Shown piece by piece: positions 1-64,000 of a stretch of DNA of 64,000 bases. The stretch is from assembly GCA_025463135.1 (NCBI GenBank), contig JAOAPY010000024.1, forward strand, positions 1 to 64,000, written 5' to 3'. The stretch's first letter is position 1, and every line of letters starts with the position of its first letter. The stretch comes from Acidobacteriota bacterium (lineage in GTDB: Bacteria; Acidobacteriota; Blastocatellia; Pyrinomonadales; Pyrinomonadaceae). The position numbers and the translations under genes are program-made. The notes below the pieces were generated by a model. It was given only the letters and a program-made list of their open reading frames with translations. It was not told the origin of the DNA and did not search any database.

Positions 1-20
1 AGCGATCTTGTTCGGGATCA

Positions 21-50
21 GACCCACCCGCTACCGCAGGTGGTACTGAC
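21..50. repeat. Short dispersed palindrome, family D copy 1
   Basis: A 30-base unit with arms CCACCCGC and GCAGGTGG-like around a short loop. Related copies lie at 35659-35717 (two in tandem) and inside the metalloprotease gene at 35894-35923. The rest of positions 1-171 holds no gene I can support. Confidence 0.65.
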
Positions 51-171
51 CTCATTCCTCGCAGTAACTCGCCGGGCAGTCCTTTCTTTCTCAGCAAACA
101 CACTAACGGAGCACTACCAGGTTCCCGCAAAGCGCCAGGACGCAAGGTCAACTGTCAGATCAAGGGACCGC

Positions 172-561
172 TTATGGGGACAGAGACTCCTGTTCCGGAT
201 GCTTGCTCCACGTAACAAAGAAGAAGCGATACTTATCCGGATCCTCGACACTAATGAAGCGGCCTCCCCAGCCCTCGTCCGATGGAGCGGCCACAATCAG
301 ACCTCGCACCCGCAACTCGTCATGATAAGCATCGACATCACTTACGCCGATAAAAAAATGCGCGCCGCGGCCGCGACGCAACATTGTTTCCAGCTGCTGG
401 ACCAGCGTGAGTTTCAGATCTCCGGCGCGGAGCGTTGCCGTGGGTGGCTCCGCTTCAGGGTTGATGCGGTCGAGTTCGAACCCGAGCTGCGCAACATAAA
501 AAGCCACGGACTCTTCCAGGTTGTTTACTTCCAAAAAAAGCAGATCCATGCCTGTAAACAT
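172..561 (-). CDS. VOC (glyoxalase/bleomycin-resistance-like) family protein
   Basis: A 129-residue protein of the vicinal-oxygen-chelate fold, the size of a single two-module VOC unit. The N-terminus (MDLLFLEVNNLEESVAFYV from residue 5) is the typical first beta-alpha unit of the fold. The second half has GVSDVDAYHDEL and then GGRFISVEDPDKY, the usual place of a metal-ligand or substrate-facing strand. Family members include lyases, dioxygenases and drug-binding proteins, so the substrate cannot be named. The gene lies 28 bases downstream of the J-domain gene on the same strand and may be co-transcribed with it. The long open frame on the opposite strand is treated as a shadow. Confidence 0.82.
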   Translation of the reverse strand: MFTGMDLLFLEVNNLEESVAFYVAQLGFELDRINPEAEPPTATLRAGDLKLTLVQQLETMLRRGRGAHFFIGVSDVDAYHDELRVRGLIVAAPSDEGWGGRFISVEDPDKYRFFFVTWSKHPEQESLSP

Positions 562-589
562 ACTTAACCAAGCCGCCTTTCAGTTCTGA

Positions 590-1156
590 TCACACTGCGG
601 TGAACAGCAAATAAATTCCATAGATTCCGCCAATCACCGCTAACCAGAACGCTGCCTTGGGCAACAACCTATAGCGTCTCAGAAGATTTGAATTCGGCAA
701 TGCCGTGGTGAAGGAGAGCATGGCGGCATGGGCCAGTAAGACGCCAAAGGCTATGACAAAGAACGCCAGGATTGCCAGCGGCCACAAAAACCAGATCCAC
801 TGAAAGCGCACCAGAAACAGCAGGAACAACCCCACCAGCAAACACAACAGCGCACTCAACCCCTGCCCGGTCGTGCCAACATCCTGAGCGGTGGGCGAAG
901 TTTCGGGGACGAAGGTTTCATTATTAGCCCCGCGCTTAGGTACGCGCCGGGTCGAATCATAATCGCGACGCAGCGCTTCGTCCTTGAGAACGCGGTAAGC
1001 TTCGTTCAAGGACTTCATTTTCTCTTCGGTGCCGCCGCGGTCGGGATGATGCCGCGACGCCAGTCGTTTGTAGAGACGCTCAATATCACGGCGCGACGTG
1101 TTTTCGTCAGCACCAAGAATTTGATAGTAGTCTTTGCCTGGACCGAACTGACTCAT
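590..1156 (-). CDS. Membrane-anchored J-domain (DnaJ-like) protein
   Basis: A 188-residue protein. Residues 9-68 form a complete J domain (DYYQILGADENTSRRDI...), with the diagnostic HPD tripeptide inside RHHPDRGG near residue 36. J domains stimulate the ATPase of DnaK-type Hsp70s. There is no Gly/Phe region and no zinc-finger module, so this is a type III J protein and not DnaJ itself. After a polar linker of about 35 residues, the C-terminal half has three hydrophobic segments (about 101-118, 120-145 and 168-187), which anchor it in the inner membrane. The likely role is recruiting DnaK to a membrane client. The client is unknown, and the neighbouring VOC gene gives no hint. Confidence 0.88.
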   Translation of the reverse strand: MSQFGPGKDYYQILGADENTSRRDIERLYKRLASRHHPDRGGTEEKMKSLNEAYRVLKDEALRRDYDSTRRVPKRGANNETFVPETSPTAQDVGTTGQGLSALLCLLVGLFLLFLVRFQWIWFLWPLAILAFFVIAFGVLLAHAAMLSFTTALPNSNLLRRYRLLPKAAFWLAVIGGIYGIYLLFTAV

Positions 1157-1290
1157 CGCGAATTAGCGCTGCCCATAGTAACCGGAGGTCAGCCATTTTC
1201 GTAGAGTGGGGTAGCGTGTGTCATGGATTGCCAGACACATCGTCTACGGAGAAGCCCTTTTATCCGTAGTTCATTAACGCTTCGGCCCAT

Positions 1291-1447
1291 AGGGGCGAAA
1301 TGTTTATAGACCCACGAACCCCAAATTCTCTCTTGCTCTTTTCGGAGGAGCGGAATCGCTCATGAGTGGCGAGCGCTGATTGCGCTTCCGCTCCTCCGAA
1401 AAGAGTTGGGTGTCAGCGGTTCGTCTTTACTATAAACATTTCACTCC
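1291..1447. repeat. Nested palindromic element, family A copy 1
   Basis: The outer arms are at 1291-1322 (GGGGCGAAATGTTTATAG) and 1416-1447 (CTATAAACATTTCACTCC). The inner arms form a perfect 18-base inverted repeat, 1336-1353 against 1388-1405, starting CTCTTTTCGGAGGAGC. The element fills most of the 418-base gap between the J-domain gene and the next gene. Family members with the same outer GTTTATAG arms occur at 30702-30845 and 56726-56902. No coding potential is evident. The rest of the gap shows no promoter I would defend. Confidence 0.85.
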
Positions 1448-1574
1448 CAGCGGAGTGAAGACCACACTGAACGCCGGTAAATCAGGACCAGATTTTAGAT
1501 ATCGTCGTACTTTATGCCGCGAAACTCACTGTGTTAACCTCTCGCCGGCAGTTTCGGTGCGAACTGAAAATTAT

Positions 1575-1934
1575 ATGGCGCAACCTTTTAGCCCCGGCGA
1601 CTATCTGACATTCCAGCTCGAAAGCGGTTATGGTCTGCTCCGCATACTTGCTGTGCAAGGCGAAGGACCTGAAAGACTGTGGCACATCGCCGTCTATGAG
1701 GAACTCTTTCCCGATGTGGATGAAGCGGAGAAAGCCCTCGCGCATCCTGAGTCGTTGCATTACAGCAAGCCGCATCTCGCGCTCACGGAACGCGCCTTCG
1801 AAAGGACGCCCGCGGCTCGGCTCGGCAACGCCGTACTGACTGAGACTGATCTCTCGGCTTATCGCGCATGGCTGAAAAACGCTGACCGTGCCACCTTTGA
1901 TCGCTCGTTACTGCTGTTGCTGGGAATGCGCTAG
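1575..1934 (+). CDS. Conserved-looking small protein of unknown function
   Basis: A 119-residue protein starting at the ATG at 1575. The frame stays open upstream to 1380, but that part runs through the family A palindrome and is unlikely to be protein. The N-terminal part (MAQPFSPGDYLTFQLESGYG then LLRILAV) reads like a small beta-barrel or SH3-like module. A helical, charged C-terminal half follows (TETDLSAYRAWLKNAD). There is no signal peptide or membrane segment, so it is predicted to be cytoplasmic. I do not recognise the family. The base composition is that of a normal gene, and the frame ends cleanly 90 bases before the aminopeptidase. Confidence 0.6.
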   Translation: MAQPFSPGDYLTFQLESGYGLLRILAVQGEGPERLWHIAVYEELFPDVDEAEKALAHPESLHYSKPHLALTERAFERTPAARLGNAVLTETDLSAYRAWLKNADRATFDRSLLLLLGMR

Positions 1935-1973
1935 ACTTGCGGGCTCCGTTGCGACGATTGGGCAATTAACCTT

Positions 1974-1996
1974 CACGGGCGGGACGCCCGTGCGAC
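1974..1996. repeat. GC-rich short palindrome, family C
   Basis: CACGGGCGGGACGCCCGTG is a near-perfect inverted repeat located 29 bases before the aminopeptidase start. It is the first of several family C copies that lie just upstream of start codons in this window. Confidence 0.75.
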
Positions 1997-2024
1997 ACTC
2001 TCGCAGAAAAACCGGCTGGCTAAT

Positions 2025-3710
2025 TTGACTGAAGCAAATCTATCGCGCCCTGCATTTATTTGGCTGGTGACTTCCCTTCGCGGGTTGTTTCCTGTCTTGT
2101 TGCTTTTGCTCTTGTCTACGCTTACGTACGCGACACGCGAAGAGCGCGTGGTGACCGCCTGGCAACCTGTTCATTACGAGATCGCCCTCAGTCTCGATGA
2201 TAGATTGACCGAGATCACGAAAGCGCGCGTGGAGATAACTCTGCACGCGCTGCGAGACAAGGTCAATGTGATCGATCTCGATTTTGGAGACATGCCGGTT
2301 GACTCAGTAACTGTAGCGGGCCAACCGGCGAAGATTGATCGCACCTCGCGGCTGTTGAACGTCTATCTTGCTCACGACCTTATAATTGGCGATGGCGTTG
2401 TAATCGTCATCGAGTATCATGGCCGACCCAAAGATGGTTTGGTCCTGGCCGCGGATAAGGATGGCAAACCGTCAGCGACCGGCGACAACTGGCCCAATCG
2501 CGTTCATAACTGGATTCCCTGTCTCGATCATCCGTCGGCAAAGGCTACAGTCAACTTCACAGTTACAGCACCGGGCAAAGAACTCGTGGTTGCCAATGGC
2601 AAGTTGGTGAAGGTCTTTAACGCCACCTCGAGCACACGCACGTGGAGTTACAGCGAAGGCAAACCGATCCCCGCATATTGCATGGTCATCGCAGTCGGAG
2701 AGTACGCCAAAGCAGGACCAGCCACGCCTTCGATTACTCCACTTTTCTATTACGTACCGCAGTCCGACGCAGGCCTTGCCGTGCTGGGGTTTTCCCCAGC
2801 CGCACCATCCTTGAAGTTTTTCAGCGAGATGATCGCGCCTTATCCCTATGAAAAGCTGGACCTGATTGTCGGCGCCACACGCTTCGGCGGCATGGAGAAT
2901 TCAAGCGCCATCGTGTTCGCAAGCAACCTGCTCGGCCCGCGAAACAACTCGCGAATGAGTCGCGCCTTTCAGATTAACGAAGGGCTCGAACAGGTCATCG
3001 CACATGAAATTGCCCATCAATGGTTTGGTGATTCGGTGACTGAAGCAACCTGGTCCGACCTTTGGTTGAGCGAAGGTTTTGCCACTTACTTCGCGGGACT
3101 ATTCGTGCAGAAGCATGACGGCGAAGATGCCTTTCAGGCCTATATGAAACGCGCGGCGGACACCTACTTCACTTACGAAGGCAAGACACGCACACCTATC
3201 CACGACACGGAAACGGAAGACTTGATGCAGCTGTTGAATGCGAACAACTACCAGAAGGGCGCATGGGTACTGCACATGCTGAGATCGGAACTCGGCGACA
3301 AGACTTTTTTCGCAGGGCTAAGAAAGTATTATGCGGCGCACAAAGACTCGAACGCGAACACCGACAGCTTGCGCGCCGCACTTGAGAAAGAGTCTGGAAA
3401 AGATTTGCGGCAATTCTTTACGAGCTGGGTCTACGGAACGGGACACCCGCAATATGAGTTGACTTGGAAGTGGTTGGCTGACACAAAGCGGCTAAGGCTT
3501 ACGCTCAAACAATTGCAGCGAGAGGCGCCCTTTATCAATCAGGTACCAATTGAACTTGTTGCCGGCAAGACAACCAGCAAATTAGTCTTGCAACCAACTT
3601 CCAAAGAGGTCGTAAAGGAAATCAAATTCGCGCAATCGCCCACCGCAATAAAGCTAGATCCGAATAACACCATTCTTAAGGAAGCCTCAGTCAAACCTGC
3701 TGATCGTTAG
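2025..3710 (+). CDS. M1 family zinc aminopeptidase, secreted
   Basis: A 561-residue metallopeptidase related to aminopeptidase N and leukotriene A4 hydrolase, which remove N-terminal residues from peptides. The substrate-recognition motif GGMEN lies at about residues 288-292. The zinc site HEIAH is at 327-331, with the third ligand Glu 19 residues further on (WLSEGFATYF). A Tyr for transition-state binding is likely in the NANNYQKG region. A hydrophobic stretch at residues 20-38 (LFPVLLLLLLSTLTYA) is a signal peptide. The start is a TTG; there is no in-frame ATG before the mature region and no clear ribosome site, so the start is uncertain. It lacks the long C-terminal helical domain of full-size APN, as is common in compact bacterial M1 enzymes. 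It converges on the giant gene with a 23-base gap. Confidence 0.9.
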   Translation: MTEANLSRPAFIWLVTSLRGLFPVLLLLLLSTLTYATREERVVTAWQPVHYEIALSLDDRLTEITKARVEITLHALRDKVNVIDLDFGDMPVDSVTVAGQPAKIDRTSRLLNVYLAHDLIIGDGVVIVIEYHGRPKDGLVLAADKDGKPSATGDNWPNRVHNWIPCLDHPSAKATVNFTVTAPGKELVVANGKLVKVFNATSSTRTWSYSEGKPIPAYCMVIAVGEYAKAGPATPSITPLFYYVPQSDAGLAVLGFSPAAPSLKFFSEMIAPYPYEKLDLIVGATRFGGMENSSAIVFASNLLGPRNNSRMSRAFQINEGLEQVIAHEIAHQWFGDSVTEATWSDLWLSEGFATYFAGLFVQKHDGEDAFQAYMKRAADTYFTYEGKTRTPIHDTETEDLMQLLNANNYQKGAWVLHMLRSELGDKTFFAGLRKYYAAHKDSNANTDSLRAALEKESGKDLRQFFTSWVYGTGHPQYELTWKWLADTKRLRLTLKQLQREAPFINQVPIELVAGKTTSKLVLQPTSKEVVKEIKFAQSPTAIKLDPNNTILKEASVKPADR

Positions 3711-3733
3711 GTACTGGCGCAGTTTGCGACCTG

Positions 3734-6700
3734 TTAATGCACTCCTGCGCATTCCGTGTTGGAGTGTGTCACCACAGAACTGAAACGCTGCTGGTATTCA
3801 GCCGACGTGATAAACGAACAAACCATCCCGCGATAGTTATTCGGATCCTGATTGGTGATCACATCCAGCCAGAATGCGTACCCCCCCGGATCGGGGTTGC
3901 GTCGCAAGTAACCAAAATACTGCATCAACACAAACGACGGATTGTATTCCCGATCCTTGAAGGCCTGGATTTCTATCACATCACCAACCACCTGGGCGCG
4001 AGTCTTTCCGAGATTCATCGCATCAATCTGCTGCTGTCGCTCGCTCGTAAAAGGGGTCAGTCCAGCGGTATCGAAAAGCGTGTTGACAAACTGTGAATTA
4101 CTGGAGGCATCCGGATAGGTCTGTTTGAATTCCGCCCGCTGCACAAATTCATTGAGCAGCGCTGCCTTGCTTGCCGGCAGATCTGATCCGCCAACCACCT
4201 TGCCGCGGTCCAACACAAACTCAGCGTAAAGAGGTCGCCTACCTAAAGAGCCTTTGTACAAGCGATAGACAAAGCTCCCGGACTGCTGGAACTCCTGCTC
4301 GATAAAAAACGCCGCGGAAATGCCGATGCGCTCGCTGTTGATACAGGCGCTGTTATTGCCACACATCGTTATCTGGCTGGTCCAATAAGCGAATCCGTTA
4401 ACATCGGGTGTGCGACCGAGGAAATCGAGATAGTGTTGATTGACGAAAAATTGCGCCTCATCAAGCGGGTTAGTGGTGGGCCCAACAGTATCGTTGTCGA
4501 CAATTGTCACCGTGGCAATTGAGGGACTGCTGAGAAACGTGCCGGGGCTGGGATTAGCGAGCGAAAGGTTTACGGTTCGATTACCCTGGACGTAAAGATT
4601 GTCTACGATCGGAAGTGAAATCGTCTTTAGTGTATCCCCGCCAGCAAACTGCAACGTCTTACTAACCGGAGTGTAATCGGTCCGGGCGGACGCCGTACCA
4701 CCATCGGAAACAACATCAACTGAAGCAGCCTGCGAAACATTTCCCAGACGGGTAATCGTGATGGTTACTGCGCCTGCATTCTCCGAAACCAGATAGCTAG
4801 GACTGTTGAATTGAAAGCTACCGGCCGCTGCTGTTGCTTGCAGCTGACCGCGAATTTCGCCGTTGGGAAATGTGTTGCTGTGAACGTTGATATAGAGCAA
4901 ACCGTCCTTCAAATTCTGTACGTCTGTGGGCGAAGGCGAGATTAGGAAATCACTTAGGTTCCCGGTTGGCAAAGGAAAAATAATCGGGGCTTGCGTGCCC
5001 GGCGCTGCCGCTCCATGAATATGCGCCGCCGTCTGCGGGCTTGATAAGCCACTAAAGTTGAGCGAGACACGCGCAGTCTTCTCGTCGGGGCTTAGCAGAA
5101 CGGTCGCCGTACCGGTGGCCGTGGAATTCGTCGGCGGTGTTTCCTGGGCGCCGGTCAGACTGGCCACAAAAAGTGTGGGCTGCCGGCCGGAAATTTCATA
5201 GACCGCTCCATTCGTATTGGAGACTACAAACAAATCACCATTGGTGCCGGTCTCGATCGCTGTGGCAATACCAAAATCTTTGCCGATCAGCAGGCTCTCA
5301 CTCTCGGTGATATCAAACTTATCGAAATTATCGGCAACCAGATCGTTTAGTCGCGAGTCTGTGAAAGAGAAGTGCAAGCGGTCCGGCGTCAGCTTAAGCC
5401 GGAACAGAAAGCCGCCCGCGAGGAAGGTGCGCGAGGCGCCGACAAACATATCGCCCTCAAACTGTGGTCCCAATCCCCTGCCCTGCACAAAACCCAACGC
5501 CGATGGGGCGACTGCATATTTCCAACTCAGTTCCGGTTCGTTGTAATGAGCTCCCGGCAACATGTAGAGTGCCGCCATTGCGGCAGTGGGTGTGTCTGCA
5601 ATCAATGATGGCGGCCAGCGCAACTGTTGCAGGTTCCCCGCACCATAAGTGGACTCAATCTGCTTGAACTGACTAACGCGACTTGACGGGCCCATCATCT
5701 GCACCCAGCCATTGTTCGAGCCCGCGCTAACACGGTTCATTTCATCAAACGCGTCGTCGCCATTTTCCTGGTCCCAAAGATTGCCGGAAAGCGGATCGAA
5801 ACCCAGCCCAAAACCGTTGCGCACTCCATACGCGTAAAGTTTTTTGATGTTCGCCGCGGCCTCGCCGGTCAGGCCCGTTGCCGCACTGTAGAAGGGATTG
5901 TCTGTCGGCGTTGTGCCGTCGTCATTCAGCCTTAAGATGAATCCGGTAAGGTGGGCATTATCAGGGTCTGGACCACCGAACTGATCATCCGGCACAGGCG
6001 CGCCACTGGTGACATTTTGGAGAAAGCCACGCCGTCCGTTGTCGCCCATCAGAATGTACAGCTTCCCATCCGGTCCAAAGCGCAGGATTCCTCCATTGTG
6101 ATTACCACGCAGGGGCTGGTTTGCATCTGCCTGATACGCGCGCAACTTAATCAGGTTTCTATCGAACGTCAGCGTCGTGCCATTCCAGATATAGCGGTCA
6201 ACGCGATTACCCAACAAAGGAACGTCCGGCAGATTTGTCGAGTCAACGCCGGTACTGCTTTCCGTCCAATATAAATAAACAAAGCGGTTGAGTTTGAAAT
6301 ACGGGTGCAATGCAATGCCCAACAGCCCCCGTTCTGAAGCGCTGTTGACGGCGAGATCGAGCGCTGTACTCTGCAGTACACCGTTCGTAACGCGACGAAC
6401 TTTGCCGGTGTCTTTTTCAAGCACAAAGAAATCATTTGTGCCGATAAAGGCAAGGCTGGTCGGTTGACTCAGTCCGGTAACCAGAGTCTGGACGCTGAGG
6501 TTGGGATCCAACATTGACGGTCCGCTTGATTGCGTGGTCACGGTCGTCACTATCGTTGCCGTGTTATCGCTGGTATCGGGATCTGTTTCCGTCGCGCTCG
6601 CGGTCGCGGTGTTGCTGAACTGTCCTGTCGATAAGGGCATAACGATAATACTGGCGCTGGCCGAACTCCCGCTTGCCAGATTGCCGAAGTTGCACGTTAC

Positions 6701-9439
6701 GATACTCGTACCCATGCAGGTTCCCTGCGACGCGCTGACTGAACCGAAAGTGATGCCTACCGGCAAAGTGTCAGTAACAGTCGCGTTAGTGGCCGGCGAC
6801 GGTCCATTATTCGTGATCACCATCCGATAAGTAAGGTTGGCATTGACGATGGCCGGATTTGGCGAGGCAGTCTTGCTGATCGAAAGATTGGCGCTGGTTG
6901 GTCCACTCACGATCACCGACACCGGAGCCGAGTGTTGCAGGTTCCCACTGACGGCGGTGATGCTTAGAGCGTAAGTGCCGGACGGTGTCGCAGCCGTCGT
7001 GGTTATTGTGAGCACCGAGGTCTTCGCTGTCGTATCGATGATGTTGAGCGAAGCAGGATTGAACGATCCACCAGCCTCTGCCGACAGACCCGTAACACTC
7101 AGCGTTACATTTCCGGTAAAACCACCTACAGGCGTCACCGTGACATCGTAGGTTGTGCTGTTGCCTGGATTAACAGTTCGAGATGCAGGAGTAACACTCA
7201 AAGTAAAGTTCGCCGCCGGCGTCTGGTCCGAAATCTTCGCGATAAAAGCATCGCTCGCACCACTCGCATTGGCCCCTTGCAATGGCGCCGCCGTCGGGAA
7301 GTTGGTTGAAGAAGTATATCCAGTGATATACGCGTTACTTGTTGCATCCAGCGCGATGGGATTACTTGCGGTGACGGTGCTCTGCGAGCTTTCGTTGTTA
7401 CTGCCACCGAGATAGGTCGAATACAAAAACGCGGTACCGGCTGCATTTAGCTTGGCGATGAAGGCATCACTGCCTCCGCCCCTGGTGCTCTGAAGTGGAT
7501 TCACGGTGGGAAAGTTTGACGAGGAAGTGAAACCCGTCACGTATGCCTCACCGGACGAATTAACGGCGATGCCTGTACCGCGATCGTCAGCGTTACCGCC
7601 GAGATAGGTGGCATAAACTTTTGAACCATCGTTGCTAATTTTAGCGATGAAAGCATCGAAAGAGCCGCCTGATACTGGCTGCACTGGGTTCAGCACGGGA
7701 AAATTATTCGACGAGGTTTGGCCGACAACATAGATGTTGTTGGCCCCGCTATCCAGGGCAATCCCATAAGCCTTATCGTCCGCAACGCCCCCCAAATAGC
7801 TGCAGAACAACAATGAAGCGAGACCGCTCGCATTCGTATCAATCTTCGCCACGAAGGCGTCGAAGCTGCCACCGAAGCCGTTTTGGAAAGCATTCTCCGT
7901 GGGAAAGTCAGCCGAAGCGGTAAATCCCGCGAGGTAAGCTTTGCCGGAGCCATCAATCGCAATAGCGCTTGTTCGATCCGTGCCGCCACCTCCAATGTAT
8001 GTCGAGTAGAGCAAGGCACTACCAGCCGCATTGAACTTTACGAGGAAGCCATCCGTGTCCCCTGAGCGTGATCCCTGATAAGCGTTGGTAGTAGTGGGAA
8101 AGCCGAGGGACTTGGTGCCGCCGGCCACATAGGCGTTCCCCGCAGAATCAACTGCCACGCCTTCCGCCGAATCATTTTCTTCCGCGCCCAGAAAGGTCGA
8201 ATAGACCAGACTATTACCTTGTCCGTTCAACTTGAACAAAACTGCATCAAAGTCGCCGCCACGATAAGTGCCGGCAAAAGAACCCGGCGTCGTCGGGAAG
8301 TCCATTGAAGTAGAATCAACACGACCAACGACATATGCGTTTCCGCTGTTGTCGACGGCTATCGACGACCCCTGGTCCAAACCGCCACCGCCAATGTAGG
8401 TTGAGTAAATGACGCTCGTTCCCGTAGCGTCGATCTTCGTTACAAAGATATCTGCCAATCCGGCGTTGCCAAAAGCGGCGTTCTTTAAGGGAAAGTCTGT
8501 GGAGTTGGCGGCACCTGTAACATAGATATTGTTGCTGCCGTCAACGGCTATGCTGCGACCCAAATCGTCGCCGCTGCCGCCCAGATAAGTTGAGTAGACC
8601 AGAGTGGGATCGATGATCAGTGGCCGGCTTCGATCATACGACCCGACTGCGAATGCCGCCTGTTGCCTGCCAATCATTACATATCGTGACTTGATCAATT
8701 CGCGATGCCCATCGATGTCCTGATAAACAATTGGCTGACCTTGCCGTAATTCACCCGCTGGGGTCTGCAACACCAACTCACCCATGGAGGACAATGTTGT
8801 TCGAGTACCAGGGCCGAACGCCAAACGGATTAGGCGCGGGTCGGCGCCCGCGGCTATCTCAAAATCGTATTCGAGTTGTTTTTGATTTCCGTAGTAAGTC
8901 AGATTGATGCCCGGATAAACCTGCTCATAGCGTACGGCGCGAAACGTCGGAACACCTGTGCGCCACTGTCGAGGATCGTTGCCAATGAAATAATTGTGCC
9001 GGCCAGGAAATTCATCCACGCCGTGAACCACTGCGTTGCTATTCGCCCCTAACAGTTTGAAGCTGATGACCGAACGCGAAGCCGGCGCCTGAGCCGGGGC
9101 CGAAGATGTAGTTGCATTTTGATTCTGGCGGCGGACACGAGGCATCGCGTCGTGCAGTTGCAGCACAGCTCCGGTCTCAGTCAAAAATAAATTGTAGTTG
9201 GCGCCACGCGCCGAGAATTTTGCGCTGCCGTCAAACTGCCCGAGGTTGCGCTCAAAGCTGAGCGGCAGACGCTGGGACAATTGGTGAAGATCGAGTTTCG
9301 GCCTGGAGGAATTGAGAGACGACGGATTTTTTGCGTTCTGCCCGCTAACAGAACTTGCAGTCCTGGCTGCTCGGGGCTGAAAACACACCAGCCCGCAGAT
9401 CGCGAGCAAAGCAACACCAAAAATGAACTTAGCCTTCAA
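3734..9439 (-). CDS. Giant secreted mosaic protein: SBBP beta-propeller, DUF11, sugar-dehydrogenase-like, CHRD, Calx-beta, DUF4214
   Basis: About 1,900 residues. In order: a signal peptide (KAKFIFGVALLAICGLVCF); a DUF7948-type N-terminal module (LPLSFERNLGQFDG...); ten or so SBBP repeats of the form YSTYLGGSGDDLGRSIAVD with YVTG...NFP; an Ig-like stretch; a DUF11 module (SISKTASPNPAIV); a glucose/sorbosone-dehydrogenase-like propeller (LVTGLSQPTSLAF, RGLLGIALHP); a CHRD domain; a Calx-beta domain (FQFNSPSYLVSENAG); and a C-terminal DUF4214 domain. The TTG at 9439 starts exactly at the signal peptide. The frame is open to 9568 (ATG at 9556), but that part crosses a family C repeat. It is predicted to be extracellular or cell-surface. 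Whether the dehydrogenase-like propeller is catalytic cannot be told from the sequence. Confidence 0.88.
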   Translation of the reverse strand: MKAKFIFGVALLAICGLVCFQPRAARTASSVSGQNAKNPSSLNSSRPKLDLHQLSQRLPLSFERNLGQFDGSAKFSARGANYNLFLTETGAVLQLHDAMPRVRRQNQNATTSSAPAQAPASRSVISFKLLGANSNAVVHGVDEFPGRHNYFIGNDPRQWRTGVPTFRAVRYEQVYPGINLTYYGNQKQLEYDFEIAAGADPRLIRLAFGPGTRTTLSSMGELVLQTPAGELRQGQPIVYQDIDGHRELIKSRYVMIGRQQAAFAVGSYDRSRPLIIDPTLVYSTYLGGSGDDLGRSIAVDGSNNIYVTGAANSTDFPLKNAAFGNAGLADIFVTKIDATGTSVIYSTYIGGGGLDQGSSIAVDNSGNAYVVGRVDSTSMDFPTTPGSFAGTYRGGDFDAVLFKLNGQGNSLVYSTFLGAEENDSAEGVAVDSAGNAYVAGGTKSLGFPTTTNAYQGSRSGDTDGFLVKFNAAGSALLYSTYIGGGGTDRTSAIAIDGSGKAYLAGFTASADFPTENAFQNGFGGSFDAFVAKIDTNASGLASLLFCSYLGGVADDKAYGIALDSGANNIYVVGQTSSNNFPVLNPVQPVSGGSFDAFIAKISNDGSKVYATYLGGNADDRGTGIAVNSSGEAYVTGFTSSSNFPTVNPLQSTRGGGSDAFIAKLNAAGTAFLYSTYLGGSNNESSQSTVTASNPIALDATSNAYITGYTSSTNFPTAAPLQGANASGASDAFIAKISDQTPAANFTLSVTPASRTVNPGNSTTYDVTVTPVGGFTGNVTLSVTGLSAEAGGSFNPASLNIIDTTAKTSVLTITTTAATPSGTYALSITAVSGNLQHSAPVSVIVSGPTSANLSISKTASPNPAIVNANLTYRMVITNNGPSPATNATVTDTLPVGITFGSVSASQGTCMGTSIVTCNFGNLASGSSASASIIVMPLSTGQFSNTATASATETDPDTSDNTATIVTTVTTQSSGPSMLDPNLSVQTLVTGLSQPTSLAFIGTNDFFVLEKDTGKVRRVTNGVLQSTALDLAVNSASERGLLGIALHPYFKLNRFVYLYWTESSTGVDSTNLPDVPLLGNRVDRYIWNGTTLTFDRNLIKLRAYQADANQPLRGNHNGGILRFGPDGKLYILMGDNGRRGFLQNVTSGAPVPDDQFGGPDPDNAHLTGFILRLNDDGTTPTDNPFYSAATGLTGEAAANIKKLYAYGVRNGFGLGFDPLSGNLWDQENGDDAFDEMNRVSAGSNNGWVQMMGPSSRVSQFKQIESTYGAGNLQQLRWPPSLIADTPTAAMAALYMLPGAHYNEPELSWKYAVAPSALGFVQGRGLGPQFEGDMFVGASRTFLAGGFLFRLKLTPDRLHFSFTDSRLNDLVADNFDKFDITESESLLIGKDFGIATAIETGTNGDLFVVSNTNGAVYEISGRQPTLFVASLTGAQETPPTNSTATGTATVLLSPDEKTARVSLNFSGLSSPQTAAHIHGAAAPGTQAPIIFPLPTGNLSDFLISPSPTDVQNLKDGLLYINVHSNTFPNGEIRGQLQATAAAGSFQFNSPSYLVSENAGAVTITITRLGNVSQAASVDVVSDGGTASARTDYTPVSKTLQFAGGDTLKTISLPIVDNLYVQGNRTVNLSLANPSPGTFLSSPSIATVTIVDNDTVGPTTNPLDEAQFFVNQHYLDFLGRTPDVNGFAYWTSQITMCGNNSACINSERIGISAAFFIEQEFQQSGSFVYRLYKGSLGRRPLYAEFVLDRGKVVGGSDLPASKAALLNEFVQRAEFKQTYPDASSNSQFVNTLFDTAGLTPFTSERQQQIDAMNLGKTRAQVVGDVIEIQAFKDREYNPSFVLMQYFGYLRRNPDPGGYAFWLDVITNQDPNNYRGMVCSFITSAEYQQRFSSVVTHSNTECAGVH

Positions 9440-9445
9440 CGTAAT

Positions 9446-9485
9446 CGTGGCATGGGCGTCCAGCCCATTAGTCGGGGCTGAAAGG
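9446..9485. repeat. Family C short palindrome at the 5' end of the giant gene
   Basis: GGCATGGGCGTCCAGCCCAT plus flank, immediately upstream of the TTG start of the giant gene. Read through on the minus strand it would encode a GLDAHAT peptide, which recurs in false N-terminal extensions elsewhere in the window. Confidence 0.75.
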
Positions 9486-9645
9486 ACTGTCGTTGGAGAC
9501 ACAAAATTGGAGCGCGCCGACAACGGCGGCGCTTTGGATATCTTCGAAGTTCCCATCCACGAATCCAAAGCGGCGTCGCGCGCGGCGGCGTCCCCGTCGG
9601 GGCAGCCCCGATGGGGTGCCTGTGCCGGCCGCCGCGCTCCAAATA

Positions 9646-11199
9646 TCAGCCGAGAAAACCTAAATTCGGGGTAGCAAATTTGAAAAGATTAGGAAAGACT
9701 GACGCTCTATCGAGCGGATCCAGTCCATACCAATTCGCCAGCGTCGCCGCATACTGGTCGATGGAGGTCGTTGGTATCCATTGGCCACGATTGCTCGTAG
9801 TGTCATCCGGACCGCCAAGCTGCAGGCCAGGATATCCAAAAGGTAGGCCAGTGCCGTCCGGCCGAACCGATCCGTAGAATTTACCGCCCTGCACTGCCCC
9901 ACCCATGATGAAGGCGTGGCTTCCCCAGGCATGATCGGTGCCCACGCTGGCTGCGCCTGAACCTGATGGCTGCAGAGTGCGCCCGAAATCAGAGAGCGTG
10001 AAAGTAGTAACGTTGTTGCTCAATCCCTGGGCGAACATTTCATCATAGAAAGCGCGCATTGCTTGACTGATTTGCGTCATTAATCCGCCCTGTGTGCCCG
10101 ATTGTGCAGCGCCGCCACCAGGATTCGCCGGGTCGCTTCCAGTTTCGTTGGTGTGCGTGTCAAACCCACCAACGTTACAGAAGAAGATCTGACGTTTCAT
10201 CGTAATACCGGCTGCATCCCTGATCTTGATTAGCTTGGCAATTTGCTTTAATTGATTGCCCAGCGACGTATTAGGAAAGGCAGTAGGGTTACCCGCCGAG
10301 GGAATCTGTGGATCAGGCTGGTTCAAAGCCTGGTCCGCCGATAAGGCTTGCGATGTCGTATCACTCGCAGCCTTGATTAAGGTCGCGCTTTGATCAAATC
10401 CGAGCAACGTTCGATAGCTGCTGCCGAGGTTGTTTGGATTGGCTCCTGAAGGCCCACTCCAATTCAGTAACAACAAATTCGCCAAAGTAGTGGGCGCTGC
10501 GGCGATCGCCAACTGCCGGGAGTTGATTCCAGTAGAGAAAAGATTTGTGCCGGCCAACGAAATATTCATCGGCAACGCCACCGCGCCATTCAGCGAATTG
10601 GTTTTATCAGCTATGCGACCACCCCAGCCGGTTTGGCCCACAGTATTGGCCACCGAGGTCTGCTGCTGCGTCACCTGATCCGAGTGAGAGAAGAGTTGAT
10701 AGGGACGTCCAATTCCAGCGGCGTAATTTGCGCGTGTGATTGGCTGGACCAGAGAACCGACATTGCACAGCACGGCAAGTTTCCCTGCATTCCAAATATC
10801 CATTAAACCCTTCGCCTGCCCGGGCACCGATCCAAACTCCGGCGAAAGATTGGGATGAAAAGCATACGAAACGCCACTTGTGTTGGACGGAGTAATCTTT
10901 GTATTGAGTAGAGCGGACTTGGGAACCGCCAGGTTCGATCCGGTGCGCACATTGTCGTATCCGTTGGTGGTTCCGCCTCCCGTCACCGTGTAGTCATCAT
11001 AAGGAATGACCATGTTGTTGCAATCTGAACCGCCGCTCATGAAGATACAGACCAGCGCCTTGTAATCCGAAGCCACATCGGGCTGTTGCTGCTGGACCAT
11101 GGCATCAACGAGGCTGAACTTGCCGAGGCTGGCGACCAAAGCAGCCCCGGTTAAACCACATGCTGAAGTTTTAAGAAAGTCTCTGCGTGAATCGTTCAT
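9646..11199 (-). CDS. DUF1501 family protein with Tat signal
   Basis: A 517-residue protein. The N-terminus carries a twin-arginine signal (NDSRRDFLKTSACGLTG), so it is exported folded. The rest matches the DUF1501 family, which belongs to the alkaline-phosphatase/sulfatase-like superfamily. Visible landmarks are VCIFMSGGSDCNNMVIPYDD near residue 50, FFCNVGGFDTHTNE around 340 and TLSDFGRTLQPSGSG with DHAWGSHAFIMGG around 400-430. These His and Asp residues are candidate metal ligands. The ATG has a good ribosome site (GGAGAGATAAACG) and begins 3 bases after the DUF1800 stop, so the pair is translationally linked. DUF1800-DUF1501 pairs are common in Planctomycetes, Acidobacteria and Proteobacteria, but their biochemical role is not established. 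Confidence 0.92.
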   Translation of the reverse strand: MNDSRRDFLKTSACGLTGAALVASLGKFSLVDAMVQQQQPDVASDYKALVCIFMSGGSDCNNMVIPYDDYTVTGGGTTNGYDNVRTGSNLAVPKSALLNTKITPSNTSGVSYAFHPNLSPEFGSVPGQAKGLMDIWNAGKLAVLCNVGSLVQPITRANYAAGIGRPYQLFSHSDQVTQQQTSVANTVGQTGWGGRIADKTNSLNGAVALPMNISLAGTNLFSTGINSRQLAIAAAPTTLANLLLLNWSGPSGANPNNLGSSYRTLLGFDQSATLIKAASDTTSQALSADQALNQPDPQIPSAGNPTAFPNTSLGNQLKQIAKLIKIRDAAGITMKRQIFFCNVGGFDTHTNETGSDPANPGGGAAQSGTQGGLMTQISQAMRAFYDEMFAQGLSNNVTTFTLSDFGRTLQPSGSGAASVGTDHAWGSHAFIMGGAVQGGKFYGSVRPDGTGLPFGYPGLQLGGPDDTTSNRGQWIPTTSIDQYAATLANWYGLDPLDRASVFPNLFKFATPNLGFLG

Positions 11200-11202
11200 C
11201 GT

Positions 11203-13509
11203 TTATCTCTCCACCTGATATTGCGATGAGGTCGCGATTAAGTAGATAGCCGTTTGCGTACGCTGCAGGGCTTGAGTCGTCGCATTCGCATTTGTTACCG
11301 CTGTGACCGTGGCAACAATGTTCGCGTTCATCGCCGCGGACATGGTCCCGTGCAACAGCCGCGTGTTGAGCGCATCTACGAGCTGCTGCGGATTAGTCGA
11401 CATTGCCTGATACGAAGAAAAATCAGCCTTGGTGCCTGACGGCCGGTTCACACCGCTGGGAGCAATTCCATTGCCGCTGTTGGCAACAAACAGCGTATTT
11501 ATGAAATTGGCTCGCTTATAGGTTGTGGACGTGTCCAGCAAACCAAACTCAGGGCCGAATAGGTTGGTGCCGGGCAGCCCGTAGTCGGCCGGATAGTAAC
11601 TGAACACTGTGGGCGGATTAAAGAGGTTCTGGCCCAGGTCATTGGTGTAACTGAAAGGCGTGCTGGCCAGAACACCATCGCTGGTGGCATTGAATGTGCG
11701 GAGCAAGTGCGTCATCAGGAGCACTGGTTCACGCAAGTGACCATAGTTGGGATCATTCTTTACATCACCGCGCGCTTCCGGATCCAGCAGGATAGCGGTG
11801 ATGACCGCTCTAAGATCCCCACGAACGCCGCTCCCATTATTGGCAAACACCGCGGAACAGCGACCGACGTAGGGAGGACTGGGATTACTAGTCACCAGTT
11901 GATGAATTAACTGATTGCAGAGATATGGTCCAACGTTAGGGTGATTGAAAAGGTTGTCAATCGCCCCATTCGAATTGCTTGCAGTTCCCCCTAACGAGAC
12001 AACCGCGTAAGCCTGTGAATTGGCCGTCTGTTGCGCGGTAGTACCAGTGGTGCAATTTGCGCACGCAGGGATGAGCATCGGAGCGGGGTGATTAATATCG
12101 GTCAAGAGGGTCTTCTGTGCGATGTCGTAACGGTTCCTGTTCCCGTTCGGTACCATTGGGTCGAGATAGTTCGCGACTGCCGTCACACCGTCGCCGCTCC
12201 ATACCTGGTTGGCCGCCAGGTCCCAACCGGTAAAAACGCGCGCCAGATTTGCGATAGTTGCCTGATCGTACGTCGGAACTCGATTCCCCTGTGCATCCAG
12301 GACCGGCGTGCCGTCCTGGTTCAGCAGGTCAACTCCAATCGAGAACAGCTGCATGATCTCGCGCGCATAGTTTTCGTTGGGAGTGGGATTCGCGCGATTG
12401 ACCACTGAGTTCCCTCTCATGTTCAAGTATTCACCCATACCGGGGTTGAGAGTGACTTCATAAAGCAGCGTGCGGAAATTCCCAAAGGCATTGCGATCGA
12501 TTGTCTGAAGGTAAGGTGAGTACCAGCTGGTTTCGTTGCCGTTCAAGGGAACGCCGCCGACCACAATCACCTTATGTAAAGCAAACGCCACTCGCTGCCT
12601 CAATTGATCGGGCTGCGTCAGAGCATTCGTAAAGAACTGCTTTTGTAGAGGATATAGCGTGTAGTTGTCCCGGAAACAAATGGTACTTGAATCGCAGGGC
12701 GGAGCCGGTGCGGCCGGGTAGAACTGCGGATAAGGCGTCATTGCCGGGTAGTCAGAGGACACGCTGGGAAACACGGGAGGCGTATTGAATTGCTCATTGA
12801 TCCACGCTTGCATTCCCACTTGCTGTAAATGCGTAAAATCGCTATTGCTGGGTCCCCAGGTGGCCTGCTCCAGAAATCTTATTCGATCCTGATCGGACGG
12901 GAACCCGGGATTGCTAAACTGCGCCTGGTATTGGGAAATCGTCAGTGGCGTCGCGGCCGTCGGTGGTGTTGCCGGAGCTGGAGTTGGAACTGCACCAGCA
13001 TCGTCGGCCGGCCCTCCGCCCACAGTGCCAATCGAAATTCGCACGCGGTTGCTCGAGGCTCCATGCAGGTTCAGGCGGAGAAGCACATCTCCCAGATTGC
13101 TGGTCATCGTGTCGTTTAGACGGACTACGACCATGTAGACGCCTTCGAAGCCGGGCACCTGGCCAACATACTCCACACTCAACGGATACTTGACGTGCGC
13201 CGCATCTTCAGCGTCAGCAGTGAAAGCTGTAAGACTCTCTCCAGCCAGCACATCGAGGTTCATCGCAAAGATCTCTACACGAGTGCGCGTATCGCTAAAC
13301 GGCATCGAGGCCGTCAGTTTGAAGGGTCCGGGTCTCTGCGTAACTGACTCAAACGCGACAGCGCGGGTGGACACAGAATCACTTATTAGCACAGGCAGTG
13401 TTGCGGCGGCAGCGGTCCCGCTCAAGATGCCTGTGACGCTAAGAAGTAAGAATACGGGAACAACCCGGACGAAATACTCTCTCGTCCAAGACAGGAGACT
13501 GGTTTTCAT
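11203..13509 (-). CDS. DUF1800 family secreted protein
   Basis: A 768-residue protein from the ATG at 13509, which has GGAG nine bases upstream. The frame is open to 13587 but the extra residues are not signal-like. A signal peptide follows the start (VVPVFLLLSVTGILSGTAAAA). Residues to about 200 form a beta-rich exported module. Then comes the DUF1800 core: RFLEQATWGPSNSDF, RQRVAFALHKVIVV, ENYAREIMQLFSIG, ARVFTGWD and the closing FSYYPADYGLPGTN segment. The conserved arginine, histidine and ENYAREIMQLFSIG motifs are those of the family. It is the first gene of a two-gene operon with DUF1501. The function is unknown; co-secretion and possible joint assembly are inference from the constant pairing. 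Confidence 0.92.
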   Translation of the reverse strand: MKTSLLSWTREYFVRVVPVFLLLSVTGILSGTAAAATLPVLISDSVSTRAVAFESVTQRPGPFKLTASMPFSDTRTRVEIFAMNLDVLAGESLTAFTADAEDAAHVKYPLSVEYVGQVPGFEGVYMVVVRLNDTMTSNLGDVLLRLNLHGASSNRVRISIGTVGGGPADDAGAVPTPAPATPPTAATPLTISQYQAQFSNPGFPSDQDRIRFLEQATWGPSNSDFTHLQQVGMQAWINEQFNTPPVFPSVSSDYPAMTPYPQFYPAAPAPPCDSSTICFRDNYTLYPLQKQFFTNALTQPDQLRQRVAFALHKVIVVGGVPLNGNETSWYSPYLQTIDRNAFGNFRTLLYEVTLNPGMGEYLNMRGNSVVNRANPTPNENYAREIMQLFSIGVDLLNQDGTPVLDAQGNRVPTYDQATIANLARVFTGWDLAANQVWSGDGVTAVANYLDPMVPNGNRNRYDIAQKTLLTDINHPAPMLIPACANCTTGTTAQQTANSQAYAVVSLGGTASNSNGAIDNLFNHPNVGPYLCNQLIHQLVTSNPSPPYVGRCSAVFANNGSGVRGDLRAVITAILLDPEARGDVKNDPNYGHLREPVLLMTHLLRTFNATSDGVLASTPFSYTNDLGQNLFNPPTVFSYYPADYGLPGTNLFGPEFGLLDTSTTYKRANFINTLFVANSGNGIAPSGVNRPSGTKADFSSYQAMSTNPQQLVDALNTRLLHGTMSAAMNANIVATVTAVTNANATTQALQRTQTAIYLIATSSQYQVER

Positions 13510-13611
13510 AGAATACGGCTCCATCGAAGACTGAACATCCAACCGCGCTATGAGGTTTTTTCTTTGTCGGAGGGGCCGCCTGGCCATTGAACAAACCCAG
13601 GTTCAACGACA

Positions 13612-13641
13612 CTATAACATGTTTGACAAGGCCCTGGTCAA
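13612..13641 (-). promoter_or_regulatory. Candidate sigma-70 promoter for DUF1800-DUF1501
   Basis: On the minus strand TTGACC (13641-13636) is followed after 18 bases by TTATAG (13617-13612), about 100 bases before the DUF1800 start. The spacing is acceptable and the -10 is close to consensus. It also lies just after zwf, so readthrough from elsewhere is not needed. Confidence 0.4.
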
Positions 13642-13694
13642 TAACTTAGACGATGGGCCTTGCAGAAAAGCCTAAGTAACTTTTCAATGGCGGT

Positions 13695-15290
13695 TTAGCG
13701 TGCGGATTTTAGGAGAGCGGGTGCGCGGTCTTCCTCGCAGCCTTCGGTAGGTTCGCGGATCTTTCCCAATTGATGACCTTTTCGCTTCAGCAGTTCATCC
13801 GCCAACTCAGGGCCTTCACTGCCGGATGCATAATTGGGAAATTCGGGGGCCGCTTGCTGACTCCAAGCTTCCAGAATCGGAGTGATTAACCGCCATTGAC
13901 CTTCGGCTTCGTCACGGCGCGTGAACAATGTTGCGTCACCCTGCATTGCATCGACCAGCAAGGTTTCATAAGCTGCGGGCGAGCGCACGCCGAAACCACT
14001 TTGATAACAAAAATCCATATGCACTGTGCCCGTATGCATTTCCACGCCCGGCCGTTTAGCTCCAAAGGTGACGCTGATGCCCTCATCCGGATGAATGCGC
14101 ATTACGATTACGTTAGGCTCAATCTGGTCCGAAGGCGTGCGGGCAAAAAGGGCCTGAGGCGTGCGCTTCAGATGTACAGCGATTTGTGTCAAGGACCGGG
14201 CCAGGCGTTTTCCCGCCCGCACATAAAACGGAACGCCCGCCCAGCGCCAATTGCCGATGTCGAACTGCACCGCCGCATAAGTCTCAGTTGTGGAGCTCGG
14301 ATTTACGTTTGGCTCGTCGCGGTAGGCGACAACCGCCGCTCCATCAATCGATCCGGCGCCGTATTGTCCGCGGACCGTGCGGCGGGCGACTTCCTCAGTG
14401 GTCATGGGTTGGATTGAACGAAGGACCTGGACCTTCTCTTCTCTTACGGAATTGGCGTCGAAGGCAACCGGCGGTTCCATAGCCGTCAAGGTCAAGAGTT
14501 GGAGCAAATGATTAGCGACCATGTCCCGTAGCGCGCCCGCTTCTTCGTAATAACCTGCACGGGTTCCCACACCCAGTGTCTCGGCGGCGGTGATCTCGAC
14601 ATACTCGACGTAGTTGCGGTTCCAAATCGGTTCGAACATCGAATTGCCGAAACGGAAAACCAGAATGTTCTGGACCGTATCTTTTCCGAGGTAGTGATCG
14701 ATTCGGTAAACCTGATCTTCCTTAAACACTTTCGCAAGCTCGGCATTTAACTGTTGGGCAGATTCCAGGTCATGCCCAAACGGCTTCTCAATAATGATCC
14801 GGGCCCAGCCTTTTTCCTGCTTTGCCAATCCCGCCTCACCCAGTCCTGCGATGATATTGGAAGCCAAGGATGGTGGCGTCGCACAGTAGAAGAGATGGTT
14901 GCGACTCGCGCCGGCCTCTGCCATGTCTTCCAGCCGCGCTCCGAGTTCGCGATAAAGGTTACCACCCACTAACTCGCCACAGATGTAGTGTATACGTTCG
15001 GCAAAATGCTTCCATTCGTCATCGCTGAACGGGCCCATCTCGTCAGAGGCTTGCGACCCCGCGAGCATACGTTGACGAAATTCTTCATCGCTGAGTTTGT
15101 CGCGACCAATACCCAGGATCTGAAAGCCCGTCATCGCGCCTTCGCGCACCAGATGAAATAAGGCCGGCATGAGCTTCCGTCTGGTCAGGTCGCCAGAGGC
15201 GCCAAAGATCACGATGACACAAGGGTCGGCTTGCGGTAGCTGTGCGTCTGCAACTTTGCCGGCCGGGGCTTCGACTATGGTGGTTGACAC
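13695..15290 (-). CDS. zwf: Glucose-6-phosphate 1-dehydrogenase
   Basis: A 531-residue enzyme that oxidises glucose 6-phosphate to 6-phosphogluconolactone, the first step of the oxidative pentose-phosphate path. The dinucleotide-binding motif GASGDLTRRKLMPALF is at about residues 30-45. The active-site signature RIDHYLGKDTVQN is near residue 197, followed by the substrate helix FRFGNSMFEPIWNRNYV. The family lysine motif EKPFGHDL is also present. The start is a GTG with AAGGA seven bases upstream. It is the last gene of the minus-strand series, 39 bases after rpiB. The enzymes for the next two steps (pgl and gnd) are on the opposite strand 11-13 kb away. Confidence 0.97.
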   Translation of the reverse strand: MSTTIVEAPAGKVADAQLPQADPCVIVIFGASGDLTRRKLMPALFHLVREGAMTGFQILGIGRDKLSDEEFRQRMLAGSQASDEMGPFSDDEWKHFAERIHYICGELVGGNLYRELGARLEDMAEAGASRNHLFYCATPPSLASNIIAGLGEAGLAKQEKGWARIIIEKPFGHDLESAQQLNAELAKVFKEDQVYRIDHYLGKDTVQNILVFRFGNSMFEPIWNRNYVEYVEITAAETLGVGTRAGYYEEAGALRDMVANHLLQLLTLTAMEPPVAFDANSVREEKVQVLRSIQPMTTEEVARRTVRGQYGAGSIDGAAVVAYRDEPNVNPSSTTETYAAVQFDIGNWRWAGVPFYVRAGKRLARSLTQIAVHLKRTPQALFARTPSDQIEPNVIVMRIHPDEGISVTFGAKRPGVEMHTGTVHMDFCYQSGFGVRSPAAYETLLVDAMQGDATLFTRRDEAEGQWRLITPILEAWSQQAAPEFPNYASGSEGPELADELLKRKGHQLGKIREPTEGCEEDRAPALLKSAR

Positions 15291-15329
15291 GATTGGTCCT
15301 TTATTCCTTTTGGCGATGCCGGAGTTCGA

Positions 15330-15779
15330 TCAATAACGCTCTTCAATAGCTTTTATTTTTGCCAACCGGCGCTCGTGTCTTGGTTCTCCGCTGAATTCTG
15401 CTGCGAGGAAAGCGCGCACCAATTCGCGGGCCAACTCGACGCCGATGATTCGCGCCCCGAGCACCAGAACGTTCATGTCATCGTGCTCGACACCCTGATG
15501 CGCCGAGTACGTGTCGTGACATAACCCGGCGCGAATCCCCGGAAGTTTATTGGCGGCGACCGATGCGCCGACGCCGCTGCCGCAGATCACCAGACCACGA
15601 TCCGCCGTGTGTTCAAGTACTGCAAGGCCGACCGCCTCAGCATAATCAGGATAATCGACCGGGGTGCTGGCGTTGGCGGTGCCGAGATCGATTACTTCAT
15701 GCCCCAGAGTGCCCAGACAATGTCCCAGCACTTGCTTGAGGTCATAACCCGCATGGTCCGCGGCAATGGCGACTCTCAT
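15330..15779 (-). CDS. rpiB: Ribose-5-phosphate isomerase B
   Basis: A 149-residue RpiB/LacAB-type isomerase that interconverts ribose 5-phosphate and ribulose 5-phosphate. The N-terminal [12 protein letters not shown] is the family signature. The active-site cysteine lies in [15 protein letters not shown], and the phosphate-handling segment includes [18 protein letters not shown]. Its length is normal for the family. The ATG has a strong ribosome site (GGAGGAGCTGA). It sits between asd and zwf on the same strand and links the lysine operon to pentose-phosphate genes. The preceding gap of about 117 bases could hold its own promoter; I could not identify one. Confidence 0.96.
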
Positions 15780-15896
15780 TCAGCTCCTCCGTTTATTGTT
15801 ACTCTATGCATCCTTGAAGGTGCAAAACACTTCTTCATTTGCCGCTAGATTCTAACGCACGCAAGTCTTAACTTTCCAACCGCTCAAATAGCGATT

Positions 15897-16955
15897 TCAA
15901 CTTTTAGCAGTCAGGCGCTCGGTGGCAATAAGAAGTTCCGCATTCAGGATCGCAGCTCCGGCCGCGCCGCGAATTGTGTTGTGGCTGAGGGCAACAAAAC
16001 TATAGTCGAGCACCGTGTCACGTTTGAGCCTGCCAATAGTGACACTCATGCCCCTCCCTGCATCGCGGTCGTAGCGTGGTTGGGGTCGATCGCGTTCTGT
16101 GGTCACCAGGATTGGGTGCTCGGGCGCGGAATACAGGTGCAACTCCTGTGGTAGCGAAGTGAAGGAAGCCAGAACTTTCCCGACCTCCTCAACCTCAGTG
16201 GATTGATCCAGCTGCACGCGGATTGCCGCCATATGTCCGTCCGCGACGTTAACACGATTACATTGGGCACTGATTTTCATGGGCGCGGCTTCGATAACGC
16301 TTCCCTTTGGGCGACCGAGAATCTTTCTAGTCTCACTCTCAATCTTTTCTTCCTCGCCTTCGATAAATGGAAGGACGTTGTCGAGAATATCAAGGGATGC
16401 CACACCCGGATAACCGGCGCCGGACAGCGCTTGCATTGTCGTGGCGATGACGGCGCGCACACCAAACGTCGCATGCAGAGGCGCGAGTGCCAGCGCAATC
16501 ATGATCGTCGAACAGTTGGGATTGGTAACTATGTAACCACCCGATGAAAAGCGCTTTCGCTGTCCCTCGAGCAGCTCCAAATGTTGATGATTGACCTCCG
16601 GAATTAGCAGTGGCACACTGTGGTCCATCCGGAATGCCGAAGAATTGCTAATCACCGGGTAACCCGCTCGCGCAAAGCTTTCCTCTGCCTCACGAGCAAC
16701 ATCGCCAGGCAGGCTGGAAAAGATCAGATCACAATCCAGCGGTGGCGCAGGCGGCTGCACGGTTAACGAGCGCACAGCCAAAGGCATCTCACCAGCCAAT
16801 CGCCATTTACACGCCTCTGAGTAAGGTTTTCCCTGCGACCGATCTGAAGCGGCCAGCGCGGTCACTTCAAATTGCGGATGAGTTTCCAGAAGTTGAATAA
16901 ACCGCTGGCCCACCATACCCGTGGCGCCGAGAATGCCTACGCGAAGTTTTTGCAT
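15897..16955 (-). CDS. asd: Aspartate-semialdehyde dehydrogenase
   Basis: A 352-residue enzyme reducing aspartyl-4-phosphate to aspartate semialdehyde, the branch compound of the lysine, threonine and methionine routes. The NADP-binding motif GATGMVGQRF is at residues 9-18. The catalytic cysteine is in NPNCSTI near residue 148. The sequence is closer to the archaeal/fungal-type ASD than to E. coli Asd. I place the start at MQKLRVGILG (ATG at 16955). The frame is open 60 bases further upstream, but those residues (GQDAHATSD) are the readthrough of a family C repeat. It follows the aminotransferase in the lysine operon, separated by that repeat pair. Confidence 0.95.
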   Translation of the reverse strand: MQKLRVGILGATGMVGQRFIQLLETHPQFEVTALAASDRSQGKPYSEACKWRLAGEMPLAVRSLTVQPPAPPLDCDLIFSSLPGDVAREAEESFARAGYPVISNSSAFRMDHSVPLLIPEVNHQHLELLEGQRKRFSSGGYIVTNPNCSTIMIALALAPLHATFGVRAVIATTMQALSGAGYPGVASLDILDNVLPFIEGEEEKIESETRKILGRPKGSVIEAAPMKISAQCNRVNVADGHMAAIRVQLDQSTEVEEVGKVLASFTSLPQELHLYSAPEHPILVTTERDRPQPRYDRDAGRGMSVTIGRLKRDTVLDYSFVALSHNTIRGAAGAAILNAELLIATERLTAKS

Positions 16956-16980
16956 AAAGGGAGTCTCTCTGTCAGATGTA

Positions 16981-17072
16981 GCATGGGCATCCTGCCCATG
17001 TTCCGGTCCAAACATTCATTATTCGCTTCACTTGAATCCCACGCACGAACACGGGTGGGACGCCCGTGCCAC
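16981..17072. repeat. Pair of family C palindromes between aminotransferase and asd
   Basis: GCATGGGCATCCTGCCCATG (16981-17000) and a second unit, CACGGGTGGGACGCCCGTG (17050-17068), separated by about 50 bases. Both are strong hairpins inside the lysine operon, between the aminotransferase stop and the asd start. Confidence 0.75.
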
Positions 17073-17080
17073 ACTTGACG

Positions 17081-18223
17081 CTACCCTGAGATCTGCGCCA
17101 ACCCAACCTTCAACCGGCGCACGCCTTCGGTCAGCTTCCCTTCATCCGCACAGAATGAAACGCGCAGGAACCCTTCGCTCTCAGAGCCAAATGCTGAACC
17201 GGGGATCGTAACCACTCCATAATCGAGCAGCTTCTCGGCAACCTCCAGCGATGGCCCGTAACCACGGATGTCAACCATGGTATAGAAAGCACCGTCGGGA
17301 ACAACTGCGCGTACTGGCAGTTCTTTCGAGATCAACGCCAGCAAATGGTCGCGTCTTTTATGAAACGTGCGGCGAATTTCGGCCCGCGCATTCTCGGCTT
17401 CGGGCGTCCAGGCCGCCAGTGCCGCCTTTTGCGAAATTGTCGCAGCGCACGTCGTCACATAACCATGTAGCACCAGCGCACTCTGAATAATCGCTTGTTC
17501 CGCGCACATCCAACCCAATCTCCAGCCGGTCATACTCATTGACTTTGAAAGTCCGCTAATCAGTATCGTCCGTTCATAAAAACTCGAGATTGATTCCGGA
17601 CGTTCGCCCGTATAATAAAGGTCCCGATAGATTTCATCGCTGACCACATAAACCCCGGTGTCGCGCAGGGCATCGGCCATGGCTTGCAAGTCGGCTTTCG
17701 AAAGGCTGCGTCCCGTTGGATTTGAGGGACTGATACAGACCACTACCTTGGTGCGCGGGGAAATCCTGTTGCGAAAATCATCGGCATCAAAGCAAAAATC
17801 ATTTGCCGCCGGCAATCGATAATAAACAGGTTGGCCGCCGGCCATTCGTACAATCGTGGGGTAGGCAACAAAACCCGGATCCGGCATTAGCACCTCATCG
17901 CCCTCACCGACAAGCGTCATCAAAGCGAGGTACAAACCTTCCTGCGATCCCGCGGTGATGATTACGTCATCAGTCGCAAGCTTCAGGTGTGGATAGTCCC
18001 CTGCCACGCGCTCGCGCAAAGCCGGCAGACCGGCTTGCAGTGTGTATCCATTCTGCTCTTCGGCGATCACGCGAATTGCCGCCTGTCGCATTACCTCCGG
18101 CGTGGGCAGATCCGGTTCGCCCAGGCCCAAACTGATGTCTCCTGGTTTTGCTTTATCAGAGAGTCGACGAATGGGACTCTTCTCGATCCCTCGAAGAAAC
18201 CGAGGCGGTTGAAATTCCTTCAA
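17081..18223 (-). CDS. PLP-dependent class I/II aminotransferase, probable succinyl-diaminopimelate aminotransferase (DapC role)
   Basis: A 380-residue fold-type I aminotransferase. The PLP lysine is in SGLSKSMSMTGWRLGW near residue 230. Upstream landmarks are SLGLGEPDLPTPEVM, the glycine-rich TAGSQEGLYLAL and SPSNPTGRSLSK, and the substrate-carboxylate arginine is expected in FLRVSFCADE near the end. The start is TTG with GGGAG six bases upstream. Between dapD and asd, the expected missing activity is the transamination of N-succinyl-2-amino-6-ketopimelate, so DapC is the likely role. This rests on context; close relatives include aspartate and aromatic aminotransferases. DapL is less likely because dapD and dapE are both present. 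Confidence 0.85.
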   Translation of the reverse strand: MKEFQPPRFLRGIEKSPIRRLSDKAKPGDISLGLGEPDLPTPEVMRQAAIRVIAEEQNGYTLQAGLPALRERVAGDYPHLKLATDDVIITAGSQEGLYLALMTLVGEGDEVLMPDPGFVAYPTIVRMAGGQPVYYRLPAANDFCFDADDFRNRISPRTKVVVCISPSNPTGRSLSKADLQAMADALRDTGVYVVSDEIYRDLYYTGERPESISSFYERTILISGLSKSMSMTGWRLGWMCAEQAIIQSALVLHGYVTTCAATISQKAALAAWTPEAENARAEIRRTFHKRRDHLLALISKELPVRAVVPDGAFYTMVDIRGYGPSLEVAEKLLDYGVVTIPGSAFGSESEGFLRVSFCADEGKLTEGVRRLKVGLAQISG

Positions 18224-18276
18224 ACTTGCTCCCTGAGAAAGCCGGCTTGGAGAAAGCCGGCATGCTCCTGTTTCCG

Positions 18277-19110
18277 CTAACGCAGGTAATCTTCTAATTG
18301 CACTGCACGATCAGTTTTCTCGTCTCGATACTTAACGATCACTGCGGCATAGATCGAAAGGCCCCACTCGCGACCGCGCTCACTTTGAACCGCGCGCGCG
18401 CCGGGTACGACCACGGCGCCTGCCGGAATCTCCAAAGGCTGATCGTTTTGGCGCTGACAGATTCGGCCGCTGACCAGGTCATAAACGGGTGTTGACCCGG
18501 TTAGAATCGTGCCGGCCGCCAGCACTGCCCGCGCACGAACGATGGTTCCTTCATAAACGCCGCAACCGCCGCCAACCAACACGTCGTCTTCGATGATCAC
18601 CGGCATCGCTCCCACCGGCTCGAGGACGCCACCAATTTGCGCAGCCGCTGAGAGATGAACTCGTTTTCCGATTTGCGCGCAGGAACCTACCAGTGCGTGG
18701 CTGTCGATCATTGTACCTTCGTCCACGTAAGCCCCAACGTTCACATACATCGGCGGCATGCAAACCACACCGGGAGCGACGAATGCGCCATCACGAATAC
18801 TCGAGCCGCCCGGCACTACGCGAACATTGTCGGCGACGGTAAGCGCCCTGGTCGGGTAAGTATTCTTATCAAAGAACCGCAGACTTCGGCTCGCCGACAT
18901 CTCCTCCATGGTACCCATGCGAAAGCCAACTAGAATACCGCGCTTCACCCATGAATTGACGTGCCAGCAAGCCTCGTCGTCTTTTTCAGCGGCCCGCACC
19001 ATGCCGCTATTGAGTGCAGCTTTGAACTCTGCAAACAACTCATGGTCGGCCGACGTGTATTCATTCCCGGGCCGCGCCGCCAGTTCCTCAATTTGTTCAC
19101 GCAGCGGCAT
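18277..19110 (-). CDS. dapD: Tetrahydrodipicolinate N-succinyltransferase
   Basis: A 277-residue trimeric left-handed beta-helix acyltransferase that transfers succinyl from succinyl-CoA to tetrahydrodipicolinate. The N-terminal helical domain (REQIEELAA...) is followed by hexapeptide-repeat coils with the family segments [39 protein letters not shown] and [18 protein letters not shown]. Its length is normal. The ATG overlaps the end of dapA by 14 bases and has its ribosome site (GAAGGGAA) inside dapA. Presence of dapD fixes the pathway as the succinylase variant. Confidence 0.97.
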
Positions 19111-20020
19111 GAGACGTTCCCTTCACGAGTCCGAGCTCAAATAACACTTCGCGTAAACGAACGCGGCTGCTTTCCTTTACGGGGACCAACGGCAAGCGGA
19201 AGTTCTCTTCAATCAAACCCATCATTGCCAGAGCAGCTTTTACCGGGCCGGGACTCGACTCGATGAAATTGGTTTCCATCAGCGGCAAGAGTCGATAGTG
19301 CAAGGCGCGTGCTTCATCCCACTTCCCTGCCAGTGCCAGTTCAACCATCGTGGACATCAACTGCGGCGCTTCGTTCGAAGCTACGGAAACCAACCCGTCA
19401 GCGCCCAAGCCGATCAGCGAAAACGCAAATGAATCGTCGCCGGAGAGGACGCGAAAGTGCGCCGGTCGATCGCGCAGGATCTCCATCATCTGCGACAAAT
19501 TTCCCGAGGCTTCCTTGGTGGCCACGATATTCTCGACCTCCCGCGCCAATTGTAATGTCGTCTGCGCGGAAATATTCGAAGAGGTGCGGCCCGGCACGTT
19601 ATAAATGACTACAGGCAGATCCTTTATCGCCTCGCCAATGGCGCGAAAATGCGCGTAGAGCCCTTCCTGTGTCGGTTTGTTGTAATAGGGCGCGACCGAT
19701 AGGACGGCATCGACGCCAAGCTCACGAGCTGTCACTGAATAAGCGATCGCGGCCGCGGTCGAGTTACTGCCGGCGCCGGCGATTACGCGCGCGCGGCCCT
19801 TCGAGGTATCCACGGTGATCTTGATTACCAGCTGATCTTCTTCATCGGTCATCGTAGCGCTCTCGCCCGTAGTGCCACAGGGTACGATCAGCTTTACGCC
19901 GCCGCCAATTTGATATTCAATCAGCGCGCGCAGGCGGTCCTCGTCGACGTCGCCGCCCGCGGTGAACGGAGTTACCAGAGCTGTAGCGCAACCGCGCAAC
20001 CAGTCAATTTTCATCGTCAT
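19097..20020 (-). CDS. dapA: 4-Hydroxy-tetrahydrodipicolinate synthase
   Basis: A 307-residue class I aldolase (TIM barrel) condensing pyruvate with aspartate semialdehyde, the committed step to lysine. Landmarks: [20 protein letters not shown], the TTGES pocket in [11 protein letters not shown] (about 46-56), the catalytic-triad Tyr in [15 protein letters not shown] near 138, and the Schiff-base lysine in [13 protein letters not shown] near 166. Two ATGs (20020 and 20014) are possible starts. It is separated from dapB by 360 bases that contain a large nested palindrome, so it may have its own promoter or depend on readthrough through the hairpin. Confidence 0.97.
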
Positions 20021-20103
20021 GATGCGTTATCCTTTCTATGGTCCGACAAGATTTAGGAAACCCTGATCAAGTGTCTCAACGCGTATATCGGTTTTGGCTT
20101 CAC

Positions 20104-20296
20104 TCATTCTCACCCGGTTTCAACCGGGTGATACAAGCTAGCCTCGATTTGGATCTAACCGTTTCAACGGTTTCGTTTCGTGTCAGCTAAGTCGAGCGCG
20201 GCCAACCTCTAACCCAGGGGCCTGGAAACCGTTGAAACGGTTGACACCCTTGGAAGAGGCACTCTCCCACCCGGTTGAAACCGGGTGAGAATGAGA
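20104..20296. repeat. Nested palindromic element, family B copy 1, inside the lysine operon
   Basis: The outer arms TCTCACCCGGTTTCAACCGG (from 20108) and CCGGTTGAAACCGGGTGAGA (20270-20289) are inverted copies. The inner arms AACCGTTTCAACGGTTT (20158-20174) and AAACCGTTGAAACGGTT (20226-20242) are also inverted copies. Each arm is itself palindromic, so the unit is a palindrome of palindromes. Copies 2 and 3 are at 43023-43177 and 55595-55748. The element fills most of the 360-base gap between dapB and dapA; no gene is seen there. Confidence 0.9.
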
Positions 20297-20380
20297 GGAA
20301 ACCGCACCACAGATTCTTTTGAAGCACTTGATCAGAGTCTCCTTCAGTTCGTCGTTCTACGTAGCACCCTTCAGTCTGTG

Positions 20381-21085
20381 CTACTCCTGATTACTAAGAA
20401 TCTCATCGATCACTTCAGAGAATTCATAAAACCCTTTGCGTCCAACAATCCAGCGCGCCGCCAGTAGCGCGCCGCCGGCGAAACCTTCACGCGACCGCGC
20501 CTCGTGCGTCAGCAGAAGCTGATCGGCAACAGAGTCAAAGCCAACTCGGTGCGTCCCGGGAATATGACCGGCGCGCGTGGACGCAATGGGCACCTCGCCG
20601 TCCAGTGTCTCGTTCATCAAGGCTCGCAATCGTAGAGCAGTTCCCGAAGGCGCATCGCGTTTGCGCGAGTGATGCGCCTCTTCAATGAAAGGCGAGTAAC
20701 CTTCCACGCCGGCAAATAAGGCTGCTGCCTGCGCCACGATCCGGTAAAAGAGATTCACGCCTAAAGAAAAGTTCGCACCATAGACCAGCGCGCCGTCTCG
20801 CTGGAGTATCAGTTGCCGCGCCTCCGGTTCATGAGTCTGCCAACCGGTCGTGCCTTCGACCAGCGGCACCCCGGCGAGGGCACAGGCGTCGATGTTCTTA
20901 ATGACGCCCGCGGCGACGGAGAAGTCGATGGCTACATCGTGGCCGAGCAATGCCGCGCTCATTTCTTCAATGCCGCGCGGCGCGTCACGCGAGCTGAGCG
21001 TAGCTCCGATGTCGTCGCCGGCGCGGCGCGCCAGGACCGCGACCAACTGTCCCATCGCACCATTTCCGATCAAAGCGATTTTCAT
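20381..21085 (-). CDS. dapB: 4-Hydroxy-tetrahydrodipicolinate reductase
   Basis: A 234-residue NAD(P)H-dependent reductase making tetrahydrodipicolinate. The nucleotide-binding motif GNGAMGQ is at residues 7-13. The signature EEAHHSRKRDAPSGTAL, near residue 134, holds the catalytic His pair and the substrate-binding DAPSGT loop. The protein is short; many DapB proteins have 240-270 residues. The loss is in the N-terminal insert region, and both key motifs are intact. It starts 8 bases after dapE stops. Confidence 0.94.
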   Translation of the reverse strand: MKIALIGNGAMGQLVAVLARRAGDDIGATLSSRDAPRGIEEMSAALLGHDVAIDFSVAAGVIKNIDACALAGVPLVEGTTGWQTHEPEARQLILQRDGALVYGANFSLGVNLFYRIVAQAAALFAGVEGYSPFIEEAHHSRKRDAPSGTALRLRALMNETLDGEVPIASTRAGHIPGTHRVGFDSVADQLLLTHEARSREGFAGGALLAARWIVGRKGFYEFSEVIDEILSNQE

Positions 21086-21093
21086 AAGTCTGA

Positions 21094-22098
21094 TCAGCTG
21101 TCGTTTGCCAGCAGCGTCTTCGTCAACGTTACATAAAGATCAACCGCCGTGGTTAATTCACTTTTCGCCACACACTCTCGCTCAGTGTGTGCCACCAGAA
21201 TCGATCCTGGACCAATCAATAAAGGAGTGCCCCACGTCGAGAGGTATGGAATATCCGTAGTGAAGCGCACGATCGACCGCTCAACGCCATCAACAGCGTG
21301 CAGGTGGAGGGGTTCGTGCATCGACAAATACTCGATGTGCGCGCGCTCACGAACGGCCTCCTCCAAAAGCTTCTTCACCGGCGCGGCCGCGGCGGCCAAA
21401 CGAATCTGCAATTCCGCGCGAGCGCCGGCCGCTACCACATTTGATCGCGCGCCGCCGGCAATCACGCCGATGTTACAGGTAGTCTCACCAAAGACTTCAT
21501 CCCCCGGCCATTGACAGCGCCGAATGTCCGCCAACACATCGAGCAGTTTATCGATAGCCGACTCGCCCTGTTCCGGATAAGCCGAATGCGCGGCCGTGCC
21601 CTCGACGGTCAGGATAAGGCGCAGGGACCCTTTGGTCCCCACTGCCAATTTGTTGTCAGTCGGTTCGCCGTTGATCAAATAACGACACCCAACGGCGAGG
21701 CCATTCGCGTTCGCAACTTGGGCACCCAGGCTACCCATTTCTTCGTCGACCGTGAAAAGTAAACCGATGGCACTGATTCCCTGGCGGCGCAATTCCTCGG
21801 CGGCGCAGATTTGCGCGGCGATGATGCCTTTGGCGTCGCAAGCGCCACGCCCATAAATATTTTCTGCGTCTTCACTGAATGGAATATAAGGCGGCACGGT
21901 GTCCATGTGCGTCGAGAGCACGACCCGAGGCGAGCCAACGGTCGCAATGATGTTACAGCGTTCGCCCTCCACCTTTTGCCGCTCAACTTCATAGCCCAGT
22001 ACCGCAAGGTGCGAAGCAAGAAACAATCCGACTTCTGCTTCATCCCCAGTGACCGAAGGAATGTCGATCAGCGTACGTGTCAGCTCGAATACGTTCAT
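21094..22098 (-). CDS. dapE: M20 family deacylase, probable succinyl-diaminopimelate desuccinylase
   Basis: A 334-residue di-zinc hydrolase. Metal-site motifs: STHMDTVPP (His and Asp) near residue 64, YGRGACDAKG (bridging Asp) near 87, TVDEEMGSLGA (catalytic Glu and ligand) near 123, and a C-terminal His in LVAHTERECV. The dimerisation domain lies between. M20 enzymes include ArgE, DapE and carboxypeptidases; position between lysC and dapB with dapD downstream makes DapE the best call. It is shorter than E. coli DapE (375 residues). Its ATG overlaps the lysC TGA by four bases (ATGA), a sign of coupled translation. Confidence 0.9.
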   Translation of the reverse strand: MNVFELTRTLIDIPSVTGDEAEVGLFLASHLAVLGYEVERQKVEGERCNIIATVGSPRVVLSTHMDTVPPYIPFSEDAENIYGRGACDAKGIIAAQICAAEELRRQGISAIGLLFTVDEEMGSLGAQVANANGLAVGCRYLINGEPTDNKLAVGTKGSLRLILTVEGTAAHSAYPEQGESAIDKLLDVLADIRRCQWPGDEVFGETTCNIGVIAGGARSNVVAAGARAELQIRLAAAAAPVKKLLEEAVRERAHIEYLSMHEPLHLHAVDGVERSIVRFTTDIPYLSTWGTPLLIGPGSILVAHTERECVAKSELTTAVDLYVTLTKTLLANDS

Positions 22099-23546
22099 TG
22101 ATCAGTTATGCCTTGCATGCCGAACGCCGACATTCTCTTGTTGCTTGATGGCAGCGGGTCTTTACATAGTTCCTCAACCTGATCAACTTCAAAGAACTCC
22201 TCGTGCAAGCGCGTGACGGCCTCCTTCACACGCGCTTCCTCGATCGCAAACGTCAGGTTGATACTGGAAGCACCCTGCGAGATTAGCGTCACATTGATAT
22301 CGCTGATCGTGCTGAAAACCCGGGCAGCGATTCCGGGCGTACCACGTAACCCTTCGCCCACCACACAGATGATCGCCCGATCCCTTTCGACGCGCACCGT
22401 GCCCAACTGCGACAGCTCGGCGACAATCGCCGGCAGCGCGCCCGCATCGTCGAGCGAGAGAGACACGCTGACTTCCGAAGTGGTCACAACGTCCACAATC
22501 GTGCGATGCCGGTCAAAGACTTCGAACAAAGCTCGTAGGAAACCGTAAGCACCCAGCATACGCGCGGAACTGATTTGCACAGTCGTGACGCCGGTCTTGT
22601 GCGCGATAGCCTTGACCGTATGCGCTGTGGTTTCACTCTCAGCGCCCACCAGCGTGCCCGCATGGTCCAGCGCGCGCGAGTTACAAATGCGCACGGGAAT
22701 ATTATCTTCGACAGCCGGTTGAATAGTCTTGGGATGAAGTACCTTCGCGCCAAAGTAGGCGAGCTCCGCCGCTTCAGCGTACGAAAGACGCGGAATTGTT
22801 TGGGCTCCGGGCACGACTCGAGGATCGGCCGTCAGAACTCCCGTGACATCGGTCCAAATCTGAATCTCGCCGGCTCTCAGCGCCGCGCCCAGCAGCGCCG
22901 CGGTGTAGTCCGAGCCGCCACGCCCCAGGGTGGTGGTTTCACCGCCAGGGCCGGCACCCACAAAGCCGCCCAGCACCGGCACTATCGCACTGTTCACCAG
23001 TGGGCCAAGCGTTTCCTGCGAGCGCTGGTATGTTTCTTCAAACAAAGGCGTCGCGCAACCGTGCTCTCCGTCGGTAACGATGCAATCCCGAGCGTCAACC
23101 TGCTGAGATGAAAGACCCCGCCGGTTAAGCATTGCGGCCAGGAGCATGCTCGACAGTCCTTCACCAAACGACAACACAGCGTCTGCCAACGCGGCGCGTT
23201 TGTTGGGCTCCTCCGCTACTTTGTTTAGAAGCTGCGCGATCTCTTGGCGAGCAGCTTCGATCGCACGGAGCACTTCCTTCTGCTCGTTCGCGCGCAGAGT
23301 CATGGCCACGTCAACGTGTCGCGCAAATTGCGGCGCCAGTGTCGTCGCCGCACTTTGTGGACTACCTGCTCGAGCCTGGCAAACGCTTGCCAGCAAGGCG
23401 TCTGTCATTCCACTCATGGCCGAGACCACGACCACAGGACGCAAATACTTTTGACTCGCCACAATGTCCGCCACGCGGGCAAAAGCTCGCGCGTCCTCGA
23501 CCGAAGTGCCGCCAAATTTCATTACTACGGGTTTCAGATTGTGCAT
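22095..23546 (-). CDS. lysC: Aspartate kinase, lysine-riboswitch-controlled
   Basis: A 483-residue enzyme phosphorylating aspartate, the first step of the pathway. Residues 9-16 are the signature VMKFGGTSVEDA. The kinase core includes LGRGGSDYTAALLGAAL and the WTDVTGVLTADPR loop. Two ACT domains close the protein (TTVQISSARMLGAYG..., then ICVVGEGLRGTPGIAARVF), consistent with feedback control. The frame stays open to 23597, but that part is the transcription terminator of the leader, so the start is ATG 23546 or the internal ATG of VMKFGG. No Shine-Dalgarno is visible at 23546. First gene of the operon. Confidence 0.96.
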   Translation of the reverse strand: MHNLKPVVMKFGGTSVEDARAFARVADIVASQKYLRPVVVVSAMSGMTDALLASVCQARAGSPQSAATTLAPQFARHVDVAMTLRANEQKEVLRAIEAARQEIAQLLNKVAEEPNKRAALADAVLSFGEGLSSMLLAAMLNRRGLSSQQVDARDCIVTDGEHGCATPLFEETYQRSQETLGPLVNSAIVPVLGGFVGAGPGGETTTLGRGGSDYTAALLGAALRAGEIQIWTDVTGVLTADPRVVPGAQTIPRLSYAEAAELAYFGAKVLHPKTIQPAVEDNIPVRICNSRALDHAGTLVGAESETTAHTVKAIAHKTGVTTVQISSARMLGAYGFLRALFEVFDRHRTIVDVVTTSEVSVSLSLDDAGALPAIVAELSQLGTVRVERDRAIICVVGEGLRGTPGIAARVFSTISDINVTLISQGASSINLTFAIEEARVKEAVTRLHEEFFEVDQVEELCKDPLPSSNKRMSAFGMQGITDQ

Positions 23547-23548
23547 AA

Positions 23549-23586
23549 AATAAAAAAAGCCGGTCGTGAATGAACACAACCGACTT
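23549..23586 (-). terminator. Intrinsic terminator in the lysC leader
   Basis: On the minus strand, AAGTCGGTTGTG and CACGACCGGCTT form a 12-pair stem (two G-U pairs) around a TTCATT loop, followed at once by TTTTTTTATTTTA. The U-tract ends three bases before the lysC ATG. This is the expected expression platform for the riboswitch upstream. A second perfect 11-pair hairpin (23645-23614, AATTTGAACGC arms) lies between aptamer and terminator. Confidence 0.88.
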
Positions 23587-23639
23587 CCTGGCCACACTAA
23601 AGGCCGAAATCATAATTTGAACGCCTGGCTTGAAGCGTT

Positions 23640-23800
23640 CAAATTAAGTGTCGTAGCTCTCCACCGATAACGGTGACAGTCCTGCGGATTTAGCCACAGC
23701 AACCAACTCAGCACGGGCGAAGGACCGGGACCGAGTTTCGGCGACCTACCCCTTTCAACAGGTCTTACCTTCGTCGCTAATTAGGAGGTGTGAAGACACA
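23640..23800 (-). promoter_or_regulatory. Lysine riboswitch (L box)
   Basis: Two blocks on the minus strand match the conserved core of the lysine aptamer. The first is TGAAAGGGGTAGGTCGCCGA (23779-23760) and corresponds to the GAAAGGGG...GTCGCCGAA junction. The second is ACTGTCACCG...GGTGGAGAGCTAC (about 23680-23653), matching the CUGUCAcc...ggUGGAgaGCUA end. They precede lysC and the terminator, the standard arrangement for lysine-responsive attenuation. The 5' side of the P1 stem is less clear by eye, so the 5' boundary is approximate. Confidence 0.82.
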
Positions 23801-23987
23801 CCCTTCTAATCAGGTACTGCTTACTGATGGAGATCGCGCCTCTACTGATTGCGAAAGAACTTTAAAAACGATGGCACAACTTAACGGGCGACGGTTGGGT
23901 TGTCAAGCTTCATCTTGCAAAACTCGAAGCGATAGACGCGGAATAGAAATGCGGCCAGGACCTTTAGTAATTTGATGCTAAGGATTT

Positions 23988-24016
23988 CTGACAGGCGCTA
24001 ATCATTGATGTATTAT
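23988..24016 (+). promoter_or_regulatory. Promoter of the pgi-gnd-pgl operon
   Basis: CTGACA (23988-23993), a 17-base spacer, then TATTAT (24011-24016); each hexamer has one mismatch to the sigma-70 consensus. The predicted start of transcription is near 24023. The pgi ATG follows at 24060 with AGGAGAA (24044-24050) as ribosome site. The lysC leader is transcribed in the opposite direction from this same intergenic region. Confidence 0.65.
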
Positions 24017-24059
24017 TCGAACATCGATATTAACAGCATCATCAGGAGAATATAGATCG

Positions 24060-25856
24060 ATGAGCACAGTGCCCGGTGCGGTCAGGCTTAACCGTCAAAC
24101 GGCTGGTTTGCCGAAAGATCTTAGTGAAGCAGTGGAAGCGACGCTGGCTGACTGGCGCGCCAACGGTAACAACAAGGTGCACAAACTGTGGACCGGCGAC
24201 CCCACACTTTGGACTCACAGAGACGAAGACAAGTGGCTTGGCTGGTTGCGTATCGCCGGCGAGCAGTTAGCCGACCTCGATCACTTGATCAGCGTTGCCG
24301 CAGACATTAAAAGCGCAAATTTCTCTCACGTATTGTTGCTGGGCATGGGCGGCTCGAGCCTTTGTCCGGAGGTGATGAGTCTGACCTTCGGCCGGCAACC
24401 GGGCTCTCCTGAATTGCATGTGCTCGATTCAACCGATCCCGCCCAGATAAAGACACGTGAGCAGCAGATCGATCTCGCGAATACTCTATTCATTGTTTCC
24501 AGCAAGTCAGGCGGCACGCTGGAGCCGAACATCTTCAAACAATATTTTTTTGCAAAGGTGAAACAGCTCGTCGGTGAACAAGAGGCCGGCAGGCGCTTCC
24601 TCGCCATCACCGATCCCGGTTCAAAAATGCAGCAGGTGGCCGAACAGGATCACTTTCGCCGGATCCTCTTCGGTCGCGCCAACATCGGCGGTCGCTATTC
24701 AGCGCTCTCTGATTTTGGCATGGCCCCAGCGGCGATTATGGGAGTTGACACAAAACTTTTTCTCGAGCGCACACAGGAAATGGTTGAGGCCTGTGGTCCC
24801 GATAAGTCGGCCGAGCAGAACCCCGGCGTTATGCTGGGCGCAATTTTGGGAACGGCAGCCCTCCCGCAGTTTGGACGCGATAAAGTCACCATCATCACTT
24901 CACCTGGTATTCACGATTTGGGGGCATGGCTGGAACAATTGATCGCTGAGTCAACCGGTAAGGACCAGAAGGGCCTGATTCCCGTCGACCGCGAACGTCT
25001 GGCTCCGCCGGCAAGCTATGGCGATGATCGAATCTTCATTTATCTGTGCCTTCAGACGAGTTCCGACGCCGAGCAGGATGCAGCCGTCGCAGTTCTCGCA
25101 GAAGCAGGACATCCGTTAGTGACAATCGCTGTCGAGGAAACCTATAACCTGGGTCAGGAATTTTTTCGCTGGGAACTCGCAACAGCGGTGGCGAGTTCAA
25201 TCCTGCATGTGAATCCGTTTGATCAGCCGGACGTAGAGGCAAGCAAGATCGCCACGAAGGCGCTCACCTCAGAATACGAGCTCACAGGAAAGCTTCCTGA
25301 AGAGAAACCATTTTTTGCAGGAGACACTCTCGAGCTATTCACTGATGAAAGAAACCTGAGCGAACTGTCTGTAGCGGCTGATGAATCAGCATCGCTTGTT
25401 GCGCACTTAAAAGCCCATCTCGATCGGATCAAGCCGCATGATTACTTCGCCTTACTCGCTTACATTGAAATGAATGAGGAGCATGAAGCCGCGCTTCAGG
25501 AAATCCGTCACGCTGTTCGGGACCAGAAACGGGTCGCGACCTGCCTGGGCTTTGGTCCACGCTTTTTACATTCGACAGGACAGGCTTACAAAGGTGGTCC
25601 GAATAGCGGGGTCTTCCTGCAAGTCACCTGCGAAGACGCGGAAGACTTGGCCGTGCCCGGACAGAAATATACTTTTGGCGCGGTCAAGTCCGCACAGGCG
25701 CGCGGAGATTTCAAAGTATTGCTGGACCGCGAACGGCGCGCTCTGAGAGTGCATCTGGGAACTGACGTAAAAGCCGGGCTGGAAATACTGTCCGCCGCCA
25801 TCATGAGCGCGTTGGGTTACGAGCTGGGAAAAGCGATCTGGGATAACGCTATCTGA
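24060..25856 (+). CDS. pgi: Glucose-6-phosphate isomerase (type found in transaldolase-PGI fusions)
   Basis: A 598-residue SIS-fold isomerase interconverting glucose 6-phosphate and fructose 6-phosphate. The first SIS domain has the GMGGSSLCPEV phosphate loop (about 95-105) and FIVSSKSGGTLEPN (about 142-155). The segment GRYSALSDFGMAPAAIMG and later GFGPRFLHSTGQAYKGGP match the PGI half of bifunctional tal-pgi enzymes. No transaldolase domain precedes it: the protein begins directly with the PGI linker region. It is the first gene of an operon with gnd, pgl and a HAD gene. The gnd start follows 15 bases after its stop. Confidence 0.93.
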   Translation: MSTVPGAVRLNRQTAGLPKDLSEAVEATLADWRANGNNKVHKLWTGDPTLWTHRDEDKWLGWLRIAGEQLADLDHLISVAADIKSANFSHVLLLGMGGSSLCPEVMSLTFGRQPGSPELHVLDSTDPAQIKTREQQIDLANTLFIVSSKSGGTLEPNIFKQYFFAKVKQLVGEQEAGRRFLAITDPGSKMQQVAEQDHFRRILFGRANIGGRYSALSDFGMAPAAIMGVDTKLFLERTQEMVEACGPDKSAEQNPGVMLGAILGTAALPQFGRDKVTIITSPGIHDLGAWLEQLIAESTGKDQKGLIPVDRERLAPPASYGDDRIFIYLCLQTSSDAEQDAAVAVLAEAGHPLVTIAVEETYNLGQEFFRWELATAVASSILHVNPFDQPDVEASKIATKALTSEYELTGKLPEEKPFFAGDTLELFTDERNLSELSVAADESASLVAHLKAHLDRIKPHDYFALLAYIEMNEEHEAALQEIRHAVRDQKRVATCLGFGPRFLHSTGQAYKGGPNSGVFLQVTCEDAEDLAVPGQKYTFGAVKSAQARGDFKVLLDRERRALRVHLGTDVKAGLEILSAAIMSALGYELGKAIWDNAI

Positions 25857-25871
25857 AAAAAGGAAATCAAG

Positions 25872-26885
25872 ATGCAACTGGGAATGATTGGACTCGGCCG
25901 CATGGGCGCCAACATGGTGCGACGCTTGCTGCGCAGTGAACATGATTGCGTGGTGTACGACAGAAATCCAGAGGCAGTGACCGCCCTTGCTGCTGAAGGA
26001 GCGACGGGCGCAGCTTCACTCGAGGAATTTGTGAGCAAGCTGCAACCGCCGCGAGCGGTATGGATCATGGTACCGGCGGCGGTCGTTGACAGCACGCTCA
26101 ATGAACTAAACTCTCTGTTGGCCGCTGAGGACGTCGTTATCGATGGCGGAAATTCTTATTATGTCGATGACATTCGGCGCGCTACAGAGCTGAAATCCAA
26201 AGGCATCCATTACGTTGATGTGGGCACGAGCGGTGGGGTCTGGGGAATGGAACGCGGCTATTGCCAGATGATTGGCGGTGAGACAGCGACCGTGCGGCAT
26301 CTTGATCCAATCTTCAAGACACTGGCGCCGGGCCGCGGTGCCGTTTCAACCACGCCGGGACGAGAGGGCGTCGAGGGCACCGCGGATGAAGGTTATCTGC
26401 ACTGTGGTCCCAGTGGAGCAGGGCACTTTGTAAAGATGGTCCATAATGGCATCGAGTATGGGTTGATGGCCGCATATGCTGAGGGCTTGAATATTCTGCA
26501 TCATGCGAACGTCGGCAAAGGCGATCGCGAGGCGGATGCGGAAACGACTCCTTTGCGAAATCCGGAACACTATCAATACGACTTTAATTTGTCGGACATT
26601 ACCGAGCTATGGCGGCGCGGCAGCGTGGTGGCTTCATGGCTGCTGGATCTGACGGCGATCTCGCTGTTAAAGCAGCCGGATCTGGCAGGATTCTCGGGCC
26701 GAGTGAGCGACTCCGGCGAAGGACGCTGGACGATCAACGCGGCCATTGAGGAGGGTACACCCGTGCCGGTGTTGAGCGCGGCGCTGTACCAACGCTTTGG
26801 GTCCAGAGGCGAGGATGATTTCGCACGCCGGATCCTGTCGGCAATGAGATTTCAATTCGGCGGACATGTTGAGAAACCACACTAG
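25872..26885 (+). CDS. gnd: 6-Phosphogluconate dehydrogenase, decarboxylating, short NAD-type
   Basis: A 337-residue enzyme converting 6-phosphogluconate to ribulose 5-phosphate and CO2. It has the Rossmann motif GLGRMGANM at residues 7-15, the substrate motif [16 protein letters not shown] near 117, and the catalytic Lys/Asn segment [16 protein letters not shown] near 190. At about 337 residues it is the short form, against about 470 in E. coli Gnd. The acidic residue after beta-2 (VVYDRNPEA) suggests preference for NAD over NADP; this is inference from the fold, not measured. The ribosome site is AAAGGAAATC. Confidence 0.94.
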
Positions 26886-26888
26886 ATT

Positions 26889-26979
26889 TGCGATCTCAGA
26901 TTGCTGATTGCGGATCTCAGATCTCAGATCTCAGATCGTCTCCGCTGGCCAACGGGCACAGGCTGGCAGCCTGTGCTAC
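26889..26979. repeat. ATCTCAG heptamer run plus a family C-like palindrome
   Basis: The first part (26889-26938) holds several ATCTCAG units, three of them in direct tandem from 26914. The second part, GGGCACAGGCTGGCAGCCTG (26954-26973) and flank, is a short palindrome like other family C units. It fills the gap between gnd and pgl; pgl frame readthrough here is not protein. Confidence 0.65.
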
Positions 26980-26987
26980 TGAGAAGA

Positions 26988-27758
26988 ATGAAGCCGGAAG
27001 TTAGAATACTCGCAGACCCAAATCAGCTCGCGCACGAGGCAGCCGTTGAGTTTGCTCGTCTGGCCACCGATTCGATTAAGGCCAGGAACGTATTTAGAGT
27101 CGCTTTGTCGGGAGGGTCAACGCCAAAGAGCCTTTATTCACTCCTGGCGAATGGCGAACCATGGCGCTCAGAATTGCCCTGGGACAAGTTGCACTTTTTC
27201 TGGAGTGATGAAAGACACGTTCCGCCCGATCATCCGGACAGTAACTTCCGCATGGCTAATGAAGCCATGTTCTCAAAATTGGTGATCCCAACGGAAAACA
27301 TTCACCGTATCAGAGGTGAAGAAGACGATCCCGCCAAAGCCGCAGATGAGTACAAGCAAGATCTGGAAAAGTCCTTTCATCTGATCGCGAATCAACTGCC
27401 TCGATTTGATCTAGTACTGCTGGGTTTGGGTACTGACGGCCACACGGCCTCCCTTTTCCCCGACTCTGATGCGCTGTCCGAACGTGAGCATTTTGTCGCT
27501 GCCAACTGGATTGCAAAGCTCAACGCGTGGCGCATCACCCTGACGTTTCCTCTGCTGAACAATGCGGCGCACGTGTTGTTTCTGGTAAGCGGGTCAGAAA
27601 AGGCAAACATTTTGCGCGCGGTACTGGAAAACGACAACGTCAATCAGTATCCAGCGCAAAGCATTCGACCAACCAGTGGCAGACTCTTGTGGCTGGTAGA
27701 CAGAGAGGCCGGAGCATCATTGTCCGCCACGGTTCAGAATTCATCGATCACAAAATAG
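26988..27758 (+). CDS. pgl: 6-Phosphogluconolactonase
   Basis: A 256-residue NagB/RpiA-fold hydrolase that opens 6-phosphogluconolactone. Landmarks: RVALSGGSTPKSLYSLL near residue 40, WSDERHVPPDHPDSNFRM near 76, and GLGTDGHTASLFPDS near 150, the last being the catalytic His signature. The start is the ATG at 26988 with GAGAAGA upstream. The frame is open back to 26901, but only through the ATCTCAG and palindrome repeats. The gene completes the oxidative pentose-phosphate path with zwf and gnd. Confidence 0.95.
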   Translation: MKPEVRILADPNQLAHEAAVEFARLATDSIKARNVFRVALSGGSTPKSLYSLLANGEPWRSELPWDKLHFFWSDERHVPPDHPDSNFRMANEAMFSKLVIPTENIHRIRGEEDDPAKAADEYKQDLEKSFHLIANQLPRFDLVLLGLGTDGHTASLFPDSDALSEREHFVAANWIAKLNAWRITLTFPLLNNAAHVLFLVSGSEKANILRAVLENDNVNQYPAQSIRPTSGRLLWLVDREAGASLSATVQNSSITK

Positions 27759-27762
27759 CTGG

Positions 27763-28449
27763 ATGCCGACAAAACGTACTGTCCTGCTCTTCGACGTCGA
27801 TAACACCTTGCTCGATAACGATCGGGTGACCGCAGATCTGCAACGGCATCTTGAAAATGAAGTGGGACACGAGCGACAGAAATGTTATTGGGAGATTTTT
27901 GAGCGCTTGCGAACAGAGCTTGGTTACGCTGATTACCTGGGCGCCTTGCAACGTTACCGACTCGAATATCCGCGCGATCCACACCTCTTGACAGTTTCCC
28001 GCTTCCTGGCCAATTACCCGTTCGCGAATCGTCTGCTGCCAAACTCACTTGATGTTTTGGATCTCTCGAGAACCTGGGGACCGACTGTTATTCTTTCCGA
28101 CGGCGACGTCGTTTTTCAGCCTTTGAAAATCGAACGCTCGGGTATTGGGGACGTGGTTGACTGGAACGTATTGATCTATGTGCACAAAGAGCATGAGCTT
28201 GACGATGTGGAAGCGCGCTATCCGGCTGACCACTACATAGTCGTCGATGACAAGCTGCGAATCCTTTCAGCTCTGAAGGACTACTGGCACGAGCGCGTCA
28301 CGACCGTCTTTCCCAAACAGGGCCACTATGCATTTGACCAGCAAATGCTGGCCACTTACCCCCCTGCGGACGTGGCGATCGATCGCATTGGCGACTTATT
28401 GAAGTTTGATCTTGCGACACTGGTCGCCGCTGCGGCTCCCCAGGGTTAA
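27763..28449 (+). CDS. HAD superfamily hydrolase
   Basis: A 228-residue haloacid-dehalogenase-like phosphatase. Motif I is LLFDVDNTLLDND (nucleophile Asp at about 10), with Thr after DVDN as in phosphatases. Motif II is ILSDGDVVF near residue 111. A Lys candidate for motif III is in YVHKEHEL, and motif IV is YIVVDDKLRIL near 162. A helical cap of about 80 residues lies between motifs I and II, so this is a C1-type cap. The ATG is 4 bases after the pgl stop, so it is operon-linked. Phosphosugar substrates are plausible from context; the sequence does not prove this. Confidence 0.85.
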   Translation: MPTKRTVLLFDVDNTLLDNDRVTADLQRHLENEVGHERQKCYWEIFERLRTELGYADYLGALQRYRLEYPRDPHLLTVSRFLANYPFANRLLPNSLDVLDLSRTWGPTVILSDGDVVFQPLKIERSGIGDVVDWNVLIYVHKEHELDDVEARYPADHYIVVDDKLRILSALKDYWHERVTTVFPKQGHYAFDQQMLATYPPADVAIDRIGDLLKFDLATLVAAAAPQG

Positions 28450-28463
28450 TTCAAGATGGAAGG

Positions 28464-28577
28464 TTACAGAGCCAGGAGCGGTAGCGAACGGATTCAACAC
28501 GCATTTGTCTTAAGGCAAAGCCTCGAGTGCGGCTCGAGAGCAGGATACGGTCGCTACCCGCTCCCGGTTCGGTAAAC
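28464..28577. repeat. Nested palindromic element, family E copy 1
   Basis: The left arm is TTACAGAGCCAGGAGCGGTA (28464-28483) and the right arm is GCTACCCGCTCCCGGTTCGG (28553-28572). An inner CTCGAG-based hairpin is present (CCTCGAGTGCGGCTCGAGAG, 28521-28540). Copy 2 is at 51764-51918. The remainder of the 402-base gap before ftsH (28578-28851) shows no gene. Confidence 0.78.
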
Positions 28578-28851
28578 TGGCGCTTCTTTGACAGGCTATT
28601 TCGCTACGGGCACCGCATTACCCTTTCCCATATTCGGTGTGGACTTCTTTTTCGCATTCCTGCTAAAGTAATAACGCGTCGCCACCTTGCAGTTATCGGC
28701 GGCGCGCTGTGCTGTTAGGGCTCAAAAGGCTTCCACACACATGTCTCCCGCCAGAAGTCGTGGTTCCCGACTCCCGATTTCACAAGAGATTTTGAATATC
28801 GACTCGCGCTCCCCTGTCCAGTAGTAGTGCGCGTTTCGCCTGGAGTTTTAT

Positions 28852-30648
28852 ATGCCATCCCCCATTTCGAAATTGACTTCCAACTCGCAAAGAGTCCGGT
28901 TGTTGGTATTGTCCAGCCTGCTGGCCCTGGTTGTTGTTGCCGGCTCTTCCTTCGTCATCTATCAGCGTTATCGCTCAACCACACAGCGGATCAATTATTC
29001 GCAGCTGTATCGGATTGCAGAGGGTGCCTCGGCGACTTCGCTGGTCGTCGAAGGTGAAACCATGACGGTGCGCACCACCGATGGCTCGCTCATGCAGGCG
29101 ACGGTTACCAGCGGTGCTGCCCAGGAAGGGCTGATTGAACTACTGCGCAAGCGCAATGTGCCCATCGAGTTTCGCGCGCTGCAGCCCGGCCTCCTTGCTA
29201 CGGCTTTCAACTGGCTGCTGCCAATCATCATTCTGGCTTCGCTGGGATTTATCGGCTGGCGCGTCTACACAAGTGTCAGCGGCCGCGACGGCACTTTCAA
29301 ACCCGCCGACTCAAACGGTAAGCAGAACGTGAACTTTGCCGACGTGGCTGGAGTTGACGAAGCGAAAGCCGAGTTGGCTGAGACGATCGAATTCCTCCGC
29401 GACCCTTCGCGATTCGGACGACTGGGCGGGCGAATACCGCGCGGCATTCTGATGTCAGGCCCTCCGGGAACGGGTAAGACTCTGTTGGCACGAGCTGCCG
29501 CTAACGAAGCCGGTGTACCGTTCCTATCGGTCTCTGGATCGAGTTTTCAGGAAAAGTTTGCTGGTGTGGGCGCTGCTCGGGTGCGTCGCCTGTTCGCACA
29601 GGCAAGAAAGCTTTCACCATGTCTGATCTTCATCGACGAAATCGATGCGCTCGGTCGCCAACGCGGGCGCGGCGGTGATTCCGCGTCCGCCGATCAGGAC
29701 CAAACGCTGAATCAGCTGCTGGTGGAGTTGGATGGATTCGATCAAACCACAACCATCGTTGTTATTGGTTCGACAAACCGGCCGGACATTTTGGATCAGG
29801 CGCTGACGAGGGCCGGACGCTTTGATCGAGAAATCACCGTCAACCTGGCAGACGTTCGCGGCCGCGAGGCGATACTCGACGTGCACGCGCGTGAGTTGCA
29901 GTTGGAACCGGGTCTTGATCTGCGCTGGATCGCGCGCGGTACCCCGGGCTTCTCAGGCGCCGACCTGGCCCATCTCTTGAACGAAGCCGCTATCGCTGCC
30001 GTACGCGACAATTCGGAAGCCGTCAACCGCAGTCACGTCGAGTACGCACGCGACCGTATATTGATGGGAGCCGAGCGCCAGGGCTTCATGATGGATGAAG
30101 ACGAGCGTTATGCGACAGCCGTCCACGAAGCCGGACACGTTGCTGTGGGTCTGGCGGTACAGAACGGCGATCCGATTCACAAGGTATCGATTCTGCCGCG
30201 CGGTCGAGCCCTCGGTGTCACTCAACAACTTCCCGAGCGGGATCGGCTAATGAAGAAGCGCGAGTATCTCGAAGATCAGATCGCGACCTTGCTGGGCGGT
30301 CGCGCCGCGGAACAGGTACTGTTGTCCACCATGACAGCCGGCGCTTCGAACGATATTGAACGGGCGGTGGAGATTGCGCGGCGCATGGTCAGTGAGTTCG
30401 GTATGAGCCCACTCGGTCCGATTCATTTGGGCAAGCCGGAGGATCCGCATAGCCAGGCGCTGTTGGATCGCGTCGAAGAGGCTACCCACACGATTATTAA
30501 CACCCAAATGGATCGGGCCTGTGAAGTGGTGCGCGACGCACAGGAAAGTATTGCGCGTCTGGTAGAAGGTTTGATCGAGCGGGATACGCTTGATGCCGAT
30601 GAGATTCGAGAGTGCTTTGCCGACAGGAATGTTGTGCAAGCAGCGTAG
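28852..30648 (+). CDS. ftsH: FtsH-type membrane AAA+ zinc metalloprotease
   Basis: A 598-residue ATP-dependent protease of the inner membrane that removes unneeded or misassembled membrane proteins. Two transmembrane segments (about 18-38 and 120-142) flank a small periplasmic domain. The AAA module has Walker A GPPGTGKT (203-210), Walker [13 protein letters not shown], and the second region of homology with [19 protein letters not shown]. The peptidase domain has HEAGH (425-429), with the third zinc ligand in ASNDIERA (Asp near 501). The pore loop reads [11 protein letters not shown], in place of the usual FVEMFVGVGA. It is shorter than E. coli FtsH (644) because the C-terminal tail is brief. 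Genomes of this kind often carry more than one ftsH, so this may be an accessory copy. Confidence 0.95.
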
Positions 30649-30701
30649 GCTTCTGTCTCCGAAAAACTTTTTTACAATGGCTCCGTGAATCAATCGTCCT
30701 G

Positions 30702-30845
30702 TGGGGACGAAATATTTATAGAAACATAATCGGAATAGTCAAGCTCGCTCCGGAGGAGCGAAACCGGTCAACACCAGGCCGAACATTTCGCTCCTCCGGA
30801 GCTTCAAGTTCCGTTGTTGCTGGTTCTATAAACATTTCGTCCCTA
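30702..30845. repeat. Nested palindromic element, family A copy 2
   Basis: The outer arms are GGGGACGAAATATTTATAG (30703-30721) and CTATAAACATTTCGTCCC (30826-30843). The inner palindromes are built on GCTCCGGAGGAGC and CGCTCCTCCGGAGC (30742-30763 and 30786-30803). It lies downstream of ftsH. The rest of 30846-31123 holds no gene or signal I can support beyond the ribosome site of the HD gene. Confidence 0.85.
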
Positions 30846-31123
30846 ACCGGGACTGAAGCGCAAACGATTGGATTCCGATTCATTGTTACTAGGACTTTAG
30901 AAACACGACACTGGCAACCTTAGACAGGTATTTACCAGGCCGAATCCGCTCTTTCCAAGCTGACTCACGCCTTTCAGCTCCGCCAACCCTTCTCTCTTTC
31001 AGCAGTCATCGCCGTCGCGGTCCAATTTGAATCATTACTCATTCAGATCCTTCCTGATGCCGGTTATTCCTTGCACGTCTGAGCTGTCGCGTGAGATAAA
31101 AACACAAAAAGGAAGTACTAGTC

Positions 31124-31681
31124 GTGCAAGATCTGGAAACGTCGCTGGCCAACATAACCCTGGCACCTTACATCGTCAAAGCGATGGCGCTCATTGGTGT
31201 GCGTCGCCGCTCAGGCAGCAATATGTTTCGGCATCAGATCAGCACCATGGGCATTCTGCTCGATTACAAAGTTACTGATCCGGTACTGCTCAAAGCCTCT
31301 GTGATCCACGACCTGTTCGAAGATGCGTCCACAATGCCGGGTGTGACTGAGGAAGAAATTAGGGGGATCGATGCCGATGGTCCAGCGGTCTATGAGCTCG
31401 TGATGGAGGTAACGATCAGATCCGTGGACGGAGTGCGGGAGCCAAAATCCGAATACCTCCGGCGCGTCCTGCGAGACGGCAGCGATCGCGCGCGTGTTCT
31501 AAAACTAGCCGACCGCATCAGTAATATTATTTCCCTGGGCTTTGTCCACGACGTTGCGTTCGTGAAAAGGTACCTGCGCGAAACCAAAGATCACATCCTG
31601 CCCTACGCCGAAAAGATCAACCCCGACATGTTCCGCGAACTGTCGGATCTGGTCGCTAACCGCGAGCAAATGTGCGAATGA
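31124..31681 (+). CDS. HD-domain hydrolase resembling the (p)ppGpp hydrolase domain of Rel/SpoT
   Basis: A 185-residue single-domain protein. The start is GTG with AAAAAGGAAG upstream. Metal-binding features of the RSH hydrolase fold are in order: a first His in NMFRHQIST (near 44), HDLFEDA (His-Asp pair with the extra acidic ED of RSH hydrolases, near 66), and the distal Asp in LKLADRISNI (near 128). There is no synthetase, TGS or ACT domain, so it resembles the small alarmone hydrolase class. The substrate is inferred; other HD phosphohydrolases remain possible. Confidence 0.8.
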   Translation: MQDLETSLANITLAPYIVKAMALIGVRRRSGSNMFRHQISTMGILLDYKVTDPVLLKASVIHDLFEDASTMPGVTEEEIRGIDADGPAVYELVMEVTIRSVDGVREPKSEYLRRVLRDGSDRARVLKLADRISNIISLGFVHDVAFVKRYLRETKDHILPYAEKINPDMFRELSDLVANREQMCE

Positions 31682-31693
31682 AGGAGCTGCACG

Positions 31694-31732
31694 TGCAAGT
31701 TTTGAGGTAGGTATCGATCACCTGCACTTGCA
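31694..31732. terminator. Possible bidirectional hairpin between convergent genes
   Basis: TGCAAGT (31694-31700) pairs with ACTTGCA (31726-31732), with an inner AGGT/ACCT pair. It lies between the convergent HD and aspartyl-protease genes. The U-tract is weak (TTTTGG downstream), so this is tentative. Confidence 0.35.
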
Positions 31733-31766
31733 TTTGCCCCTTTTGGCGGCCCTGAGGGATTAGGTA

Positions 31767-32147
31767 CTAAATGCTTTTGTCTACCCCTGCCACCAGGGTG
31801 GTCGTTGCCACAAAGCGATGACCGATATTGTCCACCATCACACCGAACCCTTCTAATGTTCTCACTCCCAGCAACGTCAAGTCTCCCGGCTCCGCAAACA
31901 CGACTTCATCGTTCGTCTCGTAGCCTTCGGCGCTGAGGATGGCATAACCCACCTCTCGTTCAATCTTCTGCTGCGTTGCCCTAGCGAACATCCGCTTTCG
32001 ACGTGGCGTGATACCCACCGACATCAAAACGTCCGCGGGAAGCCATGTAAGTTCAGATCCGGTGTCCACCAAGGCCGGTACCGGGGGCGTAGTGAGTTCC
32101 TCGCGTTTCGGATTGCGAGCGACGACATTGACCTTGAACGTGCTCAT
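31767..32147 (-). CDS. Retropepsin-like aspartyl protease family protein
   Basis: A 126-residue protein from the ATG at 32147 (MSTFKVNVVARNP). The active-site loop ALVDTGSELTWLP, near residue 30, is the DTGS motif of aspartic proteases of the retroviral (clan AA) type, which work as homodimers. The second conserved half, LTLLGVRTLEGFGVMVD, matches the bacterial small aspartyl-protease family. There is no signal peptide, so it is predicted to be cytoplasmic. The upstream extension to 32183 is possible but has no ribosome site. The natural substrate is not known for these proteins. Confidence 0.85.
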   Translation of the reverse strand: MSTFKVNVVARNPKREELTTPPVPALVDTGSELTWLPADVLMSVGITPRRKRMFARATQQKIEREVGYAILSAEGYETNDEVVFAEPGDLTLLGVRTLEGFGVMVDNIGHRFVATTTLVAGVDKSI

Positions 32148-32207
32148 GACCTGAAGCTTACCGCCGTACTCGAGTAAGGGCAAGATGAATCATGGCGAGT
32201 CGAGGGC

Positions 32208-33155
32208 CTACATCTTTCCGTCGAAGAGCGCGCTGACGGATTTGCCGTCGTGGATGTTCCGTATCGTCCTGGCCAACAGCGGCGCGACGGAAAGAATATG
32301 CATGTTGGGGAGTCGCTTCTCCGCGGGAATCGGCACCGTATTGGTGGTCACGATTTCATCGATATCAGGTTGAGCGCGCAGCCGCTCAATTGCCTTTCCG
32401 GTAAAGAGGCCGTGTGTACAGGCAACTGTGATTCTTTTGACGCCGCGCTCACGCAGCTTTGTAAGAACCTCGATCATCGTTCCACCATTAGCGATCTCGT
32501 CGTCAATGACGATTACATTTTTGCCGTCAACATCGCCGACGATCGCGTCAATGACTACCTCGTCGTCACTGAGACGCTGTTTGTTCGCAGCCGCCACGGG
32601 CAATTTGAGCAGCCGTGCAAAGTGTGTGGCTGCCTTTGCGTTTCCCAGGTCAGGCGATACCACGACAGTGTTCTTCAAATTACGATCACGGAAATGAGCT
32701 GCCAACACTTTTAGCGCATTCATGTGGTCCACCGGCACGCTGAAGAACCCATGGGCCTGCGGCGAGTGCAACGTCATTGTCAAAACGCGATTCGCACCCG
32801 CCGTCGCGAGCAGGTCGGCCACCAGTCTGGCAGCTATAGAGATGCGCGGCGCATCCTTCTTATCGGAGCGTGCATAGGCGTAGTGCGGAATTACCGCGGT
32901 GATCCTTGCCGCGGAGGCTCCACGCGCCGCGTCCAGCATTAACAACAGCTCCATTAAATGTTCCTGCACTGGCGGCACCAACGGTTGAATCATGAAAACA
33001 TCCGCTTCACGACAATTTGCCCTGAGCTGCACGCCCAGACAATCGTTGCTGAAGCGGTTGGTTGTCATCGGGCTGAGAGGCAACTTGAGGCGCCGGCAAA
33101 TTTCCTTCGCCAGATCCGGGTGGGCACTACCGCTGAAGATGACAATTGCTCTCAC
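32208..33155 (-). CDS. prs: Ribose-phosphate pyrophosphokinase
   Basis: A 315-residue PRPP synthetase making 5-phosphoribosyl diphosphate from ribose 5-phosphate and ATP, the precursor of nucleotides, His and Trp. Landmarks: FSGSAHPDLAKEI at the N-terminus, HYAYARSDKKDAPRISIAAR (flexible ATP-site loop, near 110), the TLHSPQAHGFF metal/nucleotide segment, and the PRPP loop IVIDDEIANGGTMIEVL near 220. The PRPP loop reads DDEIANGG where classical Prs enzymes have DDIIDTGG, a divergent substitution. The start is GTG 33155 with GGGAGAAG just upstream. The frame before it is a family H repeat. Confidence 0.9.
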   Translation of the reverse strand: MRAIVIFSGSAHPDLAKEICRRLKLPLSPMTTNRFSNDCLGVQLRANCREADVFMIQPLVPPVQEHLMELLLMLDAARGASAARITAVIPHYAYARSDKKDAPRISIAARLVADLLATAGANRVLTMTLHSPQAHGFFSVPVDHMNALKVLAAHFRDRNLKNTVVVSPDLGNAKAATHFARLLKLPVAAANKQRLSDDEVVIDAIVGDVDGKNVIVIDDEIANGGTMIEVLTKLRERGVKRITVACTHGLFTGKAIERLRAQPDIDEIVTTNTVPIPAEKRLPNMHILSVAPLLARTIRNIHDGKSVSALFDGKM

Positions 33156-33172
33156 GAGCTTCTCCCTGTAAG

Positions 33173-33238
33173 GCAACCTGTTAGTTTGCGCATTCGTGAC
33201 ATTCAACGTCGATCGCAAGCTAACAGCTTGCGTTACCT
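33173..33238. repeat. Short inverted repeat, family H copy 1
   Basis: The arms are GCAACCTGTTAGTTTGCG (33173-33190) and CGCAAGCTAACAGCTTGCG (33216-33234). It sits between the SLOG-like gene and prs. A related right half is at 60418-60440. Confidence 0.7.
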
Positions 33239-33254
33239 GGGTCGCGGTGCTCTT

Positions 33255-35081
33255 TTACGCGCCCTTGTAAACATCCGGAGTTCGTTCGCGGTGAACCATC
33301 ACCCAATCACCATTTTCTTCCAGCGCTTCCGCGCCGAGGTCAAGAAAAAGACTGAGTACCGCCTGGTCGCTCGAGTCCTTTACGTCGTGCTCACTCGGTA
33401 GTGCTTCAGTTGCATTCGGTGCAGCGGGTTCGTGGGGAGCCAACAGTTTGGCGACTTGTTTTGTCGCCCGTTCGAAGAGCGACCTCATCCAATCGTAACG
33501 TTTGGCCTGGGCGGAATAGGCCATCTTCTCAGCATAGCCGCCAATCGCCGCGCCGATTGCCGGTGAGATGCCCATGATGACGATAAGCCAATGGCGGTAA
33601 TGTGAATGCTCACCAAAGTCGGGCGAGAAATGGTGCCACGCGACTACCAAAATTGCCAGCAGAAGGCCAAAGATGAAAAATGCTTTCGCTAACTTGTCAT
33701 GCCGCTCAAGCTTTCCATGATCGCGGCGTCTGGCGCGTGTAAAAAATTTCCGCTGGTCCTCAATCCAATAATCGATGACCAGCCGAATTGGGTTTCGCGC
33801 CTGCTGTTCATCGGCTTTTTCCTCGGCAGGGGACACCGCATCGCACTCATTCCTGGCCACCACGTTCCAGGCACGGATACCGTTGCGAATCCAATCCAAT
33901 TCGGTGCGGTGCTGGCGCAGGTAATGCTCCGCCACATCGTCCGGCAATCCGGCGACATTCCAGAAGAATTGCACTCTTAGTCCTTCGGCGAGCGCGCGGT
34001 AATCAAGATGTTTATTCTGATAGTCCTGCCATTTTGCCAACGCGTAGATACAAACCGCGATTCCCAGAGCCAGTGGATAGAGCATGAGAATCGAGGGATT
34101 GGGCAACAGGTGCGCATAGACTTCAAAGCTGAGCAGGGCCATGACCGCGATCACAAACAGCGTGAGCAGTGTCAATTTCCTGCGCCGTTGAAAGTGCAGC
34201 GCCAGAGTATCGGCGATGGCATAGCGATCCAGAATGAAGCGCGCCGTGGCAGTCAGGGCGGACAGTTCTGCACCCGGGATTACATAGTTCCTGTTTTTCT
34301 CGACCTCGGGCGCAAGCCGGACAGAAAAGCGTTGCACATCGCGGTTGAATGACTCCATCCGCTGCAGGATTCTACCGAACGACTTCTCCAACGGCTCCTC
34401 ACTCTTCCACCCTTCGGGAAATCTAATGTTGAGTTCAAAGGGAGTTCCCGAGGGTGTCGGATTCTTAACTCGTGGTGTCAGGATGTGATAGACGGGACCG
34501 TTATCAATGATGTCCAGCGGTTTGCGCTCAACCGCGTAAGGCGGTGGAGTACCATTCAATTTGAAATCGACAATTTGCGCTGTGCCACCTACCAGGGTGC
34601 CAGGGCTGCCGTCCCACAAAGCTATGAGAATGTGACTGTGTTGGGCCACGTACGCGCCCGCCAACGCATATTGCTTATCGCGTGCTGGTCCATTCGCTTT
34701 GACGGCGGCAGGTGTGTTGCCTGGCAAGAGTGGAAGCTCGAAGCATTTCCAGGCGCGCTTCAGGAGTTCTCGAAATTCCTGCTTCGATTGGGCCGCCTTA
34801 AAATCTTCCTCATAATCGCCGAGAGCCAGTGGGAGTGGCACGGCCAGTCTGGCGCCCTGCTCCAGGGCAACCTTTGCCACCAGCTGATCTGCGCCCTGGG
34901 CCAATGGAGATAGCACCAACAAGGGTGTGGTTGGATACCGCCGCAACAGATCCTGAATAATTTGCCCCACCTGGGCTCGCAATTGCGGCAGGTCAGCGGG
35001 GCGCAAGTCCCTGTGGCCGGTAACGCCAATGATGATCGGGAGTGCGACTTCTGGCGAGAGGGGCTGGGAATTCGCTGACAT
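33255..35081 (-). CDS. SLOG-like nucleotide-sensor domain fused to paired transmembrane (SLATT-like) segments
   Basis: A 608-residue protein. Residues 17-180 look like a SLOG/Rossmannoid ligand-binding domain: IGVTGHRDLRP (about 18-28), then LVLSPLAQGADQLVAKVAL (about 56-74) and ILIALWDGSPGTLVGGTAQI (about 157-176). Four hydrophobic segments follow in two pairs: about 308-327 and 333-353, then 468-488 and 503-525. The tail (ALEENGDWVMVHRERTPDVY) resembles the end of SLATT 2TM domains. In published comparative work SLOG domains sense nucleotide-derived signals and SLATT domains act as membrane effectors in conflict systems; applying that here is inference. No CD-NTase or other partner is adjacent. 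Confidence 0.62.
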   Translation of the reverse strand: MSANSQPLSPEVALPIIIGVTGHRDLRPADLPQLRAQVGQIIQDLLRRYPTTPLLVLSPLAQGADQLVAKVALEQGARLAVPLPLALGDYEEDFKAAQSKQEFRELLKRAWKCFELPLLPGNTPAAVKANGPARDKQYALAGAYVAQHSHILIALWDGSPGTLVGGTAQIVDFKLNGTPPPYAVERKPLDIIDNGPVYHILTPRVKNPTPSGTPFELNIRFPEGWKSEEPLEKSFGRILQRMESFNRDVQRFSVRLAPEVEKNRNYVIPGAELSALTATARFILDRYAIADTLALHFQRRRKLTLLTLFVIAVMALLSFEVYAHLLPNPSILMLYPLALGIAVCIYALAKWQDYQNKHLDYRALAEGLRVQFFWNVAGLPDDVAEHYLRQHRTELDWIRNGIRAWNVVARNECDAVSPAEEKADEQQARNPIRLVIDYWIEDQRKFFTRARRRDHGKLERHDKLAKAFFIFGLLLAILVVAWHHFSPDFGEHSHYRHWLIVIMGISPAIGAAIGGYAEKMAYSAQAKRYDWMRSLFERATKQVAKLLAPHEPAAPNATEALPSEHDVKDSSDQAVLSLFLDLGAEALEENGDWVMVHRERTPDVYKGA

Positions 35082-35235
35082 AAGGATCTATCGTGGTCGC
35101 CAGTCTCGTCGGAAGTACTGCACGACTGGGAATCACTGGCGTTCTATGTTCGGGCGACAGAGTATCATCGTTAGGGGCTGTGAGTTAATGCTTTTTTGAG
35201 TTTCGGTTCCCCCCAGACCGCGGGCATCCTGCGTT

Positions 35236-35305
35236 GTGGCACGGGCGTCCCGCCCGTGATGGGTGGGAGTAACACCACCTCACGCGGGCGGGATACCCGT
35301 GCCAC
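35236..35305. repeat. Family C inverted repeat pair
   Basis: GTGGCACGGGCGTCCCGCCC (35236-35255) and GGGCGGGATACCCGTGCCAC (35286-35305) form one large inverted repeat about 70 bases long. It starts the 710-base gene-free stretch 35082-35791, which otherwise holds the two further repeat features listed and a stretch (35306-35447) in which I see nothing. Confidence 0.85.
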
Positions 35306-35447
35306 GTTTATTTTTGCGTCAGAGCTGCGAGCGATCCTCGCGACCGGAGCTTGGCCTGGTGGCCAATTTAACCTCGCGGGAAATGCGTTAGCCGCGGCAA
35401 CGGGTGTATCGAGTTCAATCTAATTCAGATCGCGGTGATACGACGCG

Positions 35448-35545
35448 GTAGTGGGTCAGTTTGATGTCCGATAAGCTTTAAGCTTGTCGTAACGCCGCGA
35501 CAAACTAAAGTTTGTCGGACATTTGCAGCGAAACTGACCCACTAC
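35448..35545. repeat. Nested inverted repeat
   Basis: The outer arms GTAGTGGGTCAGTTT and AAACTGACCCACTAC (35531-35545) are perfect. The inner arms ATGTCCGA...AGCTTGTCG and CGACAAACTAAAGTTTGTCG (35498-35517) close a second hairpin. The organisation is two-level, as in families A and B, but the sequence is unrelated. Confidence 0.85.
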
Positions 35546-35658
35546 CAGACGACGCGGTGACATTGACCTTGGCGCGGTCGATGGCTTATCGTTCGAAGCC
35601 CAAAGTTCATGTCGGTCGTTATCGATCCAGGCTAGCCTGACTAACAAGCAAACAATAT

Positions 35659-35717
35659 CCACCCGCTATCGCTGATGGCTCTGATAGTAACCCATCCGCT
35701 ATCGCTGATGGTTGTGA
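35659..35717. repeat. Tandem pair of family D palindromes
   Basis: Two units about 31 bases apart: CCACCCGCTATCGCTGATGG (35659-35678) and CCCATCCGCTATCGCTGATG (35691-35710). They lie about 75 bases before the metalloprotease start. A third copy is inside that gene. Confidence 0.8.
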
Positions 35718-35791
35718 CTGGCGCCTGGCTCAATTGGCCACACTACTAATCCGATTTTCGGCAATTTTTGAAAAGCTAAAGGAGCATCGGT

Positions 35792-38479
35792 ATGCGAATG
35801 CCATCCAGATTTGTCTTCGTCTCAATACTAACACTATCGTTTGTGTCGGCGTTGATCGTGTTCACGACGCGGACACACGCGATTGAAAAGAAGAACCCAC
35901 CCGCTAACGCAGGTGGTTCTGACAAGGCGGCCTCCCTCGCCCAGGAACCGCAGACGCCGCCGGCTGGTGCCGGGGCCGGCCAGGATCGGCCCGGGCGTCC
36001 GGAGGTTACCCTCGAGCCAAAACCTTATGACAAGGTGATTACCAAAGACGCCAAGTCAGATCCTGGCGTCTTCACAGTTCATACATTGAAAGAAAAAATT
36101 TATTACGAAATCCCCAGGAGTGAACTTGGCAAGGAATTTCTCTGGGTAAGCCAAATCGCCCGGACCACCCTCGGCGCCGGCTATGGCGGGCAAGCGGCGG
36201 GCAATCGCGTCGTCAAATGGGAGCGCAAGAATAATCGCGTGTTATTACGCAGCGTGTCGTACGACGTCGTGGCCGATCCCTCGCTGCCGGTTGCGCGCGC
36301 GGTGCAGGCGTCAAACAACGACACGATCATCATGGTCTTTAATGTTGAGGCTTTCGGCAAAGACGATTCGTGCGTGATTGAGGTCAGCAAACTCTTCACC
36401 ACCGAAGTGACCGAGTTCAGTGCGCGCACAAGATTACGGGCACGCGGCTTTGATCCAGCTCGTTCTTTTATTGAGAAGGTCAAATCATTTCCCACGAACA
36501 TCGAAACCGAGGTTTCGCAGACTTACACTTCTCCGCCGGATGTGACGCCAGGCGGCGGAGGTGGACCACAACCACCCCCGAATCCGTTCGCCACCGGTAT
36601 GCGAGCCGGAACCAATGCGACCGTGGTCATGCACTACAGCATGGTCAAGTTGCCGGACAAACCGATGATGCCGCGTCTGTTCGATGAGCGCGTTGGCTAT
36701 TTCACCATTCAGCAGACCGATTATGGTGTCGACGAGCAGCGCGCGCCCAAGCGCGTTTATATCACCCGCTGGCGCCTGGAAAAGAAAGACCCAGCCGCCG
36801 AACTTTCCGAGCCGGTCAAGCCAATTGTCTTCTACATCGATCCGGCTACGCCGACAAAGTGGGTGAAGTGGATCATGAAAGGCATCGAAGACTGGCAACC
36901 CGCATTTGAAGACGCTGGTTTCAAAAATGCGATCCTCGCCAAACAAGCGCCTTCGAAGGCCGAAGACCCGAACTGGGACTGCGAAGACGCGCGTTACTCC
37001 TGCATCCGTTATCTGCCGTCGACGATTGAAAACGCGTCAGGCCCACATGTTTCTGATCCACGCACGGGCGAGATTCTGGAGTCCGACATTCAGTACTATC
37101 ACAACGTCATGAACCTTCAGCGCGACTGGTATTTTGTTCAGGTTGGTCCGCTGGATCCACGAGCTAAAAAACTTCCGCTGCCCGACGATCTAATGGGACG
37201 CCTGGTGGAATACGTAGTGGCACATGAAGTGGGACACACGCTCGGTTTTCAACACAACATGAAAGCCAGCTCCGAGTATCCGGCCGACAAGATGCGCGAT
37301 CCAGCCTGGCTTAAGACTATGAGTCATTCGCCCACCCTGATGGATTACTCGCGCTTCAACTATGTCGCGCAACCTGAAGACAACATCCCCGTCGAAGATC
37401 TGATTCCCAAGATTGGGCCCTATGACAAATGGGCGACGATGTGGGGATACAAACCAATCCCTTCCGCGAAAACTCCTGATGAGGAAAAGAAGACGCTTGA
37501 CGAGTGGGCCCGCGAACAGGACACCAAGCCTTACCTGCGTTTCTCGACAGCTGATTCACGCGGTTCGGATCCGGGCGAGAACACGGAAGCTGTCGGCGAC
37601 GCTGACGCTGTTGCTTCGACCGCGCTGGGGATCAAGAACCTGCACCGCGTCGCGGACATGTTGCTGACGGCGACTTCACATAAGGGTGAACCCTATGATG
37701 ATCTGGAAGAACTGTATGGACGCATGCTGGGACAGTGGGCCACTGAGTTGAACCACGTGGCCACGATCGTGGGTGGTTTCGACTCGCAGCAAAAACATGC
37801 GGGGCAGGACGGCGTGCGCTTTACCATGGTGCCGCGGGCGCGACAGGTGGCCGCGGTCAAGTTTCTGAATGAGAATGCCTTTGCCACGCCGACCTGGGCC
37901 ATCCGCACTGAGATACTCCGGCGCATCGAACCCACGGGCGTATTGGAGCGAGTGAACTCCGCCCAGGAGCGCGTCTTGAATAGCCTGTTAAGCAATACTC
38001 GCTTCTCGCGTCTGGTGGAGCAGGAAGCGATCGATGGCGCGGCCGCCTATCGACCGGCGGATTTTCTGGTCGATGTGCGCCGCGGCATCTGGCGGGAAAT
38101 CGAAGCCGGCCCGATCCACATCGATCCTTATCGACGCAATCTGCAGCGTGGCTACATTGAACTGCTGTCCGGCAAGCTTAACGGTAGAACACCAGTCACT
38201 GACGACTATCGAGCGTTGATTCGCGCAGAGTTGCGCGACCTCAGCGCGGCTATTGGCACGGCTTCGGCACGAGCGACCGATCGGGCCACACGGGCACACC
38301 TGGCGGATGCCCGCGATCAAATAGTGAAAGCGCTTGATCCGAGGTTCGCGCCACCGGCGCCCGCGTTAACGGTTGGCTTTCCCTTTGGCTTTAATGAGGA
38401 AGGGCAAGGTCGATCATTCGACACGTTTAACTTCCACGACTGCTGGCCGGACTATTCGGTCCGGCGACGGAACGAATAG
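35792..38479 (+). CDS. Secreted zinc-dependent metalloprotease (metzincin-like, DUF5117/DUF4953 type)
   Basis: An 895-residue protein with an N-terminal hydrophobic signal ([18 protein letters not shown]). The catalytic motif [11 protein letters not shown] (478-488) is a full HExxHxxGxxH metzincin zinc site, with a Met-turn candidate in [12 protein letters not shown] about 40 residues later. The N-terminal module ([20 protein letters not shown]) and the [20 protein letters not shown] segment belong to the DUF5117-type proteases of Bacteroidetes and Acidobacteria. An unusual proline/glycine stretch at residues 35-45 (NPPANAGGS) is encoded by a family D repeat. The ribosome site is AAAGGAGCATCGGT. 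The likely role is extracellular protein breakdown; the substrate is unknown. Confidence 0.9.
35894..35923. repeat. Family D palindrome inside the metalloprotease coding sequence
   Basis: ACCCACCCGCTAACGCAGGT (35895-35914) and flank encode NPPANAGGS in frame, right after the signal peptide. The same unit is intergenic at 21-50 and 35659-35717. Confidence 0.8.
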
Positions 38480-38484
38480 AAGAG

Positions 38485-38583
38485 TTAGCCACAGATCTGC
38501 ACGGATAGAGACGGATTCCGATTGAAGCGAAGAGCACTCATTGCTTTTTCATATCTGTTTTATCCGTGTTCATCTGTGGCTGA
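38485..38583. repeat. Inverted repeat with TTAGCCACAGAT arms
   Basis: TTAGCCACAGAT (38485-38496) and ATCTGTGGCTGA (38572-38583), with further ACGGAT/ATCCGT pairing inside. It lies between the stops of the convergent metalloprotease and exonuclease genes and could act as a bidirectional hairpin. Such CCACAGAT units are widespread in bacterial intergenic DNA. A related piece is at about 39617-39650. Confidence 0.7.
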
Positions 38584-38624
38584 TTTCCTGTCCCCGTTTC
38601 GCGCAAGCTGAAAGATCCTCACTC

Positions 38625-39449
38625 TCAGAGTCGTGTTTCCAAAGCCAGGACACGTTTAAGCAGGCGAGCATCGCCAACCCTCTCAGCCACTGCTCTAAAA
38701 TCAGTCGTCGCTCCCTGCCAACGCAATTCTTCAGCATCCGTGAAGAGCGGCGCGTCAAGGCGCAGCGTTGCGAGTTCCTTGAAGAGCAACGCGCGTTCGC
38801 GGTTTTCGCCGAGAACACTCGCGGGAAATTCTTCGATGTGGCCGTACCGGTTGATGAGTGTAGCGGAGGTCTTTGCTCCCAGCCCTGGGATCCCGGGATA
38901 ACCATCCGCGGCGTCGCCCACGAGCGCAAGGTAATCGGGGATGAACGGCGGCGCGACACCAAATTTCGCGCGCACGCCTTCCGCATCGCGAATGATTTCC
39001 CTTCTCCGATCTATCTGGACTACGCGCTCGCCTACGACACATTGGGACAGGTCCTTATCAGGCGTCCAGATGCACACCTTTTCTACTCTTTCATCTTGCG
39101 CCGCAAGATGAGCCGCGGAAGCGAGCGCGTCGTCGGCCTCGAGCTCGATCATGGGCCAGACGACGACGCCCATTGCAACGAGCGATTCCTCGAGCGGACC
39201 AAATTGCGCGCGCAGCACGGGCTCGATCCCGGCGCCGGTCTTGTACCCGGCCCACAGACCATTGCGAAACGATTCGATAACATGATCGGTCGCGACTCCG
39301 ATATGTGTCGCTCCGTCTTCGAGCATCTTCACGACTGTGCCCAGCACGCCAGCCACGGCGCCAAAAGGTGGATCTGTTTTCTTAAAACGCCTGACGCCGT
39401 AGAAGTGACGAAAGAGTTCGTAGGTGCCATCAATCAAGTGAACGATCAT
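38625..39449 (-). CDS. 5'-3' exonuclease (FEN/PolI N-terminal family)
   Basis: A 274-residue stand-alone flap-endonuclease-type nuclease, like the N-terminal domain of DNA polymerase I or E. coli ExoIX. Metal-binding acids are in MIVHLIDGTYELF (residue 7), ELEADDALASAAHLA (about 111-125), and WTPDKDLSQCV. The helix-3-turn-helix DNA clamp is VGDAADGYPGIPGLGAKTS near 185. ATG 39449 is preferred over an upstream GTG at 39470 because the family starts with the first catalytic Asp close to the N-terminus. Stand-alone forms act in primer or flap removal; the specific role here is not visible. Confidence 0.88.
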   Translation of the reverse strand: MIVHLIDGTYELFRHFYGVRRFKKTDPPFGAVAGVLGTVVKMLEDGATHIGVATDHVIESFRNGLWAGYKTGAGIEPVLRAQFGPLEESLVAMGVVVWPMIELEADDALASAAHLAAQDERVEKVCIWTPDKDLSQCVVGERVVQIDRRREIIRDAEGVRAKFGVAPPFIPDYLALVGDAADGYPGIPGLGAKTSATLINRYGHIEEFPASVLGENRERALLFKELATLRLDAPLFTDAEELRWQGATTDFRAVAERVGDARLLKRVLALETRL

Positions 39450-39473
39450 TTGTCGACAGGTTACTCGCACCGG

Positions 39474-39586
39474 CCCCGTTTAGGAAAGTTGAGTTGTGAA
39501 GGAGTGCCCTCCGCAGATTATCTACTCCGTTTAAGAAGCGCACTTGTCCGCCCGTCGCGGGGCAAAAGTGCCCTTTCTAAACGGGG
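39474..39586. repeat. Nested inverted repeat with CCCCGTTTAG arms
   Basis: The outer arms CCCCGTTTAGGAAAG (39474-39488) and CCTTTCTAAACGGGG (39572-39586) differ at a few positions. An inner CACTTG.../...AAAAGTG hairpin surrounds CCGCCCGTCGCGGGG. It begins just upstream of the exonuclease start; 39587-39780 shows nothing else except the YciI ribosome site. Confidence 0.75.
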
Positions 39587-39780
39587 TAAGATCTAATCAA
39601 AATGGATCTGGTCCTGGTCATCTGTTTAATGTCTGCGAAATCTGTGGATAATAAGTCCAATGACTACGAACTATGTCGATCTGCTCGCTGGTCGTTCGAC
39701 TAGTTAGTAGAAGAGCAAAGAATCCGGCGGCAGTCGTTCGGGGCTTCGGCTCATAACAAACGTTAAAGGAGAAAATTACA

Positions 39781-40206
39781 ATGCGAGTAATGGTAATTGT
39801 TAAGGCGAGCAAGGAATCTGAGGAGGGCGCGAAGCCGGACGAGAAGATTCTTACCGAAATGGGCCAGTACAACGAAGAACTGGTCAAGGCCGGGGTCATG
39901 CTGGCGGGCGAAGGCCTGCATCCAAGTTCAAAAGGAAAGCGCGTCAAATTCTCGGGAGCAAACCGGACCGTGATCGACGGGCCGTTCGCTGAGACGAGGG
40001 AATTAATTGCCGGCTATTGGCTTTGGCAGGTGAAATCGATGGACGAAGCCATCGACTGGATCAAGCGCGCGCCTTTTGGTGGTGGAACCGAAATCGAGTT
40101 GCGCCCCGTATTCGAGATGGAAGATTTTGGCGCCGAGTTCACACCCGAGCTTCGGGAGCAGGAAACCCGCCTGCGTGAACAGATGGAAGAGCAAGCAAAG
40201 TCGTGA
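39781..40206 (+). CDS. YciI/DGPF-domain protein
   Basis: A 141-residue YCII-related protein (alpha-beta dimeric ferredoxin-like fold). Landmarks are MRVMVIVKASKES at the N-terminus and DGPFAETRELIAGYWLWQVK near 65-85, which contains the DGPF motif naming the family. The ribosome site AAGGAGAAAATTACA precedes the ATG. In many bacteria DGPF proteins are encoded beside ECF sigma factors with a DUF6596 C-terminus; the sigma factor of that type here is 9.4 kb downstream. The biochemical function is unknown. Confidence 0.9.
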   Translation: MRVMVIVKASKESEEGAKPDEKILTEMGQYNEELVKAGVMLAGEGLHPSSKGKRVKFSGANRTVIDGPFAETRELIAGYWLWQVKSMDEAIDWIKRAPFGGGTEIELRPVFEMEDFGAEFTPELREQETRLREQMEEQAKS

Positions 40207-40398
40207 GACCACTGCCTTGCGCCGCGGGGCCTCACCCCCGCTGCTATTATTAGGTTTACCTTTTCTATGCGTGCCTTGCGTTCTTCGTGCGTGCGCCGCA
40301 AGCATTACCCGCAGAGACGCAAAGCCCGCCAGGGCGATTGGCAAGCCCGTGGCATCTCAAGAAAGATCAGATCTCACTTTGTAGCGGCCAAGCCGCGG

Positions 40399-40809
40399 CT
40401 AACCTTCTTTCTCGCAGTTAATCATCCAGGGCACGCCGAACTGATCCGTAAGCATGCCGAAGCGGACCGCCCAAAAGGTCTCCTGCATCGGCATTTGGAT
40501 CGCGCCGTTTTCCGCGAGGGCATTGAATATGCGTTCCGCCTCCGAAGGCTCATTGACACTGACGGATACTGAGAAGCCGCCGGGTTTAGAACCGCGGTCG
40601 GGCGGAGCGTCCGAAGCCATCAACACTTGATCAGCAACGGTGAGCCGCGCGTGAAGAATTTTATTCCTCCATTCGGGCGAAACCTGGTCTTCTGCCGGCG
40701 TCCCTGCCGCAGTCATCATCATCTGAATCTTGCCGCCAAGAACCCTTTCGTAGAACTTGAATGCCGCTTCACAATCTCCGTTGAAGAGAAGGTATGTACA
40801 CAATTTCAT
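40399..40809 (-). CDS. PhnB-like VOC family protein
   Basis: A 136-residue glyoxalase-fold protein of the PhnB / 3-demethylubiquinone-methyltransferase-like subfamily. The N-terminus MKLCTYLLFNGDCEAAFKFY and the segments VSPEWRNKILHARLTVADQV and MPMQETFWAVRFGMLTDQFG are diagnostic of the family. The start at 40809 is set by GGGAGAAAACC just upstream; the longer frame to 40914 lacks support. Members are common in soil bacteria and often lie next to YciI genes, as here. The substrate is unknown; despite the name, methyltransferase activity is not expected. Confidence 0.9.
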   Translation of the reverse strand: MKLCTYLLFNGDCEAAFKFYERVLGGKIQMMMTAAGTPAEDQVSPEWRNKILHARLTVADQVLMASDAPPDRGSKPGGFSVSVSVNEPSEAERIFNALAENGAIQMPMQETFWAVRFGMLTDQFGVPWMINCEKEG

Positions 40810-40859
40810 GGTTTTCTCCCTTGTTTGTTCTGCTTGCTCTTTGGCAGACCACTCTGCCA

Positions 40860-41243
40860 TCAGCGCCCGCCGTGTGGCGCCGGATGCCAGCGGCCATAAG
40901 CGACGAGTGCACAAAGCAGTCCGGTCACTAACGGCACTATGGCCGCCCCAAAACCATCACCCATGATCGTTAACACTATCGCTCCGATCATGATGATCAA
41001 AAGACCGGCTGCGGCCAGCGATGTCAGACCTTTTCGAATGCGCAGTAGACCGGGCAGTATCAACCCGAGCGCACCGAGCACCTCACACAGGCCAATGAAT
41101 CGGATCAGCAGCGCCGGCAGATGTACCTGATTGGGTGAGCCCATCGCCGTGAGTGTCTCGATCGACAGCGCCAACTTGGTCCCTCCAGCGAAAAGAAAGA
41201 GTAGTGCCAGCAGCACTTGAATAATCCACAGTACAATGTTCAT
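40860..41243 (-). CDS. DoxX family membrane protein
   Basis: A 127-residue integral membrane protein with four hydrophobic helices (about 3-22, 44-62, 70-88 and 96-115). The N-terminus IIQVLLALLFLFAGGTKLA is the typical DoxX start with the FxxxGxxKL motif. The ATG at 41243 follows AGGAGAAAAC. It is followed by the PhnB gene on the same strand, 50 bases on. DoxX-like proteins are small quinone-linked or redox-associated membrane proteins; this branch has no defined role. Confidence 0.85.
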   Translation of the reverse strand: MNIVLWIIQVLLALLFLFAGGTKLALSIETLTAMGSPNQVHLPALLIRFIGLCEVLGALGLILPGLLRIRKGLTSLAAAGLLIIMIGAIVLTIMGDGFGAAIVPLVTGLLCALVAYGRWHPAPHGGR

Positions 41244-41343
41244 AGTCCGTTTTCTCCTGTCGAAACCATTCAGCAAATTTCTTTTGGCGCGCATGTCCTG
41301 TGCCCTTCGCGCCGCCTGCAAACATGGATGCTCAACCGAGGTC

Positions 41344-41748
41344 CTATCGGCGCAGAGGAATAATCGCGCGCAGTTGTCCATCCCTCAACCACAGGCCGCC
41401 CCATATCAGCGCGCCGAAAATCACCGGAAAGAGCACCGGGAACAGACCCGCCTCAACTCGTACATGGGTAGCAACTGCGCCGCCCAGATAGCCTGTCAGC
41501 AAAATTGCGCCCAGGACAGACGTAGTCGGGACGAGATAAAGCACAACGCAAGCGGTTAAGACAATCCCCAGTGGCAGAATCACGCTTTCAGGATATCCGA
41601 GATCGATAGTGGCCTTGATTACAGGCGCCGGCTTTACCAATTTCATAACACCGTCAACCAGCAGGAACAGTGCCGGTAGCGCACTGATGACACGTCCGGC
41701 CCATATTGCCTTTCTTGAAAGAGGAGCAGTTTGAATATCTGCTTGCAT
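41344..41748 (-). CDS. DoxX-like membrane protein
   Basis: A 134-residue membrane protein with four hydrophobic segments. It starts VISALPALFLLVDGVMKLVKP, then IVLTACVVLYLVPTTSVLGAI and LLTGYLGGAVATHVRVEAGL, the usual DoxX-like family series. It is a divergent paralogue of the DoxX gene downstream (40860-41243), about 100 bases apart on the same strand. The pairing with YciI and VOC genes suggests one functional cluster. Confidence 0.88.
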   Translation of the reverse strand: MQADIQTAPLSRKAIWAGRVISALPALFLLVDGVMKLVKPAPVIKATIDLGYPESVILPLGIVLTACVVLYLVPTTSVLGAILLTGYLGGAVATHVRVEAGLFPVLFPVIFGALIWGGLWLRDGQLRAIIPLRR

Positions 41749-41825
41749 AAGTTTGCCTCACCTGACTATTGGTTTGGAGTAGTTCGACCTCTTGAGTCTA
41801 ATCAGACGCTGACTTTCGGCCATTA

Positions 41826-42182
41826 CTATTCGGTCGGCAGCCCGGCGATCTCCAGCACGGGACGAATCTCGACGGTACCAAAACGCGCCGGTGGAATCCT
41901 TTCAGCAACGCCGATAGCCTCGTCGAGGTCTCGAGCATCAATCAGGTAATAGCCGCCGAGTTGTTCACGTGTCTCGGCAAAAGGGCCATCAGTCACGAGA
42001 CGTTTTCCATCACGCACCCGGACGCTGGTGGCGGTTGCGACAGGATGCAGCGGGCTGGCGTCCAGGTACTGCCCAGTAGAATTCAGTTCCCGCGCAAGTT
42101 GTGCCGACTCGACGTAACAGTGCTCGCGCTCAGTGTCGCTCAGCGCCTCCTCATTGAGGTAAACCAACATCATGTATTTCAT
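41826..42182 (-). CDS. YciI/DGPF-domain protein
   Basis: A 118-residue protein. MKYMMLVYLNEEALSD starts the ferredoxin-like fold and DGPFAETREQLGGYYLIDAR holds the DGPF motif. It is the second YciI paralogue in this cluster. The start at 42182 has a strong ribosome site (GGGAGGACAT). The frame is open further upstream to 42425, but those residues look unstructured and no ribosome site fits. Confidence 0.9.
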   Translation of the reverse strand: MKYMMLVYLNEEALSDTEREHCYVESAQLARELNSTGQYLDASPLHPVATATSVRVRDGKRLVTDGPFAETREQLGGYYLIDARDLDEAIGVAERIPPARFGTVEIRPVLEIAGLPTE

Positions 42183-42286
42183 ATGTCCTCCCTTACTCAG
42201 GCCGAAGCAATTACGTCCCTGGTTGTAGGTTACTTTACAGGGGCTCACGGCCCCTGAGGCAGCCTCGTTTTCAAGGCGACGCTGGA

Positions 42287-42760
42287 CTATTCTTGCTCGT
42301 GCGCTTCCTTGAGAGTATTTATGTCGAGTTTGTCCATTTTTAGCATGGCCTGCATCACCCTGTTTCTTTTTTCCGGATCTTTGTCTTTCATCAGCTGGGC
42401 TAAAATAGTGGGAACGACTTGCCATGACAAACCATATTTATCTTTGAGCCAACCGCATCTCGATTTTTGTCCGCCTTCAGAAAGCTTTTCCCAGAACTCG
42501 TCTACTTCTTCCTGCGTCTCACAATTCACTACCAACGATATAGCTTCGGTGAATTTGAATTGCGGCCCTCCGTTTAGCGCTATGAATCCCAGGCCATCGA
42601 GTTCGAATTCCGCGACCATCACCGTCCCTTTCGGGCCAGGGCCGGCTTCGCCATAGCGGCTAAGGCCAACGACTTTTGAGTTTTTGAAAATAGAGACATA
42701 GAAATTCGTGGCCTCTTCTGCCTGGTCATCGAACCATAAAAATGGGGTAATTTTTTGCAT
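42287..42760 (-). CDS. PhnB-like VOC family protein (3-demethylubiquinone-methyltransferase-like fold)
   Basis: A 157-residue protein. MQKITPFLWFDDQAEEATNF at the N-terminus, AEFELDGLGFIALNGGPQFK near 50-69 and CGWLKDKYGLSWQVVPTIL near 101-120 are the landmarks of this VOC subfamily. The ribosome site is GAGGAGAAACA. First gene of the minus-strand YciI-DoxX-DoxX-PhnB series. The function is unknown. Confidence 0.92.
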   Translation of the reverse strand: MQKITPFLWFDDQAEEATNFYVSIFKNSKVVGLSRYGEAGPGPKGTVMVAEFELDGLGFIALNGGPQFKFTEAISLVVNCETQEEVDEFWEKLSEGGQKSRCGWLKDKYGLSWQVVPTILAQLMKDKDPEKRNRVMQAMLKMDKLDINTLKEAHEQE

Positions 42761-43022
42761 TGTTTCTCCTCTATTCCTTTTGGTTTTCTATCAAAGCCGA
42801 GACATCCGGCTGAACTCTGCTCTTTCTACTTACAAGTCGAACGAAAGGAGGCCGGATCGACAGGTTAGATTTCTTTTTCGGAAAACTTTATTCAAAGATT
42901 ACGGGACTGACGTCAGCCATTCCAGCATAAAGGAGAAAAGGTACTCGTTCAATTTGAGTTTCCGAACTGGCTGCACGAGGTGCGGTCACCCGGGAAACAC
43001 GGAAGTGAGACAAAGTTTCATC
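42761..43022. other. Gene-free stretch
   Basis: Between the VOC gene and the nested palindrome. Neither a plausible gene nor a clear promoter or hairpin was seen. The open frames here have no ribosome site and no family resemblance. Confidence 0.5.
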
Positions 43023-43177
43023 ATCTCATTCACAACCGCTTTCAACCGGGTGACCCTGGCTCTCAAAACTCCTAACCGTTTTAACGATTTGATTCTACAG
43101 CAGTCAAGAACCGTTAAAACGGTCGAGCAATTCAATGAGCGGCAAAGTCACCCGGTTGAACGCGGTGAGAATGAGAT
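43023..43177. repeat. Nested palindromic element, family B copy 2
   Basis: The outer arms are ATCTCATTCACAACCGCTTT (from 43023) and CACCCGGTTGAACGCGGTGA (43149-43168). The inner arms are TAACCGTTTTAACGATTT (43073-43090) and AACCGTTAAAACGGTC (43109-43124). The layout is the same as the copy in the lysine operon, with substitutions that mostly keep the pairing of the inner stems. Confidence 0.88.
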
Positions 43178-43312
43178 TCGCACTTATACTTACCCGAATT
43201 GGATCCCACGCAAAGCGAACCGGTACCGGAGAAAGATGCTAAAGTTGAAACGCAAAAAGGGGCCGCAAAGCTGCCCCTTCCTACCTGCCTGCGCGTGCAA
43301 CGAGAGCCGCTT

Positions 43313-46300
43313 TTAGAGAACCTGTCTAAAAGCGGTGGGTGAAATGTATTGGAACATTGGCGTCCCTGGCGGCAACCGATCCAGTTGTAGAAATGTTGTA
43401 TCGAACGCCCAGTTACGCACGGGCGCACCATAGATCGAGACTCCACTCGTAATGTACCACCATTGCCCCACAGCCTGCGTCGAGTGGTACAACGGCACGA
43501 ACGAACCGACGAAGTTCCATCTGCGATCATCCGACACCCAGTCTTCCAGGAACCGTGGAAAGTTGTGCATCCCTCCACTGAGCCGAGAATCGGCGCCATT
43601 GTCAGCGTCGGGAGTTCCGCTCAACGCGGAGAGGTTATTGCCGGCAATAATACCTGCACGTACAGACGTTTCCGCCGTAACGTTGGGTAGAGTCTTGTCT
43701 GCTCGCCGAGCTGTGTAGTCGTCCGGGTTCAGCGCACTGCTACTGTCGAACCAGGTCTTCGACAGCGGGAAGAAAGCATCGGCAACGATCGACGCGGGGA
43801 CCTGGGTATCGGTGGCGGTGGGCAGGTAATGGGACGGCGCTGTGGGATCATTTAGCGAGGACGACCCGCTGGCCGGCGCGACATTAATTCCGGTCGTGTT
43901 GTAGTTACCCCAAATGTAAACCATGTTCTCGGTTGCCACCGTGATTCCCAGGGTTGTCGATAGTTTTCCGGCGGCGCCGGTTACCTGCAAGCTTTCACCG
44001 TTGAACAGACGTACGGAATTCCGGAAATAGTTATGATTGGGACCCGTTCCGTTCGACCAAGCTGCAACTGCTATGGCGCGCTTGACTCGATCAACTCCGT
44101 ACGAGGGATTTGTAGTAAGAACCGCAGGGTCCGGACATTCGGTTACATCCTTGACGAGCGCACCAGTATTCTGAACATCTTCACCGCCGTCCAACACACC
44201 GTTTGAACCGTAGATATCTTCGTTATCAACCATGCCGTTACTGCTGTTGATAGTCGCTCCCGTCGAATCGACCATCGATCTTACTTTGTCACCGCGGCGG
44301 TCTGAAACGTAGACGACATAGCCGTCCGGCTTGCCTATGTTTGTGCTCACGGCATTTGTATTGGCGAGCAGGTTCTGGTCATAAACGCCATCAAGCCAGC
44401 GTGCGAGGTTCCGCATGTTGAGTTCGACAATGTTGGTTATGCCCCGCTCGTAGACTGCATTCTGAGAAACAGAGGTCTTGAGGTGACCTTCACGGACGTT
44501 ATAGACATTGATCGGCACCAAAGCATTCCAACTGGCCCAGTTGGCGCCGGCCGTGCCGGAAAGCAACGTTGCCAGCGAATTTGAGGGTGGAGTATCCGCT
44601 CGCTGAGTAGTGTCGTTCGTGATAGCAGTTAGGTAGCCATTGGCCAGGCTCGGATGTGTGGAATCGACGCTTATTTCGCCGTCGGCCCCAATGGTTGTGC
44701 TGTTGAGTATGTAGCTTAAGTAGTTGGTGCCGGTGGGGCTGCTCGCATCGCGACTGCCCTGCGTGAATGCGGCCCACAATGGTCGCTGAAGTTGGACAAT
44801 AGAATTCGGCTCCCCTTCGGTCATGCCCAGGCTGAGAATCTGTGAGGTGACGTCAAATATATTCCCGTTAGTATCGACGATTTGAATCAGAATGCGGCCG
44901 GTGATTCCGGATCCGGATGGAATGACGGTTCCGTTGGCTGATTTGGGAAGCGCATAGACTGTTCCGGTATTCAATGTGTAAGCGCCGCTGAGGAGGCCCA
45001 AGCTCCCGTTCAGCGTGAACGTGTTTGCGTTTACGACTGTAATAACCCAATAGATATTAGGCGCGGTGGCCGTGTTATTAGCCGCCGTCGTACCACCCAC
45101 GCCGCCAATCACCACGAGATCGCCGGTGACAAATCCATGTCCGGTCGAAGTAATCGAAATAGGGTTGGTTTTAGTGACGCCGGTGATAGCCTTTGTCACG
45201 GGAATCCTCACCCCGCGAACGGTGTCTGCCTGTCGTCCTGCAGTTCCGTTCTGCGTCTGCAGTACGAACGAGGAGGCTGTCTCGTTGTAGCTGTTACTGA
45301 AACTGGTATTGATGTCGTTAACCCCCCACAGTGCCCTGCCCCCGCCGTTGGCCGTTGGCAAGGAATTCAATGCCGAGTTTGGCAGCATAATGGGATCGAA
45401 GGTCGACAAGGCTACACCCTGGCCCGCTGGAATTCCGGAAGCATCCGTCGTAGAGGGAGCTTCATCATCAATCAAGATACGAATCTCAGATTTTGAATGA
45501 TAGCGTGAGTCACCCAGCGCAGTAGGTGCGGTCGGATCCGGACTGTCATTTGGCATCCTGCGCTTGATGAGCTCTCGAGTCGGATTGTTGTCCAACTGCA
45601 AAGGCAGCTTTAGTGGCGCTGCGCCCGTGGTGCGCGTCAGTAGCTGACCGCCAAACTGGTTAGCCGTTCCCGCGGACGCGGCGGCAACGGAAGTGCTGTT
45701 CCAACTTGCGTTAATCGTACCGTTAGGTGAAGTCGGGAAATAGCCTCGCTGCCCAGCCGGATTTGCTGTTGCCGAGGTGAGATTTGGCCCGTTGGTCATG
45801 CTGCCCCTGGTAACCGCCACGTTAATCGATCCCACTTGCATTGAAACAGTGGCTCCCGAACGCGTACTGCCATTGCGCAACACATCGAAGATGAACTCGT
45901 TAGCGGTTGTTACTTTGGCGAGGAACTTGACGCTGCCGTTAACGTAGATATTTCCGTTGGCATGGACGCGTCCGTTGAAGGTGAAGGGTGGTCCGGGATG
46001 CAGTTCGATGTCCTGGTCACTGAACATGCCAAACTGAAAGAGAGGTATCAGATAGTTGTTCATGTCGCGTGAGAGCTTGCATTGCGCCGTTGACGATTGG
46101 GCGGTTGTAGTAAGCGTATAGGGTTTGAGATTGGCAATCAGACCGCCAAAGGGACCGTAAGGAATGGTGACACTGGGATTGTTTCCCATAGCCGCCAGGG
46201 AGGCGCTGTTCAGGGCGATAGTGTGATCGGGAAACGCGTAGCCCTCGCTGGTCAGCTCGGCCGGATAGCTGAGCTCGATCTTGTGCAGTTGCGTAAGATT

Positions 46301-46570
46301 CGGACGGGACGTATGTGCAAATAGCGAACTAAAATCGTTTGTCATTCGCTCAATTGCCACGGCCGAGGCGTAACACGCCTCAGTGCGTTTGAGATCGCTG
46401 CCGGCGATCTTACTTTCCACCTGCACCACGGCCAATACACCAATGGCGATGGCGCTCAACAAGACCATCATGAGAATGGCAATCGCGAGCGCCGCGCCAC
46501 GCTCGCCGCGTCTTTGATCAGATGGGTTCGCTACTATGGGTACTGACAAATGTTTCGGCAATATGATCAT
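43313..46570 (-). CDS. Very large PilX-type minor pilin / pilus-associated protein
   Basis: 1,085 residues from the ATG at 46570 (ribosome site GAGGGAAACG). Residues 19-45 (RGAALAIAILMMVLLSAIAIG) form the PilX N-terminal hydrophobic helix; typical PilX proteins have 160-200 residues. The rest is a long extracellular part rich in Ser, Thr, Asn and Gly, with no domain I recognise. It includes stretches such as GRVHANGNIYVNGSVKF and EGHLKTSVSQNAVYERG. It is last in the minor-pilin operon, where PilY1-like adhesins often sit in other bacteria; a fused tip-protein role is inference. The start is preferred over an upstream one at 46642 that crosses a repeat. Confidence 0.82.
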   Translation of the reverse strand: MIILPKHLSVPIVANPSDQRRGERGAALAIAILMMVLLSAIAIGVLAVVQVESKIAGSDLKRTEACYASAVAIERMTNDFSSLFAHTSRPNLTQLHKIELSYPAELTSEGYAFPDHTIALNSASLAAMGNNPSVTIPYGPFGGLIANLKPYTLTTTAQSSTAQCKLSRDMNNYLIPLFQFGMFSDQDIELHPGPPFTFNGRVHANGNIYVNGSVKFLAKVTTANEFIFDVLRNGSTRSGATVSMQVGSINVAVTRGSMTNGPNLTSATANPAGQRGYFPTSPNGTINASWNSTSVAAASAGTANQFGGQLLTRTTGAAPLKLPLQLDNNPTRELIKRRMPNDSPDPTAPTALGDSRYHSKSEIRILIDDEAPSTTDASGIPAGQGVALSTFDPIMLPNSALNSLPTANGGGRALWGVNDINTSFSNSYNETASSFVLQTQNGTAGRQADTVRGVRIPVTKAITGVTKTNPISITSTGHGFVTGDLVVIGGVGGTTAANNTATAPNIYWVITVVNANTFTLNGSLGLLSGAYTLNTGTVYALPKSANGTVIPSGSGITGRILIQIVDTNGNIFDVTSQILSLGMTEGEPNSIVQLQRPLWAAFTQGSRDASSPTGTNYLSYILNSTTIGADGEISVDSTHPSLANGYLTAITNDTTQRADTPPSNSLATLLSGTAGANWASWNALVPINVYNVREGHLKTSVSQNAVYERGITNIVELNMRNLARWLDGVYDQNLLANTNAVSTNIGKPDGYVVYVSDRRGDKVRSMVDSTGATINSSNGMVDNEDIYGSNGVLDGGEDVQNTGALVKDVTECPDPAVLTTNPSYGVDRVKRAIAVAAWSNGTGPNHNYFRNSVRLFNGESLQVTGAAGKLSTTLGITVATENMVYIWGNYNTTGINVAPASGSSSLNDPTAPSHYLPTATDTQVPASIVADAFFPLSKTWFDSSSALNPDDYTARRADKTLPNVTAETSVRAGIIAGNNLSALSGTPDADNGADSRLSGGMHNFPRFLEDWVSDDRRWNFVGSFVPLYHSTQAVGQWWYITSGVSIYGAPVRNWAFDTTFLQLDRLPPGTPMFQYISPTAFRQVL

Positions 46571-46660
46571 CGTTTCCCTCAAATATAGAAAGACTGTGAG
46601 CGGCTCGCCCGCGGGTTTGGTCGATTCAGGAAGCAGATGCACGTACTACCTGACTCGAAC

Positions 46661-46682
46661 CGGCGGGACGCCCGTCCCACGT
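46661..46682. repeat. Family C palindrome between pilW and pilX
   Basis: GGCGGGACGCCCGTCCCACG overlaps the end of pilW and lies about 90 bases upstream of the pilX start. Confidence 0.65.
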
Positions 46683-47797
46683 TACAGCGCCTGGCGAAAC
46701 TGCATGTTGCGCACACTGGTGCTGGTCGTCATCGTCAGTTGTTGCCGAGAACCGTTCTGAATGACGTGCGGTGTTTCGACGGTGACCCTCACTTCAACCT
46801 GCCGAACTCCCAGCTGTTGCGCCGAAGTGGTCAGCGCCGTGGTTGCGCTCGGCGTTACATTGCCTACCGAGTCTGTCGTGATTATCGAATAGTTGAATTG
46901 CACGTCGAGAACATGTTCCGCGATCATGCTTTCACGGAATCCTGATCCCGGAACGCCAAAGACCCGCCGCATTAGTAGTCCAGTGGAAGTAACGTAGTAC
47001 TGAATGATCCTCATTCGCTGGAGAGATGTGGCCAATGTTGAACCGCCCGAGATAGCCCAGATGTTCCCAACAGCCCCCGGCTGATTGAGTCCGTAAAGAT
47101 CGCCGGCGACGAAGGACAGTTGCCGGGCGGCGATGTTGATGCTGGTGATGGTGCAGAACGCAGCGCCTGCCGATGAAGTCAGGAAGTACACCTCACCCTG
47201 AGTGAAGATAGTCATCGGATCGCCCGCGGGAATCGTGATGGTGCTGCTCGCTGGATTTACGGCAGCGGCAGCGAGACTGATGCTGTTCCGATTATTAAAC
47301 AAGAACTCTTGATCCTGTTCCAGGATCGTTTGCCGGTCGGTGCCGGTACGAATAGTTGTTACCGGAACAGCTCCGGTGATCGCGGTGTTCGCTGGGACAT
47401 TGTTGTCGGTAGTAAAGATCCCGAGGTTAATTATTCCGGGGGTAGATGGATCGGTGACTGGGTTTAGTGTTATGTAGTTGGTGACAAAGGCCTGTGGGGT
47501 TCGGATATTACTGATACTTTCCAATCCGTCACCGGAATTCATGAGATCTCGGTTTATGAATTCCTGCGCTGTCCGCAGGTTTTGCTGGGCATCCGTCATT
47601 TCGTAAGTTGTCAGCGCGACTTTCATTGAATCCCGAACCAATGCGAAGATCCCTCCAATAACTATAAGCATCACCGTCATGGCCACGATGAACTCGATGA
47701 TGGAAAAGCCTCCCTGACTGCCGGCGCCACAGGCGTCCAGCGTGGCACGAGCGTCCCGCCCGTCATTCAGGCGCGAATCCCACTTAAGCTGCTTCAC
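46682..47797 (-). CDS. PilW-type minor pilin with prepilin signature
   Basis: About 371 residues. The class III signal GGFSIIEFIVAMTVMLIVIG (Gly/Phe cleavage site and Glu+5) is clear, followed by a pilin helix (RTAQEFINRDLMNSGDG). The start is uncertain. The frame is open to ATG 47965, but the part between 47742 and 47930 is made of family C repeats. GTG 47797 is the nearest usable start and gives a leader of about 30 residues, longer than the usual 6-20. It follows pilV and precedes pilX in the operon. PilW primes pilus assembly with PilV, PilX and FimT. Confidence 0.75.
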   Translation of the reverse strand: MKQLKWDSRLNDGRDARATLDACGAGSQGGFSIIEFIVAMTVMLIVIGGIFALVRDSMKVALTTYEMTDAQQNLRTAQEFINRDLMNSGDGLESISNIRTPQAFVTNYITLNPVTDPSTPGIINLGIFTTDNNVPANTAITGAVPVTTIRTGTDRQTILEQDQEFLFNNRNSISLAAAAVNPASSTITIPAGDPMTIFTQGEVYFLTSSAGAAFCTITSINIAARQLSFVAGDLYGLNQPGAVGNIWAISGGSTLATSLQRMRIIQYYVTSTGLLMRRVFGVPGSGFRESMIAEHVLDVQFNYSIITTDSVGNVTPSATTALTTSAQQLGVRQVEVRVTVETPHVIQNGSRQQLTMTTSTSVRNMQFRQAL

Positions 47798-47930
47798 TCC
47801 CCGCCGAAAGATCGTATGGACATCCCGCCTGTGGGCCGCTCGCGGGACGCGCGTGACACCTTCAAATTGCGTCACACCTGATGTGACAGGGGCGCCCCGC
47901 CCGTGACTGACGGGCAAGAGGCGGGGACCG
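47742..47930. repeat. Cluster of family C palindromes around the pilW start
   Basis: Three units: GTGGCACGAGCGTCCCGCCC (47742-47761), CCCGCCTGTGGGCCGCTCGC (47824-47843), and GGGGCGCCCCGCCCGTGACT (47889-47908) followed by GACGGGCAAGAGGCGGGG. This is the densest group of this family in the window and lies in the 5' region of pilW. Confidence 0.75.
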
Positions 47931-47982
47931 CTTTCATACTGTCTCGGCTTGTCGATATGGACCATGGGTGCTCGTTTTCCAG

Positions 47983-48543
47983 CTAGGGGACGTAGTTACC
48001 GTGCTCATCGTCGTTCAAGTAACTGACACCAACGAGCGGGGGTTGCTGGGTCGTTCCACCGTTGGGGGAGTATTGGAGAGTGACCTGAATCCTCTTGAGA
48101 GTAGGACTCAGTGAAGTGATCAATATTTGACGTGTAACTCCATTGACAGCTAGAGCCGGATCGGTGCGGCCCGGATCGTCGAGCGTGCCGTACACGAAGT
48201 CAGCACCAGGAACAGTTGAAACGGGAAGGAATTCTGCGGGAAACCCCGCAAAGGAACTGCCGACCACTTGTGCGTTCGAGATCTCGGCAAAGTTTAACTG
48301 ACCGCTGTTGCGCAGGGTCTCCATCTGTTCCAATGACGAAACGACAAGCAGCTTGGCATTGGTAAGACCGCGCCCACTGTTGCTGGCCATCAGTGCATAT
48401 CCAATGGCTGAAGCGACGCCCAGCAGACCAACGGTCAAGATAAACATCGCCACGACCATCTCGAGAAGAGAGAAACCGTTCTCGTGTCGACCTAGCTGAC
48501 GATTGCTTGTGTGGGAACACCTACTCGGAGTATTTGTTTCCAT
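47983..48543 (-). CDS. PilV-type minor pilin
   Basis: 186 residues. The prepilin site is ENGFSLLEMVVAMFILTVG (Gly at 23, Glu+5), in a leader of 23 residues, followed by the hydrophobic helix. The remainder (STVPGADFVYGTLDDPGRTD) is the short globular domain of type IV pilin V proteins. Its ATG overlaps the fimT stop by 23 bases. Confidence 0.88.
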   Translation of the reverse strand: METNTPSRCSHTSNRQLGRHENGFSLLEMVVAMFILTVGLLGVASAIGYALMASNSGRGLTNAKLLVVSSLEQMETLRNSGQLNFAEISNAQVVGSSFAGFPAEFLPVSTVPGADFVYGTLDDPGRTDPALAVNGVTRQILITSLSPTLKRIQVTLQYSPNGGTTQQPPLVGVSYLNDDEHGNYVP

Positions 48544-49237
48544 TCAGCGTGTACCTCCATACCTTTACTCTGCCTGATGCTCCCGCCACCGAGATTGCCG
48601 ATGCTGTTCCCTGAGCGGCCGTGCTGTTGTAGAAGAACATGGCTCGGTCCAGTGGAATGCCGGCGGTATCTATCACCGACCCGTCCGCCTGAAATGTAAT
48701 GTTTATTTTTCCGCCGGCGCCTGCAGGTACTAGTGGTGTCATCAGAATATTGTCATCCAGTTTAGTGACCGGTATGACGGGAGCGCCGATGGGTAGCGGA
48801 GGCGAACCGGCAGGAATCCCGTAAGTTATTTCCGCGGCTGACAGTCCACCCTGTGTAAGGGGAAAACTTGTGATAACCGTACTGCACGCGGTATTGGGAA
48901 AGCCCGGCGCCAGGAGAATTCCTGTTCGACTAAGATTGCATGCCGGAGTAAGGGGTTGATTGTTGTGGTGATTGATGATCGTGATTTGCTTCATGGTCGG
49001 GGCATCGTCGTATTGAAATGTGATCGACTGGCGCTCGGACATTGCTAACTGCCGGGCGTAACGCAGTTGCGCCATGATCTCGCGCGGCATGGCAGTCGAG
49101 CGAAGCAGCCGGCGTTGCCCAATCATCGCCGGTATTGCAAGCGCGGTAAGTATCCCCACGATTGCCAGGACGATCAGCAATTCGATTAATGAGAAGCCTT
49201 GGATCGATCGCACGGTATTCGGATTTGTGTCAGGCAT
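48521..49237 (-). CDS. FimT/GspH-type minor pilin
   Basis: 238 residues. The leader ends in IQG with the processing site QGFSLIELLIVLAIVGILTA (Gly at 14, Glu+5). The following region (AQLRYARQLAMSERQSITFQ) is the FimT/GspH helix. The C-terminal beta-rich half has no extra motif. It is the first gene of the operon fimT-pilV-pilW-pilX, transcribed from the 49238-49577 region. No PilY1, PilE or assembly ATPase is in the window. Confidence 0.9.
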   Translation of the reverse strand: MPDTNPNTVRSIQGFSLIELLIVLAIVGILTALAIPAMIGQRRLLRSTAMPREIMAQLRYARQLAMSERQSITFQYDDAPTMKQITIINHHNNQPLTPACNLSRTGILLAPGFPNTACSTVITSFPLTQGGLSAAEITYGIPAGSPPLPIGAPVIPVTKLDDNILMTPLVPAGAGGKINITFQADGSVIDTAGIPLDRAMFFYNSTAAQGTASAISVAGASGRVKVWRYTLNGNKYSE

Positions 49238-49577
49238 AATTCCCAGATGGCTAGTGGTTCCCGATGGTGGCGAAATTGAGGGAAGAGGTGGGTGAGACTC
49301 TGGCAGAAAGACCTATCGCAAGCGCCATACCGAGACCACTCGGTCTGCTAAACATTGAAGCATTGGTGCGATCACAACGGATCGCTGAGGGCACCCGCGG
49401 GCGGTATGCCCCGGCACACTGGTGCGCGTGTCCCAAATAGTCCGAACTCGCAGGGGTAGTGAATAGCGGCGGTAAGCCGCGAGGGACACGGACAAAGAGC
49501 AACTGTCTGCTGACAACTGATTACTGATTACTGAGTTACCGCATCGACACGCCTGCCGGGAATACTTAACATGAGAC
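49238..49577. other. Divergent intergenic region between fimT and the ECF sigma gene
   Basis: A 340-base gap between divergent genes. It should hold promoters for both. I see no hexamer pair I can defend and no strong hairpin. One open frame inside it is unsupported. Confidence 0.5.
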
Positions 49578-50852
49578 ATGCTACAAAACGCCAACGCGGC
49601 AGTTGAGGCAGTCTACCGTTCCGATTGGGGGCGGATCGTTGCCACACTGATCCGATCCTTCCATGACTTTGACGTCGCGGAAGAGGCAGCGCAGGAAGCT
49701 TTTGCTGCCGCTTTGAACCAGTGGGGCGATTCCGGGGTCCCTGACTCTCCACCCGCGTGGATCATCCAGACGGCCCGCCACAAAGCGATCGACCGCTTAA
49801 GGCGTCAGAATCGGTTTCAGGAGAAAGTTGAATCGTATGTCGCTTCCGGAATGATTCAGACAATCGAAGAGCCGGACTACGCCAAATACGATGACACACC
49901 TGAAATTTCCGATGATCGCCTGCGCCTGATCTTCACTTGCTGCCATCCCGCGCTGGCGATTGAGGCGCAAGTCGCATTGACTCTGCGGACCCTCGGCGGC
50001 TTGGAGACCGACGAAATTGCCCGCGCGTTTCTGATGCCGCCGGCAACCATGGCGCAGCGCCTGGTGCGCGCCAAGCGAAAGATCCGGGACGCGCGCATTC
50101 CCTATGCGGTGCCTGATGCGAACGCTATGCCCGAACGGCTCGACGCTGTGCTGACCGTGATTTACCTTGTCTTTAGCGAAGGCTATGCAGCAACGCGGGG
50201 TGAGTCGCTGGTGAGAACGGATCTCTGTGCCGAGGCCATTCGTCTGGGCCGGCTCGTAAGAGCGTTGCTGGCGCCGCAACCGCCTCCCGAAGCAACTGCT
50301 CTCGTCGCCCTGATGCTGCTGCACGATTCGCGGCGCGAGGCACGTCTCGATGACGCGGGAGATATCATCGTTCTTGAAGAGCAGGATCGCAGTCGTTGGA
50401 ACGAAGGGCAGATCGCCGAAGCGCTGCCGCTTGTCGCCGAAGCGCTGCGCGGCGAGCCTGGACCGTTCGCGCTGCAAGCGGCCATCGCTGCTGAGCATTG
50501 TAGAGCAGCCCGAGCCGAAGATACTGACTGGTTACAGATCGTGCGATTCTATGATCAACTGGAACTGCTCCAGCCCTCTCCAATTGTGTCGCTAAACCGA
50601 GCCGCGGCATTGGCAATGGTGGCTGGACCAAAGCCGGCCCTGGCGCTCATTGAAAAACTCGCTGCCGGCGGCGAACTCGAAAGCTATCACCTGCTGCACG
50701 CGGCACGCGCCGATCTGCTCCGCCGTGTTGGATCCAACGTGGAAGCAGCGCAGAGCTACACGCGGGCGCTTTCGCTGGCAGCAAACGAAAGCGAACGACG
50801 ATTTCTCGAGCGACGCCTGCGCGAAGTTCAACTCGCCGACACGCATAACTGA
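49578..50852 (+). CDS. ECF-type RNA polymerase sigma factor with DUF6596 C-terminal domain
   Basis: 424 residues. The N-terminal sigma-2 region is EAVYRSDWGRIVATLIRSFH, then DVAEEAAQEAFAAALNQW and PPAWIIQTARHKAIDRLRRQ. Sigma-4 has LGGLETDEIARAFLMPPATM and AQRLVRAKRKIRD (helix-turn-helix, near 145). The long C-terminal DUF6596 domain starts at about residue 190 (LTVIYLVFSEGYAATRGE) and has TPR-like repeats near the end (LRRVGSNVEAAQSYTRAL). This type usually lacks a separate anti-sigma factor and is encoded beside YciI/DGPF genes; here those genes are 7-10 kb upstream, past the pilin operon. Confidence 0.92.
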   Translation: MLQNANAAVEAVYRSDWGRIVATLIRSFHDFDVAEEAAQEAFAAALNQWGDSGVPDSPPAWIIQTARHKAIDRLRRQNRFQEKVESYVASGMIQTIEEPDYAKYDDTPEISDDRLRLIFTCCHPALAIEAQVALTLRTLGGLETDEIARAFLMPPATMAQRLVRAKRKIRDARIPYAVPDANAMPERLDAVLTVIYLVFSEGYAATRGESLVRTDLCAEAIRLGRLVRALLAPQPPPEATALVALMLLHDSRREARLDDAGDIIVLEEQDRSRWNEGQIAEALPLVAEALRGEPGPFALQAAIAAEHCRAARAEDTDWLQIVRFYDQLELLQPSPIVSLNRAAALAMVAGPKPALALIEKLAAGGELESYHLLHAARADLLRRVGSNVEAAQSYTRALSLAANESERRFLERRLREVQLADTHN

Positions 50853-51107
50853 AATCAGACGCAGTTGTCCCACGCGCGTCCCGCCGTCTTGTGAGAAACC
50901 TCCTTAACATATCTTCACATTCCATTCACGCACTCTTTGCGTCGCTAGTACCCGTCACAGCGTCTTAGTAGCCGATTCAAGACTAGTTCGAGTGTCCAGA
51001 GCATTTGATTTGGAAGCGCCACGACGTTTCGCTTCGTCAAATCCCTGAACTACAGAAGAACGGTCCTCTGAATCAGAAAACTATTCGACTACACGGGGGA
51101 CCTAATA

Positions 51108-51746
51108 ATGAAGAGATTTGCCTTTTTTGGCTTGCTGCTGTTTTCAACCTATGGGTACGCCAACGCCCAATCCGACAACAAACCTGAGTTCTTCGGCGGA
51201 TACTCTTACGAGAGCGCCGATTCCGGAATCAAGAGCACCAACCTTCAGTCCGCAGGCATTTCCAGCACCAGTCTTGACAAGCGATTCAATCTGAACGGAT
51301 TTAATGTATCCGGCGCGGCTTACTTCAAAAAACATCTGGGAGTGGTGGTTGATTTCTCAGCTCACTTCAAGAGCCGAGATGACTTCTTCGATTCGATTGC
51401 GACGCGCTCGAAGATGTCGTTGTACAACATAACGGCCGGGCCGCAATATCGGTTTTCGAGCAAGAGTCGTTTCACACCATTCACACATGCGCTGGCTGGC
51501 ATCGCACGCCGCAACTTAAGAGAGACACTTATTGGTGGTGGCGATTACGCGACGGATCGGAACACAAGCTTTGCTCTGAATCTGGGCGGCGGCGTCGACT
51601 ATAAATTGAACGACAGGTTCGCCCTTAGACTATTTCAGTTTGATTACAATCCAATCTTCCTGCGCCGGCGCACAATCAATACGATTACGTTTCCCGATCA
51701 GACGCTGAATGGCATCCGCATTTCCGCGGGTATCGTCATAAAGTAA
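51108..51746 (+). CDS. Outer-membrane beta-barrel protein
   Basis: 212 residues. The signal peptide MKRFAFFGLLLFSTYGYANA ends at about residue 20. After it come alternating amphipathic strands in pairs (GGYSYESADSG, FNVSGAAYF, FAGGVDYKL-like strands) typical of eight-stranded barrels of the OmpA-N/opacity-type family. The closing aromatic C-terminal residue is replaced by GIVIK. The ribosome site is GGGGGACC. The function is unknown; it may be an adhesin or porin-like protein. The ECF sigma gene upstream ends 255 bases earlier; nothing is seen in that gap. Confidence 0.8.
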   Translation: MKRFAFFGLLLFSTYGYANAQSDNKPEFFGGYSYESADSGIKSTNLQSAGISSTSLDKRFNLNGFNVSGAAYFKKHLGVVVDFSAHFKSRDDFFDSIATRSKMSLYNITAGPQYRFSSKSRFTPFTHALAGIARRNLRETLIGGGDYATDRNTSFALNLGGGVDYKLNDRFALRLFQFDYNPIFLRRRTINTITFPDQTLNGIRISAGIVIK

Positions 51747-51763
51747 AACGGATCTCATGGCAG

Positions 51764-51918
51764 TTACAGAACCGGGAGCGGACTGCGGGCCCCGAGCGGC
51801 AGCCCGCTTGGCGTGGTGGATGCGACCGGATCCAGATTCGACCTGCGGAGCAACAGAAACAGATTTAATGCCTGGGTTGATCGTAGGATCCGGTCGCCAC
51901 CGCTCCCGGTTCTGTAAA
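51764..51918. repeat. Nested palindromic element, family E copy 2
   Basis: The outer arms are TTACAGAACCGGGAGCGG (51764-51781) and CCGCTCCCGGTTCTGTAA (51900-51917), perfect complements. The inner arms GCGACCGGATCC (51822-51833) and GGATCCGGTCGC (51887-51898) are perfect too. The first copy is at 28464-28577. It fills most of the gap between the two secreted-protein genes. Confidence 0.88.
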
Positions 51919-51980
51919 TACTCGCCCCCAACTGATTCATGGTTTCAATAATTTTCGGAAATTATTAAGGAGACTTATTC

Positions 51981-52484
51981 ATGACGTCATCATTCTCTCT
52001 GCTACCGGCGGCATTACTGCTGACCGCCGTTGCTGTCCCAGGATTAGCACAAGCTCGCAAGCTCGGCGCCCCGGAATTGCAGGAACAAAAACAGTTGAAC
52101 GGCGTTCCGCGTGACTATGGTGCGCTCGTGACCGAAGTGTTTGCTCCAATTACCGATCAACTGAAGCTGACAAAGGAGCAACAATTCCAGATCGTGGCCA
52201 TTATCACGGGCACCGAGGTTAGCGCCGAACCGCTGATTTCAGAGCTCGATCAAGTAGACCAGCAGCTCGCAGCGGCAACCTTGACTGATGCGCCTGATGA
52301 AGACGAAGTCGATCGACTGTCAGCACTGGAAGCTTCACTGCTGACTCAAATGATCGCCATGAAGGCTCGGGCGAAGACTTCCATCTATCAGATCTTGACT
52401 GCGAGTCAGAAAGTTCTGGTCGCAAACAAGCTTCTCGGTAAAAGGCCGATCGAAGGCAACCTGGGTGCGATTGGAGTTTTCTAA
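51981..52484 (+). CDS. Small secreted/periplasmic protein with LTxxQ-like helix
   Basis: 167 residues. The signal peptide (LLPAALLLTAVAVPGLAQA) ends near residue 26. The mature part is all-helical: KLTKEQQFQIVAIITGTE resembles the LTxxQ motif of Spy/CpxP-type periplasmic chaperones or metal sensors. A second helix pair ends with QILTASQKVLVANKLLG, close to the second LTxxQ-like repeat. The ribosome site is AAGGAGACTTATTC. The assignment to Spy/CpxP is tentative. Confidence 0.6.
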   Translation: MTSSFSLLPAALLLTAVAVPGLAQARKLGAPELQEQKQLNGVPRDYGALVTEVFAPITDQLKLTKEQQFQIVAIITGTEVSAEPLISELDQVDQQLAAATLTDAPDEDEVDRLSALEASLLTQMIAMKARAKTSIYQILTASQKVLVANKLLGKRPIEGNLGAIGVF

Positions 52485-52562
52485 AGGCGCCGCTCAGTCG
52501 TGTCACGGGCGCAGATTAAATTCCGCACAACCAGTTGTGCGCCAGCCTCGCGTCCTGGATTT

Positions 52563-53138
52563 CTAACTGCGTGGGGCTGATTCGTGTTTACCGTCACCTA
52601 ACTGTTCTATCTGCTCCGCCAACTTCTCGGGCCTGGTCTCCTCCTGCAGGACCCTCGCGTGCGAGTCGTCTGCAAACTCAACGCCCACCTTGTCGGCAAT
52701 CTGGTGAAGGATGGTAAGCATTTTCGTGTTCTCCTGTTCGGACAGGAGATTGATTTGGAGATCAAGGTGGTTCCTTTTCTCGCTCACCCGGGAATCGTGG
52801 TTCTGACTTATCAAGATGAAGGTCGAAAGGAAAATCGCTTCAAGCGAAACTACCAACGTAAGAAAAGTGAAAGGAAAGGGATCGATGTGTCGCAGGCCGG
52901 GTAATAGATTGAGAGCAATCCAACCGCCAAACCACGCGACATGCACCCATACAAACGTCATGCTTCCGCAAAAACCGGCGATCGCGTCAGCTACCCGGTC
53001 GGTAGACGTCCGTTGTTCCTGGGCAGCTTCCTCCAGCTTCCGCACCGTTTCGACATTGCGGCGGGTCAACTCCTCGACACTCTGAGGTGAAGAGACCGGC
53101 GAGCTGGAATTTGTGTCCGTTTCGTTTTTCGAATCCAT
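52563..53138 (-). CDS. DUF1003 family membrane protein
   Basis: 191 residues from the ATG at 53138. A charged N-terminal region (about 1-60) is followed by two membrane segments: FCGSMTFVWVHVAWFGGWIA (about 60-79) and FPFTFLTLVVSLEAIFLSTF (about 92-111). Then comes the conserved SQNHDSRVSEKRNHLDLQIN segment and a helical tail. This is the DUF1003 arrangement. The function is unknown. It is the last gene of a minus-strand group that includes both ku genes. Confidence 0.88.
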   Translation of the reverse strand: MDSKNETDTNSSSPVSSPQSVEELTRRNVETVRKLEEAAQEQRTSTDRVADAIAGFCGSMTFVWVHVAWFGGWIALNLLPGLRHIDPFPFTFLTLVVSLEAIFLSTFILISQNHDSRVSEKRNHLDLQINLLSEQENTKMLTILHQIADKVGVEFADDSHARVLQEETRPEKLAEQIEQLGDGKHESAPRS

Positions 53139-53188
53139 GAGAGTAGTCAGGCGATGCACCGTCGCCGGAGTGAATGGGCAACTCGGTG

Positions 53189-53572
53189 CTACTCGATCAC
53201 AACACCACGAAGCCGCGCGATGTTGCGCACCTTCATTACCACATCGTCATCAATAACCTCCTGGCCGCTATGCCAGGCATTTATCTCCTCAATGGGGCGA
53301 CCAAGAGCCACGGCCAACTTTTCATCACTGGCTTCGAAAGCACGATCTCGTAATTTGAGGAGCATTGTCGCGGCTGATTCTTGTCCTGTGCCGCGGTCAT
53401 CGACGGTATGTTCCCCTATTCGTGGCGCGAGAGATTTATCATGGCCCTGAGTCCTATTCAGCAGCAAGTAGACCAGAGCGGTTCCCAAACCCAGCCCCGC
53501 TACAAAAATCCCGAGTCGACGATTGATCATTGCCTTTCCGAGCTTGGCACGAAGATTTTCCCTGCTAATCAT
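53189..53572 (-). CDS. Small membrane-anchored protein of unknown function
   Basis: 127 residues. One membrane segment (GIFVAGLGLGTALVYLLL, about 21-38) is followed by a soluble domain with DRGTGQESAATMLLKLRDRA and AFEASDEKLAVALGRPIEEI. The C-terminus is helical and charged. I do not recognise the family. Two start codons have good ribosome sites (53572 with GGGGGACAGAG, 53530 with GGAAAGGCA); I chose the longer one. It lies 42 bases after ku2 and 50 before the DUF1003 gene. Confidence 0.6.
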   Translation of the reverse strand: MISRENLRAKLGKAMINRRLGIFVAGLGLGTALVYLLLNRTQGHDKSLAPRIGEHTVDDRGTGQESAATMLLKLRDRAFEASDEKLAVALGRPIEEINAWHSGQEVIDDDVVMKVRNIARLRGVVIE

Positions 53573-53614
53573 CTCTGTCCCCCTTTTTCTTTTTCGCCTG
53601 GCGTTGTGACGGTG

Positions 53615-54445
53615 TTACTTTGATCTTCCAGCAAGACTCTTCTTCAAAATTTGCATCAGATCAACGACATTGCTTTCGGTGGCTTCTTCATCACTGCTCA
53701 TATGCACCACATTGCTGCGTTTCGCCTGTTTCTTCCTGGCCAGCTTTAACAACCGCTGTGTCTCTTCATCTGCCGCGGGGGTGAACGTCTTTTTAGACTT
53801 CTTCCGGATTAAGGTCTCGAATTTTTTGACTGCGGCCGGCGTTGCTTTTTTCTTTGCAGGCAGGTCGATGTCTTTGGGCGAACGCACCTCATCAGGGAAA
53901 CGCATCGTCTCGGCCCGCAGAATGCCATGGTCCGAAAAGATGGCGACCAAGTGTTCCTTGCCTCGCATCACAAAGGTGGCGATTCCCGCCTGGCCATCCT
54001 TTGTCATTGTTTCTGCCAGCAGCTTGTAGGCCTTTTCCGATCCGCCATCGGGTGTAAGAAAGTAGCCACGCTCAAAATAGAGCGGTGGTATGGAGTCTTC
54101 CTTTACAAACCTGGTCAAATCGATATCGCGAGTCTTGTCGGGCGCCAGTCGCTCCAGCTCTTCATCAGTCACGACCACATATTTTCCCTTGCCGATATCG
54201 TAGCCGCGGACCATTTCATCAGCATCGAGGTCCTTCTCTGTTTTTTCCGAATAGTATTTTCGCGACAACGGTTCGCCATCCGGTCCCAACATGCGCAAGG
54301 GCGCGCGACTGGAGCGGTTGGCGGGAAACAGGTTGACCGGCACACTGACCAGGCCGAACGTGATGGTGCCGGACCAGAAAGGACGACCACCTCGTTCCTC
54401 ACTCGCTTGCGTCGTACGATTCGGCTTTTTATGAGTCTTAGGCAG
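53615..54445 (-). CDS. ku: Ku DNA end-binding protein, second copy, apparent CTG start
   Basis: 276 residues if translated from CTG 54445. The conserved Ku N-terminus (GRPFWSGTITFGLVSVPVNL) lies just upstream of the first ATG/GTG-type start (GTG 54343), so a start there would delete the first conserved strand. No ATG, GTG or TTG occurs in frame between the ku1 stop and that point. The CTG overlaps the ku1 stop by eight bases and has AAGGAG seven bases upstream, so CTG initiation is the simplest reading. The body contains FVKEDSIPPLYFERGYFLTP and the C-terminal half is Lys-rich. Ku binds double-strand ends for non-homologous end joining. Confidence 0.78.
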   Translation of the reverse strand: MPKTHKKPNRTTQASEERGGRPFWSGTITFGLVSVPVNLFPANRSSRAPLRMLGPDGEPLSRKYYSEKTEKDLDADEMVRGYDIGKGKYVVVTDEELERLAPDKTRDIDLTRFVKEDSIPPLYFERGYFLTPDGGSEKAYKLLAETMTKDGQAGIATFVMRGKEHLVAIFSDHGILRAETMRFPDEVRSPKDIDLPAKKKATPAAVKKFETLIRKKSKKTFTPAADEETQRLLKLARKKQAKRSNVVHMSSDEEATESNVVDLMQILKKSLAGRSK

Positions 54446-55226
54446 CGCGCTTCTCCTTCCTGCCCTTTACGGCGGCAATGCTCTTGCTCAGAGCACTGTC
54501 GAGAGCCGTGGTCTTGCGCTTCGACTTCACCAGCTTTAGCCTGGGAGCGTGGCCTTTTGCTTTGCGCTCAATAAATTCCAAAACACGATCGCGATACTCA
54601 TCCTTGTAATCTTCCGGATTGAATTCATCGGCGAGCAGGCTGACCAGATGCCGTGCCATGCTGATCTCCTTTTGGCTGGGTGCTCGGCCTCCGGGCTTGG
54701 GAAGCTTAGCCGCTGAAATAACCTCGTCGGCGTTTCTCAAGGTCGCGAGAATCAAATAGCCATCCTGGGCCCGTAGCGCGCCGCTGTAGGCCTTGTTCCG
54801 CATAACCCAATCGGCAATTCCCTCCCTTTCGGTTTTGGCCAGCGCTTCGGCCAGGGCAAAGTAATTCTTTTCATCGCCGTCCGGAGCAAGATAGTAGGGA
54901 CGCTCGTAATACTGCTGGGCGATCTGGTCGGTAGGCACAAACTCTGTGACTGAAATCTCCCGCGAAGGTTCAGGCTCGATGGTCTGCAAATCTTCTTCGG
55001 TCAGGATCACGAACTTCCCCGGTTCCAGTTCGTAGGCCTTTTTGATTTCCGCCGCGGGGACTTCCTCGCCCCCATCCTGTTTCACCATGTGTTGCTTAAC
55101 CCTTTGATGACGACCATCAAGAATGTTAAAGCGCACGTTTCGATCAGTCACCGCTGAATAGAGTTTGACTGGGATCTTGTTGGTACCGATTTTGATTTGA
55201 CCTTTCCAGATCGAACGGGCTGCCAT
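54438..55226 (-). CDS. ku: Ku DNA end-binding protein, first copy
   Basis: 262 residues, with the canonical Ku start ARSIWKGQIKIGTNKIPVKL and the beta-barrel region FNILDGRHQRVKQHMVKQDG. The bridge segment QQYYERPYYLAPDGDEKNYF and the C-terminal helical region (ARHLVSLLADEFNPEDYKDE) follow. The final part is Lys/Arg-rich (KSIAAVKGRKEKRAA), a likely DNA-binding extension. ku1 and ku2 differ clearly through their length, so they are old paralogues and not a recent duplication. Bacteria with two Ku genes can use heterodimers; that is inference here. Confidence 0.92.
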   Translation of the reverse strand: MAARSIWKGQIKIGTNKIPVKLYSAVTDRNVRFNILDGRHQRVKQHMVKQDGGEEVPAAEIKKAYELEPGKFVILTEEDLQTIEPEPSREISVTEFVPTDQIAQQYYERPYYLAPDGDEKNYFALAEALAKTEREGIADWVMRNKAYSGALRAQDGYLILATLRNADEVISAAKLPKPGGRAPSQKEISMARHLVSLLADEFNPEDYKDEYRDRVLEFIERKAKGHAPRLKLVKSKRKTTALDSALSKSIAAVKGRKEKRAA

Positions 55227-55270
55227 ATTCTTCGCCTCGATTCGCCGCTTGCCGGCGGGAGTGGCACACT

Positions 55271-55504
55271 TCAGTCGGTCGTACCATCACAGTCAAAACA
55301 AGTCACACAAACGGTGACCGTCTCACGCACCTGCACACAATCTGAGCAGTGCGGTCCATCGCAATCGGCACAGCGAACTTCCGTCTCATATAAATACAAT
55401 TGACTGCACGCCGGACAGATTTCTGTACCAGCTTCGAGCCACCATGGTTTCATCATTCCCAATTTAGCCACTTCAAGATCAGCTTTAAGCAGTTCTCGTT
55501 CCAC
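55271..55504 (-). CDS. Small cysteine-rich, zinc-ribbon-like protein
   Basis: 77 residues with a dense series of Cys pairs: CPAC, CADC, CSDC, CVTCFDC (residues about 30-72). The CxxC spacing suggests two interleaved zinc sites, as in zinc-ribbon or FYVE/RING-like folds. The start is GTG with no clear ribosome site, and an internal ATG-ATG pair is an alternative. It is 44 bases upstream of ku1 on the same strand. Role unknown; a DNA- or protein-binding partner of Ku is conceivable but unsupported by anything except position. Confidence 0.6.
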   Translation of the reverse strand: MERELLKADLEVAKLGMMKPWWLEAGTEICPACSQLYLYETEVRCADCDGPHCSDCVQVRETVTVCVTCFDCDGTTD

Positions 55505-55594
55505 AGTCGTGAGAACGCACGATAAAAACCTGTCAAGTGGACCACGCGCTGGTTCACTATGTCAGGGATTCAATTCGGATAGTGATGAATCCGA

Positions 55595-55748
55595 GTCTCA
55601 TTCTCACCCGGTTTCAACGGGGTGACTTGCCGCTCACTCGAATTGCTCAACCGTTTTTACGGTTTTTGACTGGGGCAGATGAACCGTTAAAACGGTTACG
55701 TAATCGGCAAGTCCCCTGCGCACCCGCTTGAAACCGGATGTGAATGAC
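55595..55748. repeat. Nested palindromic element, family B copy 3
   Basis: The outer arms are CTCATTCTCACCCGGTTTCA (from 55597) and CCCGCTTGAAACCGGATGTG (55723-55742). The inner arms AACCGTTTTTACGGTTT (55649-55665) and AACCGTTAAAACGGTT (55682-55697) pair with small changes. It lies in the 444-base gap before the next gene; the rest of the gap shows nothing. Confidence 0.88.
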
Positions 55749-55948
55749 ATGAAGAACACTTAGTTCCACTTCACTTGTGTCCCGGCTGAATCCCCATGGT
55801 GCAGATTGAGAACTCAAGCTGAACCGGTACTTGCTCTTCTTTCTAATTGCTAAACCAGCATCGGGTCTGTATGATTTGCCAGTCTGAAGTGCCCACCCGA
55901 AAGCACTACAATCCAAAATCAAACAGAAATACAGGAGAGACCACTGGA

Positions 55949-56296
55949 ATGCTGAAAAAGAAATTCGGTAGAATTACGCTGCTTACTTGTGCGCTGGTTC
56001 TTATGAGCTTTGCCGCGAGCTACGCCCACACTCAGGTCAGCTACACCTTCAAGGTGCATAACAAAAGCAAGAACAAGATCGTGAAGCTGTTGGCGTCTGA
56101 AGACGGCAAGGCCTATGCGAAGTTCGACATCGGCGATGGTATTGCTGGCGGCGAGACCGCCACGCTCGAATGGGATAAATCGACCGACAACGGGAACTGT
56201 GAATGGCATTTCAAGGCGGTGTTTGATGATGCCGAGGAGTCAGAACCGGCTACCTTCGACTTTTGTGAGAAGAATTTGGTGTTGGAATTTAATTAA
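55949..56296 (+). CDS. Small secreted protein of unknown function
   Basis: 115 residues. The signal peptide is FGRITLLTCALVLMSFAASYAH, ending near residue 27. The mature part is beta-rich (QVSYTFKVHNKSKNKIVKLL, then AGGETATLEWDKSTDNGNCE) and has two cysteines (NCEWHF, FDFCEK) that could form one disulfide. The ribosome site is AGGAGAGACCACTGG. The frame is open upstream to 55847, but without a ribosome site. It is followed by an intrinsic terminator, so it is a single-gene unit. I do not recognise the family. Confidence 0.75.
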   Translation: MLKKKFGRITLLTCALVLMSFAASYAHTQVSYTFKVHNKSKNKIVKLLASEDGKAYAKFDIGDGIAGGETATLEWDKSTDNGNCEWHFKAVFDDAEESEPATFDFCEKNLVLEFN

Positions 56297-56328
56297 GTAG
56301 TTCAGCACTTTTCGCAATCCCAAAAGAT

Positions 56329-56363
56329 AAGGCCCCTGCCGATTTACGGTAGGGCCTTTTCGT
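56329..56363 (+). terminator. Intrinsic terminator downstream of the small secreted protein
   Basis: AAGGCCCCTGCCG and CGGTAGGGCCTT form a stem with one bulge and one G-T pair around an ATTTA loop, followed by TTCGTTT. It ends transcription from 55949 and lies about 100 bases before the convergent tRNA. Confidence 0.85.
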
Positions 56364-56461
56364 TTGCGGGAACCTTGTGCCTTATGATTCGCGGACGGAA
56401 GTCGTCCCTACCTAAAGAAATACGGCTGCCAATTCCGGCAGCCGTAATTTCTTCATATTAA

Positions 56462-56538
<77 letters not shown>

Positions 56539-56725
56539 ACATCAGCGAGTTGGATTCTAGGTGAGCAGCCTGTGAGAGTCAACCGAAGGGCAGGCGAAGG
56601 AATAGAGTTCCGTAAGGAGTTATGACTGCAAACTGCCTTATTTGTCTTTCACTTTCCATTTTTCATTTGGCATTTATCATTCGCGGATTCAACTTGGAAG
56701 TGCGACAGAAAATCGTTTATCGCTT

Positions 56726-56902
56726 CGCCCAGAGGGGCGAGATGTTTATAGCCGGAGGTCCTTTCGTTTCTCCAAAGCTCCGTAGGTGCGCGATTGCTTT
56801 TTGCCCGCCCCGGCGAAGTTTCTGCTGCCGGGTTTCGCTCCTAGCGGGGCGAGATCTTTGGGCCTGCGCTCCTGGCTATAAACATCTCGCTCCTCTGGAG
56901 CG
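56726..56902. repeat. Nested palindromic element, family A copy 3
   Basis: The outer arms are GGGGCGAGATGTTTATAGCC (56735-56754) and GGCTATAAACATCTCGCTCC (56874-56893), near-perfect. An inner CCTAGCGGGGCGAGATCTTT unit repeats the arm once more. It is located between the tRNA and arsC. No other feature is seen in 56539-56940. Confidence 0.87.
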
Positions 56903-56940
56903 AAAACGAGTTCAACTGTTTGCACTTCAAGTTGAAGCCA

Positions 56941-57372
56941 CTATTGATGATTGGCTGTTTCGACAACAAACTCTCGAAGACGCGCTCCTATCTCATCGCG
57001 CACGCGGCGAAAGACGGCCAGCCGATCCGATTCATCCCCCTGGGCCAGGGCCGGGTCCTCAAAGCTCCAATGGATACGTTGCGTGTGGCCCGGAAAAACC
57101 GGACAGAGTTCGTTCGCGTTATCGCAGACCGTAATTACGTAGTCGAACTCCCGCTCGACGAATTCATCGACCGACTTTGAATGCTGGGTCGATATGTCGA
57201 TGCCGATCTCATGCATTGCGGCGATGGCTTCCGATCGCACACTGGTCGGCGAAACACCTGCGCTGGCAACTTCGAAACAATCGCCTCCCAGCTGTCGCAA
57301 TAACCCTTCGGCCATTTGGCTGCGCGCGGAATTGCCGGTGCACAAGATTAGTACTCGTATTGGATCAGTCAC
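56941..57372 (-). CDS. arsC: Arsenate reductase, thioredoxin-coupled low-molecular-weight phosphatase type
   Basis: 143 residues from GTG 57372. The phosphate-binding P-loop is CTGNSAR (C11 to R17), and the second and third redox cysteines are C83 and C90 (TVCDNANELC), the standard triad of this ArsC class. It reduces arsenate to arsenite. The start is chosen by GAGGGAACAG upstream and overlaps the aquaporin stop by eight bases. The frame is open to 57465, but inside the aquaporin gene. Confidence 0.95.
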   Translation of the reverse strand: MTDPIRVLILCTGNSARSQMAEGLLRQLGGDCFEVASAGVSPTSVRSEAIAAMHEIGIDISTQHSKSVDEFVEREFDYVITVCDNANELCPVFPGHTQRIHWSFEDPALAQGDESDRLAVFRRVRDEIGARLREFVVETANHQ

Positions 57373-58081
57373 CTGTTCCCTCTTTCGAAACCGCGAGTCG
57401 CTGTGGGCCAAGCAGCCAGCTAAACAAGAGCGTGGCCGCCGCGGCGCCAACCAATTGCGACACAATGAACCCGGGAGTATCCGCGGGACGCACTCCTGTA
57501 AAAGTATCGCTGGCAGAGCGCGCCAGGGTCACTGCCGGATTAGCGAAAGACGTCGACGAGGTAAACCAGTAGGCCGCGGTGATGTAAGCCGCAACCGCGA
57601 ACGGCACCGTCAGCCTTGGCGTTGCTTGCCCGTCACCCCGGACAGCGGCGCTGCCATGGATCACGGCCAACAATCCAAAGGTCGCCACCAACTCGCCAAG
57701 CAATTGCCCACCACCGGAGCGAACGTGACGGGAAGCGAAGAAAAGCGGTAGACCAAACATCAAATGCGCGAGAGCCACACCCGCAAAGGCTCCTGCAAGT
57801 TGAGCCGCGACATAGGCAGGAAGATCGCGCCATGCAAGCTTTCCCAGCCAAGCCTCTGCCAGAGAAACCACGGGATTCAGGTGGGCGCCTGAAATTGGAC
57901 CAAACGCAAGAATGAGGGCCAGCAGGGCCGCGCCAGTGGCAACCGTGTTGGCTAGCAGTGCAAGAGCCACGTTACCACCCGCTAGCCGCTCACCCATGAT
58001 TCCTGAACCAACCACGGCAGCCAAAAGCAGCGCAGTGCCAATACCTTCGGCGACTAGCCGGCGCGGCAAGTTCTGTCTCAC
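57365..58081 (-). CDS. aqpS: Aquaporin (MIP) family channel, arsenite-efflux type
   Basis: 238 residues with six membrane segments. The two half-helix motifs are GAHLNPVVSLA (NPV in place of NPA) near residue 63 and FANPAVTLARS near 175. In Sinorhizobium, an aquaporin of this kind (AqpS) next to arsR and arsC lets arsenite leave the cell; the gene order here makes the same role likely. Its first 4 bases overlap the end of arsI. Confidence 0.9.
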   Translation of the reverse strand: MRQNLPRRLVAEGIGTALLLAAVVGSGIMGERLAGGNVALALLANTVATGAALLALILAFGPISGAHLNPVVSLAEAWLGKLAWRDLPAYVAAQLAGAFAGVALAHLMFGLPLFFASRHVRSGGGQLLGELVATFGLLAVIHGSAAVRGDGQATPRLTVPFAVAAYITAAYWFTSSTSFANPAVTLARSASDTFTGVRPADTPGFIVSQLVGAAAATLLFSWLLGPQRLAVSKEGTGD

Positions 58082-58620
58082 CGCGCAATTCCTACGGGCG
58101 CCGGCGAGCAGCAGGAAGCATCAGGTGTCGCAGACGATGCGGAGGCTTCGCGCGATCCGGTTTCCGCCGGCGAGCTTGTAACCTTGTCGCCGCATTCGCA
58201 GGACGCCGTCTCGGCCAGGTGGTCTTTCAGCACAACAAATACTTCCCACTCGTTGCCGTCCGGATCGCGTACCCAGGCTTTGTCCTGAAGCGCATAACAA
58301 CAACTGGTTTGCATTTCGTCGCGCGGCAACAAGCCAACCTGGATCCAGCGCTCACGCACCGCGTACACGTCCTCAGTCGAAGCGACCTGAATACCCAGGT
58401 GTGACAACGCGCCCCGGCCTGTAAAGCCGGCTTGGTTGATCGTAAGGTTCAGCGGCGGGTTCTGGACGTCGAACTTGGCATAGCCGGTGCGCACCTTGCT
58501 CGGCTCGATGCCCCACAACTTTCGATAAAATTCCAGACTCTGCTCTACATTGCTGACATTCAGGGCCAGGTGGGCTTTCAGCGCCTGGACTGGTTGATTT
58601 TGCGTGCCGTTAATCATCAT
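58078..58620 (-). CDS. arsI: ArsI/CadI-family VOC protein, probable C-As lyase
   Basis: 180 residues. The VOC fold begins AHLALNVSNVEQSLEFYRKL. Metal-site residues of the family are H17 (KAHLAL), H74 (LSHLGIQ) and E126 (NEWEVF). The vicinal cysteine pair C107-C108 (QTSCCYAL) is the thiol pair used for trivalent organoarsenicals in ArsI. Extra C-terminal Cys clusters (CECGDK, DASCCSP) may bind arsenic. ArsI cleaves the carbon-arsenic bond of methylarsenite; CadI homologues with cadmium roles are an alternative. The start at 58620 has GAGGGAGCAAC upstream. Confidence 0.88.
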   Translation of the reverse strand: MMINGTQNQPVQALKAHLALNVSNVEQSLEFYRKLWGIEPSKVRTGYAKFDVQNPPLNLTINQAGFTGRGALSHLGIQVASTEDVYAVRERWIQVGLLPRDEMQTSCCYALQDKAWVRDPDGNEWEVFVVLKDHLAETASCECGDKVTSSPAETGSREASASSATPDASCCSPAPVGIAR

Positions 58621-58645
58621 GTTGCTCCCTCGTTTAATTTGTTCG

Positions 58646-58724
58646 TATTTGCTTATGCAAATATGTAACGCAGAATAAGTCTGCATCACATATATGTCAA
58701 GTCAAATATGAAATCGTGTATAAT
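58646..58724. promoter_or_regulatory. Divergent arsR-arsI control region with ArsR-like operators
   Basis: For arsI (minus strand): TTGACA (58700-58695), a 17-base spacer, TATTCT (58677-58672). For arsR (plus strand): TATAAT at 58719-58724, without a good -35. Two dyads are visible: TATTTGCTTATGCAAATA (58647-58664) and CATATATGTCAAGTCAAATATG-like (58689-58710), both overlapping the promoters, as expected for ArsR operators. Confidence 0.75.
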
Positions 58725-58731
58725 ACGCGGC

Positions 58732-59124
58732 GTGAAGCAAAAGCCTGTGGATATGGAGTTGTTCTTTCTGGCGCTGGCGGACCGCACGCGGCTGCGGCTG
58801 CTTAGCCTGATCGGCGAAGACGAGGTTTGTGTCTGCTTCTTTGTGGAAGTATTGAAGACCAACCAGCCAAAGATCAGCCGGCACCTGGCGTATTTGCGAA
58901 AGGCCGGCCTGGTCAGCGCCAGGCGCCAGGGAAAATGGATGCACTATCGCATTACCCGGCCGCACGAAATACATGCCCAGAGAATCTTTGAGCAGGTCAT
59001 GACCTGGCTCAGAGACGATAACGAAATGCGGAAGGATCGCGAGCGCCTGGTGAGTCTGTGTTGTTCACCGCGCCCGCCCGTACTGATCCAGGGTGCGCCG
59101 CGTCCGGCTCGGGTGGTGACGTGA
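58732..59124 (+). CDS. arsR: ArsR-family arsenic-responsive repressor
   Basis: 130 residues from GTG 58732. The winged-helix region is ELFFLALADRTRLRLLSLIG, then KTNQPKISRHLAYLRKAGLV (recognition helix) and the wing GKWMHYRI. The metal site on helix 3 is VCVC (C33, C35), equivalent to the ELCVCDL motif of ArsR. A further CC pair is at the C-terminus (VSLCCSP). The open frame extends upstream to ATG 58708, but this contains the TATAAT box. With TATAAT at 58719-58724 transcription would begin near 58731, so the message may be nearly leaderless. Divergent to arsI. Confidence 0.93.
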   Translation: MKQKPVDMELFFLALADRTRLRLLSLIGEDEVCVCFFVEVLKTNQPKISRHLAYLRKAGLVSARRQGKWMHYRITRPHEIHAQRIFEQVMTWLRDDNEMRKDRERLVSLCCSPRPPVLIQGAPRPARVVT

Positions 59125-59162
59125 CGATAGCCTTATAGATCAATCGTCCAGTCCGGGAAGGA

Positions 59163-59301
59163 CAGTAAGGAAGGGGACCCTGTCCCCGCTCAACTTACAA
59201 AACAATCAAGCAGGACACAACAAGTGCAGGCAAAGCTGAGAGGTCTAATTGTCAGTTGAATGTTTGCCAGCTTGAGCGGGGACAGGGTCCCCCTTCCTGA
59301 C
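59163..59301. repeat. Inverted repeat with GGGGACCCTGTCCCC arms, family F
   Basis: GGAAGGGGACCCTGTCCCCG (59169-59188) and CGGGGACAGGGTCCCCCTTC (59277-59296) face each other across about 90 bases. Each arm has its own internal palindrome. It lies between arsR and the DUF2071 gene, whose open frame runs into it. Confidence 0.83.
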
Positions 59302-59328
59302 TTGCCCGGTGCTAACTGGATTTTTCTA

Positions 59329-60072
59329 ATGGTAAAGCCACTAACTGAACGCGATCGGATTGCTGCACGCGAGCAGCCGAAGGGGCGGCCGCTGATGCAT
59401 CAAAGCTGGGGCGAGCTGCTGTTCATGCACTGGCGTATTGATCCCGTGTTGCTCCGCCCGCTCATGCCACAAAAACTGGAGCTGGATCTATTCGACGGCT
59501 CAGCCTGGATTGCAATTGTGCCCTTTACGATGTGGAACACACGGGCGCTGTTCCTGCCACCAATCCCTGGAATCAGCGCTATGCACGAATTGAATGTGCG
59601 GACCTATGTCTACTATGACGGCGTGCCGGGCGTTTGGTTCTTCTCTTTGGATTGCACCAGCGCCGCGGCGGTGTTGGGAGCGCGCACAACATATTTCCTG
59701 CCTTATTACAACGCCGACATTAAAATAGGAGAGGAAGACGCAACCGTTGACTACTCGTTGACCCGGACGGAAGATCCGCCGGCGGAATTCCACGCCAGAT
59801 GGACCATCGGCGAAAGCCTGCCGGAAGCAAAACCTGATTCGCTCGAGTTCTTTCTAACCGAACGTTACTGCCTTTACAGCGAACACCGCGGAAGGATCTA
59901 CCGCGCACGCATTCATCATCAGCCCTGGCCCCTGCGACGGGCGGAAATCTCGAAGCTGAACTCGACGATGATTGAGGCTTTGGGCCTGGAAACTCCGGAA
60001 GGCGATCCCTTGCTGCACTATGCGAAAGAACTGAAGGTCGACATCTGGTCGCTCAAAACGTTGTCAGGTTAG
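59329..60072 (+). CDS. DUF2071 (YqjF-like) family protein
   Basis: 247 residues from the ATG at 59329. The landmark segments are SWGELLFMHWRIDPVLLRPL, FDGSAWIAIVPFTMWNTRAL and NVRTYVYYDGVPGVWFFSLD, all of the DUF2071 family, which belongs to the acetoacetate-decarboxylase-like fold. The catalytic Lys of acetoacetate decarboxylase is not obvious, so enzyme activity cannot be claimed. The upstream extension to 59260 lies in a repeat. The last codon overlaps the end of a small opposite-strand gene. Confidence 0.9.
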   Translation: MVKPLTERDRIAAREQPKGRPLMHQSWGELLFMHWRIDPVLLRPLMPQKLELDLFDGSAWIAIVPFTMWNTRALFLPPIPGISAMHELNVRTYVYYDGVPGVWFFSLDCTSAAAVLGARTTYFLPYYNADIKIGEEDATVDYSLTRTEDPPAEFHARWTIGESLPEAKPDSLEFFLTERYCLYSEHRGRIYRARIHHQPWPLRRAEISKLNSTMIEALGLETPEGDPLLHYAKELKVDIWSLKTLSG

Positions 60073-60302
60073 CCTGGGGTCTGGACCCGTGATAATTTTG
60101 CTGCATGTTCGATCGCAGCCTTCGACTTCTCCGCATGTTCCAGCGCCAGGATCAAGAGGCCTTCGACAACCGCTCTGTCGGTGGCGTTGAGCCGGGTTTG
60201 CGCGATGAGGCGTTCGCTTGCTTCGATGTGCCGCCAGGCCACGCGCAACAGGTCCACGACTTCCAGCCTGGATCTCCTGGTTTGTGGCTTCGGCGCGCTC
60301 AT
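60069..60302 (-). CDS. Possible small helical protein
   Basis: 77 residues: an Arg-rich N-terminus (PKPQTRRSRLEVVDLLRVAW), then helical stretches (IEASERLIAQTRLNATDRAV). There are no cysteines and no membrane segment. It converges on DUF2071 with a four-base overlap. The frame has a protein-like amino-acid make-up, but no clear ribosome site and no recognised family. Confidence 0.4.
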   Translation of the reverse strand: MSAPKPQTRRSRLEVVDLLRVAWRHIEASERLIAQTRLNATDRAVVEGLLILALEHAEKSKAAIEHAAKLSRVQTPG

Positions 60303-60383
60303 CTTGTTTTTATTCTGTGCTGCATCCTACACGTGAGACGCCGTCCTGTCTACGGGCTGCACCTAAAAGGCACTGGTGCAGTT

Positions 60384-60443
60384 TGAGTTTGCGAAGCCTA
60401 GACGGCATCGAACGCGGTCGCAAACTAACAGTTTGCGATACGA
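60384..60443. repeat. Family H half-element
   Basis: TCGCAAACTAACAGTTTGCG (60418-60437) is an almost complete palindrome and resembles the right arm at 33216-33234. A loose left arm, GTTTGAGTTTGCG, lies 34 bases before it. The gap 60303-60545 has no gene. Confidence 0.55.
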
Positions 60444-60545
60444 CATCGAATCGGGCATTAGCCATTAAAAGAAACAACACGCAATCAGGCGAAGAGGTTA
60501 GAATCGCCTTCCAAAACGCACAGCGGATTAGCGAGGGACAAATAA

Positions 60546-61532
60546 TTGACGACTGTGAAGGAACTAAAAGATCTGCGCACGGCTCGCAAAGCCAGGCTTC
60601 CGGAATTTATCTCACCGCAACTGGCAACCCTGGTAAAGGCGCCGCCTCGCGAAGCCGACTGGTTGCATGAGTTGAAGTTTGACGGCTATCGCATGCTCTG
60701 TCGCATCGACCGCGGCAAAGTCCGATTCTTCAGCCGGAACGGCAAAGAGTGGACGGCAAAATTTCCCAGCGTCGGCGCCGCTGCAAAACTGCTGCCCGTC
60801 ACCAGCGCGATGCTTGATGGCGAAATTGTGATTGTCGATGCGCAGGGCCGATCCAGTTTTCAGAAGCTGCAACGGGCGATTGGCACAGGCGCCACGGCAG
60901 GCCTGGCGTATGAAATCTTTGATCTCATCTACCTTGACGGTTTTGATCTCACTCGCGTCCCGCTCAAGAAGAGAAAAGAACTCCTGAAAGGAATCTGCGG
61001 CGGCAGGCGTGACCTGCTGCGGTACAGCGAACATCTGGAAGGAAATGGTGACGCCTTCTTCAAGCACGCCTGCGAGTACGGCATTGAAGGCATCGTGTCC
61101 AAACGCGCTGATTCACCCTATGAGTCAACCCGCACGCGAAACTGGGTAAAGGTGAAGTGCGGCAAGCAGCAGGAGTTTGTGATCATCGGATACACGCCTT
61201 TGACAAAGAATCTGCCCGGCATTGGCTCGCTGATCCTGGGTGTTTATGAAAAAGGCAAGCTGGTCTATACGGGTCGTGTAGGAACAGGTTTCACAGTGAA
61301 GCTGCGAAGCGATCTGCAAAAGCAACTGGGCAAGCTGGTGCGTAAGACCTCGGCATTGTCGCTTGTACCCAAGGAACCCGGTCTGCGCCAGGCCCATTGG
61401 GTGGAACCAAAGTTAATTGCGGAAGTCGCCTTTGCGGAATGGACTGACGATGGCGCAATCAGACATCCGTCCTTTCAGGGTTTGCGCGAAGACAAGAGTC
61501 CGAAAGAAGTCGTGCGTGAGTTACCAAAGTAA
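60546..61532 (+). CDS. ligD: ATP-dependent DNA ligase, LigD ligase domain, stand-alone
   Basis: 328 residues. The nucleotidyl-lysine motif I is ELKFDGYR with Lys44. Motif III (AYEIFDLIYLDGFDL near 125), motif IV (EGIVSKRADSPYE near 182) and motif V (NWVKVKCGKQQEFVI near 200) follow, then the OB-fold. There is no polymerase or phosphoesterase domain, so it is the ligase part only. The start is TTG with GAGGGACA upstream. It seals nicks in DNA with ATP and is likely the end-joining partner of the ku genes about 5 kb upstream. Confidence 0.93.
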   Translation: MTTVKELKDLRTARKARLPEFISPQLATLVKAPPREADWLHELKFDGYRMLCRIDRGKVRFFSRNGKEWTAKFPSVGAAAKLLPVTSAMLDGEIVIVDAQGRSSFQKLQRAIGTGATAGLAYEIFDLIYLDGFDLTRVPLKKRKELLKGICGGRRDLLRYSEHLEGNGDAFFKHACEYGIEGIVSKRADSPYESTRTRNWVKVKCGKQQEFVIIGYTPLTKNLPGIGSLILGVYEKGKLVYTGRVGTGFTVKLRSDLQKQLGKLVRKTSALSLVPKEPGLRQAHWVEPKLIAEVAFAEWTDDGAIRHPSFQGLREDKSPKEVVRELPK

Positions 61533-61551
61533 CAATCGTGAGCGCAACTCA

Positions 61552-61603
61552 AGTCGAGTGAAGCCGCCCGCGTATCAATAAATGCGCGGGCGGCACACAC
61601 TCG
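61552..61603. terminator. Bidirectional hairpin between the ligase and EF-hand genes
   Basis: An outer GTCGAGTG/CACTCGAC pair (from 61553) surrounds an inner GCCGCCCGCG/CGCGGGCGGC stem. It lies between two convergent stops. It has no long T-run, so termination could be by Rho or pausing. Confidence 0.6.
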
Positions 61604-61606
61604 ACC

Positions 61607-62422
61607 TTATTGACCGCCTACAAGAAAGACGTCCCACGCCCATTTCGCGATATGCGAATGCCTGGTATCGGTGACCTTGGCTCGATACCTGAATTCATTA
61701 CCATTCTGGTCTGTCCGGCGACTTGTCTTGAAGTCCAGGGAGATCGATTCAACACCTAACTCGCTCAACGTATGAACCTCCCAAGGCTGACAGACACCAT
61801 CGTGATTAGCGTCCTGCCATAAACGAAGTTGCGTAAACATACCATCGCGGCGATCGATTATTCCGTCGCCATTACCCTGGTTCTCGGGCCTGTCGAATTC
61901 AGCCAGCGCCACGAAACCATTGGCGACTGGGGATTGTCGTTGCGGAGTATAATTGCCGAACAGCTCCATTCCGTTATCGACAATGCCGTTTTCGTTGCGA
62001 TCATAAAATAGAAACGCATTTGTAGCGCCTGACACGGGCCAGCCAATGCGTTCCTTTAGACCATCGGCGTTGAGATCAAAGTCGACACCGTTCGCGGCGT
62101 TAGTGAACTGGAAGCCACTGCCGTCGACGTCAATCAAAATTGGTGATCCTCCCTTAGCCTCACACTCGCAAATATTGGGACGCCACAGTTGGTCCTTCTC
62201 GCAATGTGTTGCACCGTTTCCATTACGGCACACGCACGCCCCCGAAACCGGGTCCCGAATATTGTAAGTCGGATTGGTACACGGGATTGGCGTCGGGCTG
62301 GGAGCCGCACTCGGAGATTGAGTGGAGGGATTGCCAGTAATTTCAGGTGTGGCCTGATAGGGGTCAATAAACAAGCAAAGCACCCAAAGTACGCTGAGGG
62401 CTGGAAGGAATACCATTCGCAT
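61607..62422 (-). CDS. Secreted protein with EF-hand-like calcium-binding segments
   Basis: 271 residues. The signal peptide FLPALSVLWVLCLFIDPYQA is followed by a Pro/Ser/Thr linker (residues 28-50) and a short Cys-rich part (CVCRNGNGATHCEKDQ, CECEAKGG). From residue 97 on, DxDxDG-type loops recur: DVDGSGFQF, DLNADGLKER, DRNENGIVDNG, GNGDGIIDRRDG and DANHDGVCQPWE, as in calcium-binding domains found at the ends of large surface proteins. I infer an extracellular Ca-binding protein. It is preceded by a small gene of unknown function 25 bases upstream. Confidence 0.75.
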   Translation of the reverse strand: MRMVFLPALSVLWVLCLFIDPYQATPEITGNPSTQSPSAAPSPTPIPCTNPTYNIRDPVSGACVCRNGNGATHCEKDQLWRPNICECEAKGGSPILIDVDGSGFQFTNAANGVDFDLNADGLKERIGWPVSGATNAFLFYDRNENGIVDNGMELFGNYTPQRQSPVANGFVALAEFDRPENQGNGDGIIDRRDGMFTQLRLWQDANHDGVCQPWEVHTLSELGVESISLDFKTSRRTDQNGNEFRYRAKVTDTRHSHIAKWAWDVFLVGGQ

Positions 62423-62447
62423 ACGAGGCTCCTATAATGTTAGCAAG

Positions 62448-62744
62448 CTACGCCGAGGTATTGAGTGGTGGTAACTCCGAAAAACTATCCTGGCGGATTG
62501 TTAAGCGATCGTATTCCTCGAACCCATTGACAGCGACACGTTGTGAGATTAGCGGGAGCAGAGCCTTATTACAGCGGAACCCCATGCTAAAAACGACTAT
62601 TTCCACGCGCTCATACCCTGCTTCTGGAGGGTAACTCGTCGACATATCTACATGTGGTGCCGCTCTGAGGAGGTCTTGCTCATTTTGCTGGGGCTGGTAG
62701 GTAAAGCGTAGCGTCACGGTTATTGCACCGAATAACTTTTGCAT
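62448..62744 (-). CDS. Small protein of unknown function
   Basis: 98 residues: AITVTLRFTYQPQQNEQDLL at the N-terminus, then SYPPEAGYERVEIVVFSMGF. It has no signal, membrane segment or known motif. It lies 25 bases upstream of the EF-hand protein on the same strand and 19 bases after the fatty acid hydroxylase gene, so it may be transcribed with either. Confidence 0.5.
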   Translation of the reverse strand: MQKLFGAITVTLRFTYQPQQNEQDLLRAAPHVDMSTSYPPEAGYERVEIVVFSMGFRCNKALLPLISQRVAVNGFEEYDRLTIRQDSFSELPPLNTSA

Positions 62745-62763
62745 TGCTTAAAAGGCTGGGACT

Positions 62764-63465
62764 CTAGACGCCTGACTCAATGCGGGTCTGGCTTGATCGT
62801 GCAGAGACTTTCGGGCGACCGAACAAATGCTCGCGCACCGGCTTGGGAAAGCGACTGGCGCAAATGACATCCCAAAAACTATTGGTTATGCCGTAGCCCC
62901 GGTGCATGCCTTTGGAAGTATGGTGATAGAGATGGTACTTCTTGATGTGTCGGAAGTAACGATTTCGGAAGTTGTAAAAGTGTTCGCAGTGGTGAATCCA
63001 CTCTTCAGCGACATAGAACTGCACCACCCCGGCCAGCAGCATAGGCGCAGAGTACAAAGGAAACAAGAGACTCACCGGGACCGCAACGACAAAAATAGGC
63101 ATCAGGTCTTTTAGCCGCCCATTGATGTGGGTGCCATCAAAAGGTCGTTCATGATGTCCAAAGTGAGTCGGATCGAGATACTTGTTCGAGAGATAGGTGA
63201 AATACTTCTTGTACTTTCGGTTGGACACCTTCCAGTGACGATGAAAAACAAAGCGGTGCGAAAAGTATTCAACCATCGTCCACACGGGGATCCCGAAAAG
63301 AAAGAAAGCCAGGGACCGAAAGGGATGTACCGAGCGCAAACCGATGGTTAACAGGATGGCAGCATACGCGGTGTAGAAAATAGTTACCGGGTAGAGCGTG
63401 CCACGCGAAATGGCAGCCTGCTCTCGCTTATAAGGACTGTGGGGAAGAAAGGAAGGGCGTGACAT
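62764..63465 (-). CDS. Fatty acid hydroxylase / sterol desaturase family membrane protein
   Basis: 233 residues. Four His-rich motifs are visible: HRFVFHRH (about 71-78), HFGHHERP (about 97-104), EWIHHCEHFYNFRN (about 150-163) and HLYHHTSKGMHRGYG (about 175-189). They are the diiron ligands of the superfamily, which hydroxylates or desaturates membrane lipids. There are two or three membrane spans (TAYAAILLTIGL, FRSLAFFLFGIPVWTM, VVAVPVSLLFPLY). The substrate is unknown; lipid tailoring is likely. The upstream gap 63466-63680 holds nothing I can name. Confidence 0.9.
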   Translation of the reverse strand: MSRPSFLPHSPYKREQAAISRGTLYPVTIFYTAYAAILLTIGLRSVHPFRSLAFFLFGIPVWTMVEYFSHRFVFHRHWKVSNRKYKKYFTYLSNKYLDPTHFGHHERPFDGTHINGRLKDLMPIFVVAVPVSLLFPLYSAPMLLAGVVQFYVAEEWIHHCEHFYNFRNRYFRHIKKYHLYHHTSKGMHRGYGITNSFWDVICASRFPKPVREHLFGRPKVSARSSQTRIESGV

Positions 63466-63680
63466 AAACCTCTCTCTTTTCGCTTAATTAGGACTGTCTG
63501 GCGACGACGCGACATCCTATCACATCAGGAACTATTGGCAATTCCTTTTTGACCTGGGGTAGTGCCCGAGCTTGGCTACAGGCGTTCTGAGTACCGACTT
63601 CAGTCTGACACTTTTTGCCCGGTTTCAAAAACATGCGTAAAAGGCGGTACTCTAAAGGCCTGAGATGGAACTGCCGAAAG

Positions 63681-64000
63681 TTAGCGAGCGTGGCCTGCAG
63701 CGCCTGCTTTGTCATCCTTCAAATGTTTCAAATGGCGTCTGACCCACCAGATAATTGCGAGCACACCGATGATGCCAATCACAAAATCAAACCTGTGAAA
63801 CAGCGTTTTGAGGGTCTCGTCTTTGTTCCACTTCTCGCCGAGCTTTTGGCCGACGTAGGCCAAACCCAAACACCACGGCAGTGAACCCGCGAAGGTGTAG
63901 AGCACAAAGCGCGTCAAATTCATGCGCGCCACGCCCGCCGGAAAAGCAATAAAAGTTCGGACAGCCGGCAGTAGACGGCTCGTAAATATGATCGCCTCAC
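63681..64000 (-). CDS. DedA family membrane protein, C-terminal part (cut by window edge)
   Basis: The frame is open through the window edge, so the gene is truncated at its 5' end. The visible segment includes SRLLPAVRTFIAFPAGVARM, which is the DedA conserved motif (F/Y-x-R-x(4)-R-x(3)-G type), followed by FAGSLPWCLGLAYVGQKLG. A last membrane segment (FDFVIGIIGVLAIIWWVRR) and a Lys/His tail follow. DedA proteins are membrane transporters or flippases needed for membrane homeostasis. Confidence 0.88.
   Translation of the reverse strand, partial: EAIIFTSRLLPAVRTFIAFPAGVARMNLTRFVLYTFAGSLPWCLGLAYVGQKLGEKWNKDETLKTLFHRFDFVIGIIGVLAIIWWVRRHLKHLKDDKAGAAGHAR

Follow-up and report, generated by a model that had tools for sequence, protein, structure and literature searches.

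Two ku genes lie in tandem on the minus strand of the window, by which we mean the whole 64,000-nucleotide stretch of DNA analyzed here, and the second of them, ku2, almost certainly begins at a CTG codon (54445) placed within the end of the first, ku1 (Table 1). Based on comparison with orthologous gene pairs, we propose that fMet initiation at this CTG occurs through re-initiation by ribosomes that have just terminated on ku1, and that the codon is kept in place by the Ala-Ala end of Ku1; we consider this reading very probable. A CTG start, with coupled translation of the two genes, had been suggested by a sequence-only reading of the window, and the orthologs support the start: ten species have the CTG, three have a GTG one codon upstream, and two outgroups have an ATG at the same 8-nt overlap.

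Table 1. Coordinates of the ku gene pair and of the elements around the ku2 start
Feature	Coordinates	Strand	Description
ku1	55226..54438	minus	ATG start, 262 aa, C-terminus KEKRAA, stop TAA 54440-54438
ku2, with CTG 54445 as start	53615..54445	minus	276 aa (MPKTHKKPNRTTQASEERGGRPFWSGTITFG...), stop 53617-53615
ku1/ku2 overlap, CTGCCTAA	54438..54445	minus	8 nt
Proposed ku2 start codon, CTG	54443..54445	minus	Kept in 10 species; elsewhere GTG one codon upstream or ATG at equal overlap
Shine-Dalgarno sequence, AAGGAG	54453..54458	minus	Within ku1, 7 nt before the CTG
GTG preferred by standard start rules	54341..54343	minus	V35 of the Ku core; default ORF 242 aa

The Ku pair and its reading frames

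The ku1 product matches PF02735 (1.1e-36) and TIGR02772 (2.4e-72, model positions 1-259), and Ku2, when read from the CTG, is likewise a bacterial Ku protein that matches both models at full length and above their curated cut-offs (PF02735, 7.9e-42, 143.7 bits against a cut-off of 25; TIGR02772, 4.8e-72, 242.5 bits against 150, model positions 1-259, with the match beginning at residue 21). Ku2 is 56-72% identical to its orthologs, and an AlphaFold model of it, made with 17 sequences, has a mean pLDDT of 50. The genome under study, which is 100% complete and comprises 6.48 Mb spread over 56 contigs, carries a third ku gene elsewhere (G000:C51:59506-60270).

The frame of ku2 is open from 54466 to 53615, the upstream in-frame stop being TAA 54469-54467. 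Between that stop and GTG 54343 it contains no ATG, GTG or TTG, in agreement with the earlier statement that none occurs between the ku1 stop region and the first strand of Ku. No standard start codon thus gives the full protein, and the CTG is preceded by a Shine-Dalgarno sequence, AAGGAG, from which the spacer AAGCGCG (54452-54446, minus strand) separates it; this 7-nt spacing and the 8-nt overlap are as first read from the sequence. The 3' end of the genome's 16S rRNA has the usual anti-Shine-Dalgarno sequence CACCTCC, and its duplex with AAGGAG is computed at -9.4 kcal/mol, a strength equaled by 3% of the 17-mers within ku1.

Conservation of the start across orthologs

Orthologs of ku2 were sought among relatives, in the family (119 genomes) and class (162 genomes), and in GTDB contigs, and came from three more genera, of which two belong to the window's family and one to another family. 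The sequence CTGCCTA(A/G) is present in 10 distinct species, the window's included, from four genera and two families, and in each the genes overlap by exactly 8 nt, although these species are related and cannot be counted as phylogenetically independent cases. The junction reads GCG CTG CCT AA in five of them (L001, L016, L018, L004 and L005), GCG CTG CCT AGA in three in which ku1 stops at TAG (L020, L022 and L023), AAG CTG CCT AAA in L024, and CCG CTG CCT AGA in L039, which belongs to the different family. Three species (L017, L019 and L033) lack the CTG and carry, one codon upstream, a GTG (AGC GTG CCG), because their ku1 reads CGT GCC GCN and not CGC GCT GCC; the CGC to CGT change that creates this GTG is synonymous in ku1. 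An alignment of the orthologous ku2 genes, the check named in the sequence-only reading, shows CTG in the ten species and GTG or ATG at the equivalent place in others, and proline 2 and the Lys-rich tail of Ku2 agree with those of ATG- or GTG-started orthologs (MPRK.., MARKK.., MPKG..). From the overlap to the Ku core, the CTG is the sole conserved start-like codon; L004 and L005, both CTG species, also have a GTG just before RPFW, which could act as a start there. A frameshift or assembly error at the junction is ruled out by the identical sequence in independent genomes.

Two relatives carry lesions in these genes, an in-frame TAG in ku1 of G141 (L025:985-987) and a frameshift that splits ku2 of G122 (L033/L029), each of which is probably an assembly error or decay in a draft genome.

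Five species of one genus (L006 and L025-L028) provide a natural comparison, with ku1 and ku2 lying 33-229 nt apart. In these, ku2 starts at an ATG of its own, 22-23 codons ahead of RPFW, and retains the Lys-rich tail (MARKK...), whereas the GCT codon of ku1 that makes the CTG is missing from all five. The penultimate Ala codon of ku1 is GCT in 10 of 10 CTG species, although GCT accounts for 13% of the Ala codons that these genes use, and is GCA, GCA, GCC, GCG and GCA in the five separated species. Among the conserved fourfold-degenerate columns of ku1 and ku2, only those of the overlap hold a single codon across all ten CTG species. The Shine-Dalgarno sequence follows the same division: pairing energies range from -5.9 to -9.4 kcal/mol in the overlapping species and from -1.5 to -5.8 kcal/mol at the equivalent place in the separated ones, four of which have no such sequence there and the fifth a weak one. 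At this site, ku1 of the separated species encodes Lys-Gln, as opposed to Lys-Glu or Lys-Gly in the overlapping species.

A search of the phylum with a ku2 profile returned five further orthologous pairs, all outside the class. ATG occupies the exact position of the window's CTG in G379 (ATGCCTGA) and G369 (ATGGCTGA), each with the equal 8-nt overlap; G417 and G188 have GTG with overlaps of 11 and 14 nt, respectively, and in G223 the ku2 ATG lies just past the ku1 stop. In the tree, where the long branches of the outgroups are not securely placed, CTG is shared by the outgroup from the other family and the two main groups within the window's family; the species with GTG form one clade, and the overlap has been lost in one genus. 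Given this spread, the CTG start is probably old in the class.

Proposed mechanism and its alternatives

We propose that ribosomes stopping at the ku1 TAA would cover the AAGGAG sequence that precedes the CTG by 7 nt, and that a terminating ribosome would then re-initiate one short backward step away, the CTG being five bases before the stop, to yield a 276-residue Ku2 beginning M-P-K-. Translation of ku2 by ribosomes finishing ku1 is the most likely arrangement, and the production of Ku2 is probably tied to that of Ku1. The anatomy of the pair is consistent with such coupling: the genes overlap by 8 nt in all CTG species, with the Shine-Dalgarno sequence inside ku1, and where the genes have come apart both the overlap and a strong Shine-Dalgarno sequence are gone.

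The persistence of so weak a codon may be understood from ku1. The eight bases of the overlap double as the conserved Ala-Ala-stop end of the ku1 reading frame; as long as that end must read GCN-GCN, ku2 can have only CNG at this place, of which CTG is the sole near-AUG form, and ATG, GTG or TTG at the site would require Asp, Gly or Val in Ku1. A GTG would be reachable only one codon upstream, at 4-nt spacing from GGAG, provided that Ku1 has Arg there (CGT). The CTG thus seems to persist because the Ala-Ala end of ku1 forbids ATG, GTG and TTG at its position, and the same constraint would explain why the upstream GTG is its only replacement among overlapping members of the class. A weak CTG may be tolerated, or even used, because the terminating ribosome would deliver initiation locally. 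Within the class, every species with the pair, overlapping or separated, has Ala-Ala at the end of Ku1, and the outgroups do not. Because this end is present with or without gene overlap in the class, the amino acid sequence of Ku1 is itself constrained, and the end of the protein (54441-54446) seems to matter in its own right, perhaps as a degron-like or binding end.

Standard start rules would place the beginning of ku2 at GTG 54343, the first in-frame ATG, GTG or TTG, so that the stretch upstream would be only the ku1 end and a spacer. This GTG, however, is 34 codons past the CTG and falls within the Ku core, where GRPFWSGTITFGLVS leads directly into the V that it encodes. A start there would leave Ku2 without the first β-barrel strand, in which R21, P22, W24-T27 and T29-S34 are invariant in 17 orthologs; with 12 invariant residues before the GTG, the earlier claim that the N-terminal strand of Ku is coded upstream of the first standard start codon holds. 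The shortened protein would also lack the first 14 positions of TIGR02772 and would score 213.7 bits versus 242.5 from the CTG, alignments to solved bacterial Ku chains begin at query residue 21-23, and the V35 codon varies among orthologs (10 GTG, 3 GTC, 3 GTT, 1 GTA). A start at GTG 54343 is, on these grounds, very improbable. We hold a start at some other near-cognate codon in the N-terminal tail, between the CTG and RPFW, to be extremely unlikely as well: the window's tail does contain AAG and ACG codons, but these are poorer start codons, none of the tail's near-cognates is conserved in place, and the tail of L022 has no near-cognate other than the CTG.

Both of the remaining alternatives concern how ribosomes would reach the ku2 frame, which is +1 relative to ku1 and open across the overlap, as would be needed for +1 frameshifting at the ku1 end to give a Ku1-Ku2 fusion. 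Such a shift, however, would require P-site GCC, GCT or GCG to re-pair as CCU, CUU or CGU, the stop contexts of ku1 vary among species (UAA G, UAA C, UAG A and UGA A), and orthologs with separated genes, or with ATG at the overlap, produce two proteins; the turnover among CTG, GTG and ATG would also be left unexplained. With GCC, GCT or GCG before UAA, UAG or UGA there is no slippery site, and a programmed +1 frameshift was rejected; we find a fusion made by frameshifting scarcely credible. It is also conceivable that the CTG is the start but that 30S subunits initiate ku2 independently through the Shine-Dalgarno sequence, uncoupled from ku1 termination. A good Shine-Dalgarno sequence at 7-nt spacing favors independent initiation, which we nevertheless judge unlikely, as the start site sits within translated codons of ku1, the overlap is constant at 8 nt in all CTG species, and CTG is weak on its own.

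Under the re-initiation that we favor, use of CTG likely lowers the yield of Ku2, as reporter work quoted in PMC11983097 suggests, and the two proteins may assemble as a Ku1-Ku2 heterodimer. More tentatively, CUG could itself have been selected: being near-inactive without a ribosome terminating on ku1, it would render Ku2 strictly dependent on Ku1 and sub-stoichiometric, fixing the Ku1:Ku2 ratio for the heterodimer. Such selection is possible, though somewhat doubtful; if it were true, ATG in place of CTG would be predicted to raise Ku2 and to alter end-joining.

A relaxed initiator tRNA was considered as a cause of CTG use and dropped. The signature of the canonical initiator anticodon stem, GGGNTCATAACCC, is absent from the genome and from nearly every genome of its family (1 of 37 has it, the window's own genome being one of the 37), whereas most of the class's other families, and most of the genomes in them, have it. 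No tRNA-fMet was found among 66 tRNA hits in the window's genome, nor was an initiator tRNA found in 2.0 Mb of a relative (G092). In two relatives from other families the anticodon loop of tRNA-fMet is split, in G041 by a group I intron (RF00028, 58 bits; L148:1493-1897) and in G038 by an insert of ~1 kb (L140, complement 465-1537) that seems to be a related intron with an ORF added to it. Given these two introns, an intron appears likelier than a deviant tRNA in the window's own genome, although the gene might also be missing there. At one end of a contig (G000:C9:1400-8400, L114), more than 20 tRNA genes are densely arrayed, an unusual CAU tRNA (tgcggagtagctcaag...) among them.

Relation to known systems

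Both CTG starts and coupled overlaps are already known, and it is the depth of conservation that is unusual in ku2; no description of overlapping ku1 and ku2 genes in tandem, with ku2 starting at CTG, was found in the literature searched. As an initiator in E. coli, CTG is some 10 times below TTG (PMC11983097, citing Hecht 2017), CTG accounts for ~0.024% of annotated starts (20 in about 85,000 genes, a figure quoted in PMC11983097), and a switch to CUG has very rarely been reconstructed, for 2 of 61,358 ancestral AUG starts in closely related genomes (PMC5622118). Against this background, ku2 provides a clean comparative case, with CTG in at least 10 species of two families and natural GTG and ATG replacements as controls, and it suggests how an upstream overlapping gene, through the protein that it has to encode, can keep a start codon at CTG. 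Such proteins would be truncated by gene finders that accept only ATG, GTG and TTG, and Ku2 would lose 34 residues that include a core β-strand. Caution is warranted by the CUG of Caulobacter dnaA, which appeared start-like in a toeprint and proved unused in vivo (PMC8443254).

In cryo-EM of E. coli 70S initiation complexes, M1, a variant of the initiator tRNA, is seen paired with a P-site CUG (PMC11497404); unlike ku2, these complexes were formed in vitro, with weak first-position pairing and no natural gene. The nearest proven case is the rep gene of the FIB replicon of F-like plasmids, which, like ku2, has a natural CTG start with a Shine-Dalgarno sequence, and in which a CTG to CTC change abolished function (PMC11983097). 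That gene is usually mis-annotated at a GTG 14 codons downstream, and the rival GTG of ku2 lies 34 codons downstream. FIB rep is an experimentally proven plasmid gene, with no upstream overlap described in the part of PMC11983097 drawn on here, whereas ku2 is chromosomal and overlapping, and its start is argued from comparison only.

The arrangement of the pair also resembles that of known termination-reinitiation pairs, among which the short phase-1 overlap of 8 nt is one of the frequent classes and subunits of heteromeric complexes are enriched (PMC10666635). The downstream start in such pairs is normally ATG, GTG or TTG, in contrast to the CTG of ku2, for which coupling to ku1 is proposed from gene structure. 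Several Ku proteins per genome are known from Sinorhizobium meliloti (up to 4) and Streptomyces ambofaciens (3), as compared with three ku genes here, and heterodimers have been suggested for bacteria with several Ku proteins (PMC5124664). The ku1-ku2 pair suggests a coupled Ku of two subunits in Acidobacteriota.
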